From the NCBI GenBank assembly GCA_900019385.1, contig FIZJ01000022.1, positions 1-64,000 of the forward strand: 64,000 nt of DNA. Direction: 5' to 3'. Source of the DNA: an uncultured Clostridia bacterium. GTDB lineage: Bacteria; Bacillota; Limnochordia; Darwinibacteriales; DTU012. The notes beneath the pieces were generated by a model that saw only the letters and a program-made list of their open reading frames with translations, had not been told where the DNA came from and did not search any database. Both the position numbers and the translations under genes were made by a program. Position 1 is the stretch's first letter. Each line of letters opens with the position of its first letter. Below are positions 1 to 64,000 of this stretch, one piece after another.

Positions 1-2016
1 GTGGGCAGGATCAGGATTGATGAAGAACCAAAGGATCTTGTCGTCATTTCTAACTGGATTGACGAGAACACACGCATCACCGCCGCGGCGACCGGTATTG
101 AGGTTGACTCGCCTTTGGCGTACCAGTGGTTCAAGTCCAGTGACCCGGATGGCGCAGGGGCTGTGCCGGTCGCCGGCGCGAACGCGGCGACCTACGTCAT
201 TCCGGCGGACATCGAGGCAGGGACCCATTACTATTATTGTGAGATCTCGGCAGAGGGTGCGGATCCGGTCAAGACACGGGTTGTTGTTGTCACCGTCCGG
301 GAACCTGCGGGTGAAAAGAGCTGGGGCGCCCATTATCCCAATGAGTGGCGGTACATATTCAACCGCATCAGCCTCATGGAGAACAACCCCCTCATGTATT
401 TCAACGATGAACTGCAGCCTGTCTTTCCTGAAGATCCGTCGATCACACCGATTCAGGTGAACGGGGCACTGCTCATTCCTTACCAGACAGCGGCTGCGGT
501 ATTCGGAACCGACGTTGAATGGGATGTGGCGGCGGACTTGAGCGCGGTCACTGTTACCCGTGGAAGCAGAACTTGCGAGCTGGAAGTCGGAAGCACATCC
601 ATGCAGGTCGGCTCCAACACTGTCGAGCTGATGTCCCCGCCCATGGTCATCAATGGGATTCTGTATCTGCCCGCGGAAGCCATAGCTTCGTCTTTGCGGC
701 TGTCAGCGGGATGGGATGCGGAGAGTGGTGTGCTGGTGATCACCACCGGTTTTCCGGTCATACAGCAGACAGTCTCTCACAGCGCGATGAACAACCAGCC
801 CGAGAACTGGTATGGTTCGGCTGAATCGATCAGGTTGGCCAACAATCTGGTCCTGTATCAGCGGAACAGCGGCGGCTGGGTTAAGAACATCGACATGGGC
901 GGCCAGATGACAGAGGCTTTGAAGCAGCAGCTGCTGCGGGAGAAACCCAGGACAGACGCCACCCTTGACAACGGTGTCACCATTCCAGAGATCCGCTACT
1001 TGATCCGGATGTACCAGGCAACCAAAATAGAACGCTACCGGGAAGCATACATGCTGGGCATCAACGGAGTGCTTTCCGTCCAGTATCCAAATGGTGGTTT
1101 TCCCCAGACCATGCATCCCGGAAGCTCCTACCACGGCGAGATCACCTTTAACGACAACGCCATGACTCAGGTTTTGAACCTGTGGTGGGATATATATTCC
1201 AAGCCTGATCAGTACTACAGCATTGATGAGCAAACACGCGCCAGAATCGAAGATTCGCTGATTCGGGGCATCGATGTCATCCTCGACACACAGATCTACT
1301 CGGAACAGCAAGGCATGCTCACCGCCTGGTGTGCCCAGCACGATCGGGTGACTCTTGAGCCTTCATGGGCGCGGGATTATGAGCCACCTTCAATCAGTGG
1401 GTCGGAGTCGATCGGGATCATCAATTTCCTGATGGGGCTGGACAAGGAATTCCTTATCAGCCTGGATCAGGACAACACCTTGGGCGAAGAGATGACAATC
1501 TGGGAACGTGTCCAGAGGGCTGTTCACGCTGCTGTGGCGTTCTTCGAGCATGTGGAGATCAAGGGGTACAGCCACGTCACCGGCTCATCGCCGTGGGGAA
1601 GCGACAGAAAGCTTGTGGAAGATCCTAACGGCAGAGGGCTGTGGGCCAGGTTCATCGATATCGACACCTTCGAGCCGCTGTTCTTCGACCGCAGGCAGCC
1701 CACCCTTCGTCCCAGCCCCAGGGAAGCCGACACTTACCGGCCGTACGTGACAGGAGCCATGCCGGGTAAACATTATCCCGGCGGCGGCAACCTGCGCAAC
1801 TTGTACCGCGACGCGGAAGGCAACCTGCACCCGATTATCGTCGGGCCAAAGGGAGAGCTGATCCGCCCAGAAGGGACAGTGCTCGATATTGCCGCAAGTT
1901 ACGCCAACTTAAGCCATGAACGCCGCAACGGCTATCAATACATCGGCGGCTATGCGGCCAATCTGCAGTCGGCTTATCAAGCTTGGCTGGAGCGGAACGG
2001 CCTGAGCCGCCCATAA
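1..2016 (+). CDS. Pectate lyase, PL10 family, 5' end outside window
   Basis: Secreted polygalacturonate lyase that cleaves pectin by beta-elimination. The frame is open from base 1, so the true start and signal peptide probably lie upstream. An Ig-like beta-sandwich fills roughly residues 15-100. A copper-amine-oxidase-N-like stalk domain follows at about 145-255, ending in VINGILYLPAEA and GWDAESGVLVIT. The PL10 catalytic (alpha/alpha) domain runs from about 265 to the end, with ENWYGSAESIRLANN, TLDNGVTIPEIRYL, YPNGGFPQ and HGEITFNDNAM. It is followed by a strong terminator, so it is a single gene or the end of an operon. The domain order is clear; substrate details are inferred from the family. 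Confidence 0.85.
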   Translation: MGRIRIDEEPKDLVVISNWIDENTRITAAATGIEVDSPLAYQWFKSSDPDGAGAVPVAGANAATYVIPADIEAGTHYYYCEISAEGADPVKTRVVVVTVREPAGEKSWGAHYPNEWRYIFNRISLMENNPLMYFNDELQPVFPEDPSITPIQVNGALLIPYQTAAAVFGTDVEWDVAADLSAVTVTRGSRTCELEVGSTSMQVGSNTVELMSPPMVINGILYLPAEAIASSLRLSAGWDAESGVLVITTGFPVIQQTVSHSAMNNQPENWYGSAESIRLANNLVLYQRNSGGWVKNIDMGGQMTEALKQQLLREKPRTDATLDNGVTIPEIRYLIRMYQATKIERYREAYMLGINGVLSVQYPNGGFPQTMHPGSSYHGEITFNDNAMTQVLNLWWDIYSKPDQYYSIDEQTRARIEDSLIRGIDVILDTQIYSEQQGMLTAWCAQHDRVTLEPSWARDYEPPSISGSESIGIINFLMGLDKEFLISLDQDNTLGEEMTIWERVQRAVHAAVAFFEHVEIKGYSHVTGSSPWGSDRKLVEDPNGRGLWARFIDIDTFEPLFFDRRQPTLRPSPREADTYRPYVTGAMPGKHYPGGGNLRNLYRDAEGNLHPIIVGPKGELIRPEGTVLDIAASYANLSHERRNGYQYIGGYAANLQSAYQAWLERNGLSRP

Positions 2017-2049
2017 GACTTGATCTAGATTTCATAGTTATGACGAAGG

Positions 2050-2092
2050 AAAACAGTCTCATTCTCCCGAAAAGAAGATGAGACTGTTTTTT
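2050..2092 (+). terminator. Rho-independent terminator after pectate lyase
   Basis: The stem pairs AAAACAGTCTCAT with ATGAGACTGTTTT across a short A-rich loop and ends in a T run. It lies 34 bases after the lyase stop codon. Confidence 0.85.
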
Positions 2093-2132
2093 GTGTTGAC
2101 TCAACATCAAGACGCAAGGAGTGTGGCTTGTT

Positions 2133-2741
2133 GTGAGTAGTTTGGGGCTCGGGATCTGGGACCAATGCATAGATCTTGCCTTAGAGGCATATAACGCGGG
2201 GTCCATGGGTATCGCGGCTGTTATCGTCGATGCGAAAGGCGATGTGGTTGCTGTGGGAAGAAATCAGCTGAGGGATGGACTTGTTTCGTGCAACTCCATC
2301 AAGATGACTTCCATCGCCCATGCGGAAATCAACGCAATTAACAATATCCCGTGGGAGAAGCAGAAGGATTGGGAACTTATGTTATACACAACTGTGGAGC
2401 CGTGCCCAATGTGCATGGGAGCTATAGCCATGTCCAGGATTCGCAGAGTTGTGGTTGGATCCGCCGATCCGTATGCAGGCAGTGTCCGCTTGTTGGAGAA
2501 AGACGATTATCTCAAGCAAAAGGGCATCTCGGTGGAGTTTGCACAGGGGAAGGTGGAGGAGATCTGCTTTGTGCTGCATTATCTTTCCCTCAGGCGCCGC
2601 CTTAAGCCCGAGCATCCAATTTTTCGCTCGCTGCAAGAACGGTACCCAGCATATGTGAAAAAGATGGACGACTTGCTGAGCTCGTCATTTTTGTCCGGTC
2701 GAGAAATTGGCAGAGCACAGCTGATGGAAGTGGCCGGCTAA
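2133..2741 (+). CDS. Nucleoside/cytidine deaminase family protein
   Basis: Zinc-dependent deaminase of the CMP/dCMP deaminase superfamily, which includes guanine deaminase and tRNA adenosine deaminase TadA. The zinc site is visible as HAEINAI (His ligand plus catalytic Glu) and PCPMCMGAI (two Cys ligands). An in-frame GTG at 2121 overlaps the Shine-Dalgarno AAGGAG, so GTG at 2133 is the better start. At about 200 residues it is longer than typical TadA (about 150) because of a C-terminal extension that includes HYLSLRRRLKPEHPIF. That makes a nucleoside or base deaminase more likely than tRNA-specific TadA, but the substrate cannot be read from sequence. Confidence 0.8.
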   Translation: MSSLGLGIWDQCIDLALEAYNAGSMGIAAVIVDAKGDVVAVGRNQLRDGLVSCNSIKMTSIAHAEINAINNIPWEKQKDWELMLYTTVEPCPMCMGAIAMSRIRRVVVGSADPYAGSVRLLEKDDYLKQKGISVEFAQGKVEEICFVLHYLSLRRRLKPEHPIFRSLQERYPAYVKKMDDLLSSSFLSGREIGRAQLMEVAG

Positions 2742-2815
2742 GCCAGAGTTTCTGGGAGCCGGCAGCCATCCGCTGTTTGTCGGCGAATAAATATAACGAG
2801 AAAGGAAGTAATGAG

Positions 2816-3331
2816 ATGGCGGAAGTTGTCAATGTGTACAAACAGAATGTGCCGGCGATGCGTTTTATCGGCAGAAAGTACGGAGATGAAGATCGGGTGG
2901 AAGGGACCTTTGGTGCCAAGTGGGGAGAGTGCTTTGACAGCGGCATGTTCGAAACATTGGAAGGACTGGCGGGCGATGGAATCCCCGGCTACGAAGACAG
3001 CGGCGCCTATGTCGGACTGATGCGGTGGAAGCAAGGGGAGCCTTTTGAGTACTGGATCGGTATGTTTGTGCCGGAGAACACACCTGTACCGGAAGGGCTC
3101 GACAGTGTCGATTTTCCCGCCGGCAGCCTGGGAGTATGCTGGGTGTATGGTTTCGAACACGAGGTCTACGGCAAGGAGGGCAAGTGTGCCCGCAGACTGA
3201 AGGAGGAAGGGTTCGAGGTCAAAGCTGACGAGCATGGTGCCTATTGGTTTTTCGAGCGGTATGCCTGTCCCCGGTTTACCGATCCGGACGAAGAGGGGAA
3301 AATCATTCTGGACATCTGTCATTTTGTCTAG
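2816..3331 (+). CDS. GyrI-like / AraC effector-binding domain protein
   Basis: Stand-alone small-molecule-binding domain of the GyrI/SOUL-like superfamily (as in AraC-type effector domains), with no DNA-binding region. Visible features are an N-terminal VYKQNVPAMRFIGRKYG strand, a central AYVGLMRWKQGEPFEYWIG segment and a C-terminal ICHFV. ATG 2816 follows GAAAGGAAG at good spacing; the longer frame from 2777 has no ribosome site. The next gene, a GNAT acetyltransferase, starts 12 bases downstream, so the two are probably co-transcribed. Ligand unknown. Confidence 0.7.
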   Translation: MAEVVNVYKQNVPAMRFIGRKYGDEDRVEGTFGAKWGECFDSGMFETLEGLAGDGIPGYEDSGAYVGLMRWKQGEPFEYWIGMFVPENTPVPEGLDSVDFPAGSLGVCWVYGFEHEVYGKEGKCARRLKEEGFEVKADEHGAYWFFERYACPRFTDPDEEGKIILDICHFV

Positions 3332-3342
3332 GAGGCTGACAC

Positions 3343-3819
3343 ATGCCGGTTCTCCGCAAGGCTGCGCTTGAGGACTATGAACAAATACTGCGGATGAAAC
3401 TCCAGGTTCACAATCTTCATGTCAATGCCAAACCTGAGTTTTACAAATCTGTAGAGGTGCCCCTGTCGTTTCAGCAGTATCAATCGGATCTGGAAAACGG
3501 AGCGGTTGCCTATTACGTCCTGTGCGACAATGACATGGTGCTGGGATATGCGGTGACAACCACCAGGACTATTTGCGGCCATCCTGTAATCCATGATCGC
3601 AAAATCCTTTATATCGAGGAGTTTTGTGTCGACGAACAGTATCGGGGCGCAGGTGTTGGCACGGAACTGTTCAGGCAAATCGAAGCCCGTGCCCTAAGCC
3701 AAGGATGTGACGCCATTGAGCTTGATGTATGGACGTTCAACGAACCAGCGAGAACATTTTATGTCAAAATGGGCATGGAGTGCGCCCGAATCAGGATGCA
3801 CAAAGCACTTGACAGCTAA
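3343..3819 (+). CDS. GNAT family N-acetyltransferase
   Basis: Acetyl-CoA-dependent N-acetyltransferase. The acetyl-CoA-binding motif A is seen as EEFCVDEQYRGAGVGTELF at about residues 90-108, and the C-terminal WTFNEPARTFYVKMGM segment is the usual motif B region. At 158 residues it is of normal length for a single GNAT domain. The ribosome site TAGGAGG precedes ATG 3343. Substrate is unknown. Pairing with the GyrI-like gene suggests a small-molecule resistance or detoxification role, which is only an inference. Confidence 0.82.
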   Translation: MPVLRKAALEDYEQILRMKLQVHNLHVNAKPEFYKSVEVPLSFQQYQSDLENGAVAYYVLCDNDMVLGYAVTTTRTICGHPVIHDRKILYIEEFCVDEQYRGAGVGTELFRQIEARALSQGCDAIELDVWTFNEPARTFYVKMGMECARIRMHKALDS

Positions 3820-3929
3820 ACCACATATTGATGGATAAAGAGGATCAGTGAAAACCATCGTTTTCATTGTGAGAGCAGCGAACACTATATAACAGGAAAC
3901 TCCTATTTGTGACAAGGTGGTCTGAGAAA

Positions 3930-5060
3930 ATGACAAAACATAAGTTTGCAGGTAAAGCGCTGCTTCTCTTGGTTGTGCTGATGGTGGCCGCTGCCGGCAC
4001 GATCAAAGCTGATGACGGACAGCGAAGCGATTTGGAATCCATGCGGCGGCAGGTGGATCTTTTACAGCGCGCCTTTGCCCCCAAGACACCGCAGGAAGCG
4101 GTGGAGAAGTGGGCTGCGGCGGTCAAAGCCCGCAATGGAGCGGCTCAATTCGCGGTGCTGTCGCCAAGGCTGCGGCAGAATCTCCAAAGTGAGTTTGAAG
4201 CCCTGATGTGGGTGACAGGGACATCCAGCCCCTGGGTGGATCATTACGCGATCGTTGGCGAGCGAGCCCTCGCCGAGACCGAGCTGGAGTATATACTGCA
4301 GTTCACGTTGGCCACGTCAGCAGGACCGGCAGGAACGTACACAGTTGAGCTGACTGTAAGTCAAGATCCTGAGGGATACTTCATCACCCGGATCCATTCG
4401 GAGATAGACGGACTGTTTCCCAGCGCGAGGGCAGAACAGCAAGACCGGACAGCCGCAGGGCGGGCCAATTTGGAGTGTCGGGTCGATCCTCTCCCGGCAG
4501 ACAACTTAATCGAGAACCCTTGGTTCCGTATAGGCGATCAACCATCGCTTGCCGGCTGGGTGGAAGCAACTCCCGGCCCCGGTGGGTGGACGGCAAGCCA
4601 GAAGCAGGGTAATCCCACTCCTGACGATGTAATTGGCACCGCAGCCAGGATATCCACGGGCAGAGGTGACATGCGGACTGGGTGGACAGTGGATCCCGGT
4701 GTCGATGCGGCGCTTTATCAAATAGTGGCTGCCGATCCTGCCAAGCGCACACTCAAGTTTGACATGTTTTGGGTGGCGCACACCATTAACCCTGCCAAAG
4801 TCACAGTATTCGGAGGCGATTCGGAAAAGGGTCCTTGGACCGAGCTTTGGCAGCCCTTCTACCAGGTGTATACCCAAGTAATCAGGCCTGAGTCCAAGAT
4901 GGGTAACGAACTCTGGCGTTATTACTCAAGCACCACAGATTTGGCCACAATCACTTTGGATAGAGGCTACCCCTTCTACAAGGTTGAGATCAGCGGAAAT
5001 CTGCCGGATGAAAAGGGCGGCTTAAAGATTACCGGTGTTTACTTCACTGTTTGCGACTAA
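3930..5060 (+). CDS. Secreted protein of unknown function
   Basis: I do not recognise a named family. The N-terminus is a clear export signal (MTKHKFAGK, then a long hydrophobic run ending AAAGTIKA) with no lipobox cysteine. Residues about 50-165 look like an NTF2-like alpha+beta domain (TPQEAVEKWAAAVKARNGAAQF...), as in many exported proteins that open with 'PEEAVKKWAEA'. From about 190 to the end is a probable beta-sandwich (NLIENPWFRIGDQ...GWVEATPGPGGW), perhaps carbohydrate-binding. ATG 3930 follows AAGGTGG; the upstream start at 3909 overlaps that site. A terminator follows. Confidence 0.55.
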   Translation: MTKHKFAGKALLLLVVLMVAAAGTIKADDGQRSDLESMRRQVDLLQRAFAPKTPQEAVEKWAAAVKARNGAAQFAVLSPRLRQNLQSEFEALMWVTGTSSPWVDHYAIVGERALAETELEYILQFTLATSAGPAGTYTVELTVSQDPEGYFITRIHSEIDGLFPSARAEQQDRTAAGRANLECRVDPLPADNLIENPWFRIGDQPSLAGWVEATPGPGGWTASQKQGNPTPDDVIGTAARISTGRGDMRTGWTVDPGVDAALYQIVAADPAKRTLKFDMFWVAHTINPAKVTVFGGDSEKGPWTELWQPFYQVYTQVIRPESKMGNELWRYYSSTTDLATITLDRGYPFYKVEISGNLPDEKGGLKITGVYFTVCD

Positions 5061-5102
5061 AGAATGATAAATCGACATATGATTGTTTGGCGGGAAAAGC
5101 GC

Positions 5103-5138
5103 AGGCCTGGACATATGAGCCAGGCCTTTGCCTTTTTC
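5103..5138 (+). terminator. Terminator after 3930-5060
   Basis: AGGCCTGG pairs with CCAGGCCT around ACATATGAG, followed by TTGCCTTTTT. Confidence 0.75.
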
Positions 5139-5240
5139 ACTGGTGCATAAACGTTAGCTTTTCCTTGGAATAGTGAGATTTACTAAAATATATCTTGATT
5201 TTTATCGCATAATTTTAGTTACAACAGCTATTCTTTTTTA

Positions 5241-5276
5241 CGAAACGTTTACAAAAATACCAAGATGTGGTATCAT
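5241..5276 (+). promoter_or_regulatory. Promoter with LacI-type operator ahead of solute-binding protein genes
   Basis: TTTACA (5248-5253), a 17-base spacer and TATCAT (5271-5276) preceded by TG form an extended -10 promoter. The 8-base palindrome AAACGTTT (5243-5250) overlaps the -35 box. A CG-centred palindrome like this is typical of LacI/CcpA-family operators, so sugar-responsive repression is likely. Which regulator binds is unknown; a LacI-type gene lies at 62415 but is far away. Confidence 0.6.
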
Positions 5277-5342
5277 TATATCAAAAGCTTCTCGCTGGAT
5301 ATGGTGAGAAGTGATCAAGACTGCAAGGGGGAATTCACTGCA

Positions 5343-6782
5343 ATGAGCAAAGCAGGCATCACAAAGTCAAACGGATTTTTAGTGCTAATGGTCATCAGTC
5401 TGGTTTTAGCTTTCATGCTTGTACCTGTGGTTCTCGCGCAGGCTGAGACCGGAGGAGTTGTTGCAGGAGAAGGTTACGACGGTGTGCGGCGGATCTACGG
5501 CGACAATGGAGAGGTGCTTCTCGAGCTTGAGCCGGATGAGCTGTTCATCTTTACTATGAACTCGAAGATACTGGAAAAATCCAAACCGGCGCGGGAGAAG
5601 CTGATAGGCCAGTATATCAGGGAGAAGTTCCCGAACTTGAAGTTCAGGATTGTCGACTGGGACGAAAACGGGATCCGCGAAACCCATTTCGAGCGTTCGG
5701 GAGTATATCCGGATCTTTGGTTCAACCTGGTTGCGAATGTAACCGCTGACAAGAACACTATGTTCATAGATCTGACAGAACTGGTTGAGAAGTACAATTT
5801 TGACCTTAGCCGCATAAGTGAAGCGTGCATGGCCATCGTGTACGACCGCGGCATGGGCCAGGTTTTGGCCATCCCCTTCCAGATCAACGATTACATCCTA
5901 TTTTACAATAAAACCATCTTCGACAAAAAAGGCATTTCCTACCCTTATGCAGGCATGACATATAATGAAGCCTACGAGAAGGCAAAAGCGCTCACCTTTG
6001 GTGAAGACATCACCATGTATAAAGGATATGCGCAGCATCCAGACTTTTACCTGCAGCAAAATCAGTTGGGACTTGTTCCGTGGAGCCTGACTGAACCAAA
6101 TAAAATAGTGCTGAACACACCGGAATGGGTAGAGCTTGTCAACAATTTGGCGCGGTTCTACCAGATCAGGGGCAACAAATGGAACTCAACGGATGATTTC
6201 TTTGTGCTGGGTACCGCCGCCATGTGTGTTGACACTATCGAAAGGCTGCTGCAGGTGACTCTGCACCCAGAGTATGTATCTTCCGGCGATATTCAAGAGT
6301 GGCAGAGAAGGTTCGCCCAAAACGGGCTGCAGCCGGGAACTTGGGATATCGAGCCGCTTCCTCAGCTTAAAGAGGGAGATGAAAGCACCTACATTCCCAA
6401 TGTGCTGGGATGGTTCATAACCGAACAGTCCAAGATGAAAGAAACTGCATTCCAGGTGATCATGCACCTGCTTTCGGACGAGGTGCAGCTCGCCAGATCC
6501 AAGGATGGCATCAAAGGAGTGCTGAACAACCCGGAACTGGCGGAATACTACGGTGTGAACATCCCGGAACTGCAGGGGCTCAACCTCTCCGCGGTATACT
6601 GGGGCAAAAACGCTGTGATACCGGTGCGCGATCCCGAGGTGGTAGGCTATACATATTGGAAAGTCGATCTGTGGAAGGTCTTCAGGCAATACGTGCTCCA
6701 GGATGGGTATCCGCCTGACTTGGCCCTCAAGAGAGTGGAGAATGAGCATAATCAAGCGATTCAGGAGCAGTTGGGGCAATAA
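5343..6782 (+). CDS. Extracellular solute-binding protein, family 1 type (copy 1)
   Basis: Periplasmic-binding-protein-fold protein of the sugar ABC-transporter class. It has an N-terminal signal (hydrophobic core about residues 11-28, ending VVLAQA) but no lipobox cysteine, unusual for a Gram-positive binding protein. Two-lobe features include NDYILFYNKTIFDKKG and the hinge-region ETAFQVIMHLLSDEVQ. ATG 5343 follows AAGGGGGAA; frames from 5265 would place the start inside the promoter. The gene is 479 codons, exactly the length of its neighbour at 6841, with which it aligns end to end: a tandem duplication. No permease or ATPase genes are adjacent. Confidence 0.82.
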   Translation: MSKAGITKSNGFLVLMVISLVLAFMLVPVVLAQAETGGVVAGEGYDGVRRIYGDNGEVLLELEPDELFIFTMNSKILEKSKPAREKLIGQYIREKFPNLKFRIVDWDENGIRETHFERSGVYPDLWFNLVANVTADKNTMFIDLTELVEKYNFDLSRISEACMAIVYDRGMGQVLAIPFQINDYILFYNKTIFDKKGISYPYAGMTYNEAYEKAKALTFGEDITMYKGYAQHPDFYLQQNQLGLVPWSLTEPNKIVLNTPEWVELVNNLARFYQIRGNKWNSTDDFFVLGTAAMCVDTIERLLQVTLHPEYVSSGDIQEWQRRFAQNGLQPGTWDIEPLPQLKEGDESTYIPNVLGWFITEQSKMKETAFQVIMHLLSDEVQLARSKDGIKGVLNNPELAEYYGVNIPELQGLNLSAVYWGKNAVIPVRDPEVVGYTYWKVDLWKVFRQYVLQDGYPPDLALKRVENEHNQAIQEQLGQ

Positions 6783-6840
6783 TCGGGTTTGGCAACAAAA
6801 GGGTCCATTATTTTAGATATATAGAAAGGAGTATGCTGAA

Positions 6841-8280
6841 ATGAGAGCGAGTAGGAGATTTGCCATTTTGATGCTGGCCGCGGCACTGTTGTTGCTGCCG
6901 GCCTCCGGAGCGTTGGCAGCGCTTGTGGAAGGCGAAGGCTACAGTGGTGTCAGGAAGATCCTCTCTGAGGATGGGTCCACAGTCTTGCTCGAACTCGAAC
7001 CGGACGAACTCTTCATCTTTGTCACCAACAACAAGATTATGGAGAAATCTCAAGCTGCAAGGGAACGGCTGCTCGGGCAGTACATCAGGGAGAGATTCCC
7101 AGATCTGAAGTTCAGAATCGTTGTTTGGGATGACATGGGTATTCGGGAGAAGAATTTCGAGATCTCAGGCGTATATCCCGATATGGTCCTCGAACTGATC
7201 GACCGCAACACAACCCGGACCATCAAGACTTACGGGATGGACTATGACCTGACTCCGCTCATCGAGAAGTACAACTTCGACCTGAGCCGCATCGACGAGG
7301 CCTCCATGGCCATTGTCTACGACCGCTCGACAGGCGGCGTACTGTCAATCCCATTCGAGATCAATGACTACATTCTCTTCTACAACAAGGCCATCTTCGA
7401 CAAGAAGAACGAGCCATATCCTTACGCCGGCATGACCTATGATGAAGCGTACGAAAAGACACAGAGATTGACATTCGCTGAAGAAGTCGGCGACAAGATC
7501 ATGTCGTATAAAGGTTATCAGCAGCATCCGGATCAATACCTGAAGCTGAACCAACTCGGATTGATTCCTTTCAGCTTGACTGAACGGGACAAGGTTGTGC
7601 TGGATACTCCAGAGTGGCTGCAAGTTGTGGAAAACATGTCCCGCTTCTATGACATTCCAGGCAACGTTTGGAACAAGACCGACGACTTCTGGCAGAAAGG
7701 TTCTGTGGTGATGGCTGTCGACCATATCGAGCGGCTGCTGCAGGTCGCCATGGTCGAAGACTACTGGCCTGCCAACGAACGGGAGCAGTGGCTCAAATGG
7801 CAGATGGACGCCGGCGTTCTCGGCAATTGGGATATAGCGCCAATTCCGGTGATGTTCGAAGGCGATGACACCATCTATCGTCCGAACGTGAACGGCTGGT
7901 TCATTCCCAAGCAGTCCCAGATGAAGGAAACTGCGTTCCAAGTAATTATGCACCTGCTGTCCGACGAGGTCCAGATGGGTAGGGCGAAAGACGGCATGAA
8001 AGGTGTCGTCAACACTCCAGAGATCGCTGCCGCTTACGGCACAAACCTGCCTGAACTGCAGGGGTTGAACCTGTCTGCCGTGTATTGGGGCAAGGGTGCT
8101 GTTCAGCCAGTGAGGAGCCCGGAAGTGGCGGGCGGCGGATACTGGGATATTGCCCTCTGGAAAGTATACCGGCTGTACATCATCCAGCAAGGCTACACAC
8201 CGGAGATCGCCCTCAAACGGGTTGAGCAGGAAGAGAATCAGTGGATTCAAGAGCGGATCGCCGAGGGCCGCGAGTTCTAG
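6841..8280 (+). CDS. Extracellular solute-binding protein, family 1 type (copy 2)
   Basis: Tandem paralog of the preceding gene, also 479 codons. Shared blocks include LELEPDELFIF, GQYIRE, SGVYPD, LQGLNLSAVYWGK and the C-terminal ALKRVE. The signal peptide is MRASRRFAILMLAAALLLLPASGALA, again with no lipobox. The start ATG follows AAAGGAG. The spacing of 58 bases and the shared strand suggest co-transcription from the promoter at 5248-5276, ending at the terminator at 8301. A role in carbohydrate uptake is inferred from the family; the ligand is unknown. Confidence 0.82.
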   Translation: MRASRRFAILMLAAALLLLPASGALAALVEGEGYSGVRKILSEDGSTVLLELEPDELFIFVTNNKIMEKSQAARERLLGQYIRERFPDLKFRIVVWDDMGIREKNFEISGVYPDMVLELIDRNTTRTIKTYGMDYDLTPLIEKYNFDLSRIDEASMAIVYDRSTGGVLSIPFEINDYILFYNKAIFDKKNEPYPYAGMTYDEAYEKTQRLTFAEEVGDKIMSYKGYQQHPDQYLKLNQLGLIPFSLTERDKVVLDTPEWLQVVENMSRFYDIPGNVWNKTDDFWQKGSVVMAVDHIERLLQVAMVEDYWPANEREQWLKWQMDAGVLGNWDIAPIPVMFEGDDTIYRPNVNGWFIPKQSQMKETAFQVIMHLLSDEVQMGRAKDGMKGVVNTPEIAAAYGTNLPELQGLNLSAVYWGKGAVQPVRSPEVAGGGYWDIALWKVYRLYIIQQGYTPEIALKRVEQEENQWIQERIAEGREF

Positions 8281-8300
8281 TTTGATGCGCAGGTGAACAA

Positions 8301-8339
8301 AAAGGTGCTTTTCCAAAGGAGTGGAAAAGCACCTTTTTT
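8301..8339 (+). terminator. Strong bidirectional terminator
   Basis: A 14-bp perfect stem (AAAGGTGCTTTTCC with GGAAAAGCACCTTT) is followed by a T run. It sits between the convergent solute-binding protein and MATE genes and can serve both strands. Confidence 0.9.
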
Positions 8340-8357
8340 CTCAAGTGATCGGGTGTT

Positions 8358-9761
8358 TCAGGCTTGGGCTTCCACTTGACTTTCGGCAGATGTTTCCCGC
8401 CGCCATTTGCCTCTTCTGTAAAACACTGCAGTGACTACTGAACCCAAAATCCAGGCGATCAATAAAGAAACAAACACCGATTCCGGCCTTCCTGTGGGGT
8501 ACAGCTCGCTTCGGGTGAAGTAGGCGAAACTGTAGGCGAGGGGAACCCGCAGGCCGATTGAGGTAAAAAGTGAAATCCACATTGGGGTCACGGTATCGCC
8601 GACGCCGCGCATCACTCCAGCCAGGCATTGGGTCACAGCCATGGCGATGTAGCCCGGGGCGAGAATGCGCATCATCCGCATGCTTATGTTCACAAGTTCT
8701 TCGGTGCTGGTGAAAATGCTCATCAGGTAGCGGCCAAAGAGCAGGATGCCGATTGTAATCACGGCGGCGACTGCCACAGCGATTTTCGTCCCGTCCCGGG
8801 CACCTTGGGCCACCCGATCATAGCGTTTGGCACCGAAGTTTTGCCCTGCAAAAGTGGTCATGGCGGCGCCAAAGGAAAAATTAGGCATCATGGCAAAACC
8901 GTCTATACGCATGACGATTACATTGCAGGCGATAACCAGCTCACCGAAACTGTTGGTCAGGGATTGAACAGCGATCAAGGCCAGCGAAAAGATGGCTTGG
9001 GTAAGGCCCGACGGCAATCCTAACTTGAGCAGCCTCAGCGTCAGATCCTTGCCCGGCTTTAACATGGCCCAACTAAGATCAAAGTGTTCTTTCATCCTCA
9101 TGAGCTTGAGAAGGCAGAGAACAGCTGAGAACGCCTGGGCGAGAGCGGTGGCGAGCGCCACACCGGGGACGCCGAGGCCGAAACCAGCCACAAACCAGAT
9201 GTCAAGTACTACATTTAACAGTGTCGAGATAACCAGAAACAAGAGCGCGGAGGCAGAATCCCCCAAGCCCCGCAGAATTCCGGAAAAGATGTTGTAGAAC
9301 AGGAAACCGGCAGCGCCGATGAAGAGAATGTTCAGGTACTCACTACACCAGTCGATGATCGATGGCGGTGTGTTCAGCAGTTCCAGCAAAGGCCTGCTGA
9401 CCAAAGGCCCGATCAGCATGACTGCCCCTGTCGTGATGGCGGTTAGTGTAATGCAGATGCCAATTGTGTGTGACAGATTAGCCCGGTCTTTCGCCCCGAA
9501 GTACTGCGACACTTGGATCCCTGCGCCGACAGAGATGCCCACGAACAAGACCAGCAGCAGATGGAGGACAGGCATGGCGCTGCCCACCGCAGCCAGGGCA
9601 TTGTCTCCGATGTACATGCCGACAATGATCGAATCAACGGTATTGTAAAACTGCTGGACGACATTGCCGATCAAAAGCGGGATGCTGAATTCGACAATCC
9701 TTTTCCAAGGCGCACCTTGAGTCAGATCTTTTGCAGTGAACAGATTCTTTAACGATGCCAT
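8358..9761 (-). CDS. MATE family efflux transporter
   Basis: Twelve-helix multidrug and toxic-compound extrusion exporter driven by H+ or Na+. The N-terminal MATE signature is visible (IPLLIGNVVQQFYNTVDSII, GDNALAAVGSAMP), with the internal repeat at about residue 240 (GLPSGLTQAIFSLALIAVQ). At 467 residues it is of full family length. ATG follows GGAGG at proper spacing. It is transcribed away from the gene at 9984 and shares a terminator with the solute-binding genes. Substrate unknown. Confidence 0.9.
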   Translation of the reverse strand: MASLKNLFTAKDLTQGAPWKRIVEFSIPLLIGNVVQQFYNTVDSIIVGMYIGDNALAAVGSAMPVLHLLLVLFVGISVGAGIQVSQYFGAKDRANLSHTIGICITLTAITTGAVMLIGPLVSRPLLELLNTPPSIIDWCSEYLNILFIGAAGFLFYNIFSGILRGLGDSASALLFLVISTLLNVVLDIWFVAGFGLGVPGVALATALAQAFSAVLCLLKLMRMKEHFDLSWAMLKPGKDLTLRLLKLGLPSGLTQAIFSLALIAVQSLTNSFGELVIACNVIVMRIDGFAMMPNFSFGAAMTTFAGQNFGAKRYDRVAQGARDGTKIAVAVAAVITIGILLFGRYLMSIFTSTEELVNISMRMMRILAPGYIAMAVTQCLAGVMRGVGDTVTPMWISLFTSIGLRVPLAYSFAYFTRSELYPTGRPESVFVSLLIAWILGSVVTAVFYRRGKWRRETSAESQVEAQA

Positions 9762-9801
9762 CAGCCAACCTCCAACTTATATAATGGGGCACATATAAAT
9801 A

Positions 9802-9830
9802 ATGCTAAACATGTTTGGCGTATCTGTCAA
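9802..9830 (-). promoter_or_regulatory. Probable promoter of the MATE gene
   Basis: On the minus strand TTGACA (9830-9825), a 17-base spacer and TAGCAT (9807-9802) lie about 40 bases before the start codon. Confidence 0.5.
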
Positions 9831-9983
9831 TAGACGGCTTTCTGAATAAAGTTGCAGGAAATCGGACTTTTTACGCACTAATGTGATAGATTTAACGTTT
9901 TGATTACGTTGGCTGCGCAGGAGTTTGCCCGGCTGCGGCGAAAAGTGAAAAATTATAAATCCACAAAGATGGAGGCAATCGCA

Positions 9984-11300
9984 ATGACTGCTGTGAGAGT
10001 ATTGATCATGGGTGCCGCCGGGCGCGATTTCCACAACTTCAATGTTTATTTCAGGAATAATCCCAAATACAAAGTGGTGGGATTCACGGCGACTCAAATC
10101 CCCAATATCGAAGGCCGGGTCTATCCCGCAAGCTTGGCCGGACCGGGTTATCCCGATGGAATCCCGATCTATCCCGAAGACGATTTGGTTGAGATCATTA
10201 AACGTGAGCAGGTGGATCAGGTCATTTTTGCCTACAGCGATGTGTCCCATGAATATGTGATGCATAAAGCGTGCGCGGCGTTGGCCGCCGGCGCTGATTT
10301 CCGCCTGCTTGGTCCCAAAAACACCATGCTTAAGAGCAAGTGTCCGGTGATCGCCGTTTGCGCCGCTAGGACCGGCTCAGGCAAAAGCCAGACTACCCGC
10401 TTTGTGGCTGAATACCTGACCAAACAGAAAAAACGGGTGGTTGTGATCCGGCATCCCATGCCCTACGGCGATTTGGAAGAACAGAAAGTGCAGCGTTTTG
10501 CCGAACTGGATGATCTCGACAGGCACAAATGCACTATCGAAGAACGGGAAGAATATGAACCGCATATCATGCGCGGCAATGTGCTGTACGCCGGGGTGGA
10601 TTACGAGGCGATTCTGACAGAGGCGGAAAAAGAGGCCGATGTGATCCTCTGGGACGGCGGTAACAACGATGTTTCGTTCTATCAGCCAGATCTGACCATC
10701 ACAGTGGTCGATCCGCACCGGCCGGGGCATGAGCTTATGTATTATCCCGGCGAAGTGAACTTAAGAATGGCTGACGTTGTGATCGTCAACAAAGTGGACA
10801 CCGCCAAGGTGGAAGACATCGAAACCGTGACTGCGAACATTAAAGCAGCCAATCCAACTGCGGAGATTATTTTGTGCCGCTCGCCGATAACTGCGGCCAA
10901 TCCCGAACTGCTGCAGGGCAAACGGGTTTTGGTCGTGGAGGATGGGCCGACTCTGACTCACGGTGAAATGGCGTATGGAGCTGGGTTTATCGCTGCCAAG
11001 CAGGCAGGCGCGATCATTGTCGACCCCAGAGATAAAGCAGTCAGGTCGATTGCGGAAACATACCGGAAATACCCGCATACCGGCCCGATTCTGCCGGCAA
11101 TGGGTTACGGTGCAGAGCAGATCAGGGATCTGTCTGAAACCATAGAACGCTGTGATGTCGACGCTGTGGTCATCGGCACCCCTATTGACCTGCAGAGGCT
11201 AATCACTATTTCCGAGCCGGCGGTAAGAGTAACCTATGAACTGGCAGATGACAGCGGGCAGTTGGAAGCCATATTGGCCAGGTTCTGCCGAGCCTTGTAA
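9984..11300 (+). CDS. P-loop NTPase related to cyclic 2,3-diphosphoglycerate synthetase (COG2403 type)
   Basis: Predicted cytosolic nucleotide-dependent enzyme. Residues about 1-110 form a Rossmann-like domain (VLIMGAAGRDFHNFNVYFRNN). A central P-loop domain follows with CAARTGSGKSQTTR as Walker A, LWDGGNNDVSF as a Walker-B-like strand and VIVNKVD as an NKxD guanine-specificity motif. The layout matches the archaeal cyclic-diphosphoglycerate synthetase family and its bacterial GTPase-annotated relatives, whose substrate is unknown. GGAGG at 9970 fixes ATG 9984. A terminator follows, so it may be separate from the hydantoinase-like gene, though all three genes to 14471 run in the same direction. 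Confidence 0.75.
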   Translation: MTAVRVLIMGAAGRDFHNFNVYFRNNPKYKVVGFTATQIPNIEGRVYPASLAGPGYPDGIPIYPEDDLVEIIKREQVDQVIFAYSDVSHEYVMHKACAALAAGADFRLLGPKNTMLKSKCPVIAVCAARTGSGKSQTTRFVAEYLTKQKKRVVVIRHPMPYGDLEEQKVQRFAELDDLDRHKCTIEEREEYEPHIMRGNVLYAGVDYEAILTEAEKEADVILWDGGNNDVSFYQPDLTITVVDPHRPGHELMYYPGEVNLRMADVVIVNKVDTAKVEDIETVTANIKAANPTAEIILCRSPITAANPELLQGKRVLVVEDGPTLTHGEMAYGAGFIAAKQAGAIIVDPRDKAVRSIAETYRKYPHTGPILPAMGYGAEQIRDLSETIERCDVDAVVIGTPIDLQRLITISEPAVRVTYELADDSGQLEAILARFCRAL

Positions 11301-11328
11301 GAGTCTCGTCGGTATGTGCGCTGCCAAA

Positions 11329-11362
11329 CGAAGGCGGAAGCTGCTCCGCCTTCGCTTTTTTT
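11329..11362 (+). terminator. Terminator after 9984-11300
   Basis: CGAAGGCGGA pairs with TCCGCCTTCG and is followed by seven or more T. Confidence 0.9.
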
Positions 11363-11380
11363 ATGAAAGGAATTGGCGGG

Positions 11381-11443
11381 ATGAATTTAGAAGGCATTAA
11401 ATGGCAAAAACTGGATGAGGATGGTGTAAGGGCGTGCGTGTGA
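11381..11443 (+). CDS. Possible 20-residue leader ORF overlapping the hydantoinase-like gene
   Basis: ATG 11381 has AAAGGAA at good spacing and encodes a 20-residue peptide (MNLEGIKWQKLDEDGVRACV). Its stop TGA (11441-11443) lies just inside the next gene, whose GTG start at 11434 has no good ribosome site of its own. This is the arrangement expected for translational coupling. It could also be chance or the remnant of a longer gene. Confidence 0.35.
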   Translation: MNLEGIKWQKLDEDGVRACV

Positions 11444-13107
11444 TCGGGATTGACGTGGGAGGAACGAATACAGACGCAGCTTTAATCAGCGATGAAGGGA
11501 TAGTTCTGGCGATGGTCAAGACTCCTACGGATCACGATGACATTCTTTGCAGCGTAAGAACGGCTTTGGAAGAGATTATCGCGTCCCATAAAGGCCCTTT
11601 TCCCATGGAACTGCACCTTTCGACGACATTGCCGACCAATGCCATTGTGGAAGGCGAAGGTGATCCGGCAGCCGTCGTGGCAATCCCGGGGCCGGGGATG
11701 AATCTACTCGATTATGATTTCGGTTTTCCCGTCTACTCGGTTAAAGGTTATGTGGACCACCGGGGCCGGGTGGCCTCGGATATTGATCCTGACGAGGTTT
11801 TGTCCGCCGCTCGTCAGGCTTGGAATGACGGTGCCCGTGCGTTGGCGATCGTCGGCAAGTTCAGCCAACGCAACAACAGCCTGGAATTGGCGGCAAAACA
11901 GGTGGTTGAACAGGCTGGCTTGAAGTTCAGCCAGATCACCTTGGGGCATCAGCTGTCGGGGAGGCATGGTTTTCCCCGCCGCATCATGACCGCATACCTG
12001 AACGCCAGAGTCGCCGGGATTCAGCAGGAGTTCGCCGCGGTGATCGAGAGGTTGATGAGTGAAAACCCGATCATTGCCGGTGTCAGGATCCTCAAAGCCG
12101 ACGGCGGCACCATGGGGCTCGCGGAAAGCTGTGTCCGCCCGATCGAAACCATCCTTTCAGGTCCGGCGGCAAGCCTCACAGCATCCTTGGCCCTTTCTCG
12201 GCGGACTGAGGCGAATACAGTGGTGGTGGATATTGGCGGCACCACAACGGACATTGCGGTGATAGCCGGTGGTGAGCCAGTGTGCCAGCGCGGAGGCGCC
12301 GTCATCGGCGGTTTCAACACTCTGGTCCGGGCGCTTTACACCGTCTCCATTGGGCTTGGTGGAGACAGCGAAGTGCGCATTCATGACAGCGGTGTCGTCC
12401 TCGGGCCGCGGCGAGTGGGGAAAGCAGCGGCCCTCGGCGGCGCGGAAGCGACTCCGACTGATGCAGCGGTTGCCTTGGGGTTGGCAGAACTTGGGCAAAG
12501 AGATAAAGCGATCGCAGCGCTGAAAAAGAAGGCTGCGGGCGCGTTCGCTTCCTGGGAAAGCTTGGCCCAGGCCATCATCGAGGCGTTTGTCTTGAGGCTT
12601 TGCACTGCAGTCGATGAGGTTTACCGCACATTGGAAAATGTTCCGGTCTACACTGTCTCAGAAATTCTCGCGCCGCCGGATATCCGGCCGCGGGCAGTCA
12701 TAGGCTTGGGCGCGCCGGCGGGGGTGTTCATTCCACTGGCGGCCGAACAGCTTGGCCTGCCCTGGGAGATTCTGCCGTATCACGCCGGCGCCAATGGGAT
12801 CGGCGCGGCAGCAGCCCGGCCGACAGTATCTCTGTCGGTGCACGTGGATACGGAGCAGGAACAGATGATCATCCCTGAACTTGGTTTGAGGAAGCAAATC
12901 AAGCAAGCACTTTTTGACCAAAAGCAGGCTCGCCGGGCGGCTGTGGAGCACACATTGGCCTACGCTCAAGGGCTTGGCCTGGAAGAATGCAGCGAGATCC
13001 AGATTGTGGAAGAAGAAGCGTTCAACGTGGTGAGAGGGTTCCACACTGTTGGGCGGATTTTCAACATCCGGGCGCAGATGCGCCCCGGAGCGCGGCGAGT
13101 GAGGTGA
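11434..13107 (+). CDS. Hydantoinase/oxoprolinase family protein (HyuA-like)
   Basis: Sugar-kinase/actin-fold (ASKHA) protein of the ATP-dependent N-methylhydantoinase A and 5-oxoprolinase class. The N-terminal phosphate loop GIDVGGTNTDAAL and second phosphate loop VVVDIGGTTTDIAVI are visible, with the HyuA-type LSTTLPTNAIVEG and the ILSGPAASLTAS segment between them. At 557 residues it is shorter than full HyuA subunits (about 650-700), and no HyuB partner is present. That suggests a different substrate from classical hydantoinases. The downstream deacetylase-fold gene starts five bases after this stop, so the two are an operon. Confidence 0.8.
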   Translation: MRVIGIDVGGTNTDAALISDEGIVLAMVKTPTDHDDILCSVRTALEEIIASHKGPFPMELHLSTTLPTNAIVEGEGDPAAVVAIPGPGMNLLDYDFGFPVYSVKGYVDHRGRVASDIDPDEVLSAARQAWNDGARALAIVGKFSQRNNSLELAAKQVVEQAGLKFSQITLGHQLSGRHGFPRRIMTAYLNARVAGIQQEFAAVIERLMSENPIIAGVRILKADGGTMGLAESCVRPIETILSGPAASLTASLALSRRTEANTVVVDIGGTTTDIAVIAGGEPVCQRGGAVIGGFNTLVRALYTVSIGLGGDSEVRIHDSGVVLGPRRVGKAAALGGAEATPTDAAVALGLAELGQRDKAIAALKKKAAGAFASWESLAQAIIEAFVLRLCTAVDEVYRTLENVPVYTVSEILAPPDIRPRAVIGLGAPAGVFIPLAAEQLGLPWEILPYHAGANGIGAAAARPTVSLSVHVDTEQEQMIIPELGLRKQIKQALFDQKQARRAAVEHTLAYAQGLGLEECSEIQIVEEEAFNVVRGFHTVGRIFNIRAQMRPGARRVR

Positions 13108-13112
13108 TAAGC

Positions 13113-14471
13113 GTGGCCAAAGCCAAACGCAGCGTGGGATTGATCTTTTTCCCTGCTTTCGACTGGTGTATCACGCCTGATCATCCGGAAAGGGAGGAAA
13201 GGCTGCTGTATACCAGGGATCAGATTATGGAGGAAGGGCTGCTGGACATCGCAGGCATCTATGAATACCGGCCCTATGTGGCAGAGGACAAACCTATCCA
13301 GCGCGTCCACATCTGTGTGCCGAGTGTGGCCAGAAGAGTGTCAGAGCCGCACCGGATCGCTGTTGGCGGCTCCATGCTGGCCGCTGATTTGGTCCTGGAC
13401 AACAAAGTGGACTGCGCTTTCGCGCTGCTGCGCCCACCGGGCCATCATGCCAACCGGGTGGTCCACGGGGCACGGGGCTTTTGCACGGTCAACAACGAGG
13501 CGATCATGGTGGAGCACATGCGCCGCCGCCTTGGGCCCAGCATCCGCGTGGCCATTGTGGACACCGACGCCCATCATGCCGACGGCACACAAGATATCTT
13601 CTACAACGATCCGGGGATCTTGCATATCTCGCTGCACCAGGACGGGCGTACACTATATCCGGGCACAGGCTTTGTCACCGAGCGAGGAGGGCCTGCGGCC
13701 TATGGGAACACGATCAATGTCCCACTGCCGCCGGGAACAGGCGACGAGGGAATACTCTATGTGATGGAAAATCTGGTGATGCCGATTCTAGAGGAATGGA
13801 AGCCTGATTATATCATCAACGCTGCCGGACAGGACAATCATTACTCAGATCCCCTGACCAACATGAACTTCAGCGCTGGAGGCTATGCCCGGCTGACGGA
13901 AATGCTCCGCCCCGACATTGTGGTGTTGGAAGGCGGGTACTCCATTGAAGGGGCCTTGCCGTATGTGAATGTCGGCATTATCCTGGCTTTGGCCGGTTTG
14001 GATTGTTCCAGTCTTCGGGAACCAGACTGGAAGCCAGATTGCCTGCGGCAGCCGCAGCATGTGATGCCAATAGTGAAAAATGTGGTGTCAGAGGTGCGGC
14101 GGCAGTGGGAAACGCGCCATCAAGTGAAGCGGGAAGATGTCTTCGGCAGGGGTACCAATTATGTGCGGGATCGGTCGATCTTTTACGATACTGATCAGAT
14201 TGTGGAAAAACAGCATGAACGCATTAAGCTTTGCAATGATTGTTCCGGGTGGCGGGAGATTTATTCGCAGGCGGCTGGCGGCAGAATAGGGCACACGCAA
14301 GTGGCCATCGTAACCGTGCCTTGGCTGGCGTGCCGGAACTGCCGGCGGGAAGCTGTGGAAGCGTACGAACGCCTTCAGACGCTCGGCAGGTTTGACCAGG
14401 TGTTCTACCAAGATTGTGAGCGTGATGAGTATCTATGCGCGCCTGATCATCATGAGCCAGGGGCCTTGTAA
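13113..14471 (+). CDS. Histone-deacetylase-fold amidohydrolase with C-terminal zinc ribbon
   Basis: Arginase/deacetylase-fold zinc hydrolase related to AcuC, acetylpolyamine amidohydrolase and HDACs. Catalytic features are present: RPPGHHAN (tandem His), VDTDAHHADGTQD (zinc Asp and His), AAGQDNHYSDPL (zinc Asp) and LEGGYS (transition-state Tyr). After the catalytic domain (to about residue 330), an extra tail of about 110 residues carries CNDC and CRNC pairs, a probable zinc ribbon not usual in AcuC. GTG 13113 follows GAGGTGA. It is coupled to the hydantoinase-like gene. The 3' end overlaps the convergent GNAT gene by 39 bases. Substrate unknown. Confidence 0.82.
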   Translation: MAKAKRSVGLIFFPAFDWCITPDHPEREERLLYTRDQIMEEGLLDIAGIYEYRPYVAEDKPIQRVHICVPSVARRVSEPHRIAVGGSMLAADLVLDNKVDCAFALLRPPGHHANRVVHGARGFCTVNNEAIMVEHMRRRLGPSIRVAIVDTDAHHADGTQDIFYNDPGILHISLHQDGRTLYPGTGFVTERGGPAAYGNTINVPLPPGTGDEGILYVMENLVMPILEEWKPDYIINAAGQDNHYSDPLTNMNFSAGGYARLTEMLRPDIVVLEGGYSIEGALPYVNVGIILALAGLDCSSLREPDWKPDCLRQPQHVMPIVKNVVSEVRRQWETRHQVKREDVFGRGTNYVRDRSIFYDTDQIVEKQHERIKLCNDCSGWREIYSQAAGGRIGHTQVAIVTVPWLACRNCRREAVEAYERLQTLGRFDQVFYQDCERDEYLCAPDHHEPGAL

Positions 14472-15056
14472 GTCTTTGGACGAGCCGCATACGGAGAATC
14501 CTGTGTTTTGATACAGGCGAAACGCTGCCGCGTTGTCTGGGCGGACGTTGAGCGTCACATTCTCTGCGGACAGTTCTTTTAGGGCGCGGGTCAGCAGCTC
14601 TTTGCCGATACCGTGCCCTTGGGCTGCGGGGCGGACAGCGATGGAAATGATCCGGCTGCATCTGCGGGGCAGTCTCTGGTCCACTCTGCGGTGAAACCGC
14701 ATCTGGATCGCGTTGGCAGTTAGCTTGACCAATTCAGTGAAGTGCAGGTCCCGCAAAAAGGCCAAAGCAAGCTTCATGATCTGTCCCAGGTTTTTCCACA
14801 GACAGCTGGCATGGCCTGGGTGTCGGGTTGGCGAGGAGTAAACACAATACCCCAGCACCTGGCCGCTGTCAGCCCTACGGGCGATCACGAACCGGGCTCC
14901 AGTAAGGTAGAGGAAGGTAAAAGCGTTGGTCAACAGCCGCAGGAGCTTCCCCGGGTCCTTGCCGGCAAAGAAGAGCTGGATGCTCTCCGGGAAAGCTTCG
15001 CGATAGATCTTGGCAATCGGCTTCAGATGCTGGATTGATCCATTTTCAAAGACCAC
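14433..15056 (-). CDS. GNAT family N-acetyltransferase
   Basis: Predicted acetyltransferase with motif A as IISIAVRPAAQGHGIGKEL at about residues 137-155, followed by the NVRPDNAAAFRLYQNTGF motif B region. The N-terminal 110 residues are longer than in minimal GNATs. GTG 15056 has AGAGG at suitable spacing, and frames further upstream run into the preceding polysaccharide deacetylase gene, with which it forms a two-gene operon (16-base gap). It may act on a cell-wall sugar or peptide given that neighbour, but that is inference. Confidence 0.72.
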   Translation of the reverse strand: MVFENGSIQHLKPIAKIYREAFPESIQLFFAGKDPGKLLRLLTNAFTFLYLTGARFVIARRADSGQVLGYCVYSSPTRHPGHASCLWKNLGQIMKLALAFLRDLHFTELVKLTANAIQMRFHRRVDQRLPRRCSRIISIAVRPAAQGHGIGKELLTRALKELSAENVTLNVRPDNAAAFRLYQNTGFSVCGSSKDLQGPWLMMIRRA

Positions 15057-15072
15057 TACAGTCACCTCTGAT

Positions 15073-15951
15073 CTATTCTGGCATATCCACCTGCGGAAAG
15101 TCTTCTGTGGGCGCTTCATGGAGCAGCACACTCAAAGGGACGATTTCCAGCCCTTTGTCCCGGATCGTTTGAATTACCTCAGGAAGCGCCAGGACTGTCG
15201 CTCGCCGGTCTCCGCCTTCGTTTTTGATCAAAGCTCCACTGTCATGGAACAGAATGATGTCTCCGCCTCTTACTCTGGTCTTCACAGTCCGCACAATGCT
15301 TTCGGCAGTCACACCGTAGCGCCAGTCGCGGGTCGATACAGTCCACAATACGATTTCTTGGCCGAGCAGGTTGGCCAGCCGGCGGAACCTGCCGTCGTAC
15401 ATGCCCCGTGGAGGCCTGACATAGGCAGGATAGACGTCAGTCACCGAGGTTATGACGGCGGTCGCCTCCAGAAGTTCCTTATGCAAATCGGCTGTGGAAA
15501 GAGTAGGGATGTTGCGGTGGTTGTAAGTATGATTGCCGATTTCATGCCCCTCTTCCACGATCCTTTTGGCGATCTCAGGGTATTTCTCCACATGAGCTCC
15601 TACCATGAAGAAAGTGGCAGGGACATCATACTCTTTAAGAATATCCAGGATGGCAGGAGTGAATTCCAGGCTTGGCCCGTCGTCAAAGGTCAGTGCAACC
15701 ATGTTCGAAGAGCGGTTGCCGCTGCGGTAGATGTCCGGTTGGTGCCCGATCCCGTGGTAGACGTAAAAAGTGAACAACCCAAGCAGCATTCCCATCGCTG
15801 TGATCAACGAGAGGATGAACAACCCGATCTTGACGACGCGCCTTTTGGATCTGACACACAGAACTTGCAGGATGTACCAGGAAAGGAACGTCAAGATTGC
15901 CAGCATCAAGACATAGATTCCTATTCTTACCAGTACTTCTAGACTTGCCAC
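15073..15951 (-). CDS. Membrane-anchored polysaccharide deacetylase (NodB domain)
   Basis: Zinc-dependent carbohydrate esterase family 4 protein that removes N-acetyl groups from peptidoglycan or other surface glycans. Two N-terminal hydrophobic segments (about residues 8-30 and 45-70) anchor it, placing the NodB domain outside the cell. Catalytic motifs are seen: VALTFDDGPSLEFTP (motif 1, catalytic and zinc Asp), HEIGNHTYNH (motif 2, zinc His) and the VRPPRGMYDG region (motif 3). GTG 15951 follows TCGGAGGGG; a TTG at 16002 is possible but has no ribosome site. It is likely co-transcribed with the GNAT gene downstream. Confidence 0.85.
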   Translation of the reverse strand: MASLEVLVRIGIYVLMLAILTFLSWYILQVLCVRSKRRVVKIGLFILSLITAMGMLLGLFTFYVYHGIGHQPDIYRSGNRSSNMVALTFDDGPSLEFTPAILDILKEYDVPATFFMVGAHVEKYPEIAKRIVEEGHEIGNHTYNHRNIPTLSTADLHKELLEATAVITSVTDVYPAYVRPPRGMYDGRFRRLANLLGQEIVLWTVSTRDWRYGVTAESIVRTVKTRVRGGDIILFHDSGALIKNEGGDRRATVLALPEVIQTIRDKGLEIVPLSVLLHEAPTEDFPQVDMPE

Positions 15952-16082
15952 CCAAACCCCTCCGAGTAAAGCATATGCACTGCGCCAAACCTTGTTGCTC
16001 AATCATAGAGATTATACAGAATAATCTTCGTGTGGACAATAGCGTTTTGCTTGGGTACAGGCTGGATCTATTGATGGAACGG

Positions 16083-16091
16083 TGGTATAAT
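16083..16091 (+). promoter_or_regulatory. Extended -10 promoter of azlC
   Basis: TGGTATAAT lies 36 bases before ATG 16127. No good -35 box is visible, as expected for an extended -10 promoter. Confidence 0.5.
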
Positions 16092-16126
16092 TGCACTTAA
16101 ATAAGTTGGAAGAACGTGGGAGAACG

Positions 16127-16834
16127 ATGGGTAAGAATGAAAGTGGCTTTGTCTATGGTTTGAAGCGGGGCATACCGATCACAATGGGATATATCCCGGT
16201 AGGCTTCACCTTTGGGCTGATGGTCGCAAGCAGTGGGCTTCCCCCGTGGATCGCAGTGTTCACATCTCTGACCAACTTGACTAGTGCCGGGCAGTTTGCC
16301 GGCATCCGCATTTTGCTTGCCGGGGCCGGTTATCTGGAAATCATGCTCACCACCTTGGTGATTAATCTCCGGTATGTCCTGATGTCGCTGTCTTTGACCC
16401 AGAAAGTGGATCAAGGCATGGCGTTAGGCCAAAGGTTGGCCATCAGCTTCGGCATAACCGACGAAACATTTGCTGTTGCCAGTGTGGAAAATGGCCGTTT
16501 GTCTTTTTCATATTTGTCCGGCTTGATGATCGGGCCGTTCCTGGCGTGGAGCGGAGGGACAGCGTTGGGTGGGCTGGTCAGCACAGCTCTGCCGCCGCAG
16601 CTCGGCAGTGCCATGGGTATAGCGCTATATGCCATGTTTATCGCCTTGATTATTCCGCCGGCGGTGCAGGCCCATCGCATTTTCGGTGTGATTGCCATCT
16701 CAGTAGGCATCAGCGTGGTTTTAAGATATGTGCCGGTTTTCAGCTTTGTTTCCGCCGGTTTTAGAATCATTGCGGCTGCACTTGTCGGTGCCGGTTTGTC
16801 TGCCTGGCTGTGGCCGGATAGGGAGGAGCAGTAG
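16127..16834 (+). CDS. azlC: AzlC family branched-chain amino acid exporter, large subunit
   Basis: Multi-spanning inner-membrane protein of the AzlC/YgaZ (LIV-E) family, which exports branched-chain amino acids together with the small AzlD subunit. Family features are GLKRGIPITMGYIPVGFTFG at the N-terminus, TSLTNLTSAGQFAG and the ITDETFAVA motif. ATG 16127 is favoured by the upstream GGGAGA. The azlD-type gene begins two bases after this stop, so they form one operon, probably continuing into the GH43 gene 24 bases further on. Confidence 0.85.
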   Translation: MGKNESGFVYGLKRGIPITMGYIPVGFTFGLMVASSGLPPWIAVFTSLTNLTSAGQFAGIRILLAGAGYLEIMLTTLVINLRYVLMSLSLTQKVDQGMALGQRLAISFGITDETFAVASVENGRLSFSYLSGLMIGPFLAWSGGTALGGLVSTALPPQLGSAMGIALYAMFIALIIPPAVQAHRIFGVIAISVGISVVLRYVPVFSFVSAGFRIIAAALVGAGLSAWLWPDREEQ

Positions 16835-16836
16835 CC

Positions 16837-17151
16837 GTGGATGGAGTGATTGTCAGCCCGGTTTTGGCCGTGCTGTTGATGGCTTTGGTGACGTATCTGA
16901 CGCGGGCAGTGCCGATGGTGTTCTTCCGCAGGGAGATCCGCTCTCCTTACGTCAAGACCTTTTTCCACTACATGCCCTTTGCCGTTTTAGGCGCATTGAC
17001 ATTTCCCGATGTTTTCACAGCCACAGGGTCGGTGATCAGCAGCGTGGTTGGCTGCACTGTCGCTGTGCTGCTGGCGTTTCGCGGCAAGAGCATGATCTTT
17101 GTGACTGTATGCGCCATCACAGTGATGTATATCTTGGAGCTTGTGGTATAG
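16837..17151 (+). CDS. azlD: AzlD family branched-chain amino acid exporter, small subunit
   Basis: A 104-residue membrane protein with four predicted helices, matching the AzlD/YgaH size and pattern (LMALVTYLTRAVPMVFFRREI, YMPFAVLGALTFPDVF). It partners AzlC in an amino-acid efflux complex. It uses a GTG start two bases after the azlC stop, indicating translational coupling. Confidence 0.85.
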   Translation: MDGVIVSPVLAVLLMALVTYLTRAVPMVFFRREIRSPYVKTFFHYMPFAVLGALTFPDVFTATGSVISSVVGCTVAVLLAFRGKSMIFVTVCAITVMYILELVV

Positions 17152-17175
17152 CAAAGAGCGAAGGAGCTGGTTGTT

Positions 17176-18726
17176 TTGGCACGTACATATTCCAATCCGA
17201 TTGTCACAGGGTTTTTCCCAGATCCGTCGATCATCCGTGTCGGTGAAGACTACTACATGGTCAATTCGACTTTCGAGTATTTCCCTGCGGTGGTGATTTC
17301 CCACTCCAAAGACTTGGTGCACTGGGAGATTATCGGCCATGCCATCACCCGCAGTGATTACATAGACCTTACCGGCATAGAAGACTCACATGGCTTTTGG
17401 GCGCCGGATATTTCATTTTATAACGGCACTTTTTACATCATGGCGACACTGCGCCTTAACAACAGGGATGAGAGTGGGCTGCGGAGCAGGATCCGCCGAC
17501 AAGTGGTTGTCAAGTCGGATCGCCCCGAAGGACCCTATTCCAAACCAGTTTTTATCGATGTCGACGGTATTGACCCGTCCCACTTCGTGGATGATGACGG
17601 TACCCATTATATGGTGCTTTCACCAGGAGCAAGCATCGTGAAGCTGAACGATGAATGCACCAAGGCCCTTTCCCCGAAAATCACTGTCTGGCCAGGCACG
17701 GGAGAGAGGGCGCCGGAAGGGCCGCACATCCTGAAGAAAGATGGATATTACTATGCGATCCTGGCCGAAGGGGGGACGGGCTACGGCCACCGAATCACAG
17801 TCGCCCGCTCCAGGAGCTTGTTCGGCCCATATGAACCAAGCCCGTACAATCCGGTGATGATGCAGACAGACCCCACCGCGCCGATTCAACGGACCGGCCA
17901 CGGCAAGCTGGTGCAGACCCAAAACGGGGATTGGTGGATTGCCTATCTTTGCGGCCGTCCTAACCAAGGCCGGTATACTACCTTGGGCAGGGAAACAGCC
18001 TTGGATCCGGTGGAATGGACTGAAGACGGTTGGTTTATGGTCAACAAAGGCAGAGGGCCGAGTTTGACCCAAGTGGCTCCTGATCTGCCGGAGACAAAAT
18101 ACGAAGAGAAGTACTTCGACGATTTTGACGGCGTCGATCTGCAGCTTTACTGGCAGTTTGTCCGCAATCCGGACAACGACGGCTGGTCACTCACCGATCG
18201 CCCTGGTTATCTGCGGATCTATACCAGTAACGGCCAGATCGGCCAAATTGAAACCAGGAATATTATTGTCCGCAGAGAGAAGCATTTCGCTTACAAGGCT
18301 ACCGCCAAGCTGGAGTTCAATCCAGGCTGCGCCGAGGAAGAGGCGGGGCTGATCTGCATGTACGGCCGCCACTGTTCGGCGCGGATTTTCATGTCGAAGG
18401 ATGAGGGAAGCGGCAATTTCAAGGTCAGAGTGGTCGAAGTCAGAAACGATGTGGCGACGAGACTCGGCGAATCCGAAGCCTTTTCGGTACCTGTGGTGTA
18501 TTTGCGCATCACTGTGGATCGGCAGGTGAGGAGATTCTACTACAGTCTGGACAACCTGAACTGGATCTTCGTCGCCGCCGTGGAAGATGCCACTTTCCTA
18601 TGTGACGAAGGAGTGCGGATCGGTAAGCACCACACCGGGACCATGGTGGGTATGTATGCGGTCAACAACGGTACAGGCGGCCGCACTCCCGCGGATTTTG
18701 ACTGGTTTGATTATCAGTTTGAGTGA
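17176..18726 (+). CDS. GH43 family beta-xylosidase / alpha-L-arabinofuranosidase
   Basis: Five-bladed beta-propeller glycosidase that releases xylose or arabinose from xylan oligosaccharides. The catalytic triad is visible: PIVTGFFPDPSI (general base Asp), DGIDPSHFVDDDG (pKa-modulating Asp) and GERAPEGPHILKKDG (general acid Glu). The C-terminal 190 residues form the beta-sandwich (DUF1349/GH43-C2 type) of xylosidase subfamilies such as GH43_11/12. There is no signal peptide, so it is cytoplasmic and acts on imported oligosaccharides. The start is TTG 17176 after GGAG. It lies 24 bases behind azlD and ends at a bidirectional terminator. Confidence 0.88.
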   Translation: MARTYSNPIVTGFFPDPSIIRVGEDYYMVNSTFEYFPAVVISHSKDLVHWEIIGHAITRSDYIDLTGIEDSHGFWAPDISFYNGTFYIMATLRLNNRDESGLRSRIRRQVVVKSDRPEGPYSKPVFIDVDGIDPSHFVDDDGTHYMVLSPGASIVKLNDECTKALSPKITVWPGTGERAPEGPHILKKDGYYYAILAEGGTGYGHRITVARSRSLFGPYEPSPYNPVMMQTDPTAPIQRTGHGKLVQTQNGDWWIAYLCGRPNQGRYTTLGRETALDPVEWTEDGWFMVNKGRGPSLTQVAPDLPETKYEEKYFDDFDGVDLQLYWQFVRNPDNDGWSLTDRPGYLRIYTSNGQIGQIETRNIIVRREKHFAYKATAKLEFNPGCAEEEAGLICMYGRHCSARIFMSKDEGSGNFKVRVVEVRNDVATRLGESEAFSVPVVYLRITVDRQVRRFYYSLDNLNWIFVAAVEDATFLCDEGVRIGKHHTGTMVGMYAVNNGTGGRTPADFDWFDYQFE

Positions 18727-18727
18727 C

Positions 18728-18764
18728 AAAAAGGAGGGAGAGGGTGGGACTCTCCCTCCTTTTT
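18728..18764. terminator. Bidirectional terminator between convergent genes
   Basis: A 15-bp perfect stem (AAAAAGGAGGGAGAG with its complement) has terminal A and T runs, so it serves the GH43 gene on the plus strand and the exported-family gene on the minus strand. Confidence 0.9.
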
Positions 18765-18815
18765 GAATGGAGAAGGGTAGAATGGACAGGGCTGCTGCGA
18801 TGCTGTGGATTTGAA

Positions 18816-19652
18816 TCACATAAACATATCGGACAACGTGCGGCTAGCCTCAGTAATTCTCCACTTGCCTCTCTGCTTGACAAACGTCAGGAAATAACTG
18901 CCCGACATCTGGCTGGGCTCTTCGTCCAAATAATCGGGGACGGCGAACGAGAAGGGAAGCTCCGCAATCCATTGGCGGCCGCTTTGCTCCAAAACAGCAT
19001 CTCCCCATGTCAGTTCGGTGTCTAACATCAGCATAAGTACCGCAGCCTTGGGAAGTTGATATCCTGTATCTGTAAACTCGCTCAATTCCAACCATGCAAG
19101 AATTCGGGCCTCATCTGGTTCATAGCCGTCCATTATATCTTCTATATCGTCATCCATTAGGTCGTTTTCCAACGCATATATTCCAGCGTCGACTAGACGC
19201 AGAAGTTGGTACAAATAGAATTGCTCGATGAATTTGTGCATGGCAGCGTTCAGTTCCGGATCCTGAAGATCGCCGCCTTTTGCATCGTAAAGGGCGAAAA
19301 GGGCGTCCATCTCATCATTAAAGTGGCTGTTTGGCACCATTTCAGGATCGTACAGCTCGGGGTTTTGCAGAATTGGCATCAATAACTCAGCGGTTGCGCT
19401 GTCGATTATGGCATAGATCTCAGCCATATCCTCTTCACTGACCGTATAGTTGAAGGGATTCGTGAACTGAGCAGCAAGGGCATTGTATCCCTCAAGGCTC
19501 ATGGTGGTGACATTTTCTTGAAAACTGGCAATCTCGGCCTCAACCGCCTTGCGGTTGGCCAGTTCGCTGCCAATTCCAAAACACCCGGTCAGCAGAAACA
19601 GCACAAGAACAGCTGCAGCAATACGTTACTTAAAGCCTGGTTTGCCACGCAT
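18816..19652 (-). pseudogene. Lipoprotein of unknown tandem family (copy A), in-frame TAA in signal peptide
   Basis: From ATG 19652, which has a textbook GGAGG site, the frame reads MRGKPGFK, TAA (19628-19626), then RIAAAVLVLFLLTGC and an intact 250-residue mature protein. Without the stop this is a perfect lipoprotein signal with lipobox LTGC. The only way into the mature frame is an internal GTG at 19604, with no ribosome site. The mature part shares conserved blocks with copies B and C: QFTNP, YDAKGGDL..DPEL, LTWGDAVL, AELPF and YFLTFVKQRGKWRI. Function unknown; the C-terminal half resembles NTF2-like folds only loosely. Either a recent pseudogene or expressed by reinitiation. Confidence 0.7.
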
Positions 19653-19734
19653 GGGGTGACCTCCTCTATATTTAATAAGTCAATTACTTATATATTAACC
19701 CAAAAGCCAGTATTTGGCAACTCTTTTTGAGAAT

Positions 19735-19761
19735 AAAAGTGGAGAGCCTGGGCGGCTCTCC
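19735..19761 (-). terminator. Terminator of the copy B/C operon
   Basis: GGAGAGCC pairs with GGCTCTCC; on the minus strand the stem is followed by ACTTTTATTCT. Confidence 0.65.
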
Positions 19762-19777
19762 TTGAACGTAATGGGTT

Positions 19778-20563
19778 TTACTCCAGATAGTGCGTCCGGA
19801 CCTTGGCGATTTTCCATCTCTCCTCTTGTTGGGTGAATGTCAACATGTAAGATCCAGTGGAACCATCATACTCATCGAAGAAGGGGATCTCGGCAGTCCA
19901 TTGACCTTCATGCTCTTGAAAGGCAACCTCGCCATAGGTCATGTCCGGAACCATAAAGATGACGGCGGTTTTACTGTGCATCTTGAGGGAGTTGCCTAGG
20001 TATGCGCTTTGCGACAGCCACTCAAGCAGTTCCGCCTCAAACTCCTCGGGCCCGACTGGCTCGAGCTCGATGGCGCCATCCAGGAACGCAATTCCAAACT
20101 GGTACCAGATGAACATCTGGACTAGGTAAGCTTCCTCGGCATAGGTTCTGATGGCTGCTGCCAGATCAGGATCATCCAGACTGCCGTTTTTCGCCGCATA
20201 AAGCTCTGCCAGGGCATCGGCTTTCTCCCTGAAGTATGTGATGGTTTCTTGATAGAACTGAGACGATTCCCGATCTAGGAGCATGGGTATGATTGTGCTC
20301 TCGATCAGCTCGTCAAGCTGCGCCTCGAAGTACAGAATTCCCACTTCGTCCGACTCATAGTAGTACGGATTTGTGAACTGTTCAACCATGTCCAAATAGC
20401 CGTGCAGGTGCCAGGACGAGACGTTTTTCAGAAAGCGGGAAACCTCCGCTTCAAGCTCCGCTGGAACTGCCGACGCAAGGCTTGTGTCCAAGCATATGGC
20501 CGACAAAGCCAAAACAAGCGCCACACCTACCACAAGCAGCTTGGGATAGGGTTTGTAATCCAT
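19778..20563 (-). CDS. Exported protein of unknown tandem family (copy B), intact
   Basis: The only one of the three paralogs with an undamaged leader. ATG 20563 follows AAGGAGG and encodes MDYKPYPK followed by a hydrophobic stretch ending SLASA, a Sec signal without a clear lipobox. The mature part carries the family blocks QFTNPYYY, YAAKNGSLDDPDLAAAIR, MTYGEVAF, TAEIPFFDE and SYMLTFTQQEERWKI. It starts 25 bases after copy C, so the two share a transcript. I do not recognise the family; predicted mostly helical N-terminal half and beta-rich C-terminal half. An extracellular or surface location is likely. Confidence 0.65.
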   Translation of the reverse strand: MDYKPYPKLLVVGVALVLALSAICLDTSLASAVPAELEAEVSRFLKNVSSWHLHGYLDMVEQFTNPYYYESDEVGILYFEAQLDELIESTIIPMLLDRESSQFYQETITYFREKADALAELYAAKNGSLDDPDLAAAIRTYAEEAYLVQMFIWYQFGIAFLDGAIELEPVGPEEFEAELLEWLSQSAYLGNSLKMHSKTAVIFMVPDMTYGEVAFQEHEGQWTAEIPFFDEYDGSTGSYMLTFTQQEERWKIAKVRTHYLE

Positions 20564-20588
20564 GGAGCGACCTCCTTGTTTCTCGGTA

Positions 20589-21364
20589 TCAACGAGAGAG
20601 CAGGCCTTGGCTGATTTTCCACTTGTTGTTCTGCTTGGTGAATGTGAGGAGATAGTACCCACTGGAGCCCTCATCTTCGTCGACAAAGGGGATTTCAGCG
20701 TGCCATAGGCTGCCGTCCTCATCCTCGGTCAAGACAACATCCCCCCAGGTGAGATTGGTAGCCATGAATCCGACTACAGTTGCGCTCGGCAGGCGGAGTT
20801 TGTTGCTGAGAACCTCGCTTACCGCCAGCCATCCCATGATCTCTTCCTCGATTTCTTCGTCTGTTGGCTCCTCAGCTGGATCTTCGAGCATGTAAAGGGC
20901 CCATTTCATCAGTAGGAAGATTCGGGTTAGGGTGACCTGCTCAGCCAGATCTCTAACGGCCGCCGCCAGTTCCGGGTCGTCAAGATCTCCGTTTTTGGCA
21001 TCGTAGAGTGCAATCACGTCGTCGATTAAATCTTTGAGGTACTCGTTGTCTGTGTAGAAGTCAGTGCTTTCCGGATCAGCCAGTAGGTCAGGAAATTCAT
21101 TTTCGATCCAGTTTTCTATCATGCTCTCGATACCTGCAAAATCGTTTGGTTCATATTCGCGGATCCAGGGATTGGTGAACTGTTCCTTGAGAGCCAGATA
21201 GCCTTCCCAGGACTCTGACAAAACGTTCTGTTGGAAGCTGGACACAGCCTTTTTAACCGCTTGCTCATCCTTAGAGCTGCCGCTTAAGCCCATGCATCCG
21301 GTAAGCAAGAACTGACAAGTAAAACAGCGGTAACACGTGTTTGTGATTTGGGGTTGGCACCCAT
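20589..21364 (-). pseudogene. Lipoprotein of unknown tandem family (copy C), frameshift in signal peptide
   Basis: ATG 21364 with AAGGAGG encodes MGANPKSQTRVTAVLLVS and then runs out of frame to a nearby stop. The mature reading frame, one base off, begins FLLTGCMGLSG and stays open to 20589. Adding one T in the short T run near 21313 would restore a perfect lipoprotein signal, so this looks like a single-base deletion. Family blocks are intact: QFTNPWI, YDAKNGDLDDPELAAAVRD, LTWGDVVLTE, AEIPFVDED and YYLLTFTKQNNKWKI. The only access to the mature frame is a TTG at 21308 without a ribosome site. Confidence 0.7.
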
Positions 21365-21561
21365 AAAGTGACCTCCTTTTTTATTGGCAGCAACGCTCAA
21401 CTATAGGATATATTAAATATATATTAATGGCAATAGTTTAATTTAAGACAATTGTTAATTGCGATTCGAAGCACCCAAATCAAGTTTGGACGCCCTCGGA
21501 AGGTAAACATTCGACAAAATGCGAAATACTTAGATACGAAAAAGTTGAGGTGAAGAAGCTG

Positions 21562-22332
21562 ATGGATATCATAGGCCACAACCGTGAAGCTTGGAATCGG
21601 AGAGCCGCCTTGGGAGACATCTGGACCATACCGGTAGATCGCCATACTGTTGAACAGGCCAAAAAAGGGGACTGGAATGTGTACTTGACGCCGACAAAGC
21701 CGGTCCCGGTAGACTGGCTTGGGGATGTCCGAGGCAAACGGATTCTCTGCCTGGCAAGCGGCGGTGGGCAGCAGGGGCCCATCCTGGCGGCCGCCGGGGC
21801 GCTTGTCACTGTCTTTGACAACAGCCCGGCTCAGCTGGATAAAGACAGGATGGTCGCGGAACGGGATAATCTACATATTGTCACTGAACTGGGTGACATG
21901 CGGGATCTGACTCGTTTTGCCAACGCAAGCTTCGACATCGTCTTTCATCCTGTATCCAACTGCTTTGTCGACGATATCGAACCGGTTTGGTATGAATGCC
22001 ACCGGGTTTTGCGCCCCGGGGGCGTGCTGCTCGCAGGCTTTTGCAATCCGCTGTTGTATATCTTTGACATGCATCAGTGGGAAGCCCATCAAAAACTCGA
22101 AGTGAAATACAGAATTCCTTATTCGGACTTGGAGCAGCTGACTCCCGAGGAACTGCAGCAGAAAATCAAGAATCAGGAGCCGCTGGAATTTGGCCATTCG
22201 CTTGAGGCTCAAATCGGCGGCCAGATCGAGGCGGGTTTCCTGATCAGCGGTTTTTACGAAGACTCGTTTGGCGACGAACTTCTTGATCGCCATATCGACA
22301 CGTTTATCGCCACCAGAGCGATCAGGCCGTAG
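21562..22332 (+). CDS. Class I SAM-dependent methyltransferase
   Basis: Rossmann-fold methyltransferase. The SAM-binding motif I is RILCLASGGGQQGPILAAAGA at about residues 60-80, the acidic motif II follows as VTVFDNS, and FDIVFHPVSNCFVDD and VLRPGGVLLAG are motifs IV and VI. It is 256 residues long. GAGGTGA lies eight bases before ATG 21562; GTG 21550 overlaps this site and is less likely. Small-molecule substrate unknown. The next gene, a glucarate-dehydratase-like enzyme, follows after 32 bases, with no obvious functional link. Confidence 0.8.
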   Translation: MDIIGHNREAWNRRAALGDIWTIPVDRHTVEQAKKGDWNVYLTPTKPVPVDWLGDVRGKRILCLASGGGQQGPILAAAGALVTVFDNSPAQLDKDRMVAERDNLHIVTELGDMRDLTRFANASFDIVFHPVSNCFVDDIEPVWYECHRVLRPGGVLLAGFCNPLLYIFDMHQWEAHQKLEVKYRIPYSDLEQLTPEELQQKIKNQEPLEFGHSLEAQIGGQIEAGFLISGFYEDSFGDELLDRHIDTFIATRAIRP

Positions 22333-22364
22333 ACTTGCGCTTTTCATGAATGGAGGAGTGAGCT

Positions 22365-23585
22365 TTGCGTATTGTCGATCTGCGAGCCACAACTGTGACG
22401 GTGCCTTTGGAGGCGCCGCTCCGCCACAGCAATGGAGAACACTGGGGCCGATTTGTGCGTACCATTGTCGAGGTGGAGACTGACGAAGGCATCGTCGGCC
22501 TTGGGGAGATGGGCGGGGGCGGGGAAAGCGCGGAGCTGGCCTTCGCCGGGCTGAAGCAATATTTGATCGGCCATAATCCGTTTGAGCTCGAAGCTTTGCG
22601 GTTCAAAATCTGTAATCCCACCGCCAGTTTGTACAACAACCGGACACAGCTTTTGGCGGCGGTTGAGTTTGCCTGTCTGGATATAATCGGGAAAAAGCTG
22701 GGAGTTTCGGTTTCGGACTTACTCGGCGGCAGGCTTCGGGACGAGATCCGTTTCGCCAGCTACTTGTTTTTCCGCTATCCGAATCAGGAAACCGGAAAAG
22801 GCGAAGTCCGGAGTATTGATCAGTTAGTTGAACACGCTCTTGATTTGAAAGCCAAATACGGCTTCCGCACCCACAAGCTTAAAGCCGGTGTCTTCTCTCC
22901 AGATTATGAAATCGAGGCATACAGAGCGTTGGCGGCTGCCTGTCCGGAAGATTCGTTCCGGATTGACCCCAACGCTGCCTGGAGTGTGGAGCAGAGCGTC
23001 AGAGTCGCCAAGGCGATCGAAGGTATCAACAACGATTATCTTGAGGACCCTACCTGGGGCCTAAACGGCATGCGGCGGGTGCGGGAGAACACCAACATTC
23101 CCCTGGCGACCAATACGGTTGTGGTGAATTTTGAACAGCTTTCAGCCAATGTACTGAATCCTGCTGTCGATGTGATCCTGCTGGATACCACCTTCTGGGG
23201 AGGGATCAGGCCTTGCCTCAAGGCGGCCGCCGTTTGCGAAACGTTCCAGCACGGCGTTGCCGTGCATTCCTCCGGGGAGCTGGGTGTCCAGCTGGCTACT
23301 ATGCTCCATCTCGGGGCAGTGCTTCCGAATATGAGCTTCGCCATTGACGCCCATTATCACCATTTGGCGGATGATGTGATTGTCGGTGGGAAGATGCAGT
23401 ATCAAGACGGTAAGATCAAGGTGCCGCAGGGGCCTGGGCTGGGTGTGAGCCTTGATTACGACAAACTAAAGCAGTACAGCGAGCTTTACAAACAGTTGGG
23501 AGGCTATCCTTACGACCGGGATTCCCGAAGGCCCGGGTGGTATCCGCTGCTGCCCAACGACCGCTGGGCGGATCCAAGCCAATAA
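22365..23585 (+). CDS. Enolase-superfamily acid sugar dehydratase, glucarate dehydratase type
   Basis: Mg2+-dependent enzyme predicted to dehydrate D-glucarate or a related aldarate to a keto-deoxy sugar acid. Active-site residues of the glucarate dehydratase subgroup are recognisable: THKLKAG (KxK catalytic lysines), FRIDPNAAW (metal Asp), YLEDPTWG (metal Glu), ATNTVV (metal Asn) and VHSSGELGV (catalytic His). It is somewhat shorter than E. coli GudD. TTG 22365 follows TGGAGGAG. The permease and glycerate kinase encoded at 27659-30332 could handle downstream metabolites of this pathway. The exact substrate is an inference. Confidence 0.8.
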
Positions 23586-23733
23586 TCAGCAAACCCCGCC
23601 GCAGGGATGCGTTTCAGAAGGGTAATCCTTATGAACAAAATTTAACTTTGACTCTAGAAGGAATAAGGAGGATTCGGGGTTAATTTCTAAGTGTCAAAAT
23701 ATTGCAGCCGAAGCTGCGGAGGAGGACATTTGG

Positions 23734-24294
23734 ATGCGTAGCCCAGTGATGAAGGTAATTGGTGTATTGCTTATTGTTTAGGTGATGCTCAGCGGTAGTG
23801 CCGTGGCGGTCAGCGATCCCGGTTTGGCGAAGATCACCCCGCTGTCTGCATGGTATGAACAATCGGCTGTTAGCGAATGGTCTCTGTTTACACAAAGCGG
23901 AATGGCGTTGGAGATTAAAATCGAAGCATCGGAAGAAATCAAGATTTGGCCTTCGGATTTCGCCATTGGGTATGTCATCGATGGGCAGGAATACCGGCTT
24001 CCTGGCTCCGCTATTACCAACGCGGTCTCCGATCCAGAAGACGAGAGATCATGGCGTTTTAGTCAACCCATCACCGTCCGCAAGGGTACGCGCTATTTCT
24101 GCGTGCTGTTTTCCGAACTCTCCCTTTCGCTGGATCAAACCGCAGTACTTCACAAAGATCTGAGAGAATTCAAGGTCTTTTACCGCGTTCTTCTGCCCGG
24201 CGACTTCACAGTGGAATTTCCGTGGCAGCAAGAAGTTGGAGAGGACGACGATATTGACTATTTCAACATGAACTGGGGCGGTATGGGCTGGTAA
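23734..24294 (+). pseudogene. Exported protein of unknown function, in-frame TAG in signal peptide
   Basis: ATG 23734 has a strong GGAGGAGG site and encodes MRSPVMKVIGVLLIV, then TAG (23779-23781). The same frame continues VMLSGSAVAVSDPG and about 165 further codons. Joined, this is a normal Sec signal peptide cleaved near AVA. GTG and ATG codons stand immediately after the stop, so termination-reinitiation is conceivable, but there is no ribosome site there. The mature part (LEIKIEASEEIKIWPSDFAIGYV...) looks beta-rich and ends in the acidic/aromatic tail DDDIDYFNMNWGGMGW. Family not recognised; it resembles short exported regulatory or surface proteins in size. Confidence 0.65.
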
Positions 24295-24334
24295 CATCTG
24301 TCGGCCTCACATGCTTTGGAAATAGTCCTGACTG

Positions 24335-24366
24335 GCCTCGCTTTTGCATGAAAGCGGGGCTTGTTT
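24335..24366 (+). terminator. Terminator before the VIT1-fusion gene
   Basis: GCCTCGCTTT pairs with AAAGCGGGGC around TGCATG (one G-T pair), followed by TTGTTT. Confidence 0.75.
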
Positions 24367-24393
24367 GCGTTACGAACGGATTCAAGCTATACT
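24365..24393 (+). promoter_or_regulatory. Promoter of the rubrerythrin-VIT1 gene
   Basis: TTGCGT (24365-24370), a 17-base spacer and TATACT (24388-24393) lie 50 bases before the start codon. Confidence 0.55.
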
Positions 24394-24445
24394 GGTAGTG
24401 GCCGGCTTGGTTTAATCTTGAAGTATGGTTTTGGAGGTGTTGCAA

Positions 24446-25336
24446 ATGGCAGAGACCGAAAGAGTTCTGTCAGAAAAGACGCTGGCGATCATCACCGGCC
24501 TGCAGCAAAACGAGGTGACGGAGCGTCATATTTATCTGAACCTGGCAAAGCGGGTGAAGAAGGAGTCTGACAAAGCTACACTGCGGCGGATCGCCGGTGA
24601 AGAGGCGAAGCATGCGGAAATATGGCGCCGCTACACCAAAAAGCAGTTGAAGCCTGAGTGGCTGAAGGTGTGGTTTTACACAATCATAAGTTTTGTCTTG
24701 GGGTATACTTTTGCCATCAAGATCATGGAAAAAGGTGAAAAGGTTGCTCAATCAAACTACGCCGATCTGGTGGAAGAGGTCCCGGAGGCTGAGATGATAC
24801 TCAAGGAGGAGGCCGAGCATGAAGAGGCCTTGATCAGCATGCTTGACGAGGACCGCCTGCAGTATGTCGGTTCGATGGTGCTGGGGTTGAACGACGCCTT
24901 GGTTGAACTTACCGGTACATTGGCCGGGTTGAGTTTCGCGCTGCAGAATAACCGCATAGTGGCATTGTCCGGATTGATCACTGGTATTTCCGCCACATTG
25001 TCCATGGCTTCCTCGGAGTATTTGTCAGCCCGTTCCGAGGGCAATAAAGACGCAGTCAAATCTGCACTTTACACTGGGATCATGTACATATTCGCCGTTG
25101 TCTGCCTGGTGCTGCCTTATCTGCTCTATCCAGCAGGCCAGTTCCTCGGTGCGCTCCTTACTATGCTGCTGGTGGTAATCGCGATCATATTCGCGTTCAC
25201 GTACTATATCTCTGTGGCCAAAGACCTGCCGTTTAAGAAGCGCTTCCTGGAGATGGCCGGCATCAGTCTGTCCGTTGCTGTGCTCTCGTTCCTGGTGGGG
25301 TTCCTGGTCAAGCACTTGTTGGGAATCGATGTGTGA
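24446..25336 (+). CDS. Rubrerythrin-VIT1 fusion (MbfA-like iron/manganese transporter)
   Basis: Membrane protein combining an N-terminal ferritin-like diiron domain (residues about 1-135) with a C-terminal VIT1/CCC1 transporter domain. Metal ligands of the ferritin-like part are suggested by NEVTERHIY, EEAKHAEIW and KEEAEHEEAL. The transporter half contains GLNDALVELTGTLAGLSFAL and SMASSEYLSARSEG, the CCC1 signature, plus four or five helices. The known family member MbfA exports iron under oxidative stress, so that role is likely. GGAGGTG precedes ATG 24446. It has its own promoter and is followed closely by the DUF4256 gene. Confidence 0.85.
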   Translation: MAETERVLSEKTLAIITGLQQNEVTERHIYLNLAKRVKKESDKATLRRIAGEEAKHAEIWRRYTKKQLKPEWLKVWFYTIISFVLGYTFAIKIMEKGEKVAQSNYADLVEEVPEAEMILKEEAEHEEALISMLDEDRLQYVGSMVLGLNDALVELTGTLAGLSFALQNNRIVALSGLITGISATLSMASSEYLSARSEGNKDAVKSALYTGIMYIFAVVCLVLPYLLYPAGQFLGALLTMLLVVIAIIFAFTYYISVAKDLPFKKRFLEMAGISLSVAVLSFLVGFLVKHLLGIDV

Positions 25337-25352
25337 GGGGGAGGATTCTGCC

Positions 25353-25907
25353 ATGAGCAGAAGACTGGCGCCGGTGGAAGCGGAAAAGCTTCTGGCAGTT
25401 CTTCGGCACCGCTTCGAGAAGCATATGCACCGCCATCAGGGGCTGAAATGGGCTGATGTGGAGGCGCGTCTTAAGACTGCCGAGGAGAAGCTCTGGATTT
25501 TGAATGAGATGGAAAAGACGGGCGGCGAGTCCGATGTTGTTGGTTGGGATGAAGGCACCGGGGAAATCACTTTCTTCGACTGTGCGCCGGAAAGCCCCAA
25601 AGGCCGCAGGAGCCTCTGCTATGACCAAGATGCGCGTACAGCCCGCAAAGAGCATCCGCCGGAAGGCAGCGCTTTGGAGCTTGCAGCTGCGATTGTCGAG
25701 ATTCTCACAGAAGAGCAGTACCGTTTCCTGCAAACCTTAGGTGAGTTTGATCGCAAGACTTCCAGCTGGATTAAGACTCCGGATCAGATAAGAAAGCTTG
25801 GCGGTGCTCTGTTCTGCGACAGGCGCTATGGCACAGTGTTCGTATATCATAACAGCGCAGAGTCTTATTACGGCTCCCGTGGGTTCCGGGGCTGCTTGAA
25901 AGTGTGA
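25353..25907 (+). CDS. DUF4256 family protein
   Basis: Conserved cytosolic protein without known function. Family hallmarks are FEKHMHRHQGLKWADVEARL, WILNEMEKTGGESDVVG, ITFFDCAPESPKGRRSLCYD, TSSWIKTPDQIRKLGGALFCDRR (in two pieces, about residues 130-155) and FVYHNSAESYYGSRGFRG. Length 184 is normal for the family. ATG 25353 follows GGGGGAGG. It is co-transcribed with the fusion gene upstream and overlaps the following GNAT gene by four bases (GTGTGA). Confidence 0.82.
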   Translation: MSRRLAPVEAEKLLAVLRHRFEKHMHRHQGLKWADVEARLKTAEEKLWILNEMEKTGGESDVVGWDEGTGEITFFDCAPESPKGRRSLCYDQDARTARKEHPPEGSALELAAAIVEILTEEQYRFLQTLGEFDRKTSSWIKTPDQIRKLGGALFCDRRYGTVFVYHNSAESYYGSRGFRGCLKV

Positions 25908-26776
25908 GGAAAATGGGTCCGACGGGTTCAACCATCAAGAGCGCAGGGCTTGTGCTGCCGTCTGTAGAGTACAAGGACAGCTTCATAGCTGCCAGAAGAG
26001 AATGCCAAAACGCCGGCGAAGAGCACGAGGGTATTGATCAACTGGAAACAGACTTCGCCGCATACCTTGAGATGGTGAAAAACCACCGCCTCGGTGTTGA
26101 CTTGCCGGAAAACTGGGTCCCATACACCATCTTCTGGCTTGTGGACGAGAGCGAGTACATCGGCAGCGGTTGTATCCGCCATGCGCTGACCGACGCTCTG
26201 CGGATCATCGGCGGGCATATTGGGTACTTTATCCGCCCCAGCCGCCGCCGTATGGGATACGGGCGGCTGATACTGAAGCTGTTGCTCGCCGAGGCGGCTG
26301 GACTTGGAATCGCCAATGCCTTGGTCACCTGTTTTGCAGACAATATCGGTTCGAGAAAGGTAATCGAAGCCAACGGCGGGTTGTTGGTCGATGAGGTGAT
26401 GGGTGAACTGGACGGAAAGCCGAGAAGTGCACTGAGGTACAGGGTGTACACCGGCTTGCGCAACAATGTGCTGTGGAACAGCCGAGGGAAGTGGTACCAC
26501 GGTTCGGCTTATGAATTCAGCGTTCTGCGCGCCGGCAGCACCATCACCCAGAATGAAGGCCTGGCCCTGGCCTTTTCCCACAAACCGACTCTTTTGTCTA
26601 TCGACGATTACGGCTGGATTACCCACAACGGCACTGAACCGGGGCATCTCTATGAGATCGATGAACCGATCGTACCAGGAGAAGATATCTATTTGCACCC
26701 GCGCACCACGATGAGCCCTGGGTTGGAATGGTTGACAGTGCGGGAGTTAAGAGTCAAACGATGTGACAAGGTGTGA
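25904..26776 (+). CDS. GNAT acetyltransferase with extra C-terminal domain
   Basis: Residues about 1-185 are a GNAT domain of the YjdJ/YesJ kind: GYFIRPSRRRMGYGRLILKL is the acetyl-CoA loop and VTCFADNIGSRKVIEANGG the motif B. The last 95 residues are a separate domain beginning KWYHGSAYEF and continuing AGSTITQNEGLALAFSHKP, LYEIDEPI and EWLTVRELRV. The HGS...FS pattern recalls small ADP-ribosyltransferase-like (Arr-type) folds, but I cannot confirm that. GTG 25904 overlaps the previous stop; ATG 25913 is an alternative. The stop is followed directly by the inverted-repeat element at 26770. Confidence 0.65.
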   Translation: MRKMGPTGSTIKSAGLVLPSVEYKDSFIAARRECQNAGEEHEGIDQLETDFAAYLEMVKNHRLGVDLPENWVPYTIFWLVDESEYIGSGCIRHALTDALRIIGGHIGYFIRPSRRRMGYGRLILKLLLAEAAGLGIANALVTCFADNIGSRKVIEANGGLLVDEVMGELDGKPRSALRYRVYTGLRNNVLWNSRGKWYHGSAYEFSVLRAGSTITQNEGLALAFSHKPTLLSIDDYGWITHNGTEPGHLYEIDEPIVPGEDIYLHPRTTMSPGLEWLTVRELRVKRCDKV

Positions 26777-26813
26777 CAGGGGACGGTGACCTGTCACACC
26801 CCCTGTCACACCT
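26770..26813. repeat. Palindromic repeat element, left copy
   Basis: A self-complementary sequence: GGTGTGACAGGGG pairs with CCCCTGTCACACC across a loop that itself holds GGTGACC. Its first 29 bases (26770-26798) recur as an exact reverse complement at 27487-27515. Sequence character (TGACAGGGGACGGT...CTGTCA) matches the widely scattered short palindromes of Bacillota that resemble REP elements moved by RAYT transposases. That link is from memory of the motif, not from a search. Confidence 0.75.
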
Positions 26814-26840
26814 GTCATGTATCTAAAAAGGAGGTTGGCG

Positions 26841-27356
26841 ATGAAAGCGCTGCTGGTTATTGACATGCTCAAAGACTTTATTGACGATGACGGTGTGCTC
26901 ACTACCGGCGAGGCTGGAAAGGGGCTTATTGGTTTTATCAAGGAAAAAATCGATGAATTCAGGGCGCAGGGTGATCCAGTCGTCTTTGTATGCGACAATC
27001 ACGAGCCGGATGACAAGGAGTTCGCCATGTTTACACCCCACTGCATTGCCGGGACTCCAGGCAGCCAGGTCATCGATGAACTGGAAGTCCGTAGTGGAGA
27101 CAAGATTATCAAGAAGCGGCGCTATAGTGCGTTTTTCGGCACCGATCTGGACCTCTATTTGCGGGAAAAAGTGGTCGATGAACTCTATCTGGTGGGTGTC
27201 TGCACCAACATATGTGTTCTGTACACGGCTGCCGATGCCAGGAATCTGAACTATACAGTCAACATCTATGAAAACGGTGTGGCATCGTTCGACGAAGAAG
27301 CGCACCGCTTTGCTCTGAAAGAGGCGAAGAATACGTTGGGGTGCCGTATATTGTAG
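26841..27356 (+). CDS. Cysteine hydrolase, isochorismatase/nicotinamidase family
   Basis: Rossmann-like amidohydrolase. The catalytic triad is visible: ALLVIDMLKDF (Asp), IIKKRRYSAF (Lys) and LVGVCTNICVL (nucleophile Cys). The DNHEPDDKEFAMFTPHC segment is typical of nicotinamidase-like members that bind a metal, so deamidation of nicotinamide in NAD salvage is a good guess. At 171 residues it is of minimal family length. ATG 26841 follows AAAGGAGG. The gene sits alone between the two inverted repeat copies, which suggests the gene and repeats could have moved as a unit. Confidence 0.78.
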   Translation: MKALLVIDMLKDFIDDDGVLTTGEAGKGLIGFIKEKIDEFRAQGDPVVFVCDNHEPDDKEFAMFTPHCIAGTPGSQVIDELEVRSGDKIIKKRRYSAFFGTDLDLYLREKVVDELYLVGVCTNICVLYTAADARNLNYTVNIYENGVASFDEEAHRFALKEAKNTLGCRIL

Positions 27357-27486
27357 GTTTGCAGCAGACGGCACAAAAAAGCGGGAGCCGCTCGCCAGCG
27401 CGTTGTTTAATCAAGTCACAGCCGAAGAGGAGCTTGCCGCATCCAACTAAGACTGGAGGGCGGAACAATGCTGGAGTAACGATAGA
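27357..27486 (+). other. Gene-free stretch with a possible C-terminal gene remnant
   Basis: Between the hydrolase stop and the right repeat copy no complete gene is visible. One frame reads GTKKREPLASALFNQ followed by VTAEEELAASN and a stop at about 27450. It looks like the end of a real protein and has no start of its own. It may be the tail of a deleted gene. Confidence 0.25.
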
Positions 27487-27524
27487 TGTGACAGGTCACC
27501 GTCCCCTGTCACACCCTGTCACAT
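27487..27524. repeat. Palindromic repeat element, right copy (inverted)
   Basis: Bases 27487-27515 are the exact 29-base reverse complement of 26770-26798. The copy can fold by itself through TGTGACAGG and CCTGTCACA. Together the two copies bracket about 690 bases containing the nicotinamidase-like gene. Confidence 0.75.
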
Positions 27525-27562
27525 GGCTCCACTCCTTCCCAGTTCGCCCAGCTAATCACTAA

Positions 27563-27591
27563 TTGATGAACAAACCGGCTTGTGTTACGAT
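27563..27591 (+). promoter_or_regulatory. Promoter of the GntP permease gene
   Basis: TTGATG (27563-27568), a 17-base spacer and TACGAT (27586-27591) lie upstream of the palindrome. Confidence 0.55.
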
Positions 27592-27637
27592 AAGTGCATC
27601 TAGCTGGGTGTTCTATGCACCCAACGATGCACTTATC
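27589..27637 (+). promoter_or_regulatory. Interrupted palindrome (operator or leader hairpin) before gntP
   Basis: GATAAGTGCATC (27589-27600) and GATGCACTTATC (27626-27637) are perfect complements, and inside them GGGTG (27606-27610) pairs with CACCC (27618-27622). The element starts at the -10 box and ends 21 bases before the start codon. No T run follows, so it is more likely a repressor site or an mRNA hairpin than a terminator. Confidence 0.6.
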
Positions 27638-27658
27638 TATATATTAGGAGGTTATAAT

Positions 27659-29023
27659 ATGTCGGGCGTTCCATTGATTGTCACTTTTGTTGTGGCAATT
27701 GGCTTCATGATCTACTCAATTTCCAAATTGAGGATTCACCCTTTCTTGTCCATCATGGGCGTGTCCCTGCTTTTCGCCATGGTGGCTGGAATCCCGCTGG
27801 CTGAGATCCCTGGGGTCATCGGTACCGGGTTCAGCAACACGTTTAAAAGTATCGGCATTGTGATTATCTTCGGCGCACTTATCGGCACTTTGCTCGAAAA
27901 GAGCGGCGCTGCTTTGAAGATGGCCGACACAGTAGTCCGCTGGGTAGGAAAGCGAAACCCTGAACTTGCCATGCTGATCATGGGTTGGATTGTTTCAATC
28001 CCAGTCTTTTGCGATAGCGGCTTCGTCATTCTAAACCCAATCAGAAAAGCGTTGGTCAAACGGACAGCTAAATCTTCCGTGGCCTGCACCGTAGCGCTTT
28101 CCATGGGGCTTTATATTGCCCACTGCTTCATTCCGCCAACACCAGGCCCAATCGCAGCAGCCAACACTTTGTTCCAAGGCCTCGGCCAGGAAGCCAATCT
28201 ACTGCTGGTGATTCTCATGGGTGTTGCCGCTTCGATCCTGCCTTTGATTGCCAGCTACATTTTCGCCGTAGCTATTGGTAAAAAAGTGCGGGCAAATGAT
28301 GAGGCGGATCTGGACGGCGAGATCACCCAAACTTACGAAGAATTGGTGGCAAGTTACGGCAAGCTGCCGAACGCACTTGTGTCATTTGCGCCTATCGTAG
28401 TGCCGATCCTGCTCATGGCCTTTGCATCTGCTTTGGCGATGGCCGGCATCCAAAACGCTGTCATTGCGTTCCTGGGCACCCCGATCATCGCTATTGCCGT
28501 AGGCGCCATCTTGGCACTTTTCCCACTGGCCAGCCAGAACAAACTTGGTGAATTCCACAAGCTGACCAACCAGACCCTGGAAGTGTCCGGCCCTATTCTG
28601 TTCATCACCGCTGCCGGCGGCGTGCTCGGCAATGTTATCGCTTCCACTTCCATGGTGGAATTCATCAAGCAAAACGCCCAAACGATCTCTTTGTTGGGCT
28701 TGATGTTCCCGTTCTTGCTGTCGGCTGTTCTCAAGACTGCGCAAGGATCATCAACAGTTGCTCTGGTAACCACAGCCGGTATCGTTGCGCCGATGCTGCC
28801 CACGCTCGGACTGGCGGCCCCGGTTTTGACGGCCTTGACAGTGATCGCTATCGGCGCAGGCGCCATGACTGTGTCCCACGCCAACGACAGCTACTTCTGG
28901 GTTGTCACCAATTTTGGCGCCATGAAAGTCGAAGACGGTTACAAGACTCAGACATTGGGCACATTGGTAGTAGGACTGGCATCTCTGATCAACGTTTACC
29001 TCATTTATTTCTTGATTCGTTAA
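27659..29023 (+). CDS. GntP family sugar-acid permease
   Basis: Proton-coupled importer of gluconate, glycerate or related sugar acids, with about 12-14 membrane helices. Family blocks are LRIHPFLSIMGVSLLFAM, EIPGVIGTGFSNTFKSIGIV, PVFCDSGFVILNPIRK, PPTPGPIAAAN and SHANDSYFWVVTNFG. Length 454 is standard. ATG 27659 follows TAGGAGG. The type II glycerate kinase gene is 76 bases downstream, which makes glycerate a plausible substrate. Expression is probably controlled at the palindrome just upstream. Confidence 0.88.
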   Translation: MSGVPLIVTFVVAIGFMIYSISKLRIHPFLSIMGVSLLFAMVAGIPLAEIPGVIGTGFSNTFKSIGIVIIFGALIGTLLEKSGAALKMADTVVRWVGKRNPELAMLIMGWIVSIPVFCDSGFVILNPIRKALVKRTAKSSVACTVALSMGLYIAHCFIPPTPGPIAAANTLFQGLGQEANLLLVILMGVAASILPLIASYIFAVAIGKKVRANDEADLDGEITQTYEELVASYGKLPNALVSFAPIVVPILLMAFASALAMAGIQNAVIAFLGTPIIAIAVGAILALFPLASQNKLGEFHKLTNQTLEVSGPILFITAAGGVLGNVIASTSMVEFIKQNAQTISLLGLMFPFLLSAVLKTAQGSSTVALVTTAGIVAPMLPTLGLAAPVLTALTVIAIGAGAMTVSHANDSYFWVVTNFGAMKVEDGYKTQTLGTLVVGLASLINVYLIYFLIR

Positions 29024-29099
29024 GCAGCCGTTGATATATTGGAAGCGCCGAAGCACTGTATGATGCTTGGGCGCTGTACATACCAAGGAGGGACCCGGT

Positions 29100-30332
29100 T
29101 TGAGTTTGCGGACAGATGCGCAGAGAATCATCGACGCGGCGATTACTGCCGCCCTTCCCGACACCGCTGTAAAAAAAGCGCTGACCGGAGCGGACTTCGG
29201 CAAAGGGAAACTGATACTGGTGGCGATCGGCAAGGCCGCCTGGTCCATGTCCAAAGCAGCCAGTGAGTTTTTGGGGGACAGAATCAGTGAGGGAGTGGTG
29301 ATCACCAAATATGGGCATTCCCAAGGGGATTTACCTAAGATCCGGATCTTTGAAGCTGGGCACCCCGTCCCCGATGCGAACTCCTTTTCCGCCACCGCGG
29401 AGGCGATTAAGCTTGTAAAGGACCTGACCGCAGAAGACACAGTGCTGTTTCTCATCTCCGGCGGCGGTTCAGCATTGTTCGAAAAGCCGCTGGTCGCTGA
29501 TGAAGTACTGAAGGATCTCACCGAGCAGCTTTTGGCCTGCGGAGCCAACATCACTGAAATCAACACCATCCGCAAGCGGCTCTCGGCGGTCAAAGGCGGT
29601 AAATTCGCCAAGCTGTGTGAACCGGCGAAAGTTTTCTCCATAGTTCTTTCAGATATCATTGGGGATCCCCTCGACATGATCGCTTCCGGCCCGGCATATC
29701 CAGACAGTTCCACCAGTGCAGAAGCTCTGGCCATTGTCCAGAAATACGGACTGAGGATCACTGAGGAAGTGGAAAGGCTGCTGCGGATCGATCCTCCTAC
29801 CGCTCTCGAGAATGTGACTACAAAGATCACCGGCAGTGTGCGCCAACTTTGCCTGGCGGCGGAAAAAACCTGCCGGGAACTGGGTTACACACCCATAATC
29901 CTTACAGACAGCCTTACCTGCGAGGCTAGGGAAGCAGGGAGTTTCCTTGCGGCGATTGCCCGGTACCACGCCGATACAGGACAGTCATTGGCTTTTATTG
30001 CTGGCGGTGAGACCGTAGTCCACGTCAAAGGCCAAGGGAAAGGCGGGCGGAATCAAGAATTGGCTTTGGCGGCCGCCGAAGGGATATCCAACTTGGATCG
30101 AGTGGCCTTGTTTTCCGTAGGTTCTGACGGAACCGACGGCCCCACCGACGCTGCAGGCGGTTATGTGGATAATGATACTAAGCGGAAGCTTGGCGAAGTG
30201 GGAATCAGCATACACCAAGCCTTGGAAAACAATGATTCCTACCACGCTCTCAAGGCCGTGGACGGATTGATCTTCACCGGGCCCACAGGTACCAATGTCA
30301 ATGATTTGTCTGTGCTGTTAATCAAAAGATAA
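29100..30332 (+). CDS. Glycerate 2-kinase, type II (MOFRL family)
   Basis: Phosphorylates D-glycerate with ATP to 2-phosphoglycerate. The N-terminal GCK/DUF4147 domain shows AIGKAAWSMSKAASEFLGD, VVITKYGHS, ISGGGSALFEKPL and IRKRLSAVKGGKFA. The C-terminal MOFRL domain has GGRNQELALAAA and SVGSDGTDGPTDAAGGYVD. TTG 29100 is chosen because AAGGAGGG lies about ten bases upstream. With the GntP permease it forms an uptake and activation pair. Together with the glucarate-dehydratase-like gene it would complete a route from aldarates via tartronate semialdehyde to glycolysis; the aldolase and reductase are not in this window. Confidence 0.9.
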   Translation: MSLRTDAQRIIDAAITAALPDTAVKKALTGADFGKGKLILVAIGKAAWSMSKAASEFLGDRISEGVVITKYGHSQGDLPKIRIFEAGHPVPDANSFSATAEAIKLVKDLTAEDTVLFLISGGGSALFEKPLVADEVLKDLTEQLLACGANITEINTIRKRLSAVKGGKFAKLCEPAKVFSIVLSDIIGDPLDMIASGPAYPDSSTSAEALAIVQKYGLRITEEVERLLRIDPPTALENVTTKITGSVRQLCLAAEKTCRELGYTPIILTDSLTCEAREAGSFLAAIARYHADTGQSLAFIAGGETVVHVKGQGKGGRNQELALAAAEGISNLDRVALFSVGSDGTDGPTDAAGGYVDNDTKRKLGEVGISIHQALENNDSYHALKAVDGLIFTGPTGTNVNDLSVLLIKR

Positions 30333-30378
30333 CCCAGTAGATAAACCCACGCCAAAGCTTGACATGCGCTCACACCCC

Positions 30379-30428
30379 AATCCCACGGTGATTTTTCCGC
30401 GGCTATGCAGGAATTTCACCGTGGGATT
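30379..30428. repeat. 13-bp inverted repeat between glycerate kinase and EamA genes
   Basis: AATCCCACGGTGA (30379-30391) pairs perfectly with TCACCGTGGGATT (30416-30428) around a 24-base loop that holds CCGCGG. There is no T run, so it is not a classical terminator; it could be a factor-binding site or a small mobile palindrome. Confidence 0.6.
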
Positions 30429-30526
30429 TCTAACACTATGCAGTGACTAGAGTCGCATTACATAAATGGCCTGCACTTGTACCAAACACTGCACCACACA
30501 AAATTCTGGGGAGGAGAAGCGCACAA

Positions 30527-31411
30527 ATGTGGGTTTTATTTGCTTTTGGGTCAGCCATCTTTGCCGGACTGACAGCTATTCTGTCGAAGATAGGGATCAA
30601 AAACACCGACTCCAATGTGGCCACAGCCATCAGGACTTGTGTCGTCCTGCTGTTTTCCTGGCTGATGGTGTTTATCGTCGGTTCCCAGCATACACTTGCT
30701 GATGTCAGCGCTAGAACAATTCTGTTCTTAGTCCTATCCGGGCTGGCAACAGGCGCTTCTTGGCTCTGCTATTTTAAAGCCCTCCAGATCGGCGATGTGA
30801 ACAAGGTAACGCCGATTGACAAATCCAGCACTGTGCTGACCATGATTCTGGCGTTCTTGCTCCTGGGAGAGCACATAACATTGCTCAAGGGCGCTGCCAT
30901 GATCTTTATCGGCGGCGGGACATACCTGATGGTGCACAAGCGAAAAGGCGCAGCGGGCCAAGGGAATGACACCGAGAATGCCCCATCCACAAGCAATCTC
31001 TGGATTGTCTACGCTTTCGGCGCAGCCATCTTTGCGAGCCTGACAGCCATCCTCGGCAAGGTGGGGATCGAGGGCGTCGAATCAAACCTCGGGACAGCGA
31101 TCAGGACGATTGTTGTGCTGATTCTAGCCTGGCTGATCGTTTTCGCTGCGAAAAAACATAAGGCCATCAAGAACATCGACCGCCGCAGCTGGATCTTCCT
31201 CATTCTCTCCGGCTTTGCCACCGGCGGTTCCTGGCTGTGCTACTACCGGGCGCTCCAAACCGGGCCAGCCAGTGTCGTCGTGCCCATTGACAAGCTGAGC
31301 ATCCTCTTTACCGTTGCCTTTTCGTATTTCATCCTAAAAGAGAAACTCAGTGTGAAAGCTGCTGTCGGTTTATGCTTGATTGTCGCCGGGACACTGGCGC
31401 TGCTGCTTTGA
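30527..31411 (+). CDS. EamA (DMT superfamily) transporter
   Basis: Inner-membrane exporter with ten helices made of two homologous five-helix halves. The internal duplication is easy to see: AFGSAIFAGLTAILSKIGIK recurs as AFGAAIFASLTAILGKVGIE, and GLATGASWLCYFKALQIGD as GFATGGSWLCYYRALQTGP. ATG 30527 follows GGGGAGGAG. Substrate is unknown; family members export amino acids or metabolites. The hairpin at 30379-30428 lies in the upstream gap. Confidence 0.85.
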   Translation: MWVLFAFGSAIFAGLTAILSKIGIKNTDSNVATAIRTCVVLLFSWLMVFIVGSQHTLADVSARTILFLVLSGLATGASWLCYFKALQIGDVNKVTPIDKSSTVLTMILAFLLLGEHITLLKGAAMIFIGGGTYLMVHKRKGAAGQGNDTENAPSTSNLWIVYAFGAAIFASLTAILGKVGIEGVESNLGTAIRTIVVLILAWLIVFAAKKHKAIKNIDRRSWIFLILSGFATGGSWLCYYRALQTGPASVVVPIDKLSILFTVAFSYFILKEKLSVKAAVGLCLIVAGTLALLL

Positions 31412-31497
31412 CAAACTCCTGAGTTGTCCTGAGCCAGGATTATTCCACCGCGCAGCGAAAGAACGATATGATAGATAACCCCGTGGGAGGAGAGAGA

Positions 31498-32415
31498 ATG
31501 CACCAGGTCTTCCAAAGAGCCAAAGAGTTCATATACAAGAACGCAAGGCCATTGGATCTCGCCCGGTGGCATTATCACTTTGAAAACGGCAGTAAAGAAG
31601 CTGTCCTGAAAGCGCTGGCTTTCTATCAAAACGAGGACGGAGGCTTCGGGCACGGCCTCGAACCCGACGCATGGAATCCGAACTCTTCGCCTTTACAGAC
31701 TTGGGCGGCCACCGAGATCCTGCGTGAGATCAACTTCACAGACAGCTCCCATTGGCTAATCCAAGGCATCCTCGATTTTCTCGGCAGCGGGGAGCACTTC
31801 AACGGAAAGCATTGGGCTAATATAATCCCCAGCAACAATAATTATCCCCACGCACCATGGTGGCATGCCAGTGATCGCAAATGGCACGACGATTACAATC
31901 CCACAGCTTGCCTGGCAGGGTTCATCATCAGATTCTCCGGGCAAAACAGCGAGCTGTATGCTCTGGGATGCCGTATTGCGCAAGAAGCCGTCGAAGCATA
32001 CCGGGCATACGGGTTGCTCGACAATATGCACACAGTTTCATGCTATATCCGCCTGCAGCAGTATCTTGAAGAAGCTCAAGCCTTTGATATTGTCGACCTA
32101 GACGCCCTGCGGGCAAGGCTGATCGAACAAGTTGCGTACAGTATCACCAAGGACACCAGCCGGTGGGGCAGTGCGTATGTCTGCAAGCCGTCCCAGTTCT
32201 TCAACACTCCCGAGAGTATCTTCTATCCCAGAAACAAGGAATTCGCTGATTTTGAATGTGAGTTCATCGCCCAGACACAGCTTGAGGACGGCTCCTGGAA
32301 CATCACCTGGCAGTGGGGCGCATATCCTGAGGAATGGGCGATTGCCAAAAACTGGTGGAAGGCGCATGCGATCATCAACAACATGCTTTATTTGCAAGGG
32401 TTCGGGCTTCTGTGA
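31498..32415 (+). CDS. Hypothetical protein with alpha/alpha-toroid (prenyltransferase-like) repeats
   Basis: A 305-residue cytosolic protein without signal. Repeats such as ALAFYQNEDGGFGHGLEPDAWNP, and EFIAQTQLEDGSWNITWQW near the C-terminus, have the Q..DG.F/W pattern of terpenoid cyclase and squalene-hopene cyclase toroids. The catalytic DxDD motif of cyclases is not evident, so this is more likely one of the unassigned prenyltransferase-like proteins. ATG 31498 follows GGGAGGAGAG. The GH43 gene begins 52 bases downstream. Confidence 0.6.
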   Translation: MHQVFQRAKEFIYKNARPLDLARWHYHFENGSKEAVLKALAFYQNEDGGFGHGLEPDAWNPNSSPLQTWAATEILREINFTDSSHWLIQGILDFLGSGEHFNGKHWANIIPSNNNYPHAPWWHASDRKWHDDYNPTACLAGFIIRFSGQNSELYALGCRIAQEAVEAYRAYGLLDNMHTVSCYIRLQQYLEEAQAFDIVDLDALRARLIEQVAYSITKDTSRWGSAYVCKPSQFFNTPESIFYPRNKEFADFECEFIAQTQLEDGSWNITWQWGAYPEEWAIAKNWWKAHAIINNMLYLQGFGLL

Positions 32416-32467
32416 CATTGCTCAGGCAGGAGATAACCATAGATAGCTTTTAGGAGGAGATATTACA

Positions 32468-33358
32468 GTGCTTAAAACCAAAGACATTCATATGCGCGAT
32501 CCTTTTGTTCTGCCCGTGGCTGAGCGAGGCAAGTATTACTTGTACGGAACTACCGATCCCAACTGTTGGGTGGGACCTTTTATCGGTTTTGACACTTTTG
32601 AGAGCGAAGACTTGGAGAACTGGGCCGGGCCCTTTCCCGCTTTCAGGCCTCCCGCAGGGTTCTGGGCCGATCGCAATTTTTGGGCCCCAGAGGTATTCCC
32701 CTACAAGGGCAAATACTACATGTTCGCCTCATTCAAAGCCGAAGGTGTTTGCCGCGGGACTCAGATTCTGGCTGCCGATGATCCCAAAGGCCCGTTTGTG
32801 CCGCACAGCGACGGCCCGGTGACACCACGCGGCTGGGAATGCTTGGACGGCACGTTTTACGTGGACGAGGACCAACAACCCTGGATGATCTTTTGCCATG
32901 AGTGGGTCCAGATTGTCGACGGCGAGATCCGTGCGGTGAGGTTGTCCGCCGATCTAAAAACCGCGGTGGGAGATCCCGTACTGCTCTTCAGAGCGTCTGA
33001 AGCACCGTGGGTCCGGCCGAGAAGGCGTGAGTTCGACGGTGTGGAGAAGGACGCCTACGTGACCGATGGGCCCTTTATTCACAAGACTTCCGACGGCAGC
33101 CTGCTGATGCTGTGGTCGAGCATTGGAGCCAACGGTTATACCATGGGTATCGCCAAATCCACCTCAGGCAGTGTTCTCGGGCCCTGGGCCCAGATCCCGG
33201 AACCCGTTTTCGAGCGGGACGGGGGCCACGGGATGCTCTTCAAGACTTTCGACGGCAGACTGATGATCACGGTCCATACTCCCAACAAGACACCGGATGA
33301 GCGCCCTATGTTCCTGGAGGTGCGTGAGAAGGGCGGATTGCTGGAGGTTGTGAGATAG
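32468..33358 (+). CDS. Glycoside hydrolase family 43 protein
   Basis: Cytosolic five-bladed propeller hydrolase, probably acting on arabino- or xylo-oligosaccharides. Visible are DIHMRDPFVLPV (general base Asp), FWAPEVFPYKGKYYMFAS, GWECLDGTFYVDEDQQPWMIF (second Asp) and AYVTDGPFIHK. In the last motif Asp stands where most GH43 enzymes have the general acid Glu, as in some GH43 subfamilies. Length 296 means catalytic domain only. GTG 32468 follows TAGGAGGAG. There is no signal peptide. Confidence 0.82.
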   Translation: MLKTKDIHMRDPFVLPVAERGKYYLYGTTDPNCWVGPFIGFDTFESEDLENWAGPFPAFRPPAGFWADRNFWAPEVFPYKGKYYMFASFKAEGVCRGTQILAADDPKGPFVPHSDGPVTPRGWECLDGTFYVDEDQQPWMIFCHEWVQIVDGEIRAVRLSADLKTAVGDPVLLFRASEAPWVRPRRREFDGVEKDAYVTDGPFIHKTSDGSLLMLWSSIGANGYTMGIAKSTSGSVLGPWAQIPEPVFERDGGHGMLFKTFDGRLMITVHTPNKTPDERPMFLEVREKGGLLEVVR

Positions 33359-33440
33359 AGCCGCGGCCGTCCCTTGAACAGTGCTGCTTTGCCTGGTAAA
33401 ATCATGGTGTGGAAATCTGCAGATAGGTGGCGAAGGACAC

Positions 33441-34199
33441 ATGAAGCAGAAAAAGTATTCGACTCGGACCGTTGTGCTGATTGGGTTGTTTGCGGCGATT
33501 TGCTATGTCTCGCTCTACTTGAGGATTCCAATCCCATCCCCAGTGGGCAGGCCGTTTTTGCATATGGGCAATATGTTTGTCATTCTGGCAGCGCTTCTAT
33601 TCAACGGCTTTATCGGCGGTGCGGCCGGTTCTTTGGGGATGGGGCTGTATGACATTGTCAACGGCTATGGCTCAAGCGCTCTGCGGACATTCGTCCTTAA
33701 ATTCGGTATCGGCGTGGTTGTCGGCAAAGTTGCCGCCAAGAAACGTGACGCTGCATCGACACCCCCTGTCAAATGGATTCTTACCGCGGGGATCGCCTTT
33801 TTCCTGATCGGAGCGGCGTTGAGTGTGACAGCACGGGTCAAGGGATATCAGATCAGTGTGCCAGGCGTTGACAGGGAGCTGGTGATCAGCCCGGCGCTGT
33901 GCGTCCTCCTCCTGGCTTTGGGTGCTGTCCTGACCGCGGCAGGATTCTTCTCCAAACGCTACAGCGTTGAGATTCAATACGCCATCCTCGGAGCTGTGGC
34001 AGGCATCGCTTTCAACGCAGTCGGCGAGTTCCTTTGGAAGACGGCGGTCCTGCTGATTGCCGGCAGCAGTTTTTATCCGGCGGTAATCGCCTCGGCATTC
34101 AGCCTGCCCGCCACATTGATCAACGGTGTGTCGTCGATCATCGTGGCGGTGGCGTTGTACATTCCCCTTTCCAAAACAGTCGCCAAGTACAAAGTCTAG
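33441..34199 (+). CDS. ECF transporter S component
   Basis: Substrate-binding membrane subunit of an energy-coupling-factor transporter for a vitamin or other micronutrient. The N-terminal VVLIGLFAAICYVSLYLRIP and FLHMGNMFVILAALLFNGFIGGAAG are S-component hallmarks. At 252 residues it is longer than usual (about 180-200), with an extra region at about 100-170 (AGIAFFLIGAALSVTARVKG). Energising T and A subunits are not encoded nearby and are presumably shared. ATG 33441 is chosen over an earlier frame without a ribosome site. The stop overlaps the convergent glnN stop by four bases (CTAG). Confidence 0.8.
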   Translation: MKQKKYSTRTVVLIGLFAAICYVSLYLRIPIPSPVGRPFLHMGNMFVILAALLFNGFIGGAAGSLGMGLYDIVNGYGSSALRTFVLKFGIGVVVGKVAAKKRDAASTPPVKWILTAGIAFFLIGAALSVTARVKGYQISVPGVDRELVISPALCVLLLALGAVLTAAGFFSKRYSVEIQYAILGAVAGIAFNAVGEFLWKTAVLLIAGSSFYPAVIASAFSLPATLINGVSSIIVAVALYIPLSKTVAKYKV

Positions 34200-36286
34200 T
34201 TTACGCTGTACAATATCTCGCCGTAAGTGGGGAGAGGCCAGTGTTTGTCTGACATCAGCGTCTCCAGTTCGTCCACCACCAGCCGCAGCTCCGCCATGGC
34301 GCTGCATACCGAGTCGCGGTAGGCTTTGGCCTGGGCCAGTGGATCTCGTTCCCCTTTGGCGGAAAGCATCGCCTGATCCAAGGCGTCAAGCTTCTTTACC
34401 AGGCATGCCCCCAGCTTGGAGATCTTGCGCAGGCAGTGGTCCTCCAAGGTGCTGTCGTAATCACACCAGGCCCGCTTGTTCATCAAAAGCTGCATCAGCT
34501 CGTTCTGATACCCAATACAGCCTGGGATGATCTCCTGGCGCACCATGTTGGCCATGGTGGCAGCTTCGATCTGCAAGTTCTTGCAGTAGCGCTCCAGAAG
34601 GATTTCAAAGCGTGAGTGGATTTCCGCTTCGGTGAAGACCTGGTGCCTAACGAACAGTTCGGTATTCTTGGGGGAGATCAGGACCGGCAGAGCGTCCACA
34701 TAGGTTTTGAGATTGAGCAATCCCCTGCGCTCCGCTTCCTTCGGCCATGTTTCGGAATAGCTGTTGTTGTTGTAGACGATGTTTTTATGTTTCTGGAAGG
34801 TTTCTTTGATCACTGAAGCCAACTCGGACTGGAAATCCTCGGCGCTTTCCAAGGTGTCGGCAAGCTGCCTCAGTGCTTCCGCCACAGCCGTGTTCAGCAC
34901 TGTGCAGGGTTCGGCGATGGGCAGAGATGCCCCCGGCATCCTAAACTCAAACTTGTTGCCCGTAAACGCGAAAGGCGAGGTACGGTTGCGGTCCGTGATG
35001 TCTTTGGGAATATGGGGCAGAGCTGTGACGCCGATTTCCATCTGTTTGACCGCCTTGTGCTCATAATGCCCTCCATTGGTGATCGCTTCCAGGATTCCTG
35101 TCAGTTCGTCACCCAGGAACATGGACACAATTGCGGGCGGTGCTTCGTTAGCCCCCAGGCGGTGGTCGTTTCCGGCGGTGGCAACCGACGCCCGCAAAAG
35201 ATCCTGGTATTCATGAACCGCCTTGATCACACCCACCAGGAACAGCAGGAACTGGGCGTTTTCCCAGGGAGTGTCCCCGGGTTCCAGAAGGTTGATGCCG
35301 GTGTCGGTGGCCATGGACCAGTTGATGTGCTTGCCACTGCCGTTTACGCCCACAAATGGCTTTTCGTGGAATAGGCAGGCCAGTCCGTGTTTGTCGGCCA
35401 CGCTCTTCATCAGCTGCATGGTCAAGTAGTTGTGATCCGCCGCCAGATTGACAGTGTTAAAGATACAAGCCAGTTCATGCTGGGCAGGGGCCACTTCGTT
35501 GTGCTTGGTCTTGGCGGGCACGCCGAGTTTCCACAGTTCTTCCTCCAGCTCATGCATGAACTTCAAAACGCGCGGCTTTAGACTGCCGAAGTAGTGGTCC
35601 TCCAATTCCTGTCCTTTGGGTGGCCGCGCTCCGATCAAAGTCCTGCCGGTGTAGATCAAGTCGGGGCGCTTCAAAAAGACCGCCTTGTCGATCAAGAAGT
35701 ACTCCTGCTCCGGGCCGACGGTGGCCAGTACCCGTTTCACATTTGCATGGCCGAACAGCTTTAAAATGCGGCGGGCCTGTTTGTCAAGGGCCTGCATGGA
35801 GCGGAGCAGCGGTGTTTTGGTGTCTAGAGCCTCACCGCTGTAGGAGCAGAAAGCTGTAGGGATGTACAAGGTCCTTTCTCGGATAAAAGCGTACGAAGTA
35901 AGATCCCAAACGGTATAGCCCCGCGCTTCGAAGGTGGAGCGCAATCCTCCCGAAGGAAAGCTGGAAGCGTCCGGCTCGCCCCGCACCAGCTCTTTTCCGG
36001 AGAATTCCATGATCACCTTGCTGCTGCCCACAAGCGAGATGAAGCTGTCGTGTTTCTCGGCGGTGATCCCGGTCATAGGCTGGAACCAGTGAGTGAAATG
36101 CGTGGCGCCCTTTTCGATCGCCCACTCTTTCATGGCATTGGCCACCGCGTTGGCTACATCAAGCTCCAGATGGGTACCTTGGGCCATGGATTTCTTCAAA
36201 GCCAAGTAAACATCCTCGGGCAGTCTTGCCTGCATGGTCTCATCGTTGAAAACCATACTCCCGAACAACTTTGGAACATCTCTCAT
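34196..36286 (-). CDS. glnN: Glutamine synthetase type III
   Basis: Cytosolic ATP-dependent enzyme that joins ammonia to glutamate. The GSIII-specific N-terminal region is seen in VPKLFGSMVFNDETMQARLP. The catalytic core shows THFTHWFQPMTG, GPEQEYFLIDK, KHNEVAPAQHELA (metal site), GVNGSGKHINWS and AGNDHRLGANEAPPA, and the GSIII C-terminal helical domain is also present. Length 696 is typical. ATG follows GGGAGG. It is transcribed away from the glutamate synthase operon from a back-to-back promoter, with a terminator-like hairpin in its own leader. A second, type I synthetase is encoded at 41780. Confidence 0.95.
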   Translation of the reverse strand: MRDVPKLFGSMVFNDETMQARLPEDVYLALKKSMAQGTHLELDVANAVANAMKEWAIEKGATHFTHWFQPMTGITAEKHDSFISLVGSSKVIMEFSGKELVRGEPDASSFPSGGLRSTFEARGYTVWDLTSYAFIRERTLYIPTAFCSYSGEALDTKTPLLRSMQALDKQARRILKLFGHANVKRVLATVGPEQEYFLIDKAVFLKRPDLIYTGRTLIGARPPKGQELEDHYFGSLKPRVLKFMHELEEELWKLGVPAKTKHNEVAPAQHELACIFNTVNLAADHNYLTMQLMKSVADKHGLACLFHEKPFVGVNGSGKHINWSMATDTGINLLEPGDTPWENAQFLLFLVGVIKAVHEYQDLLRASVATAGNDHRLGANEAPPAIVSMFLGDELTGILEAITNGGHYEHKAVKQMEIGVTALPHIPKDITDRNRTSPFAFTGNKFEFRMPGASLPIAEPCTVLNTAVAEALRQLADTLESAEDFQSELASVIKETFQKHKNIVYNNNSYSETWPKEAERRGLLNLKTYVDALPVLISPKNTELFVRHQVFTEAEIHSRFEILLERYCKNLQIEAATMANMVRQEIIPGCIGYQNELMQLLMNKRAWCDYDSTLEDHCLRKISKLGACLVKKLDALDQAMLSAKGERDPLAQAKAYRDSVCSAMAELRLVVDELETLMSDKHWPLPTYGEILYSVN

Positions 36287-36350
36287 CAGATGAAACCTCC
36301 CTTGAATCAGTGTGGCTTTACACGCCGTTCATAGACAACCGTGGTGCCGG

Positions 36351-36393
36351 AAAACAAGAAAAGGCGCCGCGGATGTCAATCCACAGCGCCTTT
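36351..36393 (-). terminator. Terminator-like hairpin in the glnN leader
   Basis: On the minus strand AAAGGCGC pairs with GCGCCTTT (36393-36386 with 36367-36360), continued by GGAT/ATCC around a tetraloop. TTTTCTTGTTTT follows. The hairpin lies between the glnN promoter and start codon, so it can act as an attenuator. Confidence 0.7.
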
Positions 36394-36405
36394 GCTGTTT
36401 ACACA

Positions 36406-36437
36406 ATTATACTAAGCGAAACGAATTTTTTTGTCAA
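36406..36437 (-). promoter_or_regulatory. glnN promoter
   Basis: On the minus strand TTGACA (36437-36432) is followed by TATAAT (36411-36406) with a 20-base spacer. An alternative -10, TAGTAT, gives 17 bases. The -35 box is only 15 bases from that of the divergent operon. Confidence 0.65.
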
Positions 36438-36452
36438 CAGCTTTTTGCACTA

Positions 36453-36482
36453 TTGACAGTCAATCTAACGCTGCAATATAAT
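36453..36482 (+). promoter_or_regulatory. Promoter of the glutamate synthase operon
   Basis: Full-consensus TTGACA (36453-36458) and TATAAT (36477-36482) with an 18-base spacer. Confidence 0.85.
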
Positions 36483-36495
36483 AAAACCACTGAAC

Positions 36496-36568
36496 AATGG
36501 CGTTCATTAGATAATGCGGCCGCTCGGGCAACCGAGCTTGCCGGCGTTATGTGATGAACGCCATTTTT
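36496..36568 (+). ncRNA. Structured leader with terminator/attenuator fold ahead of the glutamate synthase operon
   Basis: A long hairpin: AATGGCGTTCAT (36496-36507) pairs with ATGAACGCCATT (36554-36565). Inside, AATGC pairs with GCGTT, then GGC with GCC, and at the tip CTCGG-GCAA-CCGAG has a GNRA tetraloop. TTTTT ends it at 36568. Transcription from the promoter above begins a few bases before the first strand, so the whole hairpin is in the leader RNA. The fold predicts conditional termination; it matches no riboswitch class that I can name. Confidence 0.65.
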
Positions 36569-36604
36569 GATCCGCCAAGTCATGGCTGCAGCCGAGGTGA
36601 AACA

Positions 36605-37699
36605 GTGTTGAGAGAAGGCCAGATTAGGATTCCGTCAGGGTGTGCTGTCGCCGGGGTGATCGATCGTTTGGGCAGGCGTTTCAGCGGAGAAGTGATAATA
36701 CGTTCAATCGCGGCCATGCGCGACCGCAGCAACGGCCTTGGCGGCGGCTTTGCCGCTTACGGGATCTATCCCCATTATTCCCAGTGGTACGCACTGCATA
36801 TCTTCTATGATCACCATGGCGCAAAGGTGGATTGTGAACAGTATTTGAAACAGCACTTCGAGATCGCCGACCAAAGCCCGATTCCCACCAGGCACATGCA
36901 GGAGATAACCGATTCGCCGCTGATTTGGCGTTATTTTGTCAACCCAATCCCGGCAAGGCTCTACCGGTGCGGGATGGATCAGCGGGAGTATGTGGCCAGG
37001 TCGGTTTTGGCTGTCAACCGCCAGATTGATGGTGCTTATGTTTTTTCCAGCGGCAAGAACATGGGCATATTCAAAGGGGTTGGCTACCCCGAAGATATCG
37101 CCCGGTTCTACCGCCTGGAAGAATATGAAGGATACTGTTTCACCGCCCACGGCCGCTATCCCACCAACACACCAGGCTGGTGGGGCGGCGCGCATCCTTT
37201 TGGGCTGTTGGATTACTCAGTGGTGCATAACGGTGAAATCTCCTCGTACGACACCAACCGCCGTACCATAGAGATGTACGGCTACAGCTGCACACTCCAG
37301 ACAGACACGGAAGTGATAGCTTACATCGTGGATTACCTGCACAGGGCCAAAGGGCTTACGTTTGACGAGATCGCCCAAGTCCTGGCGCCCCCTTTCTGGC
37401 AGGCCATAGAGGAGATGCCTCCAGAAAAACGGGAGTGCGCAGCCTACTTGCGCAGTACCTTTGCTTCCTTGCTGGTGAATGGCCCCTTTTCGATTATAGT
37501 CGGATTCAGCGGCGGATTGCTTGCCCTCAACGACCGGCTCAAGCTCAGGAGTATGGTGGTTGGGGAAAAAGGAGACGTCGTTTATTTCGCCAGCGAGGAA
37601 GCAGCTATTCGTGTAGTGGAACCGGAGCCGGACCGGGTTTGGGCGCCCAAGGGGGGCGAACCGGTTATTGTGGCGCAGGCTGGAGGAACAGAGCGATGA
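36605..37699 (+). CDS. Glutamate synthase glutaminase-domain protein (archaeal-type, GltB1)
   Basis: Class II glutamine amidotransferase subunit that releases ammonia from glutamine for glutamate synthase. The probable N-terminal nucleophile is Cys13 (IPSGCAVAGVID), after a short propeptide. Family blocks are MRDRSNGLGGGFAAYGIYP, TAHGRYPTNTPGWWGGAHPF, SVVHNGEISSYDTN and QTDTEVIAY. GTG 36605 follows GAGGTG. Starts at 36551 or 36554 lie inside the leader hairpin and are rejected. The stop overlaps the next start (ATGA), as expected for subunits of one complex. Confidence 0.88.
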   Translation: MLREGQIRIPSGCAVAGVIDRLGRRFSGEVIIRSIAAMRDRSNGLGGGFAAYGIYPHYSQWYALHIFYDHHGAKVDCEQYLKQHFEIADQSPIPTRHMQEITDSPLIWRYFVNPIPARLYRCGMDQREYVARSVLAVNRQIDGAYVFSSGKNMGIFKGVGYPEDIARFYRLEEYEGYCFTAHGRYPTNTPGWWGGAHPFGLLDYSVVHNGEISSYDTNRRTIEMYGYSCTLQTDTEVIAYIVDYLHRAKGLTFDEIAQVLAPPFWQAIEEMPPEKRECAAYLRSTFASLLVNGPFSIIVGFSGGLLALNDRLKLRSMVVGEKGDVVYFASEEAAIRVVEPEPDRVWAPKGGEPVIVAQAGGTER

Positions 37700-39207
37700 A
37701 CCTTATCTATCCGGAATTCGAAGTGGCGCGGAACACTGAACGCTGTACCAAATGCGGCATCTGCGTCAAACAATGCCCCAACGGGGTGCATGCCCTGAAG
37801 GTGGACCCAACCACCGGTGAACAGAAGCTTGCCGCCGACGACAGCAGGTGTGTGGACTGCCAGCGCTGTGTCGTGTTCTGCCCGGTTCGGGCACTGAAGA
37901 TTGTCAAGTCTGGAAACGTCTATCGGGAAAACGCCTATTGGGCTCAGAAAACGATCAACGAGATTCATCTCCAGGCGGAACACAGCGGCGTGCTGCTGTC
38001 CAGCATGGGCAGCCCCGAGCCTTATCCTGTCTATTTTGACCGAATACTGCTCAACGCCTCGCAGGTGACCAATCCGCCCATCGATCCTCTGCGGGAACCG
38101 ATGGAAACCAGGGTATCCCTGGGAGCCAAGCCGAAAACCATCGAACGCGATCCAGCAGGGCGGATTGTCAACAATCTTGGGCCTCAGATTGAACTGTCGC
38201 TGCCGGTGATGTTCAGCGCCATGAGCTACGGCTCGATCAGCCTCAATGCCCATGAAAGCCTGGCTCGGGCAGCGGAAGAGCTCGGCATTATGTACAATGC
38301 CGGTGAGGGGGGCCTGCACGAAAGTCTGTACAAATACGGCAGGAACACCATTGTACAGGTTGCCTCAGGAAGGTTCGGCGTGCACCCGGATTATCTTAAC
38401 TGTGGGGCGGCGATCGAGATCAAAATGGGGCAGGGAGCCAAGCCGGGGATCGGCGGTCATCTGCCGGGAACCAAAATCGGCGCAGACATCTCCCGCACCA
38501 GGATGATCCCTGAAGGCACCGATGCCATCTCGCCCGCTCCGCACCATGACATCTATTCCATCGAAGACCTCCGCCAGCTGGTGTTTTCTCTCAAAGAAGC
38601 GACAGATTACCAGAAGCCGGTCATAGTCAAGATCGCCGCCGTGCACAATGCTGCTGCAATTGCCAGCGGTATTGCCCGCAGCGGCGCCGATATCATCGCC
38701 ATTGATGGTTTCCGCGGCGGGACCGGGGCTGCTCCAACCCGCATCAGAGATCATGTGGGGATACCGATTGAACTGGCCTTGGCCAGTGTTGATCAGCGGT
38801 TGAGGGAAGAAGGGATCCGCGATAGTGTGTCACTGGTCGTCGGCGGTGGCATCCGCTCCAGCGCCGATGTGGTCAAAGCGGTAGCCCTCGGTGCTGACAG
38901 CGTCTACATAGGTACGGCGGCGCTGGTTGCCCTCGGCTGCCGTTTGTGCAGAAACTGCCATGCGGGAAGATGCGCTTGGGGCATTGCCACCCAGGACCCG
39001 GAACTGGTGAAACGCTTGAACCCCAATACCGGGTATAAGCGGTTGGTGAACCTGGTGCGGGGATGGCAGCATGAGATCCAGGAGATGATGGGCGGCATGG
39101 GCATCAATGCCATAGAGAGCCTGCGGGGCAATCGGCTGATGCTGCGGGGGATCGGGTTGAATGAAAGAGAACTTGAGATTTTAGGCATCAAGCATGCCGG
39201 AGAATAA
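37696..39207 (+). CDS. Glutamate synthase core with N-terminal ferredoxin domain (GltB2)
   Basis: FMN-containing synthase core that makes glutamate from 2-oxoglutarate and ammonia. The N-terminal 70 residues carry two 4Fe-4S motifs (CTKCGICVKQCP and CVDCQRCVVFCP). The TIM-barrel core has MFSAMSYGSISLNAHESLARA, NAGEGGLHES, GQGAKPGIGGHLPG, IDGFRGGTGAAPT and the 3Fe-4S cluster region CRLCRNCHAGRCAWGIATQ. This is the short archaeal-type organisation with separate glutaminase and GXGXG polypeptides. ATG 37696 overlaps the previous stop. No NAD(P)H-oxidising small subunit follows, so the electron donor may be ferredoxin. Confidence 0.92.
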   Translation: MNLIYPEFEVARNTERCTKCGICVKQCPNGVHALKVDPTTGEQKLAADDSRCVDCQRCVVFCPVRALKIVKSGNVYRENAYWAQKTINEIHLQAEHSGVLLSSMGSPEPYPVYFDRILLNASQVTNPPIDPLREPMETRVSLGAKPKTIERDPAGRIVNNLGPQIELSLPVMFSAMSYGSISLNAHESLARAAEELGIMYNAGEGGLHESLYKYGRNTIVQVASGRFGVHPDYLNCGAAIEIKMGQGAKPGIGGHLPGTKIGADISRTRMIPEGTDAISPAPHHDIYSIEDLRQLVFSLKEATDYQKPVIVKIAAVHNAAAIASGIARSGADIIAIDGFRGGTGAAPTRIRDHVGIPIELALASVDQRLREEGIRDSVSLVVGGGIRSSADVVKAVALGADSVYIGTAALVALGCRLCRNCHAGRCAWGIATQDPELVKRLNPNTGYKRLVNLVRGWQHEIQEMMGGMGINAIESLRGNRLMLRGIGLNERELEILGIKHAGE

Positions 39208-39231
39208 GACTGTCGGAAGGAGCGGCTGAGG

Positions 39232-39948
39232 ATGAGGATCGTCGCCGATAACCTTGATTCCATGAAGCTTAATCAAAGAATCAGAAAGGCCTCTGGGAGT
39301 GTCCTGATTGACCGATGTTTCGGCCAGCGCTATATCGGCAGTGGTTCTAAAGACAAAAAAATAACTATTTACGGGACCCCGGGCAATGCCTTAGGATCAT
39401 ACTTGGATGGAGCAACAATTATTGTCCACGGCAATGGGCAGGATATGATCGGCGATACCATGAACAGCGGCGAGATTGTCATTCATGGAAACGCCGGCGA
39501 TGGGTTGGGTTACGCTATGCGAGGCGGCATGATCTTTGTCCGGGGCAGCGCCGGCTGCCGCGCTGGAATCCACATGAAACAGTATCAGGACCAAAAACCA
39601 GCGCTAGTGATCGGCGGAAAGGCCGGCAGCTTCCTTGGCGAGTATATGGCCGGCGGGATGATTATTGTGCTCGGCCTTGGGATAGAAGATGCGCCGGTAG
39701 GGGACTTCACCGGTACAGGTATGCACGGCGGCTGCATTTACATTCGGACCAACCGGGAATTGGCCGGCCTGCCGGCTCAGGTCCACTCGGAGATTGCCGC
39801 CTGGGAAGATAAGCAGGAAATCCTGCCGCTGCTGCTCCGCTTTGGCGCTCATTTCGGCTGTGACGGCAGAGCTTTGGCGGACGACAGGTATTATCTGCTT
39901 AAACCCAACACAGCCCGGCCCTATGCCCAGCTTTACACCAAAAACTGA
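39232..39948 (+). CDS. Glutamate synthase GXGXG-domain protein (GltB3)
   Basis: Beta-helix subunit corresponding to the C-terminal structural domain of large glutamate synthases. Repeated G-x-x-G blocks are plain: GTPGNALGSYLDGATIIVHG, GDTMNSGEIVIHGNAGDG, YAMRGGMIFVRGSAGCRAG and EYMAGGMIIVLG. Length 238. It lies 24 bases after the core gene and 11 bases before glmS, inside the operon. Confidence 0.9.
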   Translation: MRIVADNLDSMKLNQRIRKASGSVLIDRCFGQRYIGSGSKDKKITIYGTPGNALGSYLDGATIIVHGNGQDMIGDTMNSGEIVIHGNAGDGLGYAMRGGMIFVRGSAGCRAGIHMKQYQDQKPALVIGGKAGSFLGEYMAGGMIIVLGLGIEDAPVGDFTGTGMHGGCIYIRTNRELAGLPAQVHSEIAAWEDKQEILPLLLRFGAHFGCDGRALADDRYYLLKPNTARPYAQLYTKN

Positions 39949-39959
39949 GGAGGATTAAT

Positions 39960-41768
39960 ATGTGCGGCATTATTGGTTATGTGGGAAACAAAAGCGCTGT
40001 GCCGATCATTCTCGATGGGCTGAAGCGCTTGGAATACCGGGGGTATGATTCTGCCGGCATTGCGGTGATGAATGAGCAAGGCTTTGGTGTTGTAAAGCAA
40101 AAAGGCCGCCTGGCCTCCCTCGAGCAGTTGGTGAACCAGCAGCCTATTGCGGGCACAATCGGTATCGGCCACACCAGGTGGGCCACTCACGGCGAACCAT
40201 CGGACATCAACTCCCATCCCCACCTGGGCAGCCAGAACAAAATCGCGATTGTGCACAACGGGATCATCGAAAACTACCTGCAGATCAAAGAACGGCTGGA
40301 GCAGAAAGGTATCAATTTCGTTTCCCAGACTGACAGCGAAGTGGTAGCCCAGTTGGCTGAGCATTATTACGACGGCGGCATAGTTGACACAGTGGTGAGA
40401 ACAGTCAATGCCCTGGAGGGTTCCTATGCCTTGGGCATCATGTGTTTGGATGAACCGGAGAAACTGATTGCGGTTAAGAAGGATAACCCGCTGATTATCG
40501 GGGTTTCGGATTACGGCTGCTTTATCGCTTCTGATGTGCCGGCCATTCTTCCGCACACCAACAAGGTGTACTATTTAAACGACAGGGAGATCGCGGTTCT
40601 CACTAGATCCAAAGTGGAGTTTTTCAACATGGACGGGGAACCGATTGAGAAAGAACTGGAGGTTGTCAACTGGACGCTGGACAGCGCCGAGAAGGGCGGC
40701 TATGAGCATTTCATGCTCAAAGAGATTATGGAACAGCCGAAGATCCTGCAGGATACGATCCACTCGGCGATTCACGGCGACAACGCCCGGATTGTCGAGA
40801 GCCTGGACATCACCAAGTACAACAAGATTGTGATCACCGCCTGCGGATCGGCCTACAACGCCGGGATGGTGGCCAAATATGTGTTTGAACGGCTGTGCCG
40901 GGTGAGTGTGGAAGTGGAACTGGCGAGCGAGTTCCGGTACAAGGACCCGATTATCGACAAGAACACGCTGGTGATTCTAGTGAGCCAGTCAGGCGAAACA
41001 GCAGACACCATCGCCGCTATGCGGGAAGCGAAACGCCGGGGGGCTGTGACACTATCCATCATCAATGTGGTGGGGAGCACCATTGCCAAAGAGACCGATT
41101 ATACAATCTACACCATGGCTGGCCCGGAGATTGCAGTTGCCACCACCAAGGCTTTTTCAGCCCAATTGGTACTGCTGTATATTCTGGCGATCGCCTTTGC
41201 CCGGAAGCTTGGCCGCATCTCCCCCGAAGTGGAAGCGAAACTGCTCGCCGAAATCAGTGCGATTCCGGAGAAAGCGGCGGAGATTCTGGAACGGGTCGAT
41301 ATGATCCAGAAATATGCTGCGACCTGCATCGGGTGCAAGAGTATCTTCTTTATCGGGCGCAACATTGATTACGCCATCTCCATGGAGGGTTCGCTGAAGC
41401 TGAAAGAAATATCCTATATCCATTCCGAGGCCTACGCCGGGGGAGAACTCAAGCACGGGACAATTTCACTGATCGAAGACAACACCATGGTTGTGGCCGT
41501 TTCCTGCTGCGAAAGGCTGTATGAGAAAATATACAGCAATGTGGAGCAGGTGATCAGCCGCGGCGCCAAGGTGCTGATGATCGGCAGCTGCATCAAAGCG
41601 TCGCCCCATGGAAAGCTTCAGATCATCGAAATACCGAGAATCAATGAGCTGTTTTCGCCTTCCCTTTCCGTGATTGTCCTGCAGTTGTTTGCCTATTACG
41701 TGGCGGCCAACAAAGGGCTGGATATAGATAAGCCGCGGAATCTAGCCAAGAGCGTGACCGTGGAATAG
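39960..41768 (+). CDS. glmS: Glutamine--fructose-6-phosphate aminotransferase
   Basis: Makes glucosamine-6-phosphate for peptidoglycan, using glutamine as nitrogen donor. The N-terminal class II glutaminase begins MCGIIGYVG (nucleophile Cys2), followed by GYDSAGIAV and GHTRWATHGEP. Two SIS domains follow, with ITACGSAYNAGMVAKY and VSQSGETADTIAAMREAK, and ending KPRNLAKSVTVE. Length 602 is typical. It begins 11 bases after the glutamate synthase gene; no glmS ribozyme fits in that gap. Placement in a nitrogen-assimilation operon ties cell-wall amino-sugar synthesis to glutamine supply. Confidence 0.96.
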   Translation: MCGIIGYVGNKSAVPIILDGLKRLEYRGYDSAGIAVMNEQGFGVVKQKGRLASLEQLVNQQPIAGTIGIGHTRWATHGEPSDINSHPHLGSQNKIAIVHNGIIENYLQIKERLEQKGINFVSQTDSEVVAQLAEHYYDGGIVDTVVRTVNALEGSYALGIMCLDEPEKLIAVKKDNPLIIGVSDYGCFIASDVPAILPHTNKVYYLNDREIAVLTRSKVEFFNMDGEPIEKELEVVNWTLDSAEKGGYEHFMLKEIMEQPKILQDTIHSAIHGDNARIVESLDITKYNKIVITACGSAYNAGMVAKYVFERLCRVSVEVELASEFRYKDPIIDKNTLVILVSQSGETADTIAAMREAKRRGAVTLSIINVVGSTIAKETDYTIYTMAGPEIAVATTKAFSAQLVLLYILAIAFARKLGRISPEVEAKLLAEISAIPEKAAEILERVDMIQKYAATCIGCKSIFFIGRNIDYAISMEGSLKLKEISYIHSEAYAGGELKHGTISLIEDNTMVVAVSCCERLYEKIYSNVEQVISRGAKVLMIGSCIKASPHGKLQIIEIPRINELFSPSLSVIVLQLFAYYVAANKGLDIDKPRNLAKSVTVE

Positions 41769-41779
41769 GAGGTAGGAGC

Positions 41780-43108
41780 ATGGACACCACAGCCAGCGAA
41801 GTGCTGCAGTTTGTGAAAGAGAGCGATGTGAAGTTTATCCGGCTTGGTTTTTGCGATTTGTTCGGCTTTCAAAAGAACATCGCCATCATGCCCGGCGAGC
41901 TTTTGGCAGCTTTTGAGCACGGTATTTCGTTCGACGCATCGGCTGTCAAAGGTTTTAGGGATTTCAGCAACTCGGATCTGCTGCTTTTTCCTGACCCGGC
42001 AACATTGAGGGTTTTGCCGTGGCGTCCAGAACCGGGAAGAGTGATCCGGTTCTACTGCGATATCAGAAACCCTGACGGGTCACCTTTCGAGCGTGACAGC
42101 CGTTATCTGCTAAAGCGGGTGGTGGAACGCTGCGAGAAGCTGGGGTTTATCTGCCGCATTGGCGCCGAATGTGAGTTTTACTTGTTCAAGACCGATGAAA
42201 ACGGCGAACCTACAGAGCAGACATTGGATCACGGCGAGTACCTGGATATCTATCCCTTGGACAAAGGCGAAAATATCCGGCGCGAGATCTGCCTGTGCCT
42301 AGAAGAGATGGGGATCAAGCCCGAGACATCCCACCATGAGCAGGGGCCGGGGCAGAATGAAGTTGACTTCAAATACAGCGACGCCCTGTCCTGTGCCGAT
42401 GACTTTCTGACATTCAAGTCGGTTGTCAAGGCCATTGCCGCACGGAATGGACTGTTCGCCTCTTTTATGCCGAAGCCTTTGGCCGCTGCGCCCGGGAGCG
42501 GGCTGCATATCAATATTTCCCTTGCCAAGAACGGTTTGAACATTTTCGGCAGCCGTTCTTCCCAGGCGATCGACCAAAGTTGGGTGGCCAACAGCTTTAT
42601 TGCCGGAATTCTGGCCAAAGCCCCGGAAATCACTCTGTTCCTCAACCCACTGTGCAACTCTTATGACCGCCTGGGCAGTTTTTCAGCGCCGCGGTATGTC
42701 TCCTGGTCACATCAAAACCGGTCCCAGTTGGTGCGGATTCCTGCGGCCTCTGGAGATCGGATCCGGATGGAGCTGCGCTCTCCGGATCCTGCTGTCAACC
42801 CCTATCTGGCCTTCGCCCTGATCCTGGCGGCAGGCTTGTCGGGTATCGAGCAGAAACTGAACCTGCCCCCGGCTGTGGACCTCGATCTGTACACATTGGA
42901 TCCCACTGCCGCTGAAGCGCTGACAGCCCTGCCTGCGAGCCTGGAAGAAGCAATTGCACTTGCCCACGGCAGTGAACTTGTGCGGGATGTCATAGGTGAG
43001 GAGCTGTTGTCTGACTATATCGCCTTCAAAAGAAAGGAAGCAGCGGCTTTTGCTGCGGCCGAAGACAGGCAGGCTTTCTACCGGCAGCATTACTTCCACA
43101 GGATCTAA
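41780..43108 (+). CDS. glnA: Glutamine synthetase type I
   Basis: Dodecameric glutamine synthetase. The N-terminal beta-grasp domain shows VKFIRLGFCDLFGFQKNIAI and the FDASAVKGF segment. The catalytic domain has IGAECEFYLF, HEQGPGQNEVDFKY, PKPLAAAPGSGLHINISL and LRSPDPAVNPYLAFA. Length 442 matches the GSI-alpha class, and I see no adenylylation loop of the GSI-beta type. AGGAGG with a second AGGAG precedes ATG 41780. It is followed by an ANTAR regulator gene, an arrangement known in Clostridia. Confidence 0.94.
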   Translation: MDTTASEVLQFVKESDVKFIRLGFCDLFGFQKNIAIMPGELLAAFEHGISFDASAVKGFRDFSNSDLLLFPDPATLRVLPWRPEPGRVIRFYCDIRNPDGSPFERDSRYLLKRVVERCEKLGFICRIGAECEFYLFKTDENGEPTEQTLDHGEYLDIYPLDKGENIRREICLCLEEMGIKPETSHHEQGPGQNEVDFKYSDALSCADDFLTFKSVVKAIAARNGLFASFMPKPLAAAPGSGLHINISLAKNGLNIFGSRSSQAIDQSWVANSFIAGILAKAPEITLFLNPLCNSYDRLGSFSAPRYVSWSHQNRSQLVRIPAASGDRIRMELRSPDPAVNPYLAFALILAAGLSGIEQKLNLPPAVDLDLYTLDPTAAEALTALPASLEEAIALAHGSELVRDVIGEELLSDYIAFKRKEAAAFAAAEDRQAFYRQHYFHRI

Positions 43109-43162
43109 TCAGGCGGGAGACAGTGATTCACGGGCAAGACTGGGAGGAAGGGTGGCGATACC

Positions 43163-43732
43163 TTGGAAAGCGCGTTAATTGTGACCAGCTCCGAAAAGGG
43201 CACAGCGTTCTTTACAGAGATGCTGTCAATGGCGTCCATCGCTGAAATCGCCACCCTGCGCACTTGCGCCGAGGCCCGCAGGCTTTTGATGGAACGGGAT
43301 TTTGATCTGATCATCATCAATTCTCCTTTGCGGGATGAATCGGGAGAAAGCCTTGCCCGGCATGCCGCAGCAAAAGGGATCAGCCAGGTGATACTGGTTG
43401 TCAAAAGCGAGTACTTCGAAGCGGTGTCGGCCCAGACTGAGGAGTATGGTGTGCTCACGGTCGCCAAGCCGATCAACCGGTCCATCTTTTGGTCCGCGTT
43501 GAAACTGGCCAAAGCCGCCAATGTCAAGCTGAAGCAGATGCGGGCAGAGAATACGAAGCTTGAGCAAAAGCTGGAGGACATTCGCGTCATCGACCGGGCT
43601 AAATGCATTCTCATCTCATACCTCGGCATGACTGAAAAAGAGGCCCACCGCTATATCGAGAAGCGGGCCATGGACATGCGAGTCACCAGAAAAGCAGTGG
43701 CGGAAAGTATCCTGAGGACTTATGAGAACTGA
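43163..43732 (+). CDS. ANTAR-domain response regulator (antiterminator)
   Basis: RNA-binding antitermination regulator. An N-terminal receiver-like domain (residues about 1-120) lacks the usual Asp-Asp pair at its start (ALIVTSSEKGTAFF), so phosphorylation may be weak or absent. A coiled coil (KLKQMRAENTKLEQKLEDI) leads into the C-terminal ANTAR three-helix domain (VIDRAKCILISYLGMTEKEA...RVTRKAVAESIL). Such proteins bind leader RNAs and prevent termination. The gene is directly behind glnA, so hairpin leaders upstream of glnN and the glutamate synthase operon are candidate targets. The TTG start at 43163 is weakly supported. Confidence 0.85.
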   Translation: MESALIVTSSEKGTAFFTEMLSMASIAEIATLRTCAEARRLLMERDFDLIIINSPLRDESGESLARHAAAKGISQVILVVKSEYFEAVSAQTEEYGVLTVAKPINRSIFWSALKLAKAANVKLKQMRAENTKLEQKLEDIRVIDRAKCILISYLGMTEKEAHRYIEKRAMDMRVTRKAVAESILRTYEN

Positions 43733-43757
43733 ATCCAAGCGTTGGGGGTGGATCCCG

Positions 43758-44636
43758 ATGAAACTAGAGTTTACCAAAATGCACGGCTGCGGCAATGACT
43801 ATATCTTTTTCAACTGCTTTGAAACGGAACTTGCGTCTCCGGAAAAACTGGCTGTAGCCCTTTCGGATCGGCACTACGGGATCGGCGGCGACGGCATTGT
43901 GTTGATCCTGCCTTCAGAGGCTGCCGACGCCAAGATGCGAATGTTCAACGCCGACGGCAGCGAGGGCAAGATGTGCGGCAACGCTATCCGCTGCGTCGCG
44001 AAATACCTGTATGACAACGGTATCGTTCCCAAAGGTGAAATGACGATTGAAACCCTTTCGGGCATCAAAACTCTGCAAGTGCGTATGGAGGGCGGTGACA
44101 CAGGTGACCTTTACCACCTTACAAAGGTGCAGGTGGATATGGGAATACCTGAGCTTGAGCCCGGACGGATTCCGGTGAACCTTCCGGGAGATCGGGTCGT
44201 GCTGAGGCCAGTAGAAATAGGCGGCGCCGAATATGCCATTACCTGCGTCTCTATGGGCAATCCCCATTGCGTGGTTTTCTGCGACAATGTGGATGAGCTG
44301 GATTTATCCAAGATTGGCCCGCTCTTTGAAAACCACCCACTGTTTCCTGAACGTGTAAACACCGAATTTGTGGAAGTACTGGGAAAAACTCATATTAAAA
44401 TGCGAGTCTGGGAACGGGGAAGCGGCGAAACCCTGGCCTGCGGCACGGGAGCCTGCGCGTCTGTGGTGGCGCTAACCCTCTGCGGGCTGGCTGATAAAGA
44501 CACCGATGTGCAGGTATCCCTACCCGGCGGTGAGCTCATCATCCGCTGCACAGATCGTGGGGTGCTGATGACCGGCGAATGCCGCAAAGTCTTTGACGGC
44601 ACGATAGAAATCGACGAGGGGCGGGGTTTTGTATGA
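43758..44636 (+). CDS. dapF: Diaminopimelate epimerase
   Basis: Converts LL- to meso-diaminopimelate for lysine and peptidoglycan synthesis. The two catalytic cysteines are visible in [15 protein letters not shown] and [12 protein letters not shown]. The N-terminus [17 protein letters not shown] is typical of the family. Length 292 is normal. ATG 43758 follows GGGGGTGG. It overlaps dapL by four bases (ATGA), so both enzymes are made together. It appears to be read through from the nitrogen operon, 25 bases after the ANTAR gene. Confidence 0.95.
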
Positions 44637-45817
44637 AAATTAACGATAATTACCTCAGGCTCAAGGAAAGCTATTTGTTTTCCATCATCGCCAGGAAGGT
44701 AACGGAATACAAAGGGGCGAATCCCGGCAAGGAGGTCGTCAGCCTGGGAATCGGCGATGTGACCCTGCCTCTGGCGCCGGTTGTGGTCGAGGCGATGCAA
44801 AACGCGGTGCTGGAAATGGGAAAGGCTGAAACCTTCAGGGGCTATGCGCCTGAACAAGGCTACAGCTTTCTCCGGAAAACGATCGCTGCCTACTATGCCG
44901 CCAAAGGCGTGGAGTTGTCTGAGGGCGAGGTGTTTGTCAGCGACGGTGCCAAAAGTGATCTCGGCAATATCTTGGATATCTTCAGCACAGAGAACACTGT
45001 GCTGATTCCGGATCCAGTCTATCCTGTCTATGTGGACACCAACATTATGGCCGGGCGCAATATCGTGTACCTCGACGGCAGCGAGGCAAACAACTTTTTG
45101 CCGCTGCCTGACTGGAACATCAAGGCCGACATCATCTACCTGTGCTCGCCGAACAACCCAACAGGCGCGGTATACAGCATGGAACAGCTGGCCGAGTGGG
45201 TGGCCTATGCCCGTGAGCACAACAGCGTGATCCTCTTTGACAGCGCCTACGAGGCTTTCATCCAGGACAAAGCCTTGCCTACCAGCATCTATCAAATCGA
45301 CGGAGCCCGTGAATGCGCCATTGAGTTCTGCTCACTGTCGAAAACAGCGGGCTTCACCGGCATACGCTGCGGTTATACGGTGGTCCCTATGGATTTGGTC
45401 CGGGGGGGCACTCCTCTTAACAAGCTGTGGCTGAGGCGACAGACAACGAAGTTCAATGGTGTGGCATATATAGTGCAGCGGGGAGCGGAAGCCGTGTTCA
45501 CACCGGAGGGGCTGCGGCAGACGAAGGCCAGCGTCGAGTATTACATGGAAAACGCCCGTATGATCGCGGAAACCTTGACTGACCTTGGAATCTGGTTTAC
45601 CGGCGGCAAAAACTCGCCGTATATTTGGCTGAAATGCCCGGGAGGCTTGTCGTCTTGGGAGTTTTTCGACATGCTTCTGGAGAAATGCGGCATCGTCGGC
45701 ACTCCCGGGGCTGGGTTTGGCAGAAACGGCGAAGGTTTTTTCCGCCTGACAGCATTCGGAAGCCGCGAAAACGTTATCCGTGCCATGGAGCGGCTTGAGA
45801 GCGGGCAGCCGTGGTAA
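44633..45817 (+). CDS. dapL: LL-diaminopimelate aminotransferase
   Basis: PLP-dependent class I/II aminotransferase that makes LL-diaminopimelate directly from tetrahydrodipicolinate and glutamate, bypassing the succinylase and acetylase routes. Hallmarks are [52 protein letters not shown] and [15 protein letters not shown], which holds the PLP lysine. Length 394 is close to the usual 400-410. It is coupled to dapF by the ATGA overlap and is the last gene before the SAM riboswitch unit. Confidence 0.94.
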
Positions 45818-45829
45818 CCGAAACGACTG

Positions 45830-45858
45830 TTGACGAACTGCCAATAACTGGATATATT
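45830..45858 (+). promoter_or_regulatory. Promoter of the SAM riboswitch unit
   Basis: TTGACG (45830-45835), a 17-base spacer and TATATT (45853-45858), starting 12 bases after the dapL stop. Confidence 0.7.
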
Positions 45859-45883
45859 GTATGTGCCATTCCCTAACTGAATA

Positions 45884-45994
45884 TGTCTTATCAAGAGCGG
45901 GGGAGGGACGGGCCCTATGAACCCCGGCAACCAGCAGTGCTGCAAGGTGCCAATTCCCGCAGGGAACCGAAGTGATGCCCTGAGAGATAAGAGC
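45884..45994 (+). ncRNA. SAM-I (S-box) riboswitch
   Basis: P1 pairs TCTTATC (45886-45892) with GATAAGA (45986-45992). The conserved core is present in order: AAGAG, GGGGAGGGAC, GGCCC-TATGA-A-CCC, CGGCAACC, AAGGTGCCAATTCC and the closing GAGAGATAAGA. This is the classical SAM-I consensus, which shuts off the downstream gene when S-adenosylmethionine is abundant. A terminator follows at 46001. Confidence 0.95.
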
Positions 45995-46000
45995 GAATTT

Positions 46001-46031
46001 GCCTTCCTGGTATCCCTGGGAAGGCTTTTTT
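46001..46031 (+). terminator. Expression-platform terminator of the SAM-I riboswitch
   Basis: GCCTTCC pairs with GGAAGGC and is followed by six T, 20 bases before the start codon of the 85-residue ORF. Confidence 0.88.
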
Positions 46032-46050
46032 ACAAGGAGGGAAAAGCAAA

Positions 46051-46308
46051 ATGGATTTCTTGGACAAAGCAACAACCCAGTTTGTCCGGGACAGGATCAA
46101 AGAAGCGGCGTGGGCAAACAGTGCCTACATCTCTGGCCTGTGCCAGATGGAAAGCATCATCAGGCGGCACGGGCTCCGCAGTGTTATGGAAGCGATGCTG
46201 TTGGCGAGCTTGCGCTCCAGGTATCCGGTGGAATTTCGGTGTATTATGGACCAGACAGCAGTGGATGGGGGCCCGTTTCAATCACCGATGATCGGTGAGA
46301 GCAGATAG
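46051..46308 (+). CDS. SAM-riboswitch-controlled 85-residue protein, family not recognised
   Basis: ATG 46051 follows AAGGAGGG at ideal spacing and stands just after the riboswitch terminator. It is the only plus-strand gene that the riboswitch can control, because the next gene is on the opposite strand. The product is predicted helical, with segments DKATTQFVRDRIKEAAWANS, GLCQMESIIRRHGL and SVMEAMLLASLRSRY. It has no signal peptide or membrane segment and contains two cysteines. The stop overlaps the convergent M42 peptidase gene by 31 bases, so the C-terminus might be a truncation. A methionine/SAM-related role follows from the regulation only. Confidence 0.7.
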   Translation: MDFLDKATTQFVRDRIKEAAWANSAYISGLCQMESIIRRHGLRSVMEAMLLASLRSRYPVEFRCIMDQTAVDGGPFQSPMIGESR

Positions 46309-47330
46309 TAATAGACAAGCTTGGCCGTATTGACAACCGCTTCCATGTGTGTCCGCTCAAAAGCATGCGACGCGTCGATCCCAGGCCCAACCAGGCCGTG
46401 GATTAAATCATGGCCTGCTCTTAGTGCGGCGCTGGCATCGGAACCGTAATGGGGGTAGATATCCACTTTGTAGTTAAGCCCATGCTGTTCCGCCAGATCC
46501 ACCAGGCGCTGCCGAAGCTGGTGGTTGTAGGGGCCTGTTGAATCCATGGCACAGATGCAGACCGAATACTCGTCAGAAGTCTGGCCGTCACCGACGGCGC
46601 CCATGTCCACCGCCAGGTACTCCACCGCCTCGGCAGGGATGTTGGAGTTTCCGCCAAACCCTACTTCTTCATGAGTGGAAAACAGAATATGAGTAGTATA
46701 AGGCAGGATCACATTGTTTTCCTTGATTGCCTTGATCAAATACAGCAAAATCCCGGCGCTTGCCTTATCGTCAAGATGCCGTGACTTGATGAAGCCGCTG
46801 GGAGTCAGCACAACTCTCGGGTCGAAGGCAACAAAGTCCCCAACACCGATCCCCAGCTTTTTCACATCATCAGCTGAAGACACTTTTTCATCGAGGCGGA
46901 CTTCCATGGTGTCGCTGCTCCGTTCCAGGGTGCCGGCGTCTTTATAGACATGCACCGAGGTCTTGTGCATCAGAATGGTCCCGGTATAGACCCCTTTTGA
47001 GGCAAAGATCTGGCAGTACTCCCCTTCAATGTGATTCCAGCGGCTGCCGCCGATCAAAGACAGTTTCAGCCTGCCGTCGGGTTTGATTTCCTTGACCATA
47101 GCGCCCAAAGTGTCCAGATGCGCAGTGATGATCCGCCGCTTGGCTGTGTTCTGCCCCTGGAGGGTGGCCAGCAGCCCGCCTTTGCGGTTGCGCTGATTTG
47201 GGATGCCCAAGCTGTTTAGATAGGCTTCAAGCTTCCCTATGACTTGATCGGTGAATCCGGCCGGGCTCGGCACCGCGACCAACTCGCGGACGATTTCCAT
47301 GACTGCTGTCCCGTCAAAATCGATTTGCAT
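46278..47330 (-). CDS. M42 family metallopeptidase
   Basis: Dinuclear-metal aminopeptidase/endoglucanase-type peptidase that forms large TET-like oligomers in known relatives. Metal and catalytic motifs are visible: ITAHLDTLGAMV (His-x-Asp), SRHLDDKASAGIL (bridging Asp), FSTHEEVGFGG (catalytic and metal Glu), LAVDMGA (Asp) and ASHAFERTH (C-terminal His). Length 350 is normal. ATG 47330 is preceded by AAGGGGG; ATG 47357 is possible but has no ribosome site. A cytosolic role in peptide turnover is likely. Confidence 0.9.
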   Translation of the reverse strand: MQIDFDGTAVMEIVRELVAVPSPAGFTDQVIGKLEAYLNSLGIPNQRNRKGGLLATLQGQNTAKRRIITAHLDTLGAMVKEIKPDGRLKLSLIGGSRWNHIEGEYCQIFASKGVYTGTILMHKTSVHVYKDAGTLERSSDTMEVRLDEKVSSADDVKKLGIGVGDFVAFDPRVVLTPSGFIKSRHLDDKASAGILLYLIKAIKENNVILPYTTHILFSTHEEVGFGGNSNIPAEAVEYLAVDMGAVGDGQTSDEYSVCICAMDSTGPYNHQLRQRLVDLAEQHGLNYKVDIYPHYGSDASAALRAGHDLIHGLVGPGIDASHAFERTHMEAVVNTAKLVYYYLLSPIIGD

Positions 47331-47453
47331 GCGATCATACCCCCTTCCCATATTCATTGTTTGTCAAATGGAAAATTCCTGCAGGAGCAGGATTATTCCG
47401 GTTCACTCCCTAACAATAGAATAGGCCAATGAGTTGGATAGGAGAATGGAGCA

Positions 47454-48137
47454 GTGCCCATGCACAGGTATGAGACACACACCCATACAGCCGAAGTAAG
47501 CAGATGTTCGCTGATCAGTGCGGCCGAGCTCGTCCGCGTTTACAAACAGTTGGGGTTCAGCGGTGTCTGGATCACCGACCACTTTCTGAACGGGAACACG
47601 ACTGTGCCGGCCCATCTGCCGTGGGAAGACCGGGTACGGGAATTCTGCCGTGGATATTACAACGCATACCGTGAAGGGCGGCGGATCGGCATTGATGTCT
47701 TTTTTGGCTGGGAGTATTCGTACCGGGGAACGGACCTTTTGACGTACGGCCTTGATCCTCAATGGCTCATGGCTCATCCAGAAGTGATGAAGCTGCATAT
47801 AAATGAATACTGTGATTTGGTTCACGCGCACGGAGGCTTTATCGCCCATGCCCATCCTTTCCGGGAAGCGAACTATATCGATCTGATCCGGCTTTTGCCG
47901 CGGAAAGTGGACGCGGTCGAGGTGGTCAACACCTGCCGGACCGAATTCGAGAATAAAATGGCCCGACAGTATGCCGACAACTACGGGTTGTTGAAGATTG
48001 CCGGCTCCGACAATCACGCAGGGCTGATGCCGAGGTACGACGGTGTCGAGACAGTCCACAAAGTGAGCAGCGGCCGGGAGTTGTTCAATGCCGTGAAAGA
48101 AGGTAAAGCCAGGCTGTTTACAGTCAGCATAGCTTAG
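47454..48137 (+). CDS. PHP domain metal-dependent phosphoesterase
   Basis: Member of the polymerase-and-histidinol-phosphatase superfamily. Metal motifs are YETHTHTAEVSRCS (HxH), WITDHFLNG (second His), FIAHAHPF (HxH) and IAGSDNHAG (DxH). Length 227 fits stand-alone PHP proteins. Substrate unknown; relatives hydrolyse nucleotide or sugar phosphates. The start is GTG 47454 after GGAG. The next small gene starts 12 bases after the stop. Confidence 0.85.
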   Translation: MPMHRYETHTHTAEVSRCSLISAAELVRVYKQLGFSGVWITDHFLNGNTTVPAHLPWEDRVREFCRGYYNAYREGRRIGIDVFFGWEYSYRGTDLLTYGLDPQWLMAHPEVMKLHINEYCDLVHAHGGFIAHAHPFREANYIDLIRLLPRKVDAVEVVNTCRTEFENKMARQYADNYGLLKIAGSDNHAGLMPRYDGVETVHKVSSGRELFNAVKEGKARLFTVSIA

Positions 48138-48149
48138 GGAGTGATCTTG

Positions 48150-48575
48150 ATGGAGTGGCAAAAAGAAATAGAGGAAGCAAGAACGGTTGCTTTGCGGGTT
48201 TTGGATTCTTTGGAGAAGATCGAAAAAAAACTTCACAGTGCCAGAAGATGGGGCATTTTCGATTTGCTGGGCGGAGATTTCTTTAGCAGCTTGATCAAGC
48301 ACAGCAAAATGGACGACGCCCAAAGAATGCTCAGACAGGTGCAAAGTGATCTTGTGCTTTTGCAAAAAGAGCTTAAAGACATAGACATCCAGTTTACCGA
48401 AGACATCAGTGCGTCGGGGTTTGAAAAATTCATGGACATCGTCTTCGACAACATTGTGTCTGACTGGCTGACCCAAAGCCGGATCAACAAAAGCCTGCAG
48501 GAAGTGGCGCGTGTAAAAGCTGCCTTGAACGACGTGCTGATTACCTTGAACCGTTTGGAACAGGGCAGAGAATGA
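48150..48575 (+). CDS. Conserved small helical protein of unknown function
   Basis: A 141-residue protein with two coiled-coil stretches (about 1-30 and 55-75) around RRWGIFDLLGGDFFSSLIKH. That WG..D.LGG....S..KH segment recurs in uncharacterised Bacillota proteins I have seen, but no function is known. ATG 48150 follows GGGAGTGA. It is probably co-transcribed with the PHP gene upstream. Confidence 0.6.
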   Translation: MEWQKEIEEARTVALRVLDSLEKIEKKLHSARRWGIFDLLGGDFFSSLIKHSKMDDAQRMLRQVQSDLVLLQKELKDIDIQFTEDISASGFEKFMDIVFDNIVSDWLTQSRINKSLQEVARVKAALNDVLITLNRLEQGRE

Positions 48576-48678
48576 CACGGCCGCTTTGTCAGCATGGAAG
48601 GGGGGCTCGTTCTCGGAAACACGATAGCAAGCAGCTCTTTATCACACAATCATGCAAAGCAAGAGAGGTGTACAGCAG

Positions 48679-49533
48679 ATGATTAAGATTACATCGGACA
48701 GCACCTGCGATCTTTCGCAGGAGCTGATACAGAGCCTGGACATTACCTTGTTACCCCTGCACATTGTGGTTGAGAACGATGATTATCGTGACGGCGTCAA
48801 TATAACACCGCTGGACATAGTCAATTTTGTGGAAAAGGAGAAGAAACGCTGTCAGACAGCGGCCGTCAACACCTTCGAGTACCAGGAGTTTTTCGCGCCT
48901 TTGGCCAAAGAGCATGAAGCCGTGATTCATTTCAACATCGGAGCGCATTTTTCTTCATGCCATCAGAATGCCAAACTGGCTGCAGAAGAGTTCGACAATG
49001 TCTACGTAATTGATTCCCAAAACCTCTCCACCGGCCAGGGCAGCCTTGTTTACGAAGCGGCCTTGATGGCCAAGGAGGGGCGCCCGGCACAAGAAATCCT
49101 AGAGAAAATCGAAGCAATGGTGCCCTGCATAGACACCAGTTTTGTCATCGACAAACTTGATTATCTTCACAAAGGTGGGCGCTGCTCTGGCCTGGAGGCT
49201 TTCGGCGCCCGGCTGCTGCAGATTAAACCGTGTATTGAGGTGCTGGACGGCAAAATGATCGTGGGCAAGAAATACCGGGGCAGTATTGAACGCAGCCTGG
49301 AGCAGTATGTGCACGACCGGCTCGCTGGCCGGACCGACATTGATTACAGCAGACTCTTCATCACCCACTGTATGTGTTCTGATCAAGTGATCCAGAAAGT
49401 CAAGGAAGCAATCACAACCTATGCCCAATTCGAAGAGGTGATCGTCACCACTGCCGGATGCACCGTCACCACGCACTGTGGGCCTAATACTTTGGGCATT
49501 ATTTATAGACGTGTCGGCAAAAAGCAGCTCTAA
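48679..49533 (+). CDS. DegV family fatty-acid-binding protein
   Basis: DegV/FakB-type protein that presents a bound fatty acid to the FakA kinase. Family blocks are IKITSDSTCDLSQEL, a TAAVNTFEYQEFFAPL segment in the place of the usual TSQPS motif, and LDYLHKGGRCSG followed by LLQIKPCIEVLDGKM. Length 284 is typical. ATG 48679 follows AGAGAGGTG. FakA is not in this window. Ligand specificity is not known. Confidence 0.88.
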   Translation: MIKITSDSTCDLSQELIQSLDITLLPLHIVVENDDYRDGVNITPLDIVNFVEKEKKRCQTAAVNTFEYQEFFAPLAKEHEAVIHFNIGAHFSSCHQNAKLAAEEFDNVYVIDSQNLSTGQGSLVYEAALMAKEGRPAQEILEKIEAMVPCIDTSFVIDKLDYLHKGGRCSGLEAFGARLLQIKPCIEVLDGKMIVGKKYRGSIERSLEQYVHDRLAGRTDIDYSRLFITHCMCSDQVIQKVKEAITTYAQFEEVIVTTAGCTVTTHCGPNTLGIIYRRVGKKQL

Positions 49534-49577
49534 GCCTGCGCCATAGGACAATGGGAGCAGAAAGGATGTGAGGCCCA

Positions 49578-50399
49578 TTGACTCCAATCAACATCCTTGC
49601 AACTATCGATGCGAATTACCTTGTGCCTTTGAAAGTAATGCTGAAATCGATGTTCATTAATAATCCCGAGGAGCGTTTCCGAGTTTACCTGATGCATTCA
49701 CGGTTGGATCCCGGCCACGTCGAAGATATGTCCGGGTTCGCTGAACGGAACGGCCATTTGCTTGTTGAGGTGAAAATCGGCGATGACTGTTTCAGCGACG
49801 CTCCCGTAGTCAAGCATTACACCAAGGAGATGTACTACCGGCTGCTGGCTTTCCGTCATTTGCCACAAGACCTGGACCGCATTCTGTACCTAGATCCGGA
49901 CATTCTGGTGATCAACCCCATCCGCGGCCTATATGAGACTGATCTGTCCGGCTGGCTGTTCGCGGCGGCCTATCACGACATCATCTTCGCCAGGGAAATC
50001 AACCGGCTGCGGTTTCGGGAGTATAATATCAAAGCATATTACAATTCAGGCGTCTTGCTGATGAACCTCGAGCTGATAAGGACAAGGGTGGACGAGGAAG
50101 AGATCTATGGGTTTGTCCGCAGGCACAAAAACACCCTGATTCTCCCTGACCAGGACATCCTAAATTCGCTGTATTCCCAGGAAATCAGAAAGCTGGATGA
50201 GTTCATTTACAACTATGACGTGCGGTATTATCGGTACCGCCCGATCATTTCCAAGCGCCGGGTCACGATGGACAGCATCATCAATGATACCGTGATCCTG
50301 CATTTTTGCGGCAAGCGCAAACCGTGGCACACCAACTACAACGGAGCGTTTCATTCACTCTACAAACACTACCAGAAACTTGCCCTTGCCGACCGATAA
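49578..50399 (+). CDS. Glycosyltransferase family 8 protein
   Basis: Retaining GT-A glycosyltransferase that uses UDP-glucose or UDP-galactose. The N-terminal INILATIDANYLVPLKVML and the metal-binding DxD motif in RILYLDPDILVINP are seen, with AYYNSGVLLMNL, LPDQDILNSL and HFCGKRKPW as later family motifs. Length 273 is standard. The TTG start at 49578 follows GGATGTGAGG. It is likely cytosolic, for surface polysaccharide or storage glycan synthesis. A terminator follows, shared with the feo operon on the other strand. Confidence 0.88.
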   Translation: MTPINILATIDANYLVPLKVMLKSMFINNPEERFRVYLMHSRLDPGHVEDMSGFAERNGHLLVEVKIGDDCFSDAPVVKHYTKEMYYRLLAFRHLPQDLDRILYLDPDILVINPIRGLYETDLSGWLFAAAYHDIIFAREINRLRFREYNIKAYYNSGVLLMNLELIRTRVDEEEIYGFVRRHKNTLILPDQDILNSLYSQEIRKLDEFIYNYDVRYYRYRPIISKRRVTMDSIINDTVILHFCGKRKPWHTNYNGAFHSLYKHYQKLALADR

Positions 50400-50407
50400 A
50401 AAGCGTC

Positions 50408-50445
50408 AAAAGGCCCCGCTGGGTTTACCCTACGGGGCTTTTTGT
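50408..50445. terminator. Bidirectional terminator between GT8 and feo operon
   Basis: GCCCCG pairs with CGGGGC, flanked by an A run and a T run, with an inner TGGG/CCC extension. Confidence 0.8.
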
Positions 50446-50455
50446 TTTGGCCGAT

Positions 50456-50629
50456 TCAGCCAGCCTGGCCTGTTTCATGGCCTGGACATTCGTTGTTGGC
50501 GGCAAATTCGCAGGCGCCGCATCCCGGGCAGCGGTTGTGTTTCATATTCCGATATGACCTGAAGCCGGCCCATGAGATGACAGCGAGCAGCACTGCGCCG
50601 ACAATGATGTTGCCGATCGTGGAACTCAT
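50456..50629 (-). CDS. FeoB-associated Cys-rich membrane protein (57 residues)
   Basis: Tiny membrane protein with one helix (NIIVGAVLLAVISWAGF) and a cysteine cluster HNRCPGCGACEF...NECPG, matching the FeoB_associated family found beside feoB in Bacillota. The start ATG lies four bases after the feoB stop, and its ribosome site AAGGAG overlaps the end of feoB, so the two are translationally coupled. It probably assists ferrous iron uptake, perhaps through iron or FeS binding by the cysteines. Confidence 0.88.
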   Translation of the reverse strand: MSSTIGNIIVGAVLLAVISWAGFRSYRNMKHNRCPGCGACEFAANNECPGHETGQAG

Positions 50630-50633
50630 TTGA

Positions 50634-52586
50634 TCAACTCCTTGTTTCAGCTGCCAGGTTCAAAGCCTGCCGTTTTGCAGCTGTGTCTTTTATCTTGATG
50701 AACAGGAATACCCCGAGGGCCGCACTGATCCCGACAGCCGCAGGCAGGCCTGGCGCCGGCGCCTGATAGATGACCAGTGATCCTATTTGCGAAACAAGCA
50801 TCGCAAGAGTGTAGCCTACACCGATCTGGAACAGCAGCCCTTTCCACAGCCATTCGGCTCCCAATTCACCCCTCATGGCGCCGATCGCCGCAAAGCAGGG
50901 AGGAGTGAACAGGTTGAAGATTAAAAACGCGTAGGCGGTGACCGGGTTGAACAGCCCTGCCAGCGGGCCGCCTGGTGTGCTCAGCACCGCCTCCGAACCT
51001 TCACTGAGCAGAATCGCGAGGGACGAAACTACATTTTCTTTAGCCACGAAGCCTGTGATCGCTGCGGCTCCAGGCTGCCAGCCTCTCAGTCCCAAAGGCT
51101 TGAGGACTAATTCCAGCACTGAGCCGATGGTGCCCAGCATACTCTGACTTTGGTCGGCCGCAGGCTGCAGCAGCCAAGTATACTCCTGCATCAGCCATAC
51201 CAGGGTGTTCATGACCAGGATGATCGTGGCTGCTTTGTGGATAAAGGCTTTTGAATGCCTCAGCATCTGACTTGACGCATATTTCAAGCTCGGCCGCTTG
51301 TATTCTGGAAGTTCCAGAATAAACACGGACGTGTTTTCCCACAGAAACAGCTTTTTCAGCAGCAGCCCGCCGACAATGATCACACAAATCGCCAGGATGT
51401 ACATGCTGGGGGCCACCCAGCTGGCGCCGGGGAAGAACACGGTTGCGAACAGGGCGATGATCGGCAGTTTAGCGCCGCAGGGCACATAAGGGGTGAGAAT
51501 GGCGGTCACGCGTCTCTCGCCCGCGTCTTCGATGGTGCGAGTAGCCATCACCCCGGGAATTGCACATCCTGAACCGACAATCATGGGGATGATCGATTTG
51601 CCGGAAAGGCCAATACGCTTGAAATGGCGATCCATAACCAGGGCGACCCGGGCCATGTAACCGCTGTCCTCCAAGAGGGCCAGGCAGAAGAACAACACCA
51701 TGATCAGGGGCAGAAAACCGATAACCGCGCCGATACCGGCGATGACTCCCTCGAGGATCAGATCGCGCAGAAACGGGTGGATCTCCAGTGACGACAGCAG
51801 ATTGTCAGCGGCAGAGGGAATGACCTCGCCAAACAGTGTTTCGTTGAAGTAATCGGAGAGAAAACCGCCCAACCCTTCAATGGAGAAGGCATATACTGCC
51901 CACATCACCAGGAAGAAGACAGGCAGGCCGATCCACTGGTTGGCAATGATGCGGTCGATTGAGTCCGAAAGCCAAACACGCCTCAGATTATCGCCTTTGA
52001 CGATAGCCCTGGCAGCAATTTGTTCAACGAATTTGTGCCGCTCCAAAACCGCTTCATCACCAAAGACAGGTGTGACCCGCCGCTGCGGTTTCCCGGCGGC
52101 TTTCACGGCGGCGGCAATCAGTTCCCGCAGCCCTTGGGCCTCAGTGGCGACTATAGAAATAATTGGGCATCCCAGTTCCGCTTGGAGACGTTTGATATCG
52201 ACGCGGTCATTACGTTCTTGAATGATATCGGACTTGTTCAGGGCAATGACGACAGGGATACCCAATTCCAAAAGCTGAGTGGTCATGAACAAACTGCGTT
52301 CCAGATTGGCGCCGTCCACGATGTTGATGATCACATCGGGGCGATGCTCGAGAATGAAATCTCTCGTTATGGCTTCTTCAGCGGTATAAGGAGTTATTGA
52401 GTAGGCGCCGGGTAAATCCACAATGATGATCTCGGTTCCGAAAGCTCCGTACTTGCGCTTAAGCTTGGCGGCCTTTTTTTCCACCGTGACACCAGACCAG
52501 TTGCCGGCGGATTCAGTCTTGCCTGTGAGCGCATTGTAAAGAGTTGTTTTACCGCAGTTCGGATTTCCAGCGAGAGCTATGCGCAT
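50634..52586 (-). CDS. feoB: Ferrous iron transport protein B
   Basis: Fe2+ importer with an N-terminal GTPase domain and a large membrane domain. G motifs are ALAGNPNCGKTTLYNALTG (G1), VDLPGAYS (G3) and ALNKSDI (G4). The membrane part holds two Gate motifs, around ALLEDSGYMARVALVMDRHF and CGAKLPI...FATVFF. At 650 residues it is near the usual length, slightly short. ATG is followed upstream by feoA after a 34-base gap. Regulation is by the Fur-type box at 52983. Confidence 0.95.
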   Translation of the reverse strand: MRIALAGNPNCGKTTLYNALTGKTESAGNWSGVTVEKKAAKLKRKYGAFGTEIIIVDLPGAYSITPYTAEEAITRDFILEHRPDVIINIVDGANLERSLFMTTQLLELGIPVVIALNKSDIIQERNDRVDIKRLQAELGCPIISIVATEAQGLRELIAAAVKAAGKPQRRVTPVFGDEAVLERHKFVEQIAARAIVKGDNLRRVWLSDSIDRIIANQWIGLPVFFLVMWAVYAFSIEGLGGFLSDYFNETLFGEVIPSAADNLLSSLEIHPFLRDLILEGVIAGIGAVIGFLPLIMVLFFCLALLEDSGYMARVALVMDRHFKRIGLSGKSIIPMIVGSGCAIPGVMATRTIEDAGERRVTAILTPYVPCGAKLPIIALFATVFFPGASWVAPSMYILAICVIIVGGLLLKKLFLWENTSVFILELPEYKRPSLKYASSQMLRHSKAFIHKAATIILVMNTLVWLMQEYTWLLQPAADQSQSMLGTIGSVLELVLKPLGLRGWQPGAAAITGFVAKENVVSSLAILLSEGSEAVLSTPGGPLAGLFNPVTAYAFLIFNLFTPPCFAAIGAMRGELGAEWLWKGLLFQIGVGYTLAMLVSQIGSLVIYQAPAPGLPAAVGISAALGVFLFIKIKDTAAKRQALNLAAETRS

Positions 52587-52620
52587 ATCTGTCGAACCCT
52601 CCTGTCAACATGTTCAAGCA

Positions 52621-52896
52621 TCACACGCGGGAGGCTTGACGATGGCGGCAGCCAAGATCCGGTTCATCAGCCCCAGGCGTAACCTCGCCCAACTCTATGA
52701 TCTGGGCTATCTTGCGGTCGACGGCGAAGCGGCTGTCTTTGATCCGCACAATATAGTTGCCTGCCAAGACCGAGACCAGGGTGATTCTTTCTCCCGGATA
52801 ACAACCAATCGAGTAAAGAAACCGGCACACTTTTTCAGTTCCGGCGACATGCTTGATGATTCCTTCGCATCCTACGGCGATTTCCGACAAACGCAT
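52621..52896 (-). CDS. feoA: Ferrous iron transport protein A
   Basis: SH3-like partner of FeoB. It shows the family order MRLSEIAVGCEGIIKHV, FLYSIGCYPGERITLVSVLAGNYIV in two halves, and DSRFAVDRKIAQII. Length 91 is close to normal (75-90). ATG 52896 is chosen because FeoA begins at MRLSEI; earlier in-frame codons extend into the promoter. Confidence 0.9.
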   Translation of the reverse strand: MRLSEIAVGCEGIIKHVAGTEKVCRFLYSIGCYPGERITLVSVLAGNYIVRIKDSRFAVDRKIAQIIELGEVTPGADEPDLGCRHRQASRV

Positions 52897-52982
52897 GGAG
52901 GCTTTCTTCCTTCCTTGAGTGGTGTGAACAGAGCTTTGCATGCCTAAGAAGGCTGTCTTGGCGCAAATTTTCTTCCATCTAT

Positions 52983-53016
52983 GAGAAAGATTATCATTTT
53001 CAATTCCCGCTGTCAA
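52983..53016 (-). promoter_or_regulatory. feoAB promoter with Fur-type box
   Basis: On the minus strand TTGACA (53016-53011), a 17-base spacer and TAATCT (52993-52988). A 19-base Fur-type site (GAAAATGATAATCTTTCTC, 53001-52983) covers the -10 box and matches the classical consensus at 16 of 19 positions by my count. Iron-dependent repression is expected. Confidence 0.8.
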
Positions 53017-53104
53017 TACTGGCCGTGTATTTTTCACGAGCAAGGGCAGGTTTTGCCCGAACAACCACCGAAATTGCAAACAGAACCAATGGGGAGGGCT
53101 GATC

Positions 53105-54541
53105 ATGGATCAATTTTTTGCCGCAGCCGAGCCCGAAGCGGTGGGGATATCGTCTCGAGATGTTTTGGGTTTCATGCGCGCATTGGAAGAACATGAACTG
53201 TGCATGCACAGCATAATTATCGTCCGCGCAGGCAAGATGGTGGTGGAAAGCTATTATGCGCCCTACCAGAGGGAAACTCTGCACCGAATGTTTTCCATAA
53301 CCAAGAGTTTCACCTCTTTGGCGGTGGGGCTTTTGGCGGATGAGGGCAGAATTTCGCTGGATGACCCGATCGCCGCTCACTTTCCGGAAAAGCTGCCGGA
53401 AAAGGTGCATCCGTATATCGCCCAAACGCGGATCCAGGACATGTTGATGATGGCTTCGGCCCACCGCCGGACCACATTCAGCGGCTCTCCAGAGCGGGAT
53501 TGGGTACGGACTTTCTTTACCGTCGAGCCGAGCCACCTTCCAGGGACGGTATTCTCCTATGACACTTCATCAAGCCACACTCTGGCGGCTCTGGTTGAGA
53601 AGCTGGCGGGGATGCCCCTCTTGGATTACCTGAGGGTGAAATTCCTTGATGACATCGGTTTTTCCGAAGATGCCCATATTATTCCGGATCCTATGGGAAT
53701 ATCCATGGGTGGTTCAGGGCTTGTGGCCCGGCCGCTGGACTTGGCCAAGGTGGCTTGGATTGTTCTACGCAAAGGGGAACACCAGGGCAGGCAGTATCTG
53801 CCCAGGGAATACATCGAAGCCGCGTCAAGCAAGCAGATCGACACCTGGATGCGGGGCGCGAACATAGAAGAAAGGCAGGGGTACGGATACCAGTTCTGGC
53901 GCACACGGCACAACGGTTTTGCCATGTACGGGATGGGGGGCCAGATTGCGGCATGCTATCCCGACTACGACTTGTTGTTGGTCACAACAGCCGATACCCA
54001 GGAACATCCCTACGGTGTGCCCTTGATCTACGAGGCGTTCTATAACCATATACTAAAGAGAGTTTCCGATCGGCCGCTGCCGCCTGACCCCAAAGCGTAT
54101 GCAGAACTTGAATCCCAAATCGACGCCAATGCTGTCAAGCCTTTGTCAGGGATTGACGATCCCGGCCTTGCAGCCGCGGTTAATCATAAGCAATATGTTT
54201 TTCCAGAGAACGCTCTGGGGTTGAAGCGGCTGCGCCTAGACCTAGCCGGCAGCGAAGGCATTCTCTGTTACGAAAATGGGACAGGCAGCCACAAACTGCC
54301 TTTCGGTGTCGGCCGTTTGGTGGAAGGCCGCTTTCCCCATTACCGCTACCGCTGTGGGACGTCAGGCGCGTGGTTGAATGAGAGTACGTTCGTCATCAAA
54401 AGCCATATCATCGACGACGAACTGGGGATGATCACCATCCAGCTCGCGTTTTTGGATGATGCAGTGACCGTGGTTATGAAAAAGGTGATCGGTTCTGGAT
54501 TTCAAGAGTTCAATGGTTTCGCCAGCGGGTTTCTGTCTTGA
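53105..54541 (+). CDS. Serine hydrolase of the beta-lactamase (class C/penicillin-binding) family
   Basis: Predicted cytosolic or peripheral esterase/peptidase with the serine beta-lactamase fold. The SxxK motif is FSITKSFTSLA (about residue 65) and the YxS-type second motif is FSYDTSSSHTLAALVEKL. A later GYGYQFW and GMGGQIAACYPDYDLLLV match the third strand region. The last 150 residues form a lipocalin-like beta domain common in such proteins. There is no signal peptide, which argues against a true penicillin-binding role. ATG follows GGGGAGGG. The GH43 remnant begins 28 bases after the stop. Confidence 0.82.
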   Translation: MDQFFAAAEPEAVGISSRDVLGFMRALEEHELCMHSIIIVRAGKMVVESYYAPYQRETLHRMFSITKSFTSLAVGLLADEGRISLDDPIAAHFPEKLPEKVHPYIAQTRIQDMLMMASAHRRTTFSGSPERDWVRTFFTVEPSHLPGTVFSYDTSSSHTLAALVEKLAGMPLLDYLRVKFLDDIGFSEDAHIIPDPMGISMGGSGLVARPLDLAKVAWIVLRKGEHQGRQYLPREYIEAASSKQIDTWMRGANIEERQGYGYQFWRTRHNGFAMYGMGGQIAACYPDYDLLLVTTADTQEHPYGVPLIYEAFYNHILKRVSDRPLPPDPKAYAELESQIDANAVKPLSGIDDPGLAAAVNHKQYVFPENALGLKRLRLDLAGSEGILCYENGTGSHKLPFGVGRLVEGRFPHYRYRCGTSGAWLNESTFVIKSHIIDDELGMITIQLAFLDDAVTVVMKKVIGSGFQEFNGFASGFLS

Positions 54542-54569
54542 CCCCAGTCTATGCAGGGAGGAGATCAAA

Positions 54570-54996
54570 GTGGCTGTCTTTGAGAACTGCAGCCTTATAT
54601 TTCCACCGCCGCCACCGGCGAGGGATGCCAAACCGCTGTTCAAGAAAGGACAAGGGCATCAGCCGAAGGATAAGAACAGTCTTTGGGGTTCACACGACCC
54701 GGCCATCTTCCGAGACCCGGTGACCGGGAACTACTACACTTATTGTACCGGGGCGGTTGCCCGTCGCTCCCGTGATTTGATTGTCTGGGAAAACATTGGC
54801 AAGGTGGTGGATGACCCGCCTCCCGAGGCTGTCGCAATGGGAACAGATTGGAGCCGCCACCATCAAGATTCAGTACGGAAATATCGTGGAAACATGTATC
54901 GTGACTCCCGCATGGGACTGGGAGCGGAATGAGCCGACTCTGTGCCTTACAGGCAAGGATCAGTCCGGGATAGCGGTTTGGGGCAAGAAAATCTGA
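54570..54996 (+). pseudogene. GH43 glycosidase remnant, internally deleted and frameshifted
   Basis: GTG 54570 with GGGAGGAG starts a recognisable GH43 N-terminus (WGSHDPAIFRDPVTGNYYTY...RSRDLIVWENIGKVV). After about 54835 the frame loses sense and stops at 54932. In another frame from about 54850, a plausible C-terminus of the same sort of protein continues (IKIQYGNIVETCIVTPAW, then DWERNEPTLCLTGKDQSGIA and VWGKKI) to the stop at 54996. Nearly the whole propeller between these pieces is missing. The good ribosome site suggests a fairly recent deletion. Confidence 0.7.
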
Positions 54997-55008
54997 GGAG
55001 GTGGCCGA

Positions 55009-56043
55009 TTGAGCACTGCAGCAATTGTTGGAGCAGGTATGATGGGTTCCGCCATGTGCATGCCCCTGTGTGACAACGGGCATGAGGTGCGTTTGGTGGG
55101 GACTCATCTCGATCGTGAAATCATTGAGAGGGTGGCCCAAGACCGCTGGCATCCCACCCTCAAACGGACACTGCCGGACAGAATCGTGCCGATTCAGGTG
55201 GAGGAACTGGCAGAGGCTGTTTCAGGCGTGGATTTGATCATCTGTGGGGTGAGCAGTTTTGGTGTGGAATGGTTTGCCGAACATGCAGCGCCGCTGATCC
55301 CCGAAGGGACACCGGTGCTGGCCGTAACCAAGGGGCTGGCGGAGGAAGAAAACGGAAATCTGATACCGTTTCCCCACTGGTGGGCGCGAAGGGCAAACCG
55401 GCACATTTCGTTCAATGCCATCGGCGGGCCCTGCACCAGCTATGAACTGGCGGACCGCCGCCATTCCCACGTGCACTTTTGCGGCGGTGATCTCGCTGTA
55501 CTGCAAAGTTTGAAGGCAATGCTGGAAACAGAGTACTACCATGTGTCGCTGTCTACAGATGTGGTGGGGATTGAGACTGCTGTTGCCCTGAAGAACGCCT
55601 ACGCTTTGGCGGTCACCCTGGCGGTGGGACAGCAGCAGCGGGCTGAAGGGGAAGGCGGCCAACTCGCTTACAATCCTCAGGCGGCTTTGTTTGGGCAAAG
55701 TGTGCGGGAAATGACTGAACTGGTTGGCCTTTTGGGCGGCAGGCCGGAGAGTGTGACCGCAGGGATTGCCGATTTGTATGTCACAATCTTCGGTGGAAGG
55801 ACTCGCAGGCTGGGGATCCTGCTTGGCCAGGGCTTGACATTTTCCCAAGCGATGGAGGAATTGTCCGGGGTAACCTTGGAATCGGTGGCGATCACCACCC
55901 GGATTGCCCGAGCGGTGCGTGGCAAGGCCGCCCAGGGACATTGGCCGTTAGATTCCTTCCCGCTTTTGCTGCATGTCGATGAGGTAATCAATAAAGGCGC
56001 AGCGGTGAAAATACCCTGGCACAAGTTCACTTCACTGGCCTAA
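55009..56043 (+). CDS. Glycerol-3-phosphate dehydrogenase-like protein (GpsA type)
   Basis: NAD(P)-dependent dehydrogenase of the GpsA superfamily. The dinucleotide-binding loop is AAIVGAGMMGSAMCMPL, the central VLAVTKGLAEE matches the family TKG motif and VGIETAVALKNAYALAVTLAVG holds the catalytic Lys. It differs from housekeeping GpsA (G.GSWGTA), so the substrate may be another polyol or sugar phosphate. TTG 55009 follows TGAGGAGGTG. Length 344. The 3' end overlaps the convergent zinc-ribbon gene by 12 bases. Confidence 0.8.
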   Translation: MSTAAIVGAGMMGSAMCMPLCDNGHEVRLVGTHLDREIIERVAQDRWHPTLKRTLPDRIVPIQVEELAEAVSGVDLIICGVSSFGVEWFAEHAAPLIPEGTPVLAVTKGLAEEENGNLIPFPHWWARRANRHISFNAIGGPCTSYELADRRHSHVHFCGGDLAVLQSLKAMLETEYYHVSLSTDVVGIETAVALKNAYALAVTLAVGQQQRAEGEGGQLAYNPQAALFGQSVREMTELVGLLGGRPESVTAGIADLYVTIFGGRTRRLGILLGQGLTFSQAMEELSGVTLESVAITTRIARAVRGKAAQGHWPLDSFPLLLHVDEVINKGAAVKIPWHKFTSLA

Positions 56044-56406
56044 TGAAGATCCACAGTAGGGGCAGTATACAAATCCCGGATCAAGCCTGGCGGAACAGTT
56101 GGGGCAGGACGGGGCTGCGGCTCTGTCGGCACAGTGGATGTGTTCTCTTTCAATGATGACTGAACGGCCGGCTTCGATCTTGGAACCGATATCTTGATCT
56201 AGTTCGCAGACACGGCTGCAGCAGTGGGTTTTGATGTAATAACGTTTGTTCCAGCGCCATAACGGGATGAAAAAAACGTGGAAGTAGTAGTAACTTCTCA
56301 AAATGTCATAGCGGCCGTAGCGGCCGCAAACCGGGCAGATGACTGCCGCTTCGGAAGCGATCTGCCCGGTTTTGTTTTGAACGCCGAAAATGCCTATGAA
56401 AAACAC
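56032..56406 (-). CDS. Zinc-ribbon domain protein
   Basis: A 124-residue protein whose N-terminus MFFIGIFGVQNKTG leads into a first zinc ribbon (CPVCGRYGRYDILRSYYYFH, then PLWRWNKRYYIKTHCC) and whose C-terminus is a second one (CPNCSARLDPGFVYCPYCGSSL). Such proteins are common, small and uncharacterised in Bacillota. GTG 56406 is preferred over GTG 56415 because it leaves GAGGAG at normal spacing and gives the usual family N-terminus. Confidence 0.7.
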   Translation of the reverse strand: MFFIGIFGVQNKTGQIASEAAVICPVCGRYGRYDILRSYYYFHVFFIPLWRWNKRYYIKTHCCSRVCELDQDIGSKIEAGRSVIIEREHIHCADRAAAPSCPNCSARLDPGFVYCPYCGSSLGQ

Positions 56407-56474
56407 TTCTCCCACTCCTCATCAACTATTATAATATCCCGCTCAGAGGTTTTCAATTTTTGTGTTTGCAGGTC

Positions 56475-56504
56475 TTGACAATTAATCTGCATACTGTATA
56501 TACT
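56475..56504 (+). promoter_or_regulatory. Promoter of the GntR-ABC operon
   Basis: TTGACA (56475-56480), an 18-base spacer and TATACT (56499-56504). Confidence 0.75.
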
Positions 56505-56520
56505 GTATATATACAGTATG
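56490..56520 (+). promoter_or_regulatory. 31-bp palindromic operator, probable GntR autoregulation site
   Basis: CATACTGTATATA (56490-56502) and TATATACAGTATG (56508-56520) are perfect complements around CTGTA. The site covers the -10 box and transcription start, which is ideal for repression by the GntR protein encoded just downstream. Confidence 0.78.
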
Positions 56521-56564
56521 AATACAGGTTCGTTATTGAAAACTGAAGGGAAGGTGGTGGTTGT

Positions 56565-56945
56565 TTGGAGATCATACTCAGCAATTCCAGCGATAAGCCG
56601 CTGTACGAACAGATTGCATCCCAGGTTAAAAACCAAATAATCTCAGGGAGCCTTCAGCCCGGAGATGCGCTGCCGTCCATGCGCCTCTTGGCCAAGGAGT
56701 TAAGGATCAGTGTCATCACCACCAAGAGAGCCTATGAGGAGCTGGAACGGGAAGGGTTTATCACAACCGCGCAGGGTAGGGGCACGTTTGTGGCGGAGCA
56801 CAACGTGGAGTTGATCCGCGAGCAGCAGCTGCGGATTGTTGAGGAACACCTTGAAAAGGCGGCTGCCGCTGCCAGACAGGCAGGCTTGTCCCTGAAGGAT
56901 ATGATCGCAGTCTTGGAATTGTTTTACCAGGAAGGGGGAAGTTAA
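56565..56945 (+). CDS. GntR family regulator, YtrA subfamily
   Basis: Dimeric DNA-binding repressor of 126 residues. The winged helix-turn-helix occupies about residues 10-78 (KPLYEQIASQVKNQIISG, LPSMRLLAKELRISVITTKR, GFITTAQGRGTFVAE). It has the short C-terminal dimerisation helix of the YtrA group instead of a ligand domain. YtrA-type repressors typically control the ABC transporter genes beside them. That fits here: the ATPase gene starts two bases after this stop. TTG 56565 is preceded by GGTGG. Confidence 0.88.
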   Translation: MEIILSNSSDKPLYEQIASQVKNQIISGSLQPGDALPSMRLLAKELRISVITTKRAYEELEREGFITTAQGRGTFVAEHNVELIREQQLRIVEEHLEKAAAAARQAGLSLKDMIAVLELFYQEGGS

Positions 56946-56946
56946 C

Positions 56947-57792
56947 TTGAACAATGTTTTGGAGATTGACGGGTTGACCAAAACTTACGATCGTTTCAAA
57001 CTTGACAGTATCAGTTTTGCGCTTCCCGAGGGGAGCATAATGGGCTTCATCGGCGAGAACGGCGCTGGGAAGACTACCACCATCAAACTGATTCTCAATA
57101 TCATCCGGCGGGACAAAGGGAATATCAGGATTTTCGGCCGCGACAATCTTGCCGCTGACGCCGACATCAAACAGGATATCGGTGTTGTCCTTGATGATAT
57201 CAGCTTTCCAGACAGCATGACACCGCGGAACATCAATCAATTCATGCGCCATATTTACCGAAATTGGGATCAAAACACCTTTTTCAATTACCTTGACAGA
57301 TTCGGGCTGCCGCAGCGCAATGAACTAAAGTCCTATTCCCGGGGCATGAAGCTTAAGCTTTCGATTGCCGTGGCCCTGTCGCACCAGGCGAAACTGCTGA
57401 TCCTGGATGAGCCCACCAGTGGTTTGGACCCCGTGGTCCGTGACGAGATTCTAGACATTTTCCTTGACTTTATCCAGGATGAGCAGAATGCCGTTTTTCT
57501 GTCGACTCATATCACCAGCGACATAGAGAAGGTTGCAGACTACATCACTTTCATTCACCAAGGAAGGCTGGTGTTTGTCGAGGAAACAAACGAACTTTTG
57601 AACCGCTATGGTGTCCTGAAGTGCGGACCGCAGGAATTCGAGAAGCTCGAGCCGGGATCGATCCTCGGCTACCGCAAGAACCGGTTCGGTGTGGAAGCTT
57701 TGGTCGAGAGAGCCCGGTTCAAGGGGTACACTGTTGATGATGCGAGTATCGAGGATATTATGCTGTTTATCATACGGGGGGAGAAACAGTGA
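56947..57792 (+). CDS. ABC transporter ATP-binding protein
   Basis: ATPase subunit of an exporter. Walker A is GENGAGKTTTIKL, the signature is YSRGMKLKLSIAVAL, Walker B with D-loop is LLILDEPTSGLDP and the switch His is in FLSTHITSD. Length 281. The TTG start follows GAAGGGGGAAG. It overlaps the permease gene by four bases and belongs to the GntR-regulated operon. Relatives export or sense cell-envelope antibiotics; the substrate is not known. Confidence 0.9.
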   Translation: MNNVLEIDGLTKTYDRFKLDSISFALPEGSIMGFIGENGAGKTTTIKLILNIIRRDKGNIRIFGRDNLAADADIKQDIGVVLDDISFPDSMTPRNINQFMRHIYRNWDQNTFFNYLDRFGLPQRNELKSYSRGMKLKLSIAVALSHQAKLLILDEPTSGLDPVVRDEILDIFLDFIQDEQNAVFLSTHITSDIEKVADYITFIHQGRLVFVEETNELLNRYGVLKCGPQEFEKLEPGSILGYRKNRFGVEALVERARFKGYTVDDASIEDIMLFIIRGEKQ

Positions 57793-58406
57793 TTGGATTG
57801 CTGATTAAAGACTTGTTCGCAGTGAAAAGGCAGCTGCGGATCGTGGTGCTCATCACTGTGATCTACTTTGCTGTGTCTGTCTATTCCAACAACCTGGGGA
57901 TGTTCACCGGTGTGGCGATGATATATTCCATCATGCTGCCGATTACCTCGATGGCTGTGGATGAACAGTGCAAATGGGACCGGTACGCCGTGGCCCTGCC
58001 TTTATCCCGCGCAACGATTGTGCTCAGCAAATATGTAATGGCGGTTTTGCTCAACATTGTCATCTCGTTGGTGGTGGGCGCGGTCCTGGTGCTGGTCGCG
58101 CCGTATGGGTCTGGCGCCTATGGTGAGGTGCTGCCGTTGGTGTGCAGCGTCAGCGCGGGAGGCATGGCAGTCATCGCTGTGCTGCTGCCGTTGTTGTACA
58201 AATACGGCGTGGAGAAAGCCAGGCTGATCATGATCATTGTCTTCCTGATCCCGTTTCTCTTGATCGTGGTCTCTTCCAGCTTTGAATCAGAAGCGCCTCT
58301 AGCTTGGCTTCAGGAATATGTGTACCTGCTTCCGGCCGCCGCTCTTGGCCTTGTGTTGTTATCATTCTTGATCTCAATACGGATTTACCGCGGCAAGGAG
58401 TTTTAG
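57789..58406 (+). CDS. ABC-2 type transporter permease
   Basis: A 205-residue membrane protein with about six helices, including VVLITVIYFAVSVYSNN, SKYVMAVLLNIVISLVVGAVL and MIIVFLIPFLLIVVSSS. The VDEQCKWDRYAVALPLSR segment is typical of the ABC-2 'YtrC/YtrD-like' permeases that pair with the ATPase encoded just upstream. The GTG start overlaps the ATPase stop. The 3' end overlaps the convergent TraX stop by four bases. Confidence 0.82.
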   Translation: MIGLLIKDLFAVKRQLRIVVLITVIYFAVSVYSNNLGMFTGVAMIYSIMLPITSMAVDEQCKWDRYAVALPLSRATIVLSKYVMAVLLNIVISLVVGAVLVLVAPYGSGAYGEVLPLVCSVSAGGMAVIAVLLPLLYKYGVEKARLIMIIVFLIPFLLIVVSSSFESEAPLAWLQEYVYLLPAAALGLVLLSFLISIRIYRGKEF

Positions 58407-59113
58407 AATCCCTGTTTTAGGGCGGACAGCACCAAAAGGTGGGCGGGGTAGAAGATGTAAAACAGCCAGTGCGACCATCTGCCGCCGCCCCTTTGGCCGT
58501 TGTAGAGTTTGAGGAGAGGCAGGCTGAGGATGATCCCCAGATGGAAGCCGCTGCTCAGTAATGCCTCGCTGATCGTGTCGCCCGCCGCCAGGCTGCCGCC
58601 GAATTGGACGAGGACGATGATCACCGCCGTGTAGGTCACGGCAGCTGCTTGGCTTCGGAAATCGCCGCGGTAGATGAAAAAGATCAGGCAGAAAATGATG
58701 ATGATGTAGAACCAGTCGCCGGGAAGAGAGAGAATGCCCAAGCCAATCACAGCCAGCGTCCTCAAGCGAAGGTCTGAGATTTTGTCCCAGCAGAAGACGG
58801 CCAACAGCCCTAAAGCGAGAGTGTACAAAACATTGAAACTGAACCAGTGCATTGTGCCGTAGCTGAAGTAGACATAGGGGACATGGGAAATCACGGCGAA
58901 GACAAGCAAGCGTGTCAAGTATTTCCAAAATGAACGGGTGTGGAGATAGCCCTGGACGATGAAAAAGCTCATGGTTGGGGCCGTGATGCGACCAACAATG
59001 TGAAACAGCTGGCCCCAGAAGGATTGGAAGTCCAGGAATGCCCAGGCGATGTGGTCAAGCAGCATCGCAGTGATTGCTATTGTTTTCAGTTGTTGGCCGT
59101 TCATTGACTTCAC
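58403..59113 (-). CDS. TraX family membrane protein
   Basis: Multi-spanning membrane protein of 236 residues related to TraX, the F-plasmid pilin acetylase, and to other acyltransferase-like proteins. Visible are the N-terminal LKTIAITAMLLDHIAWAFL, GRITAPTMSFFIVQGYLHT and the YIFYPAHLLVLSAL C-terminus. Chromosomal homologues are common in Bacillota, and their substrates are unknown. GTG 59113 follows GGGGAGAG; ATG 59104 is an alternative. Confidence 0.82.
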   Translation of the reverse strand: MKSMNGQQLKTIAITAMLLDHIAWAFLDFQSFWGQLFHIVGRITAPTMSFFIVQGYLHTRSFWKYLTRLLVFAVISHVPYVYFSYGTMHWFSFNVLYTLALGLLAVFCWDKISDLRLRTLAVIGLGILSLPGDWFYIIIIFCLIFFIYRGDFRSQAAAVTYTAVIIVLVQFGGSLAAGDTISEALLSSGFHLGIILSLPLLKLYNGQRGGGRWSHWLFYIFYPAHLLVLSALKQGF

Positions 59114-59289
59114 TTTATCTCTCCCCAGGCCGATCCCGCCGCCGGGATAATTTTGTTTCTTGTTGGATTATAACCCTCCGGAGGCGCTTGGCGCAAGCCT
59201 ATTTCCTCGCTGCCAAAGGAATCCACCGCCAAAGGCCGAAATACTACGGCATGCAGCAAAACTTCAACAACAGGTGGAGGATAGGTTTC

Positions 59290-60582
59290 ATGAAGCTGAA
59301 CTACAAGCAGACTTTCCTGGTTGGGCTGGCATTCCTGTCGATCCAGGCCTTTTGGGAACTGTACAACAAAATCATTCCCCTGATCCTGCAGAGGACCTTT
59401 GTCCTCGGGGATACTCTGGCTGGGGCAATCATGGCGCTGGACAACATCTTTGCCGTGCTGCTGCTTCCATTGTTCGGAACCTTGTCGGACCGGGTGGACA
59501 CTCCCATAGGCAGGCGCATGCCCTTTATCCTTGTGGGGACGGTAGTCACAGTGGCGGCCATGATTCTGCTGCCCATAGCTGATAACCTTGGGAACTTGCC
59601 CATGTTTATGAGTGTTTTGCTCGTTACCCTGGTGGCTGTTTGCCTGTACCGCTCGCCGGCAGTGGCCTTGATGCCCGATGTGACGCCGCCGCCCTTGCGT
59701 TCCAAGGCCAACGCCGTCATCAACCTCATGGGAGCATTGGGTGCGGCCGTCGCCCTGGTTTTGATGCGGGTGCTGGTGCCGGAAGGCGGCAAGCCCAATT
59801 ACCTGCCGCTCTTTGGTTTGGTGGCAGGCATCATGGTGGCCGCGGTCGCCGTCTTGTTTGTCTCGATAAAGGAAAAAAAGCTGGCGGCTGAAGTGCGGGC
59901 TGCCTATCCTGATGCGGGCAGTGACATCCAAGATTCGGCTGGGAGCCGGGGTACAGGTGTGAAGGGCCTGCCGCGGGATGTGAGACGCAGCTTGATCTTT
60001 TTGCTTTTATCGGTCTTTTTCTGGTATGCGGCGTACAATGCTGTGGAAACCGCTTTTTCCAAGTATGCCCAAAACACCCTTGGCCTGGAGGGAGGCAAGT
60101 TCGCCGAGAGCTTGCTGGTGGCCATGGTCTCGGCAGTTGTCGGTTTCATCCCGGTTGCTCTGTTCGCCAACAAGATTGGACGCAAGCGGACCGTGATGTT
60201 TGGCGTCGCGCTGATGTTCGCCGGTTTTGCCGCGGCCTTTTTCTACACCACTTTTCATTCATCCATGAATATTCTCCTCGGCATGGTGGGCTTGGGATGG
60301 GCAGCCATCAATGTCAATTCCTATCCCATGGTTGTGGATATGGCCAAGGGATCGGACATAGGCAGGTTCACCGGGTACTACTACTTCTTTGTCATGTCAG
60401 CGCAGATTGTCACACCGATCCTTTCTGGTGCGTTTTTGGAGTTCATCGGTTACAGGACTTTGTTTCCCTATGCGGCTGTTTTCATGCTGCTGGCCTTTTT
60501 GACCATGACGCAGGTAAAACACGGAGATCATAAACCGATGTTGCCGAAGGACAAACTGGAACTGTTGGATGTGGGGGATTGA
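59290..60582 (+). CDS. MFS transporter, GPH/SLC45-like
   Basis: Twelve-helix importer of the major facilitator superfamily. The motif GTLSDRVDTPIGRRMPFILVG after helix 2-3 and PDVTPPPLRSKANAVINLMGA resemble the sucrose/glycoside transporter (SLC45/GPH) branch, so a disaccharide is a plausible substrate. Length 430. ATG 59290 follows GGAGGATAGG; the upstream part of the frame lacks membrane sequence. The stop is directly followed by the phosphodiesterase gene, making a transport and catabolism operon. Confidence 0.85.
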   Translation: MKLNYKQTFLVGLAFLSIQAFWELYNKIIPLILQRTFVLGDTLAGAIMALDNIFAVLLLPLFGTLSDRVDTPIGRRMPFILVGTVVTVAAMILLPIADNLGNLPMFMSVLLVTLVAVCLYRSPAVALMPDVTPPPLRSKANAVINLMGALGAAVALVLMRVLVPEGGKPNYLPLFGLVAGIMVAAVAVLFVSIKEKKLAAEVRAAYPDAGSDIQDSAGSRGTGVKGLPRDVRRSLIFLLLSVFFWYAAYNAVETAFSKYAQNTLGLEGGKFAESLLVAMVSAVVGFIPVALFANKIGRKRTVMFGVALMFAGFAAAFFYTTFHSSMNILLGMVGLGWAAINVNSYPMVVDMAKGSDIGRFTGYYYFFVMSAQIVTPILSGAFLEFIGYRTLFPYAAVFMLLAFLTMTQVKHGDHKPMLPKDKLELLDVGD

Positions 60583-60583
60583 G

Positions 60584-61402
60584 ATGGGGATCGCTGCTAT
60601 GGCCCTGGCAGCCGCCGCAGCACTGGCCTGTTTGGCTGCTGCCTTGATCAAGCCAAACCGCAGGCGGATTGATCGGCTGCCGGTGCAGTTTTTCGCCCAC
60701 CGGGGCCTGCATGGGCCGGGGGTGCCCGAGAATTCCCTGGCCGCTTTTGCCAAAGCCAAAGAGCTTGGATTCGGTGTGGAACTCGACGTGCAGCTGACGA
60801 AAGACGGCAGGATTGTGGTTTTTCACGACGCCACCCTCAATAGGATGTGCGGAGTGTCTGCAAAAGTGAGCGAAATGACATATGATGAACTAACGCGTTA
60901 TTCTCTGGCCGGGTCGGATCAACATATACCGCTTCTTGAGGACGTGCTGGATCTGCTCGGAGGCGTGCCTGTCATTTGCGAGATCAAGCCTTACAACGGA
61001 AACGCCAACCCTGTTTTGTGCGAGCTTGTCTGCAAGGCGATCGCCGGCTATCCCGGCCCAGTCTGGATCGAGTCCTTCAGTCCCCTGATCGTGCGCTGGT
61101 TTAAGGTGAACCGCCCCGATATCATCCGCGGCCAGCTGTCCATGGACTTTGTGGCCAGGCGTGAGGGGCTCGGGCTGCATGAAGCGTTTTTGATGAAACA
61201 CTTGCTGGTCAATGCCCTTGGCCGGCCCGACTTCATTGCTTACCGCCACAATGACCGGGCATGGGGCTTCAGTCTCTGCCGCAGGTTGTTCCGGCCTCAT
61301 TGTTTAGCCTGGACAGTGAGGGATCCGGCACTGTTTGACGGCCTGAAGGACAGTTTTGATGGTTTCATTTTCGAAAAAAGACTGTTGGATGCGGAGGAAT
61401 AA
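60584..61402 (+). CDS. Glycerophosphodiester phosphodiesterase
   Basis: Hydrolyses glycerophosphodiesters to glycerol-3-phosphate and an alcohol. The active-site block is seen in FAHRGLHGPGVPENSLAAF, ELDVQLTKDGRIVVFHDATL and CEIKPYNGN. An N-terminal hydrophobic stretch (MALAAAAALACLAAAL) probably anchors it in the membrane. Length 272. ATG 60584 follows GGGGGA. It lies between the MFS transporter and the CDF transporter, all with minimal gaps. Confidence 0.88.
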   Translation: MGIAAMALAAAAALACLAAALIKPNRRRIDRLPVQFFAHRGLHGPGVPENSLAAFAKAKELGFGVELDVQLTKDGRIVVFHDATLNRMCGVSAKVSEMTYDELTRYSLAGSDQHIPLLEDVLDLLGGVPVICEIKPYNGNANPVLCELVCKAIAGYPGPVWIESFSPLIVRWFKVNRPDIIRGQLSMDFVARREGLGLHEAFLMKHLLVNALGRPDFIAYRHNDRAWGFSLCRRLFRPHCLAWTVRDPALFDGLKDSFDGFIFEKRLLDAEE

Positions 61403-61404
61403 GC

Positions 61405-62334
61405 TTGATTCAGTTTCTCATCAGGAAGTTCATCCCCAATCCTGAAGACGTGAACGATGCCAGGGTGAGGGAAGCCTATGGTATCTTGTCCGGTGTTGTA
61501 GGGATTGTCTGTAATCTGTTCTTGTTCGGTGTCAAGCTGACGGTTGGCTTGATCAGCCGCAGTATTGCTGTTGTATCCGACGCGTTCCACAACCTGACAG
61601 ACCTCAGCTCATCGCTGATTGTCATTGTCGGCGCGAAGCTCAGCAGTCAACCTCCTGATCAAGAGCATCCCCATGGCCATGGGCGGTACGAGTATGTCGG
61701 CGCTTTGGTGATCGCCCTGATCATAGTTGTCGTCGGGCTGCGCCTTATGCGCAGTTCAATCGGAAAGATCACTCATCCGGAAGTGGTGCAGGCCCATCCG
61801 GTCACTTTGATTCTGCTGGGTGTCAGTGTGCTGATCAAGCTGTGGATGTTCGCCTACAACCGCCGGATCGGCATGCTGATCGATTCCGGCGTCAACCGGG
61901 CAGCCGCTCTTGACAGCCTGAACGACGCAGCCGCCACAGGTGTCGTGGCAGCTGGATTGGTTGCCGGCCGCTTTGTGTCGGTCCCTCTGGACGGGTTGCT
62001 GGGATTGATCATCTCCGGCATGATCATCTACACCGGCCTCAGCACCGCGAAAGCGGCTGTGAGCCGGCTCATCGGCACACAGGCCAACCCGGAGCTTGTT
62101 GCTAAAATAAAATCTGTTATTGAGGCGAGCAGCACTGTAATCAGCACTCATGGCCTGGAACTTCATGACTATGGCCCTGGCTGCGTCACAGGCTCGATTC
62201 ATGCGGTGGTGCCTGCCGACGCCAATGTCAGAGAGGTCCATGAGGAGATCGATCGGCTGGAGCGGCAGATATTGAAAGATTTGGGCGTCAATCTGGTTAT
62301 CCACACCGATCCTGAGGGAGCAGGAGAGAGTTAA
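61405..62334 (+). CDS. Cation diffusion facilitator transporter
   Basis: Exporter of Zn2+, Mn2+, Fe2+ or similar metals in exchange for protons. Six helices are present with the metal-site motifs DAFHNLTDLSSS (helix 2) and DSLNDAAATG (helix 5), and GRYEYVGAL after helix 3. The cytosolic C-terminal domain (ISTHGLELHDYGPG) is the usual ferredoxin-like dimerisation domain. The DxxxD plus NDxxT pattern is closer to the Mn/Fe branch, though this is not decisive. TTG 61405 follows GGAGGAA. Confidence 0.9.
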   Translation: MIQFLIRKFIPNPEDVNDARVREAYGILSGVVGIVCNLFLFGVKLTVGLISRSIAVVSDAFHNLTDLSSSLIVIVGAKLSSQPPDQEHPHGHGRYEYVGALVIALIIVVVGLRLMRSSIGKITHPEVVQAHPVTLILLGVSVLIKLWMFAYNRRIGMLIDSGVNRAAALDSLNDAAATGVVAAGLVAGRFVSVPLDGLLGLIISGMIIYTGLSTAKAAVSRLIGTQANPELVAKIKSVIEASSTVISTHGLELHDYGPGCVTGSIHAVVPADANVREVHEEIDRLERQILKDLGVNLVIHTDPEGAGES

Positions 62335-62352
62335 TGACAGTATTTTCTGGTG

Positions 62353-62381
62353 TTGTCAGGTAAGTACCAATAGGATACAAT
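62353..62381 (+). promoter_or_regulatory. Promoter of the LacI-family gene
   Basis: TTGTCA (62353-62358), a 17-base spacer and TACAAT (62376-62381), 33 bases before the start codon. Confidence 0.7.
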
Positions 62382-62414
62382 AGAGATGACATTTCCAACA
62401 GAGGAGAGGTAGAA

Positions 62415-63437
62415 GTGAAACCTACCATGCAGGATGTGGCAGATCTAGCCCGGGTCTCCCGCGCCACAGTATCCAGGGTGCTTGCCGATAGCCCCAACGT
62501 GAGCATGGACAAGCGGGCCCTTGTCCTGGACGCAGTGGAAAAATTGGGTTACAAGCCCCACAAGAAACTTCGCCCCCGGTACCAACTGCTGGTTTGCATC
62601 GCTCCCCATCAAAAGGCCGACCCATTCCACACGCACATCATAGAGGGTATCCAGGCTGCAGTCCGCACTCATAGGCTGAAACTCAGCAGACTACAGCTGC
62701 AGGCATTCTCATCCAGACCTCCTCAGCGACAGCTCCCACCGTCAATGGCCAAAGCCATCGCACAGGCACAAGGTTTAATTATTCTGGGCAACCTACCATT
62801 GAGCGAAGAGCACCACCTGTACCTTCACCAGAACGGAATTCCCACAGTGATCATTCACGGCACCGGCAGTTCTCAGCTGTGCTCCTATGTCGGCATTGAT
62901 GAACGGCGGGCCATGATTGAGGCGGTAAACGAGTTGGTGCGGCTGGGGCATCGGAGAATTGCCTATATTCATGGGCCCGAAGATGATCAGGATCATCAAG
63001 AAAGGCTGCGGGCGTTCAAACTCGCGTTGCTCAGCGCACATTTGGCAGAAAGCCTGCGCATGATTGTCCAGGCGAAAAGCTGGTGCCAGCAGGGCGGCTG
63101 TGAAGCTGCCGGACGGTTGTTGACAACCTTCATGCCTTCGGCTATGATTACAGCGAACGACCTTTTGGCCTTGGGCGTGTACCAAGCCATAAAGGAAGCG
63201 GGGCTTAGGATCCCGGACGACATATCTGTGATCGGTTTTGGGGATCTGGATTGTGCCAATGACGCAGATCCACCCTTAAGCACGATTGCCGTTCCGCTGC
63301 GTTCCATCGGTGGATGGGCGGTGGCGATGCTTTACAACAAGATCTTGGATCAGGATCTCAAACCTGTGCGACTGACGGTCCCAACTGTTTTCAAAAGCCG
63401 TGGTTCGACAGCCCGGGCAAAAACCTACACCAGGTGA
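62415..63437 (+). CDS. LacI family transcriptional regulator
   Basis: DNA-binding repressor with N-terminal helix-turn-helix MQDVADLARVSRATVSRVLA and hinge PNVSMDKRALVLDAVEKLGY. The periplasmic-binding-protein-like effector domain follows, with GIDERRAMIEAVNELVRLGHRRIAYI and DDISVIGFGDLD. Length 340 is standard. GTG 62415 follows GGAGAGG. Sugar ligand unknown. It is not beside transport genes; the mnmA gene follows 28 bases later. The LacI-type palindrome at 5243 could be a target, but a link is speculative. Confidence 0.9.
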   Translation: MKPTMQDVADLARVSRATVSRVLADSPNVSMDKRALVLDAVEKLGYKPHKKLRPRYQLLVCIAPHQKADPFHTHIIEGIQAAVRTHRLKLSRLQLQAFSSRPPQRQLPPSMAKAIAQAQGLIILGNLPLSEEHHLYLHQNGIPTVIIHGTGSSQLCSYVGIDERRAMIEAVNELVRLGHRRIAYIHGPEDDQDHQERLRAFKLALLSAHLAESLRMIVQAKSWCQQGGCEAAGRLLTTFMPSAMITANDLLALGVYQAIKEAGLRIPDDISVIGFGDLDCANDADPPLSTIAVPLRSIGGWAVAMLYNKILDQDLKPVRLTVPTVFKSRGSTARAKTYTR

Positions 63438-63464
63438 AGGATTGTACTTAAGGAGTAGTCATAA

Positions 63465-64000
<536 letters not shown>

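Follow-up and report, generated by a model that had tools for sequence, protein, structure and literature searches.

An S-box usually signals a methionine or SAM gene, and the genes behind such switches are expected to be read through at low SAM. In Listeria, the SAM riboswitch RNAs SreA and SreB have been reported to act in trans. A small regulator of Bacillus subtilis, anti-TRAP (rtpA/yczA), is induced by uncharged tRNA-Trp via a T-box (PMC11255114). Furthermore, a comparative study of RNA regulons notes a probable link of novel genes behind SAM riboswitches to the metabolism or transport of cysteine and methionine (PMC3766115). Here, we analyzed an S-box followed by a single open reading frame (ORF) of 85 codons in a stretch of 64,000 nucleotides from an uncultured Clostridia bacterium (the window). 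The initial annotation of this DNA had proposed the small protein as a candidate new member of the S-box regulon, with a truncated gene as the fallback. The switch, the protein family, its association with S-boxes and the truncation of the window copy were demonstrated by computation. We regard it as likely that these four together explain the locus, with the window copy as a decaying relic.

The leader follows a dapF-like and a dapL-like gene of the same orientation. A sigma-70-type promoter candidate (45830–45858, + strand; TTGACG-17-TATATT, 10 of 12 matches) begins 13 nt past the end of the dapL-like gene, just 5' of the aptamer. The initial annotation had reported a full promoter; the hexamers are indeed present, but with 2 such sites found versus 1.4 expected by chance the candidate is weak taken alone. 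The SAM-I riboswitch (S-box) aptamer at 45885–45993 (+) matched RF00162 over the full length (model positions 1–108) with 84.5 bits (E-value 1.5e-18), compared to a gathering score of 44.4. Nearly all of its base pairs are standard, and it represents the sole Rfam match within the 64 kb. The expression platform consists of an intrinsic terminator at 46001–46030 (+), with a 10-pair stem (46001–46025) followed by T6 (-15.8 kcal/mol). The Shine-Dalgarno sequence AAGGAGGG (46034–46041, +), also seen in copies of the same genus and the same order, lies 9 nt 5' of the ATG at 46051, and the ORF of 85 residues extends to a stop codon ending at 46308 (+). The order of S-box, terminator, ribosome site and start codon given before, including the coordinates, was therefore borne out. 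The same holds for the observation that no methionine-cycle gene follows. Nothing co-directional was found 3' of the ORF, and the next gene, a complete M42 aminopeptidase gene on the opposite strand (46278–47357, -; PF05343, 282 bits), is a convergent neighbour outside the unit, whose 3' end is overlapped by the last approximately 30 nt of the ORF. Elsewhere in the window, an ANTAR-domain response-regulator-like protein is encoded at 43163–43732, 3' of a glutamine-synthetase-like gene (41780–43108, named by translation).

With this architecture the locus would represent a standard SAM-I transcription attenuator for one gene. At high SAM the terminator would fold and transcription would halt, and at low SAM read-through of the leader would lead to production of the small protein. 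We infer such a SAM response of the window leader in the cell. The usual S-box antiterminator, in which the 3' strand of P1 pairs with the terminator's 5' arm, can form in relatives and is strong in G059b, G425, G247 and G063 (about -16 to -17 kcal/mol). Against this explanation of the window locus speaks the weak antiterminator of its own leader, with -3.6 kcal/mol in a minimum-energy model.

Homologues of the ORF were identified by profile search in 12 of 151 genomes of relatives and in 17 of 398 genomes of a phylum-wide sample, with a patchy distribution; additional copies came from other searches. A second phylum sample yielded identical genomes and is not an independent test. Scored against a profile from which its own sequence had been left out, the window ORF reached 73.9 bits, compared to at most 6.8 for 2000 shuffles. 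Codon conservation, the absence of which the initial annotation had regarded as speaking against the gene, was observed for residues 1–65, with pairwise pN/pS values of 0.30–0.62, and of 0.35–0.62 for the window copy compared with relatives. Intact members comprise approximately 118–130 residues. Their invariant positions include T9, T19, I27, L30, E34, P59, I65, E68, G72 and W113 (numbering of the G033 protein), and they carry a charged C-terminal stretch with W..GG at the end. The single commonly kept cysteine is C64 (15 of 18 members). An AlphaFold2 model of one intact member (L105 protein; pLDDT 87.8) is all helix, with helices at residues 10–18, 21–38, 45–57 and 59–71 and a long C-terminal helix at 77–115. 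Pfam, NCBIfam, PHROGs and PADLOC yielded weak, mutually inconsistent matches, none of them significant. Nothing significant was found for the family by sequence search of the PDB, nor by Foldseek comparison of the predicted model with the PDB and viral models, and the literature searched, with incomplete coverage, contained no description of it. A phage, plasmid or viral origin was rejected, as those collections gave no match. The possibility raised before, that the ORF is the front end of a longer known gene, was thus correct for the length and not for the knowledge of the gene, which is in no library searched. As judged from these comparisons of sequences, the window ORF is genuine, though damaged, and belongs to a protein family not described before. 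Two family copies each were observed in G059 and G148.

As the initial annotation had suggested, the homologues were inspected for S-boxes of their own. A complete S-box was found directly 5' of 12 intact copies from several family-level lineages (G013, G032, G033, G048, G059 twice, G063, G247, G295, G425, G456 and the MAG locus L110) and of four damaged copies (G000, G004, G029, G405). The S-box-linked copies belong to families f1, f3, f13 and f64, plus L110. For each of these copies a terminator candidate was listed, those of G013 and L110 being overlapping or weak. The start codons assumed for G295 and G247 are off, which makes their S-box-to-start distances approximate. At a density of about three S-boxes in 2.4 Mb, one would by chance lie within 350 nt in the correct orientation with a probability of approximately 2e-4 per genome; this is a rough estimate for copies that are not independent owing to shared descent, yet several lineages are involved. 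We are aware of the fact that the genomes showing the association overlap those used for building the profile. L110 and G456 came to light once the association had been noticed, and both fit. The relatives represent a sample of mostly metagenome-assembled genomes, with neighbourhood genes called by a simple ORF picker. In the G032 contig, group II intron matches were observed approximately 1–3 kb 3' of the intact gene (L107:7305–9108).

The window genome contains four S-boxes; two of the others precede metY-metX-like and metY-metA-like pairs, with gene names taken from translations without family search, and the fourth is located at a contig end. In the S-box-bearing genomes examined, wherever the gene behind a further S-box could be read, it was metN-metI-metQ, metK, or metY, the latter alone or together with metX or metA, names again read from translations; the G063 site L149 is excepted, and one G059 transporter site reads as a broken operon. 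Next to the family gene, no conserved neighbour was shared across lineages when 30 regions were compared. The commonest non-family cluster occurred in at most 9 of the 30, was broad and showed no consistent placement beside the gene. Deducing a function from gene neighbours failed, as none was common across lineages. We consider the family to be an S-box target that recurs, standing alone, in scattered lineages of Bacillota, and a credible new member of the S-box regulon. In this respect the earlier proposal stands for the family, with its 12 intact copies behind S-boxes, whereas the 85-residue product of the 3'-truncated window copy differs from the normal protein of the family.

Several members lack a complete S-box. 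In those f76 and f86 genomes with the gene that were tested, no S-box was detected anywhere, and these members form one clade on one side of a gene-tree branch (support 80/88), consistent with a single loss of the switch. A search for a replacement regulatory RNA in this clade with Rfam at a relaxed threshold yielded nothing credible. A 26-nt block close to GGnnAnnCCGCGCAnnTGGCGTACTA is conserved in this clade (L158, L159, L160, L161, L163). Of 8 genomes searched, 4 carry the block 5' of the family gene; G290 has it at the end of a contig, with the gene itself unreadable there, and G183 has it once at another place. Its interpretation as a mark of a methionine regulon was not supported by these placements. 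Ahead of its gene, G103 has kept half an S-box, the 5' one, together with a terminator; a second S-box of 43.2 bits, just below the gathering score, lies 3' of the gene, with a terminator and without an evident coding region. This locus (L058, about 8300–9240) looks like a decayed remnant of a tandem duplication. G388 contains a family fragment only.

The fallback offered by the initial annotation, a truncated gene, proved right for the window copy. Residues 1–65 (46051–46245, +) correspond to the N-terminal helical region of the family by profile match and pN/pS, and the remaining 20 codons plus stop (46246–46308, +) form a non-homologous tail fused at the M42 gene, in which the C-terminal helix and W..GG of the family are lost. 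E68, E79, F80, W113, G117 and G118 are missing or changed. The conserved N-terminal positions T9, F11, W21, Y26, I27, L30, E34, P59 and I65 are present; departures were found at I7, T19, R24 and G40, which 14 or more of the 18 intact members conserve, and T19 is invariant in all 18. The AlphaFold2 model of the window product (pLDDT 74.1) retains five N-terminal helices and has a disordered tail. Homology to the M42 gene of the same genus starts at approximately 46290, thus the last approximately 19 nt of the ORF are the 3' end of that gene. Since G004 keeps FeoB-like, FeoA-like and DtxR-like genes (by translation) between the small gene and M42, a deletion or another rearrangement joined the two in the lineage of the window, and the copy lost its 3' third on being joined to the M42 3' end. 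Decay was also observed in other genomes, including G004 and G003 of the same genus. The G004 copy contains an in-frame TAA at codon 66 and ends at residue 65, followed by a remainder which is still family-like in frame; this looks like a recent nonsense mutation. The G029 copy carries two TAG codons, the G003 copy is a degraded remnant with a frameshift and a lost S-box, and G001 and G002 gave no family match. In G405, the S-box leader and the first approximately 23 family codons are joined, in the same reading frame, to an AhpC/TSA peroxiredoxin ORF of 245 residues (L043:1224–2238), which places the peroxiredoxin under S-box control.

Because both the 3' third and conserved residues are lost, the window copy, although its switch is still in place, is probably a relic in decay, and it has presumably lost its function. 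Against this reading, residues 1–65 are open with pN/pS below 1, although most of the divergence may predate the truncation. The 85-residue product could instead be functional as a short form, if the N-terminal helical region suffices in this genus. The intact ribosome site, start and S-box in the window would fit this explanation, as would the constraint on residues 1–65 versus relatives, the five helices kept in the model and the G004 copy likewise ending at residue 65. We consider it unlikely, since the window departs at the four conserved positions I7, T19, R24 and G40, the G004 sequence past its TAA is still family in frame, resembling a recent nonsense mutation, and the G003 copy is clearly degraded, with no match in G001 or G002.

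Even less probable appears a retention of the S-box RNA itself, with a SAM-dependent short transcript acting in trans and the ORF as a by-product under loss. Twelve intact copies and protein constraint in distant lineages argue against it, and the clade without S-boxes retains the protein without the RNA. On the other hand, the S-boxes are well conserved 5' of the broken ORFs of G000, G004 and G029, and the 94%-complete genome of G004 has no other detected S-box than the one before its broken family gene. Similarly improbable is that S-box and gene form a dispensable or self-spreading cassette without housekeeping role. Such an element would explain the patchy presence in 17 of 398 phylum genomes, the paired copies in G059 and G148, the tandem duplication remnant in G103 and the repeated decay. 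However, the protein is under constraint, phage, plasmid and viral collections contained no match, and a shallow search recognised neither a transposase family nor repeats as common neighbour.

The relic reading of the window copy is therefore preferred, and the locus is valuable mainly as a pointer, the copy itself being broken. A family standing recurrently alone behind S-boxes in separate lineages makes a good starting point for finding a regulator or step of SAM homeostasis that has so far gone unrecognised. An all-helical small protein without recognisable active site suggests a binding partner. Tentatively, the likeliest role of intact members might thus be that of a small regulator or adaptor of a methionine/SAM enzyme, transporter or regulator under SAM shortage, which is in line with the comparative study cited above (PMC3766115). 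By the same token it is conceivable, albeit doubtful at present, that an undescribed helical family made at scarce SAM acts as a dedicated regulator of methionine/SAM metabolism in scattered Bacillota, and would in its logic mirror anti-TRAP on the side of SAM. This function is deduced from the regulation, as informative neighbours and fold matches are absent.

Compared with the described systems, the family gene shares the aptamer, terminator platform and ribosome site with the S-box regulon genes metNIQ, metK and metY/metX, and occurs in the same genomes. Its product is unlike any enzyme or transporter and represents a stand-alone helical protein of approximately 120 residues that is in no library searched. 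With SreA/SreB it has in common an S-box with a downstream ORF not recognised as a methionine gene; in contrast to these, the intact relatives of the window ORF encode a conserved protein. Anti-TRAP is under another RNA sensor and is a zinc protein, whereas the family keeps at most one common cysteine; the zinc-binding cysteines of anti-TRAP are absent from it, only C64 being common (15 of 18). The likeness to anti-TRAP is one of logic, with no homology claimed: in both cases, a small protein stands under an RNA sensor of the state of one amino-acid pathway.
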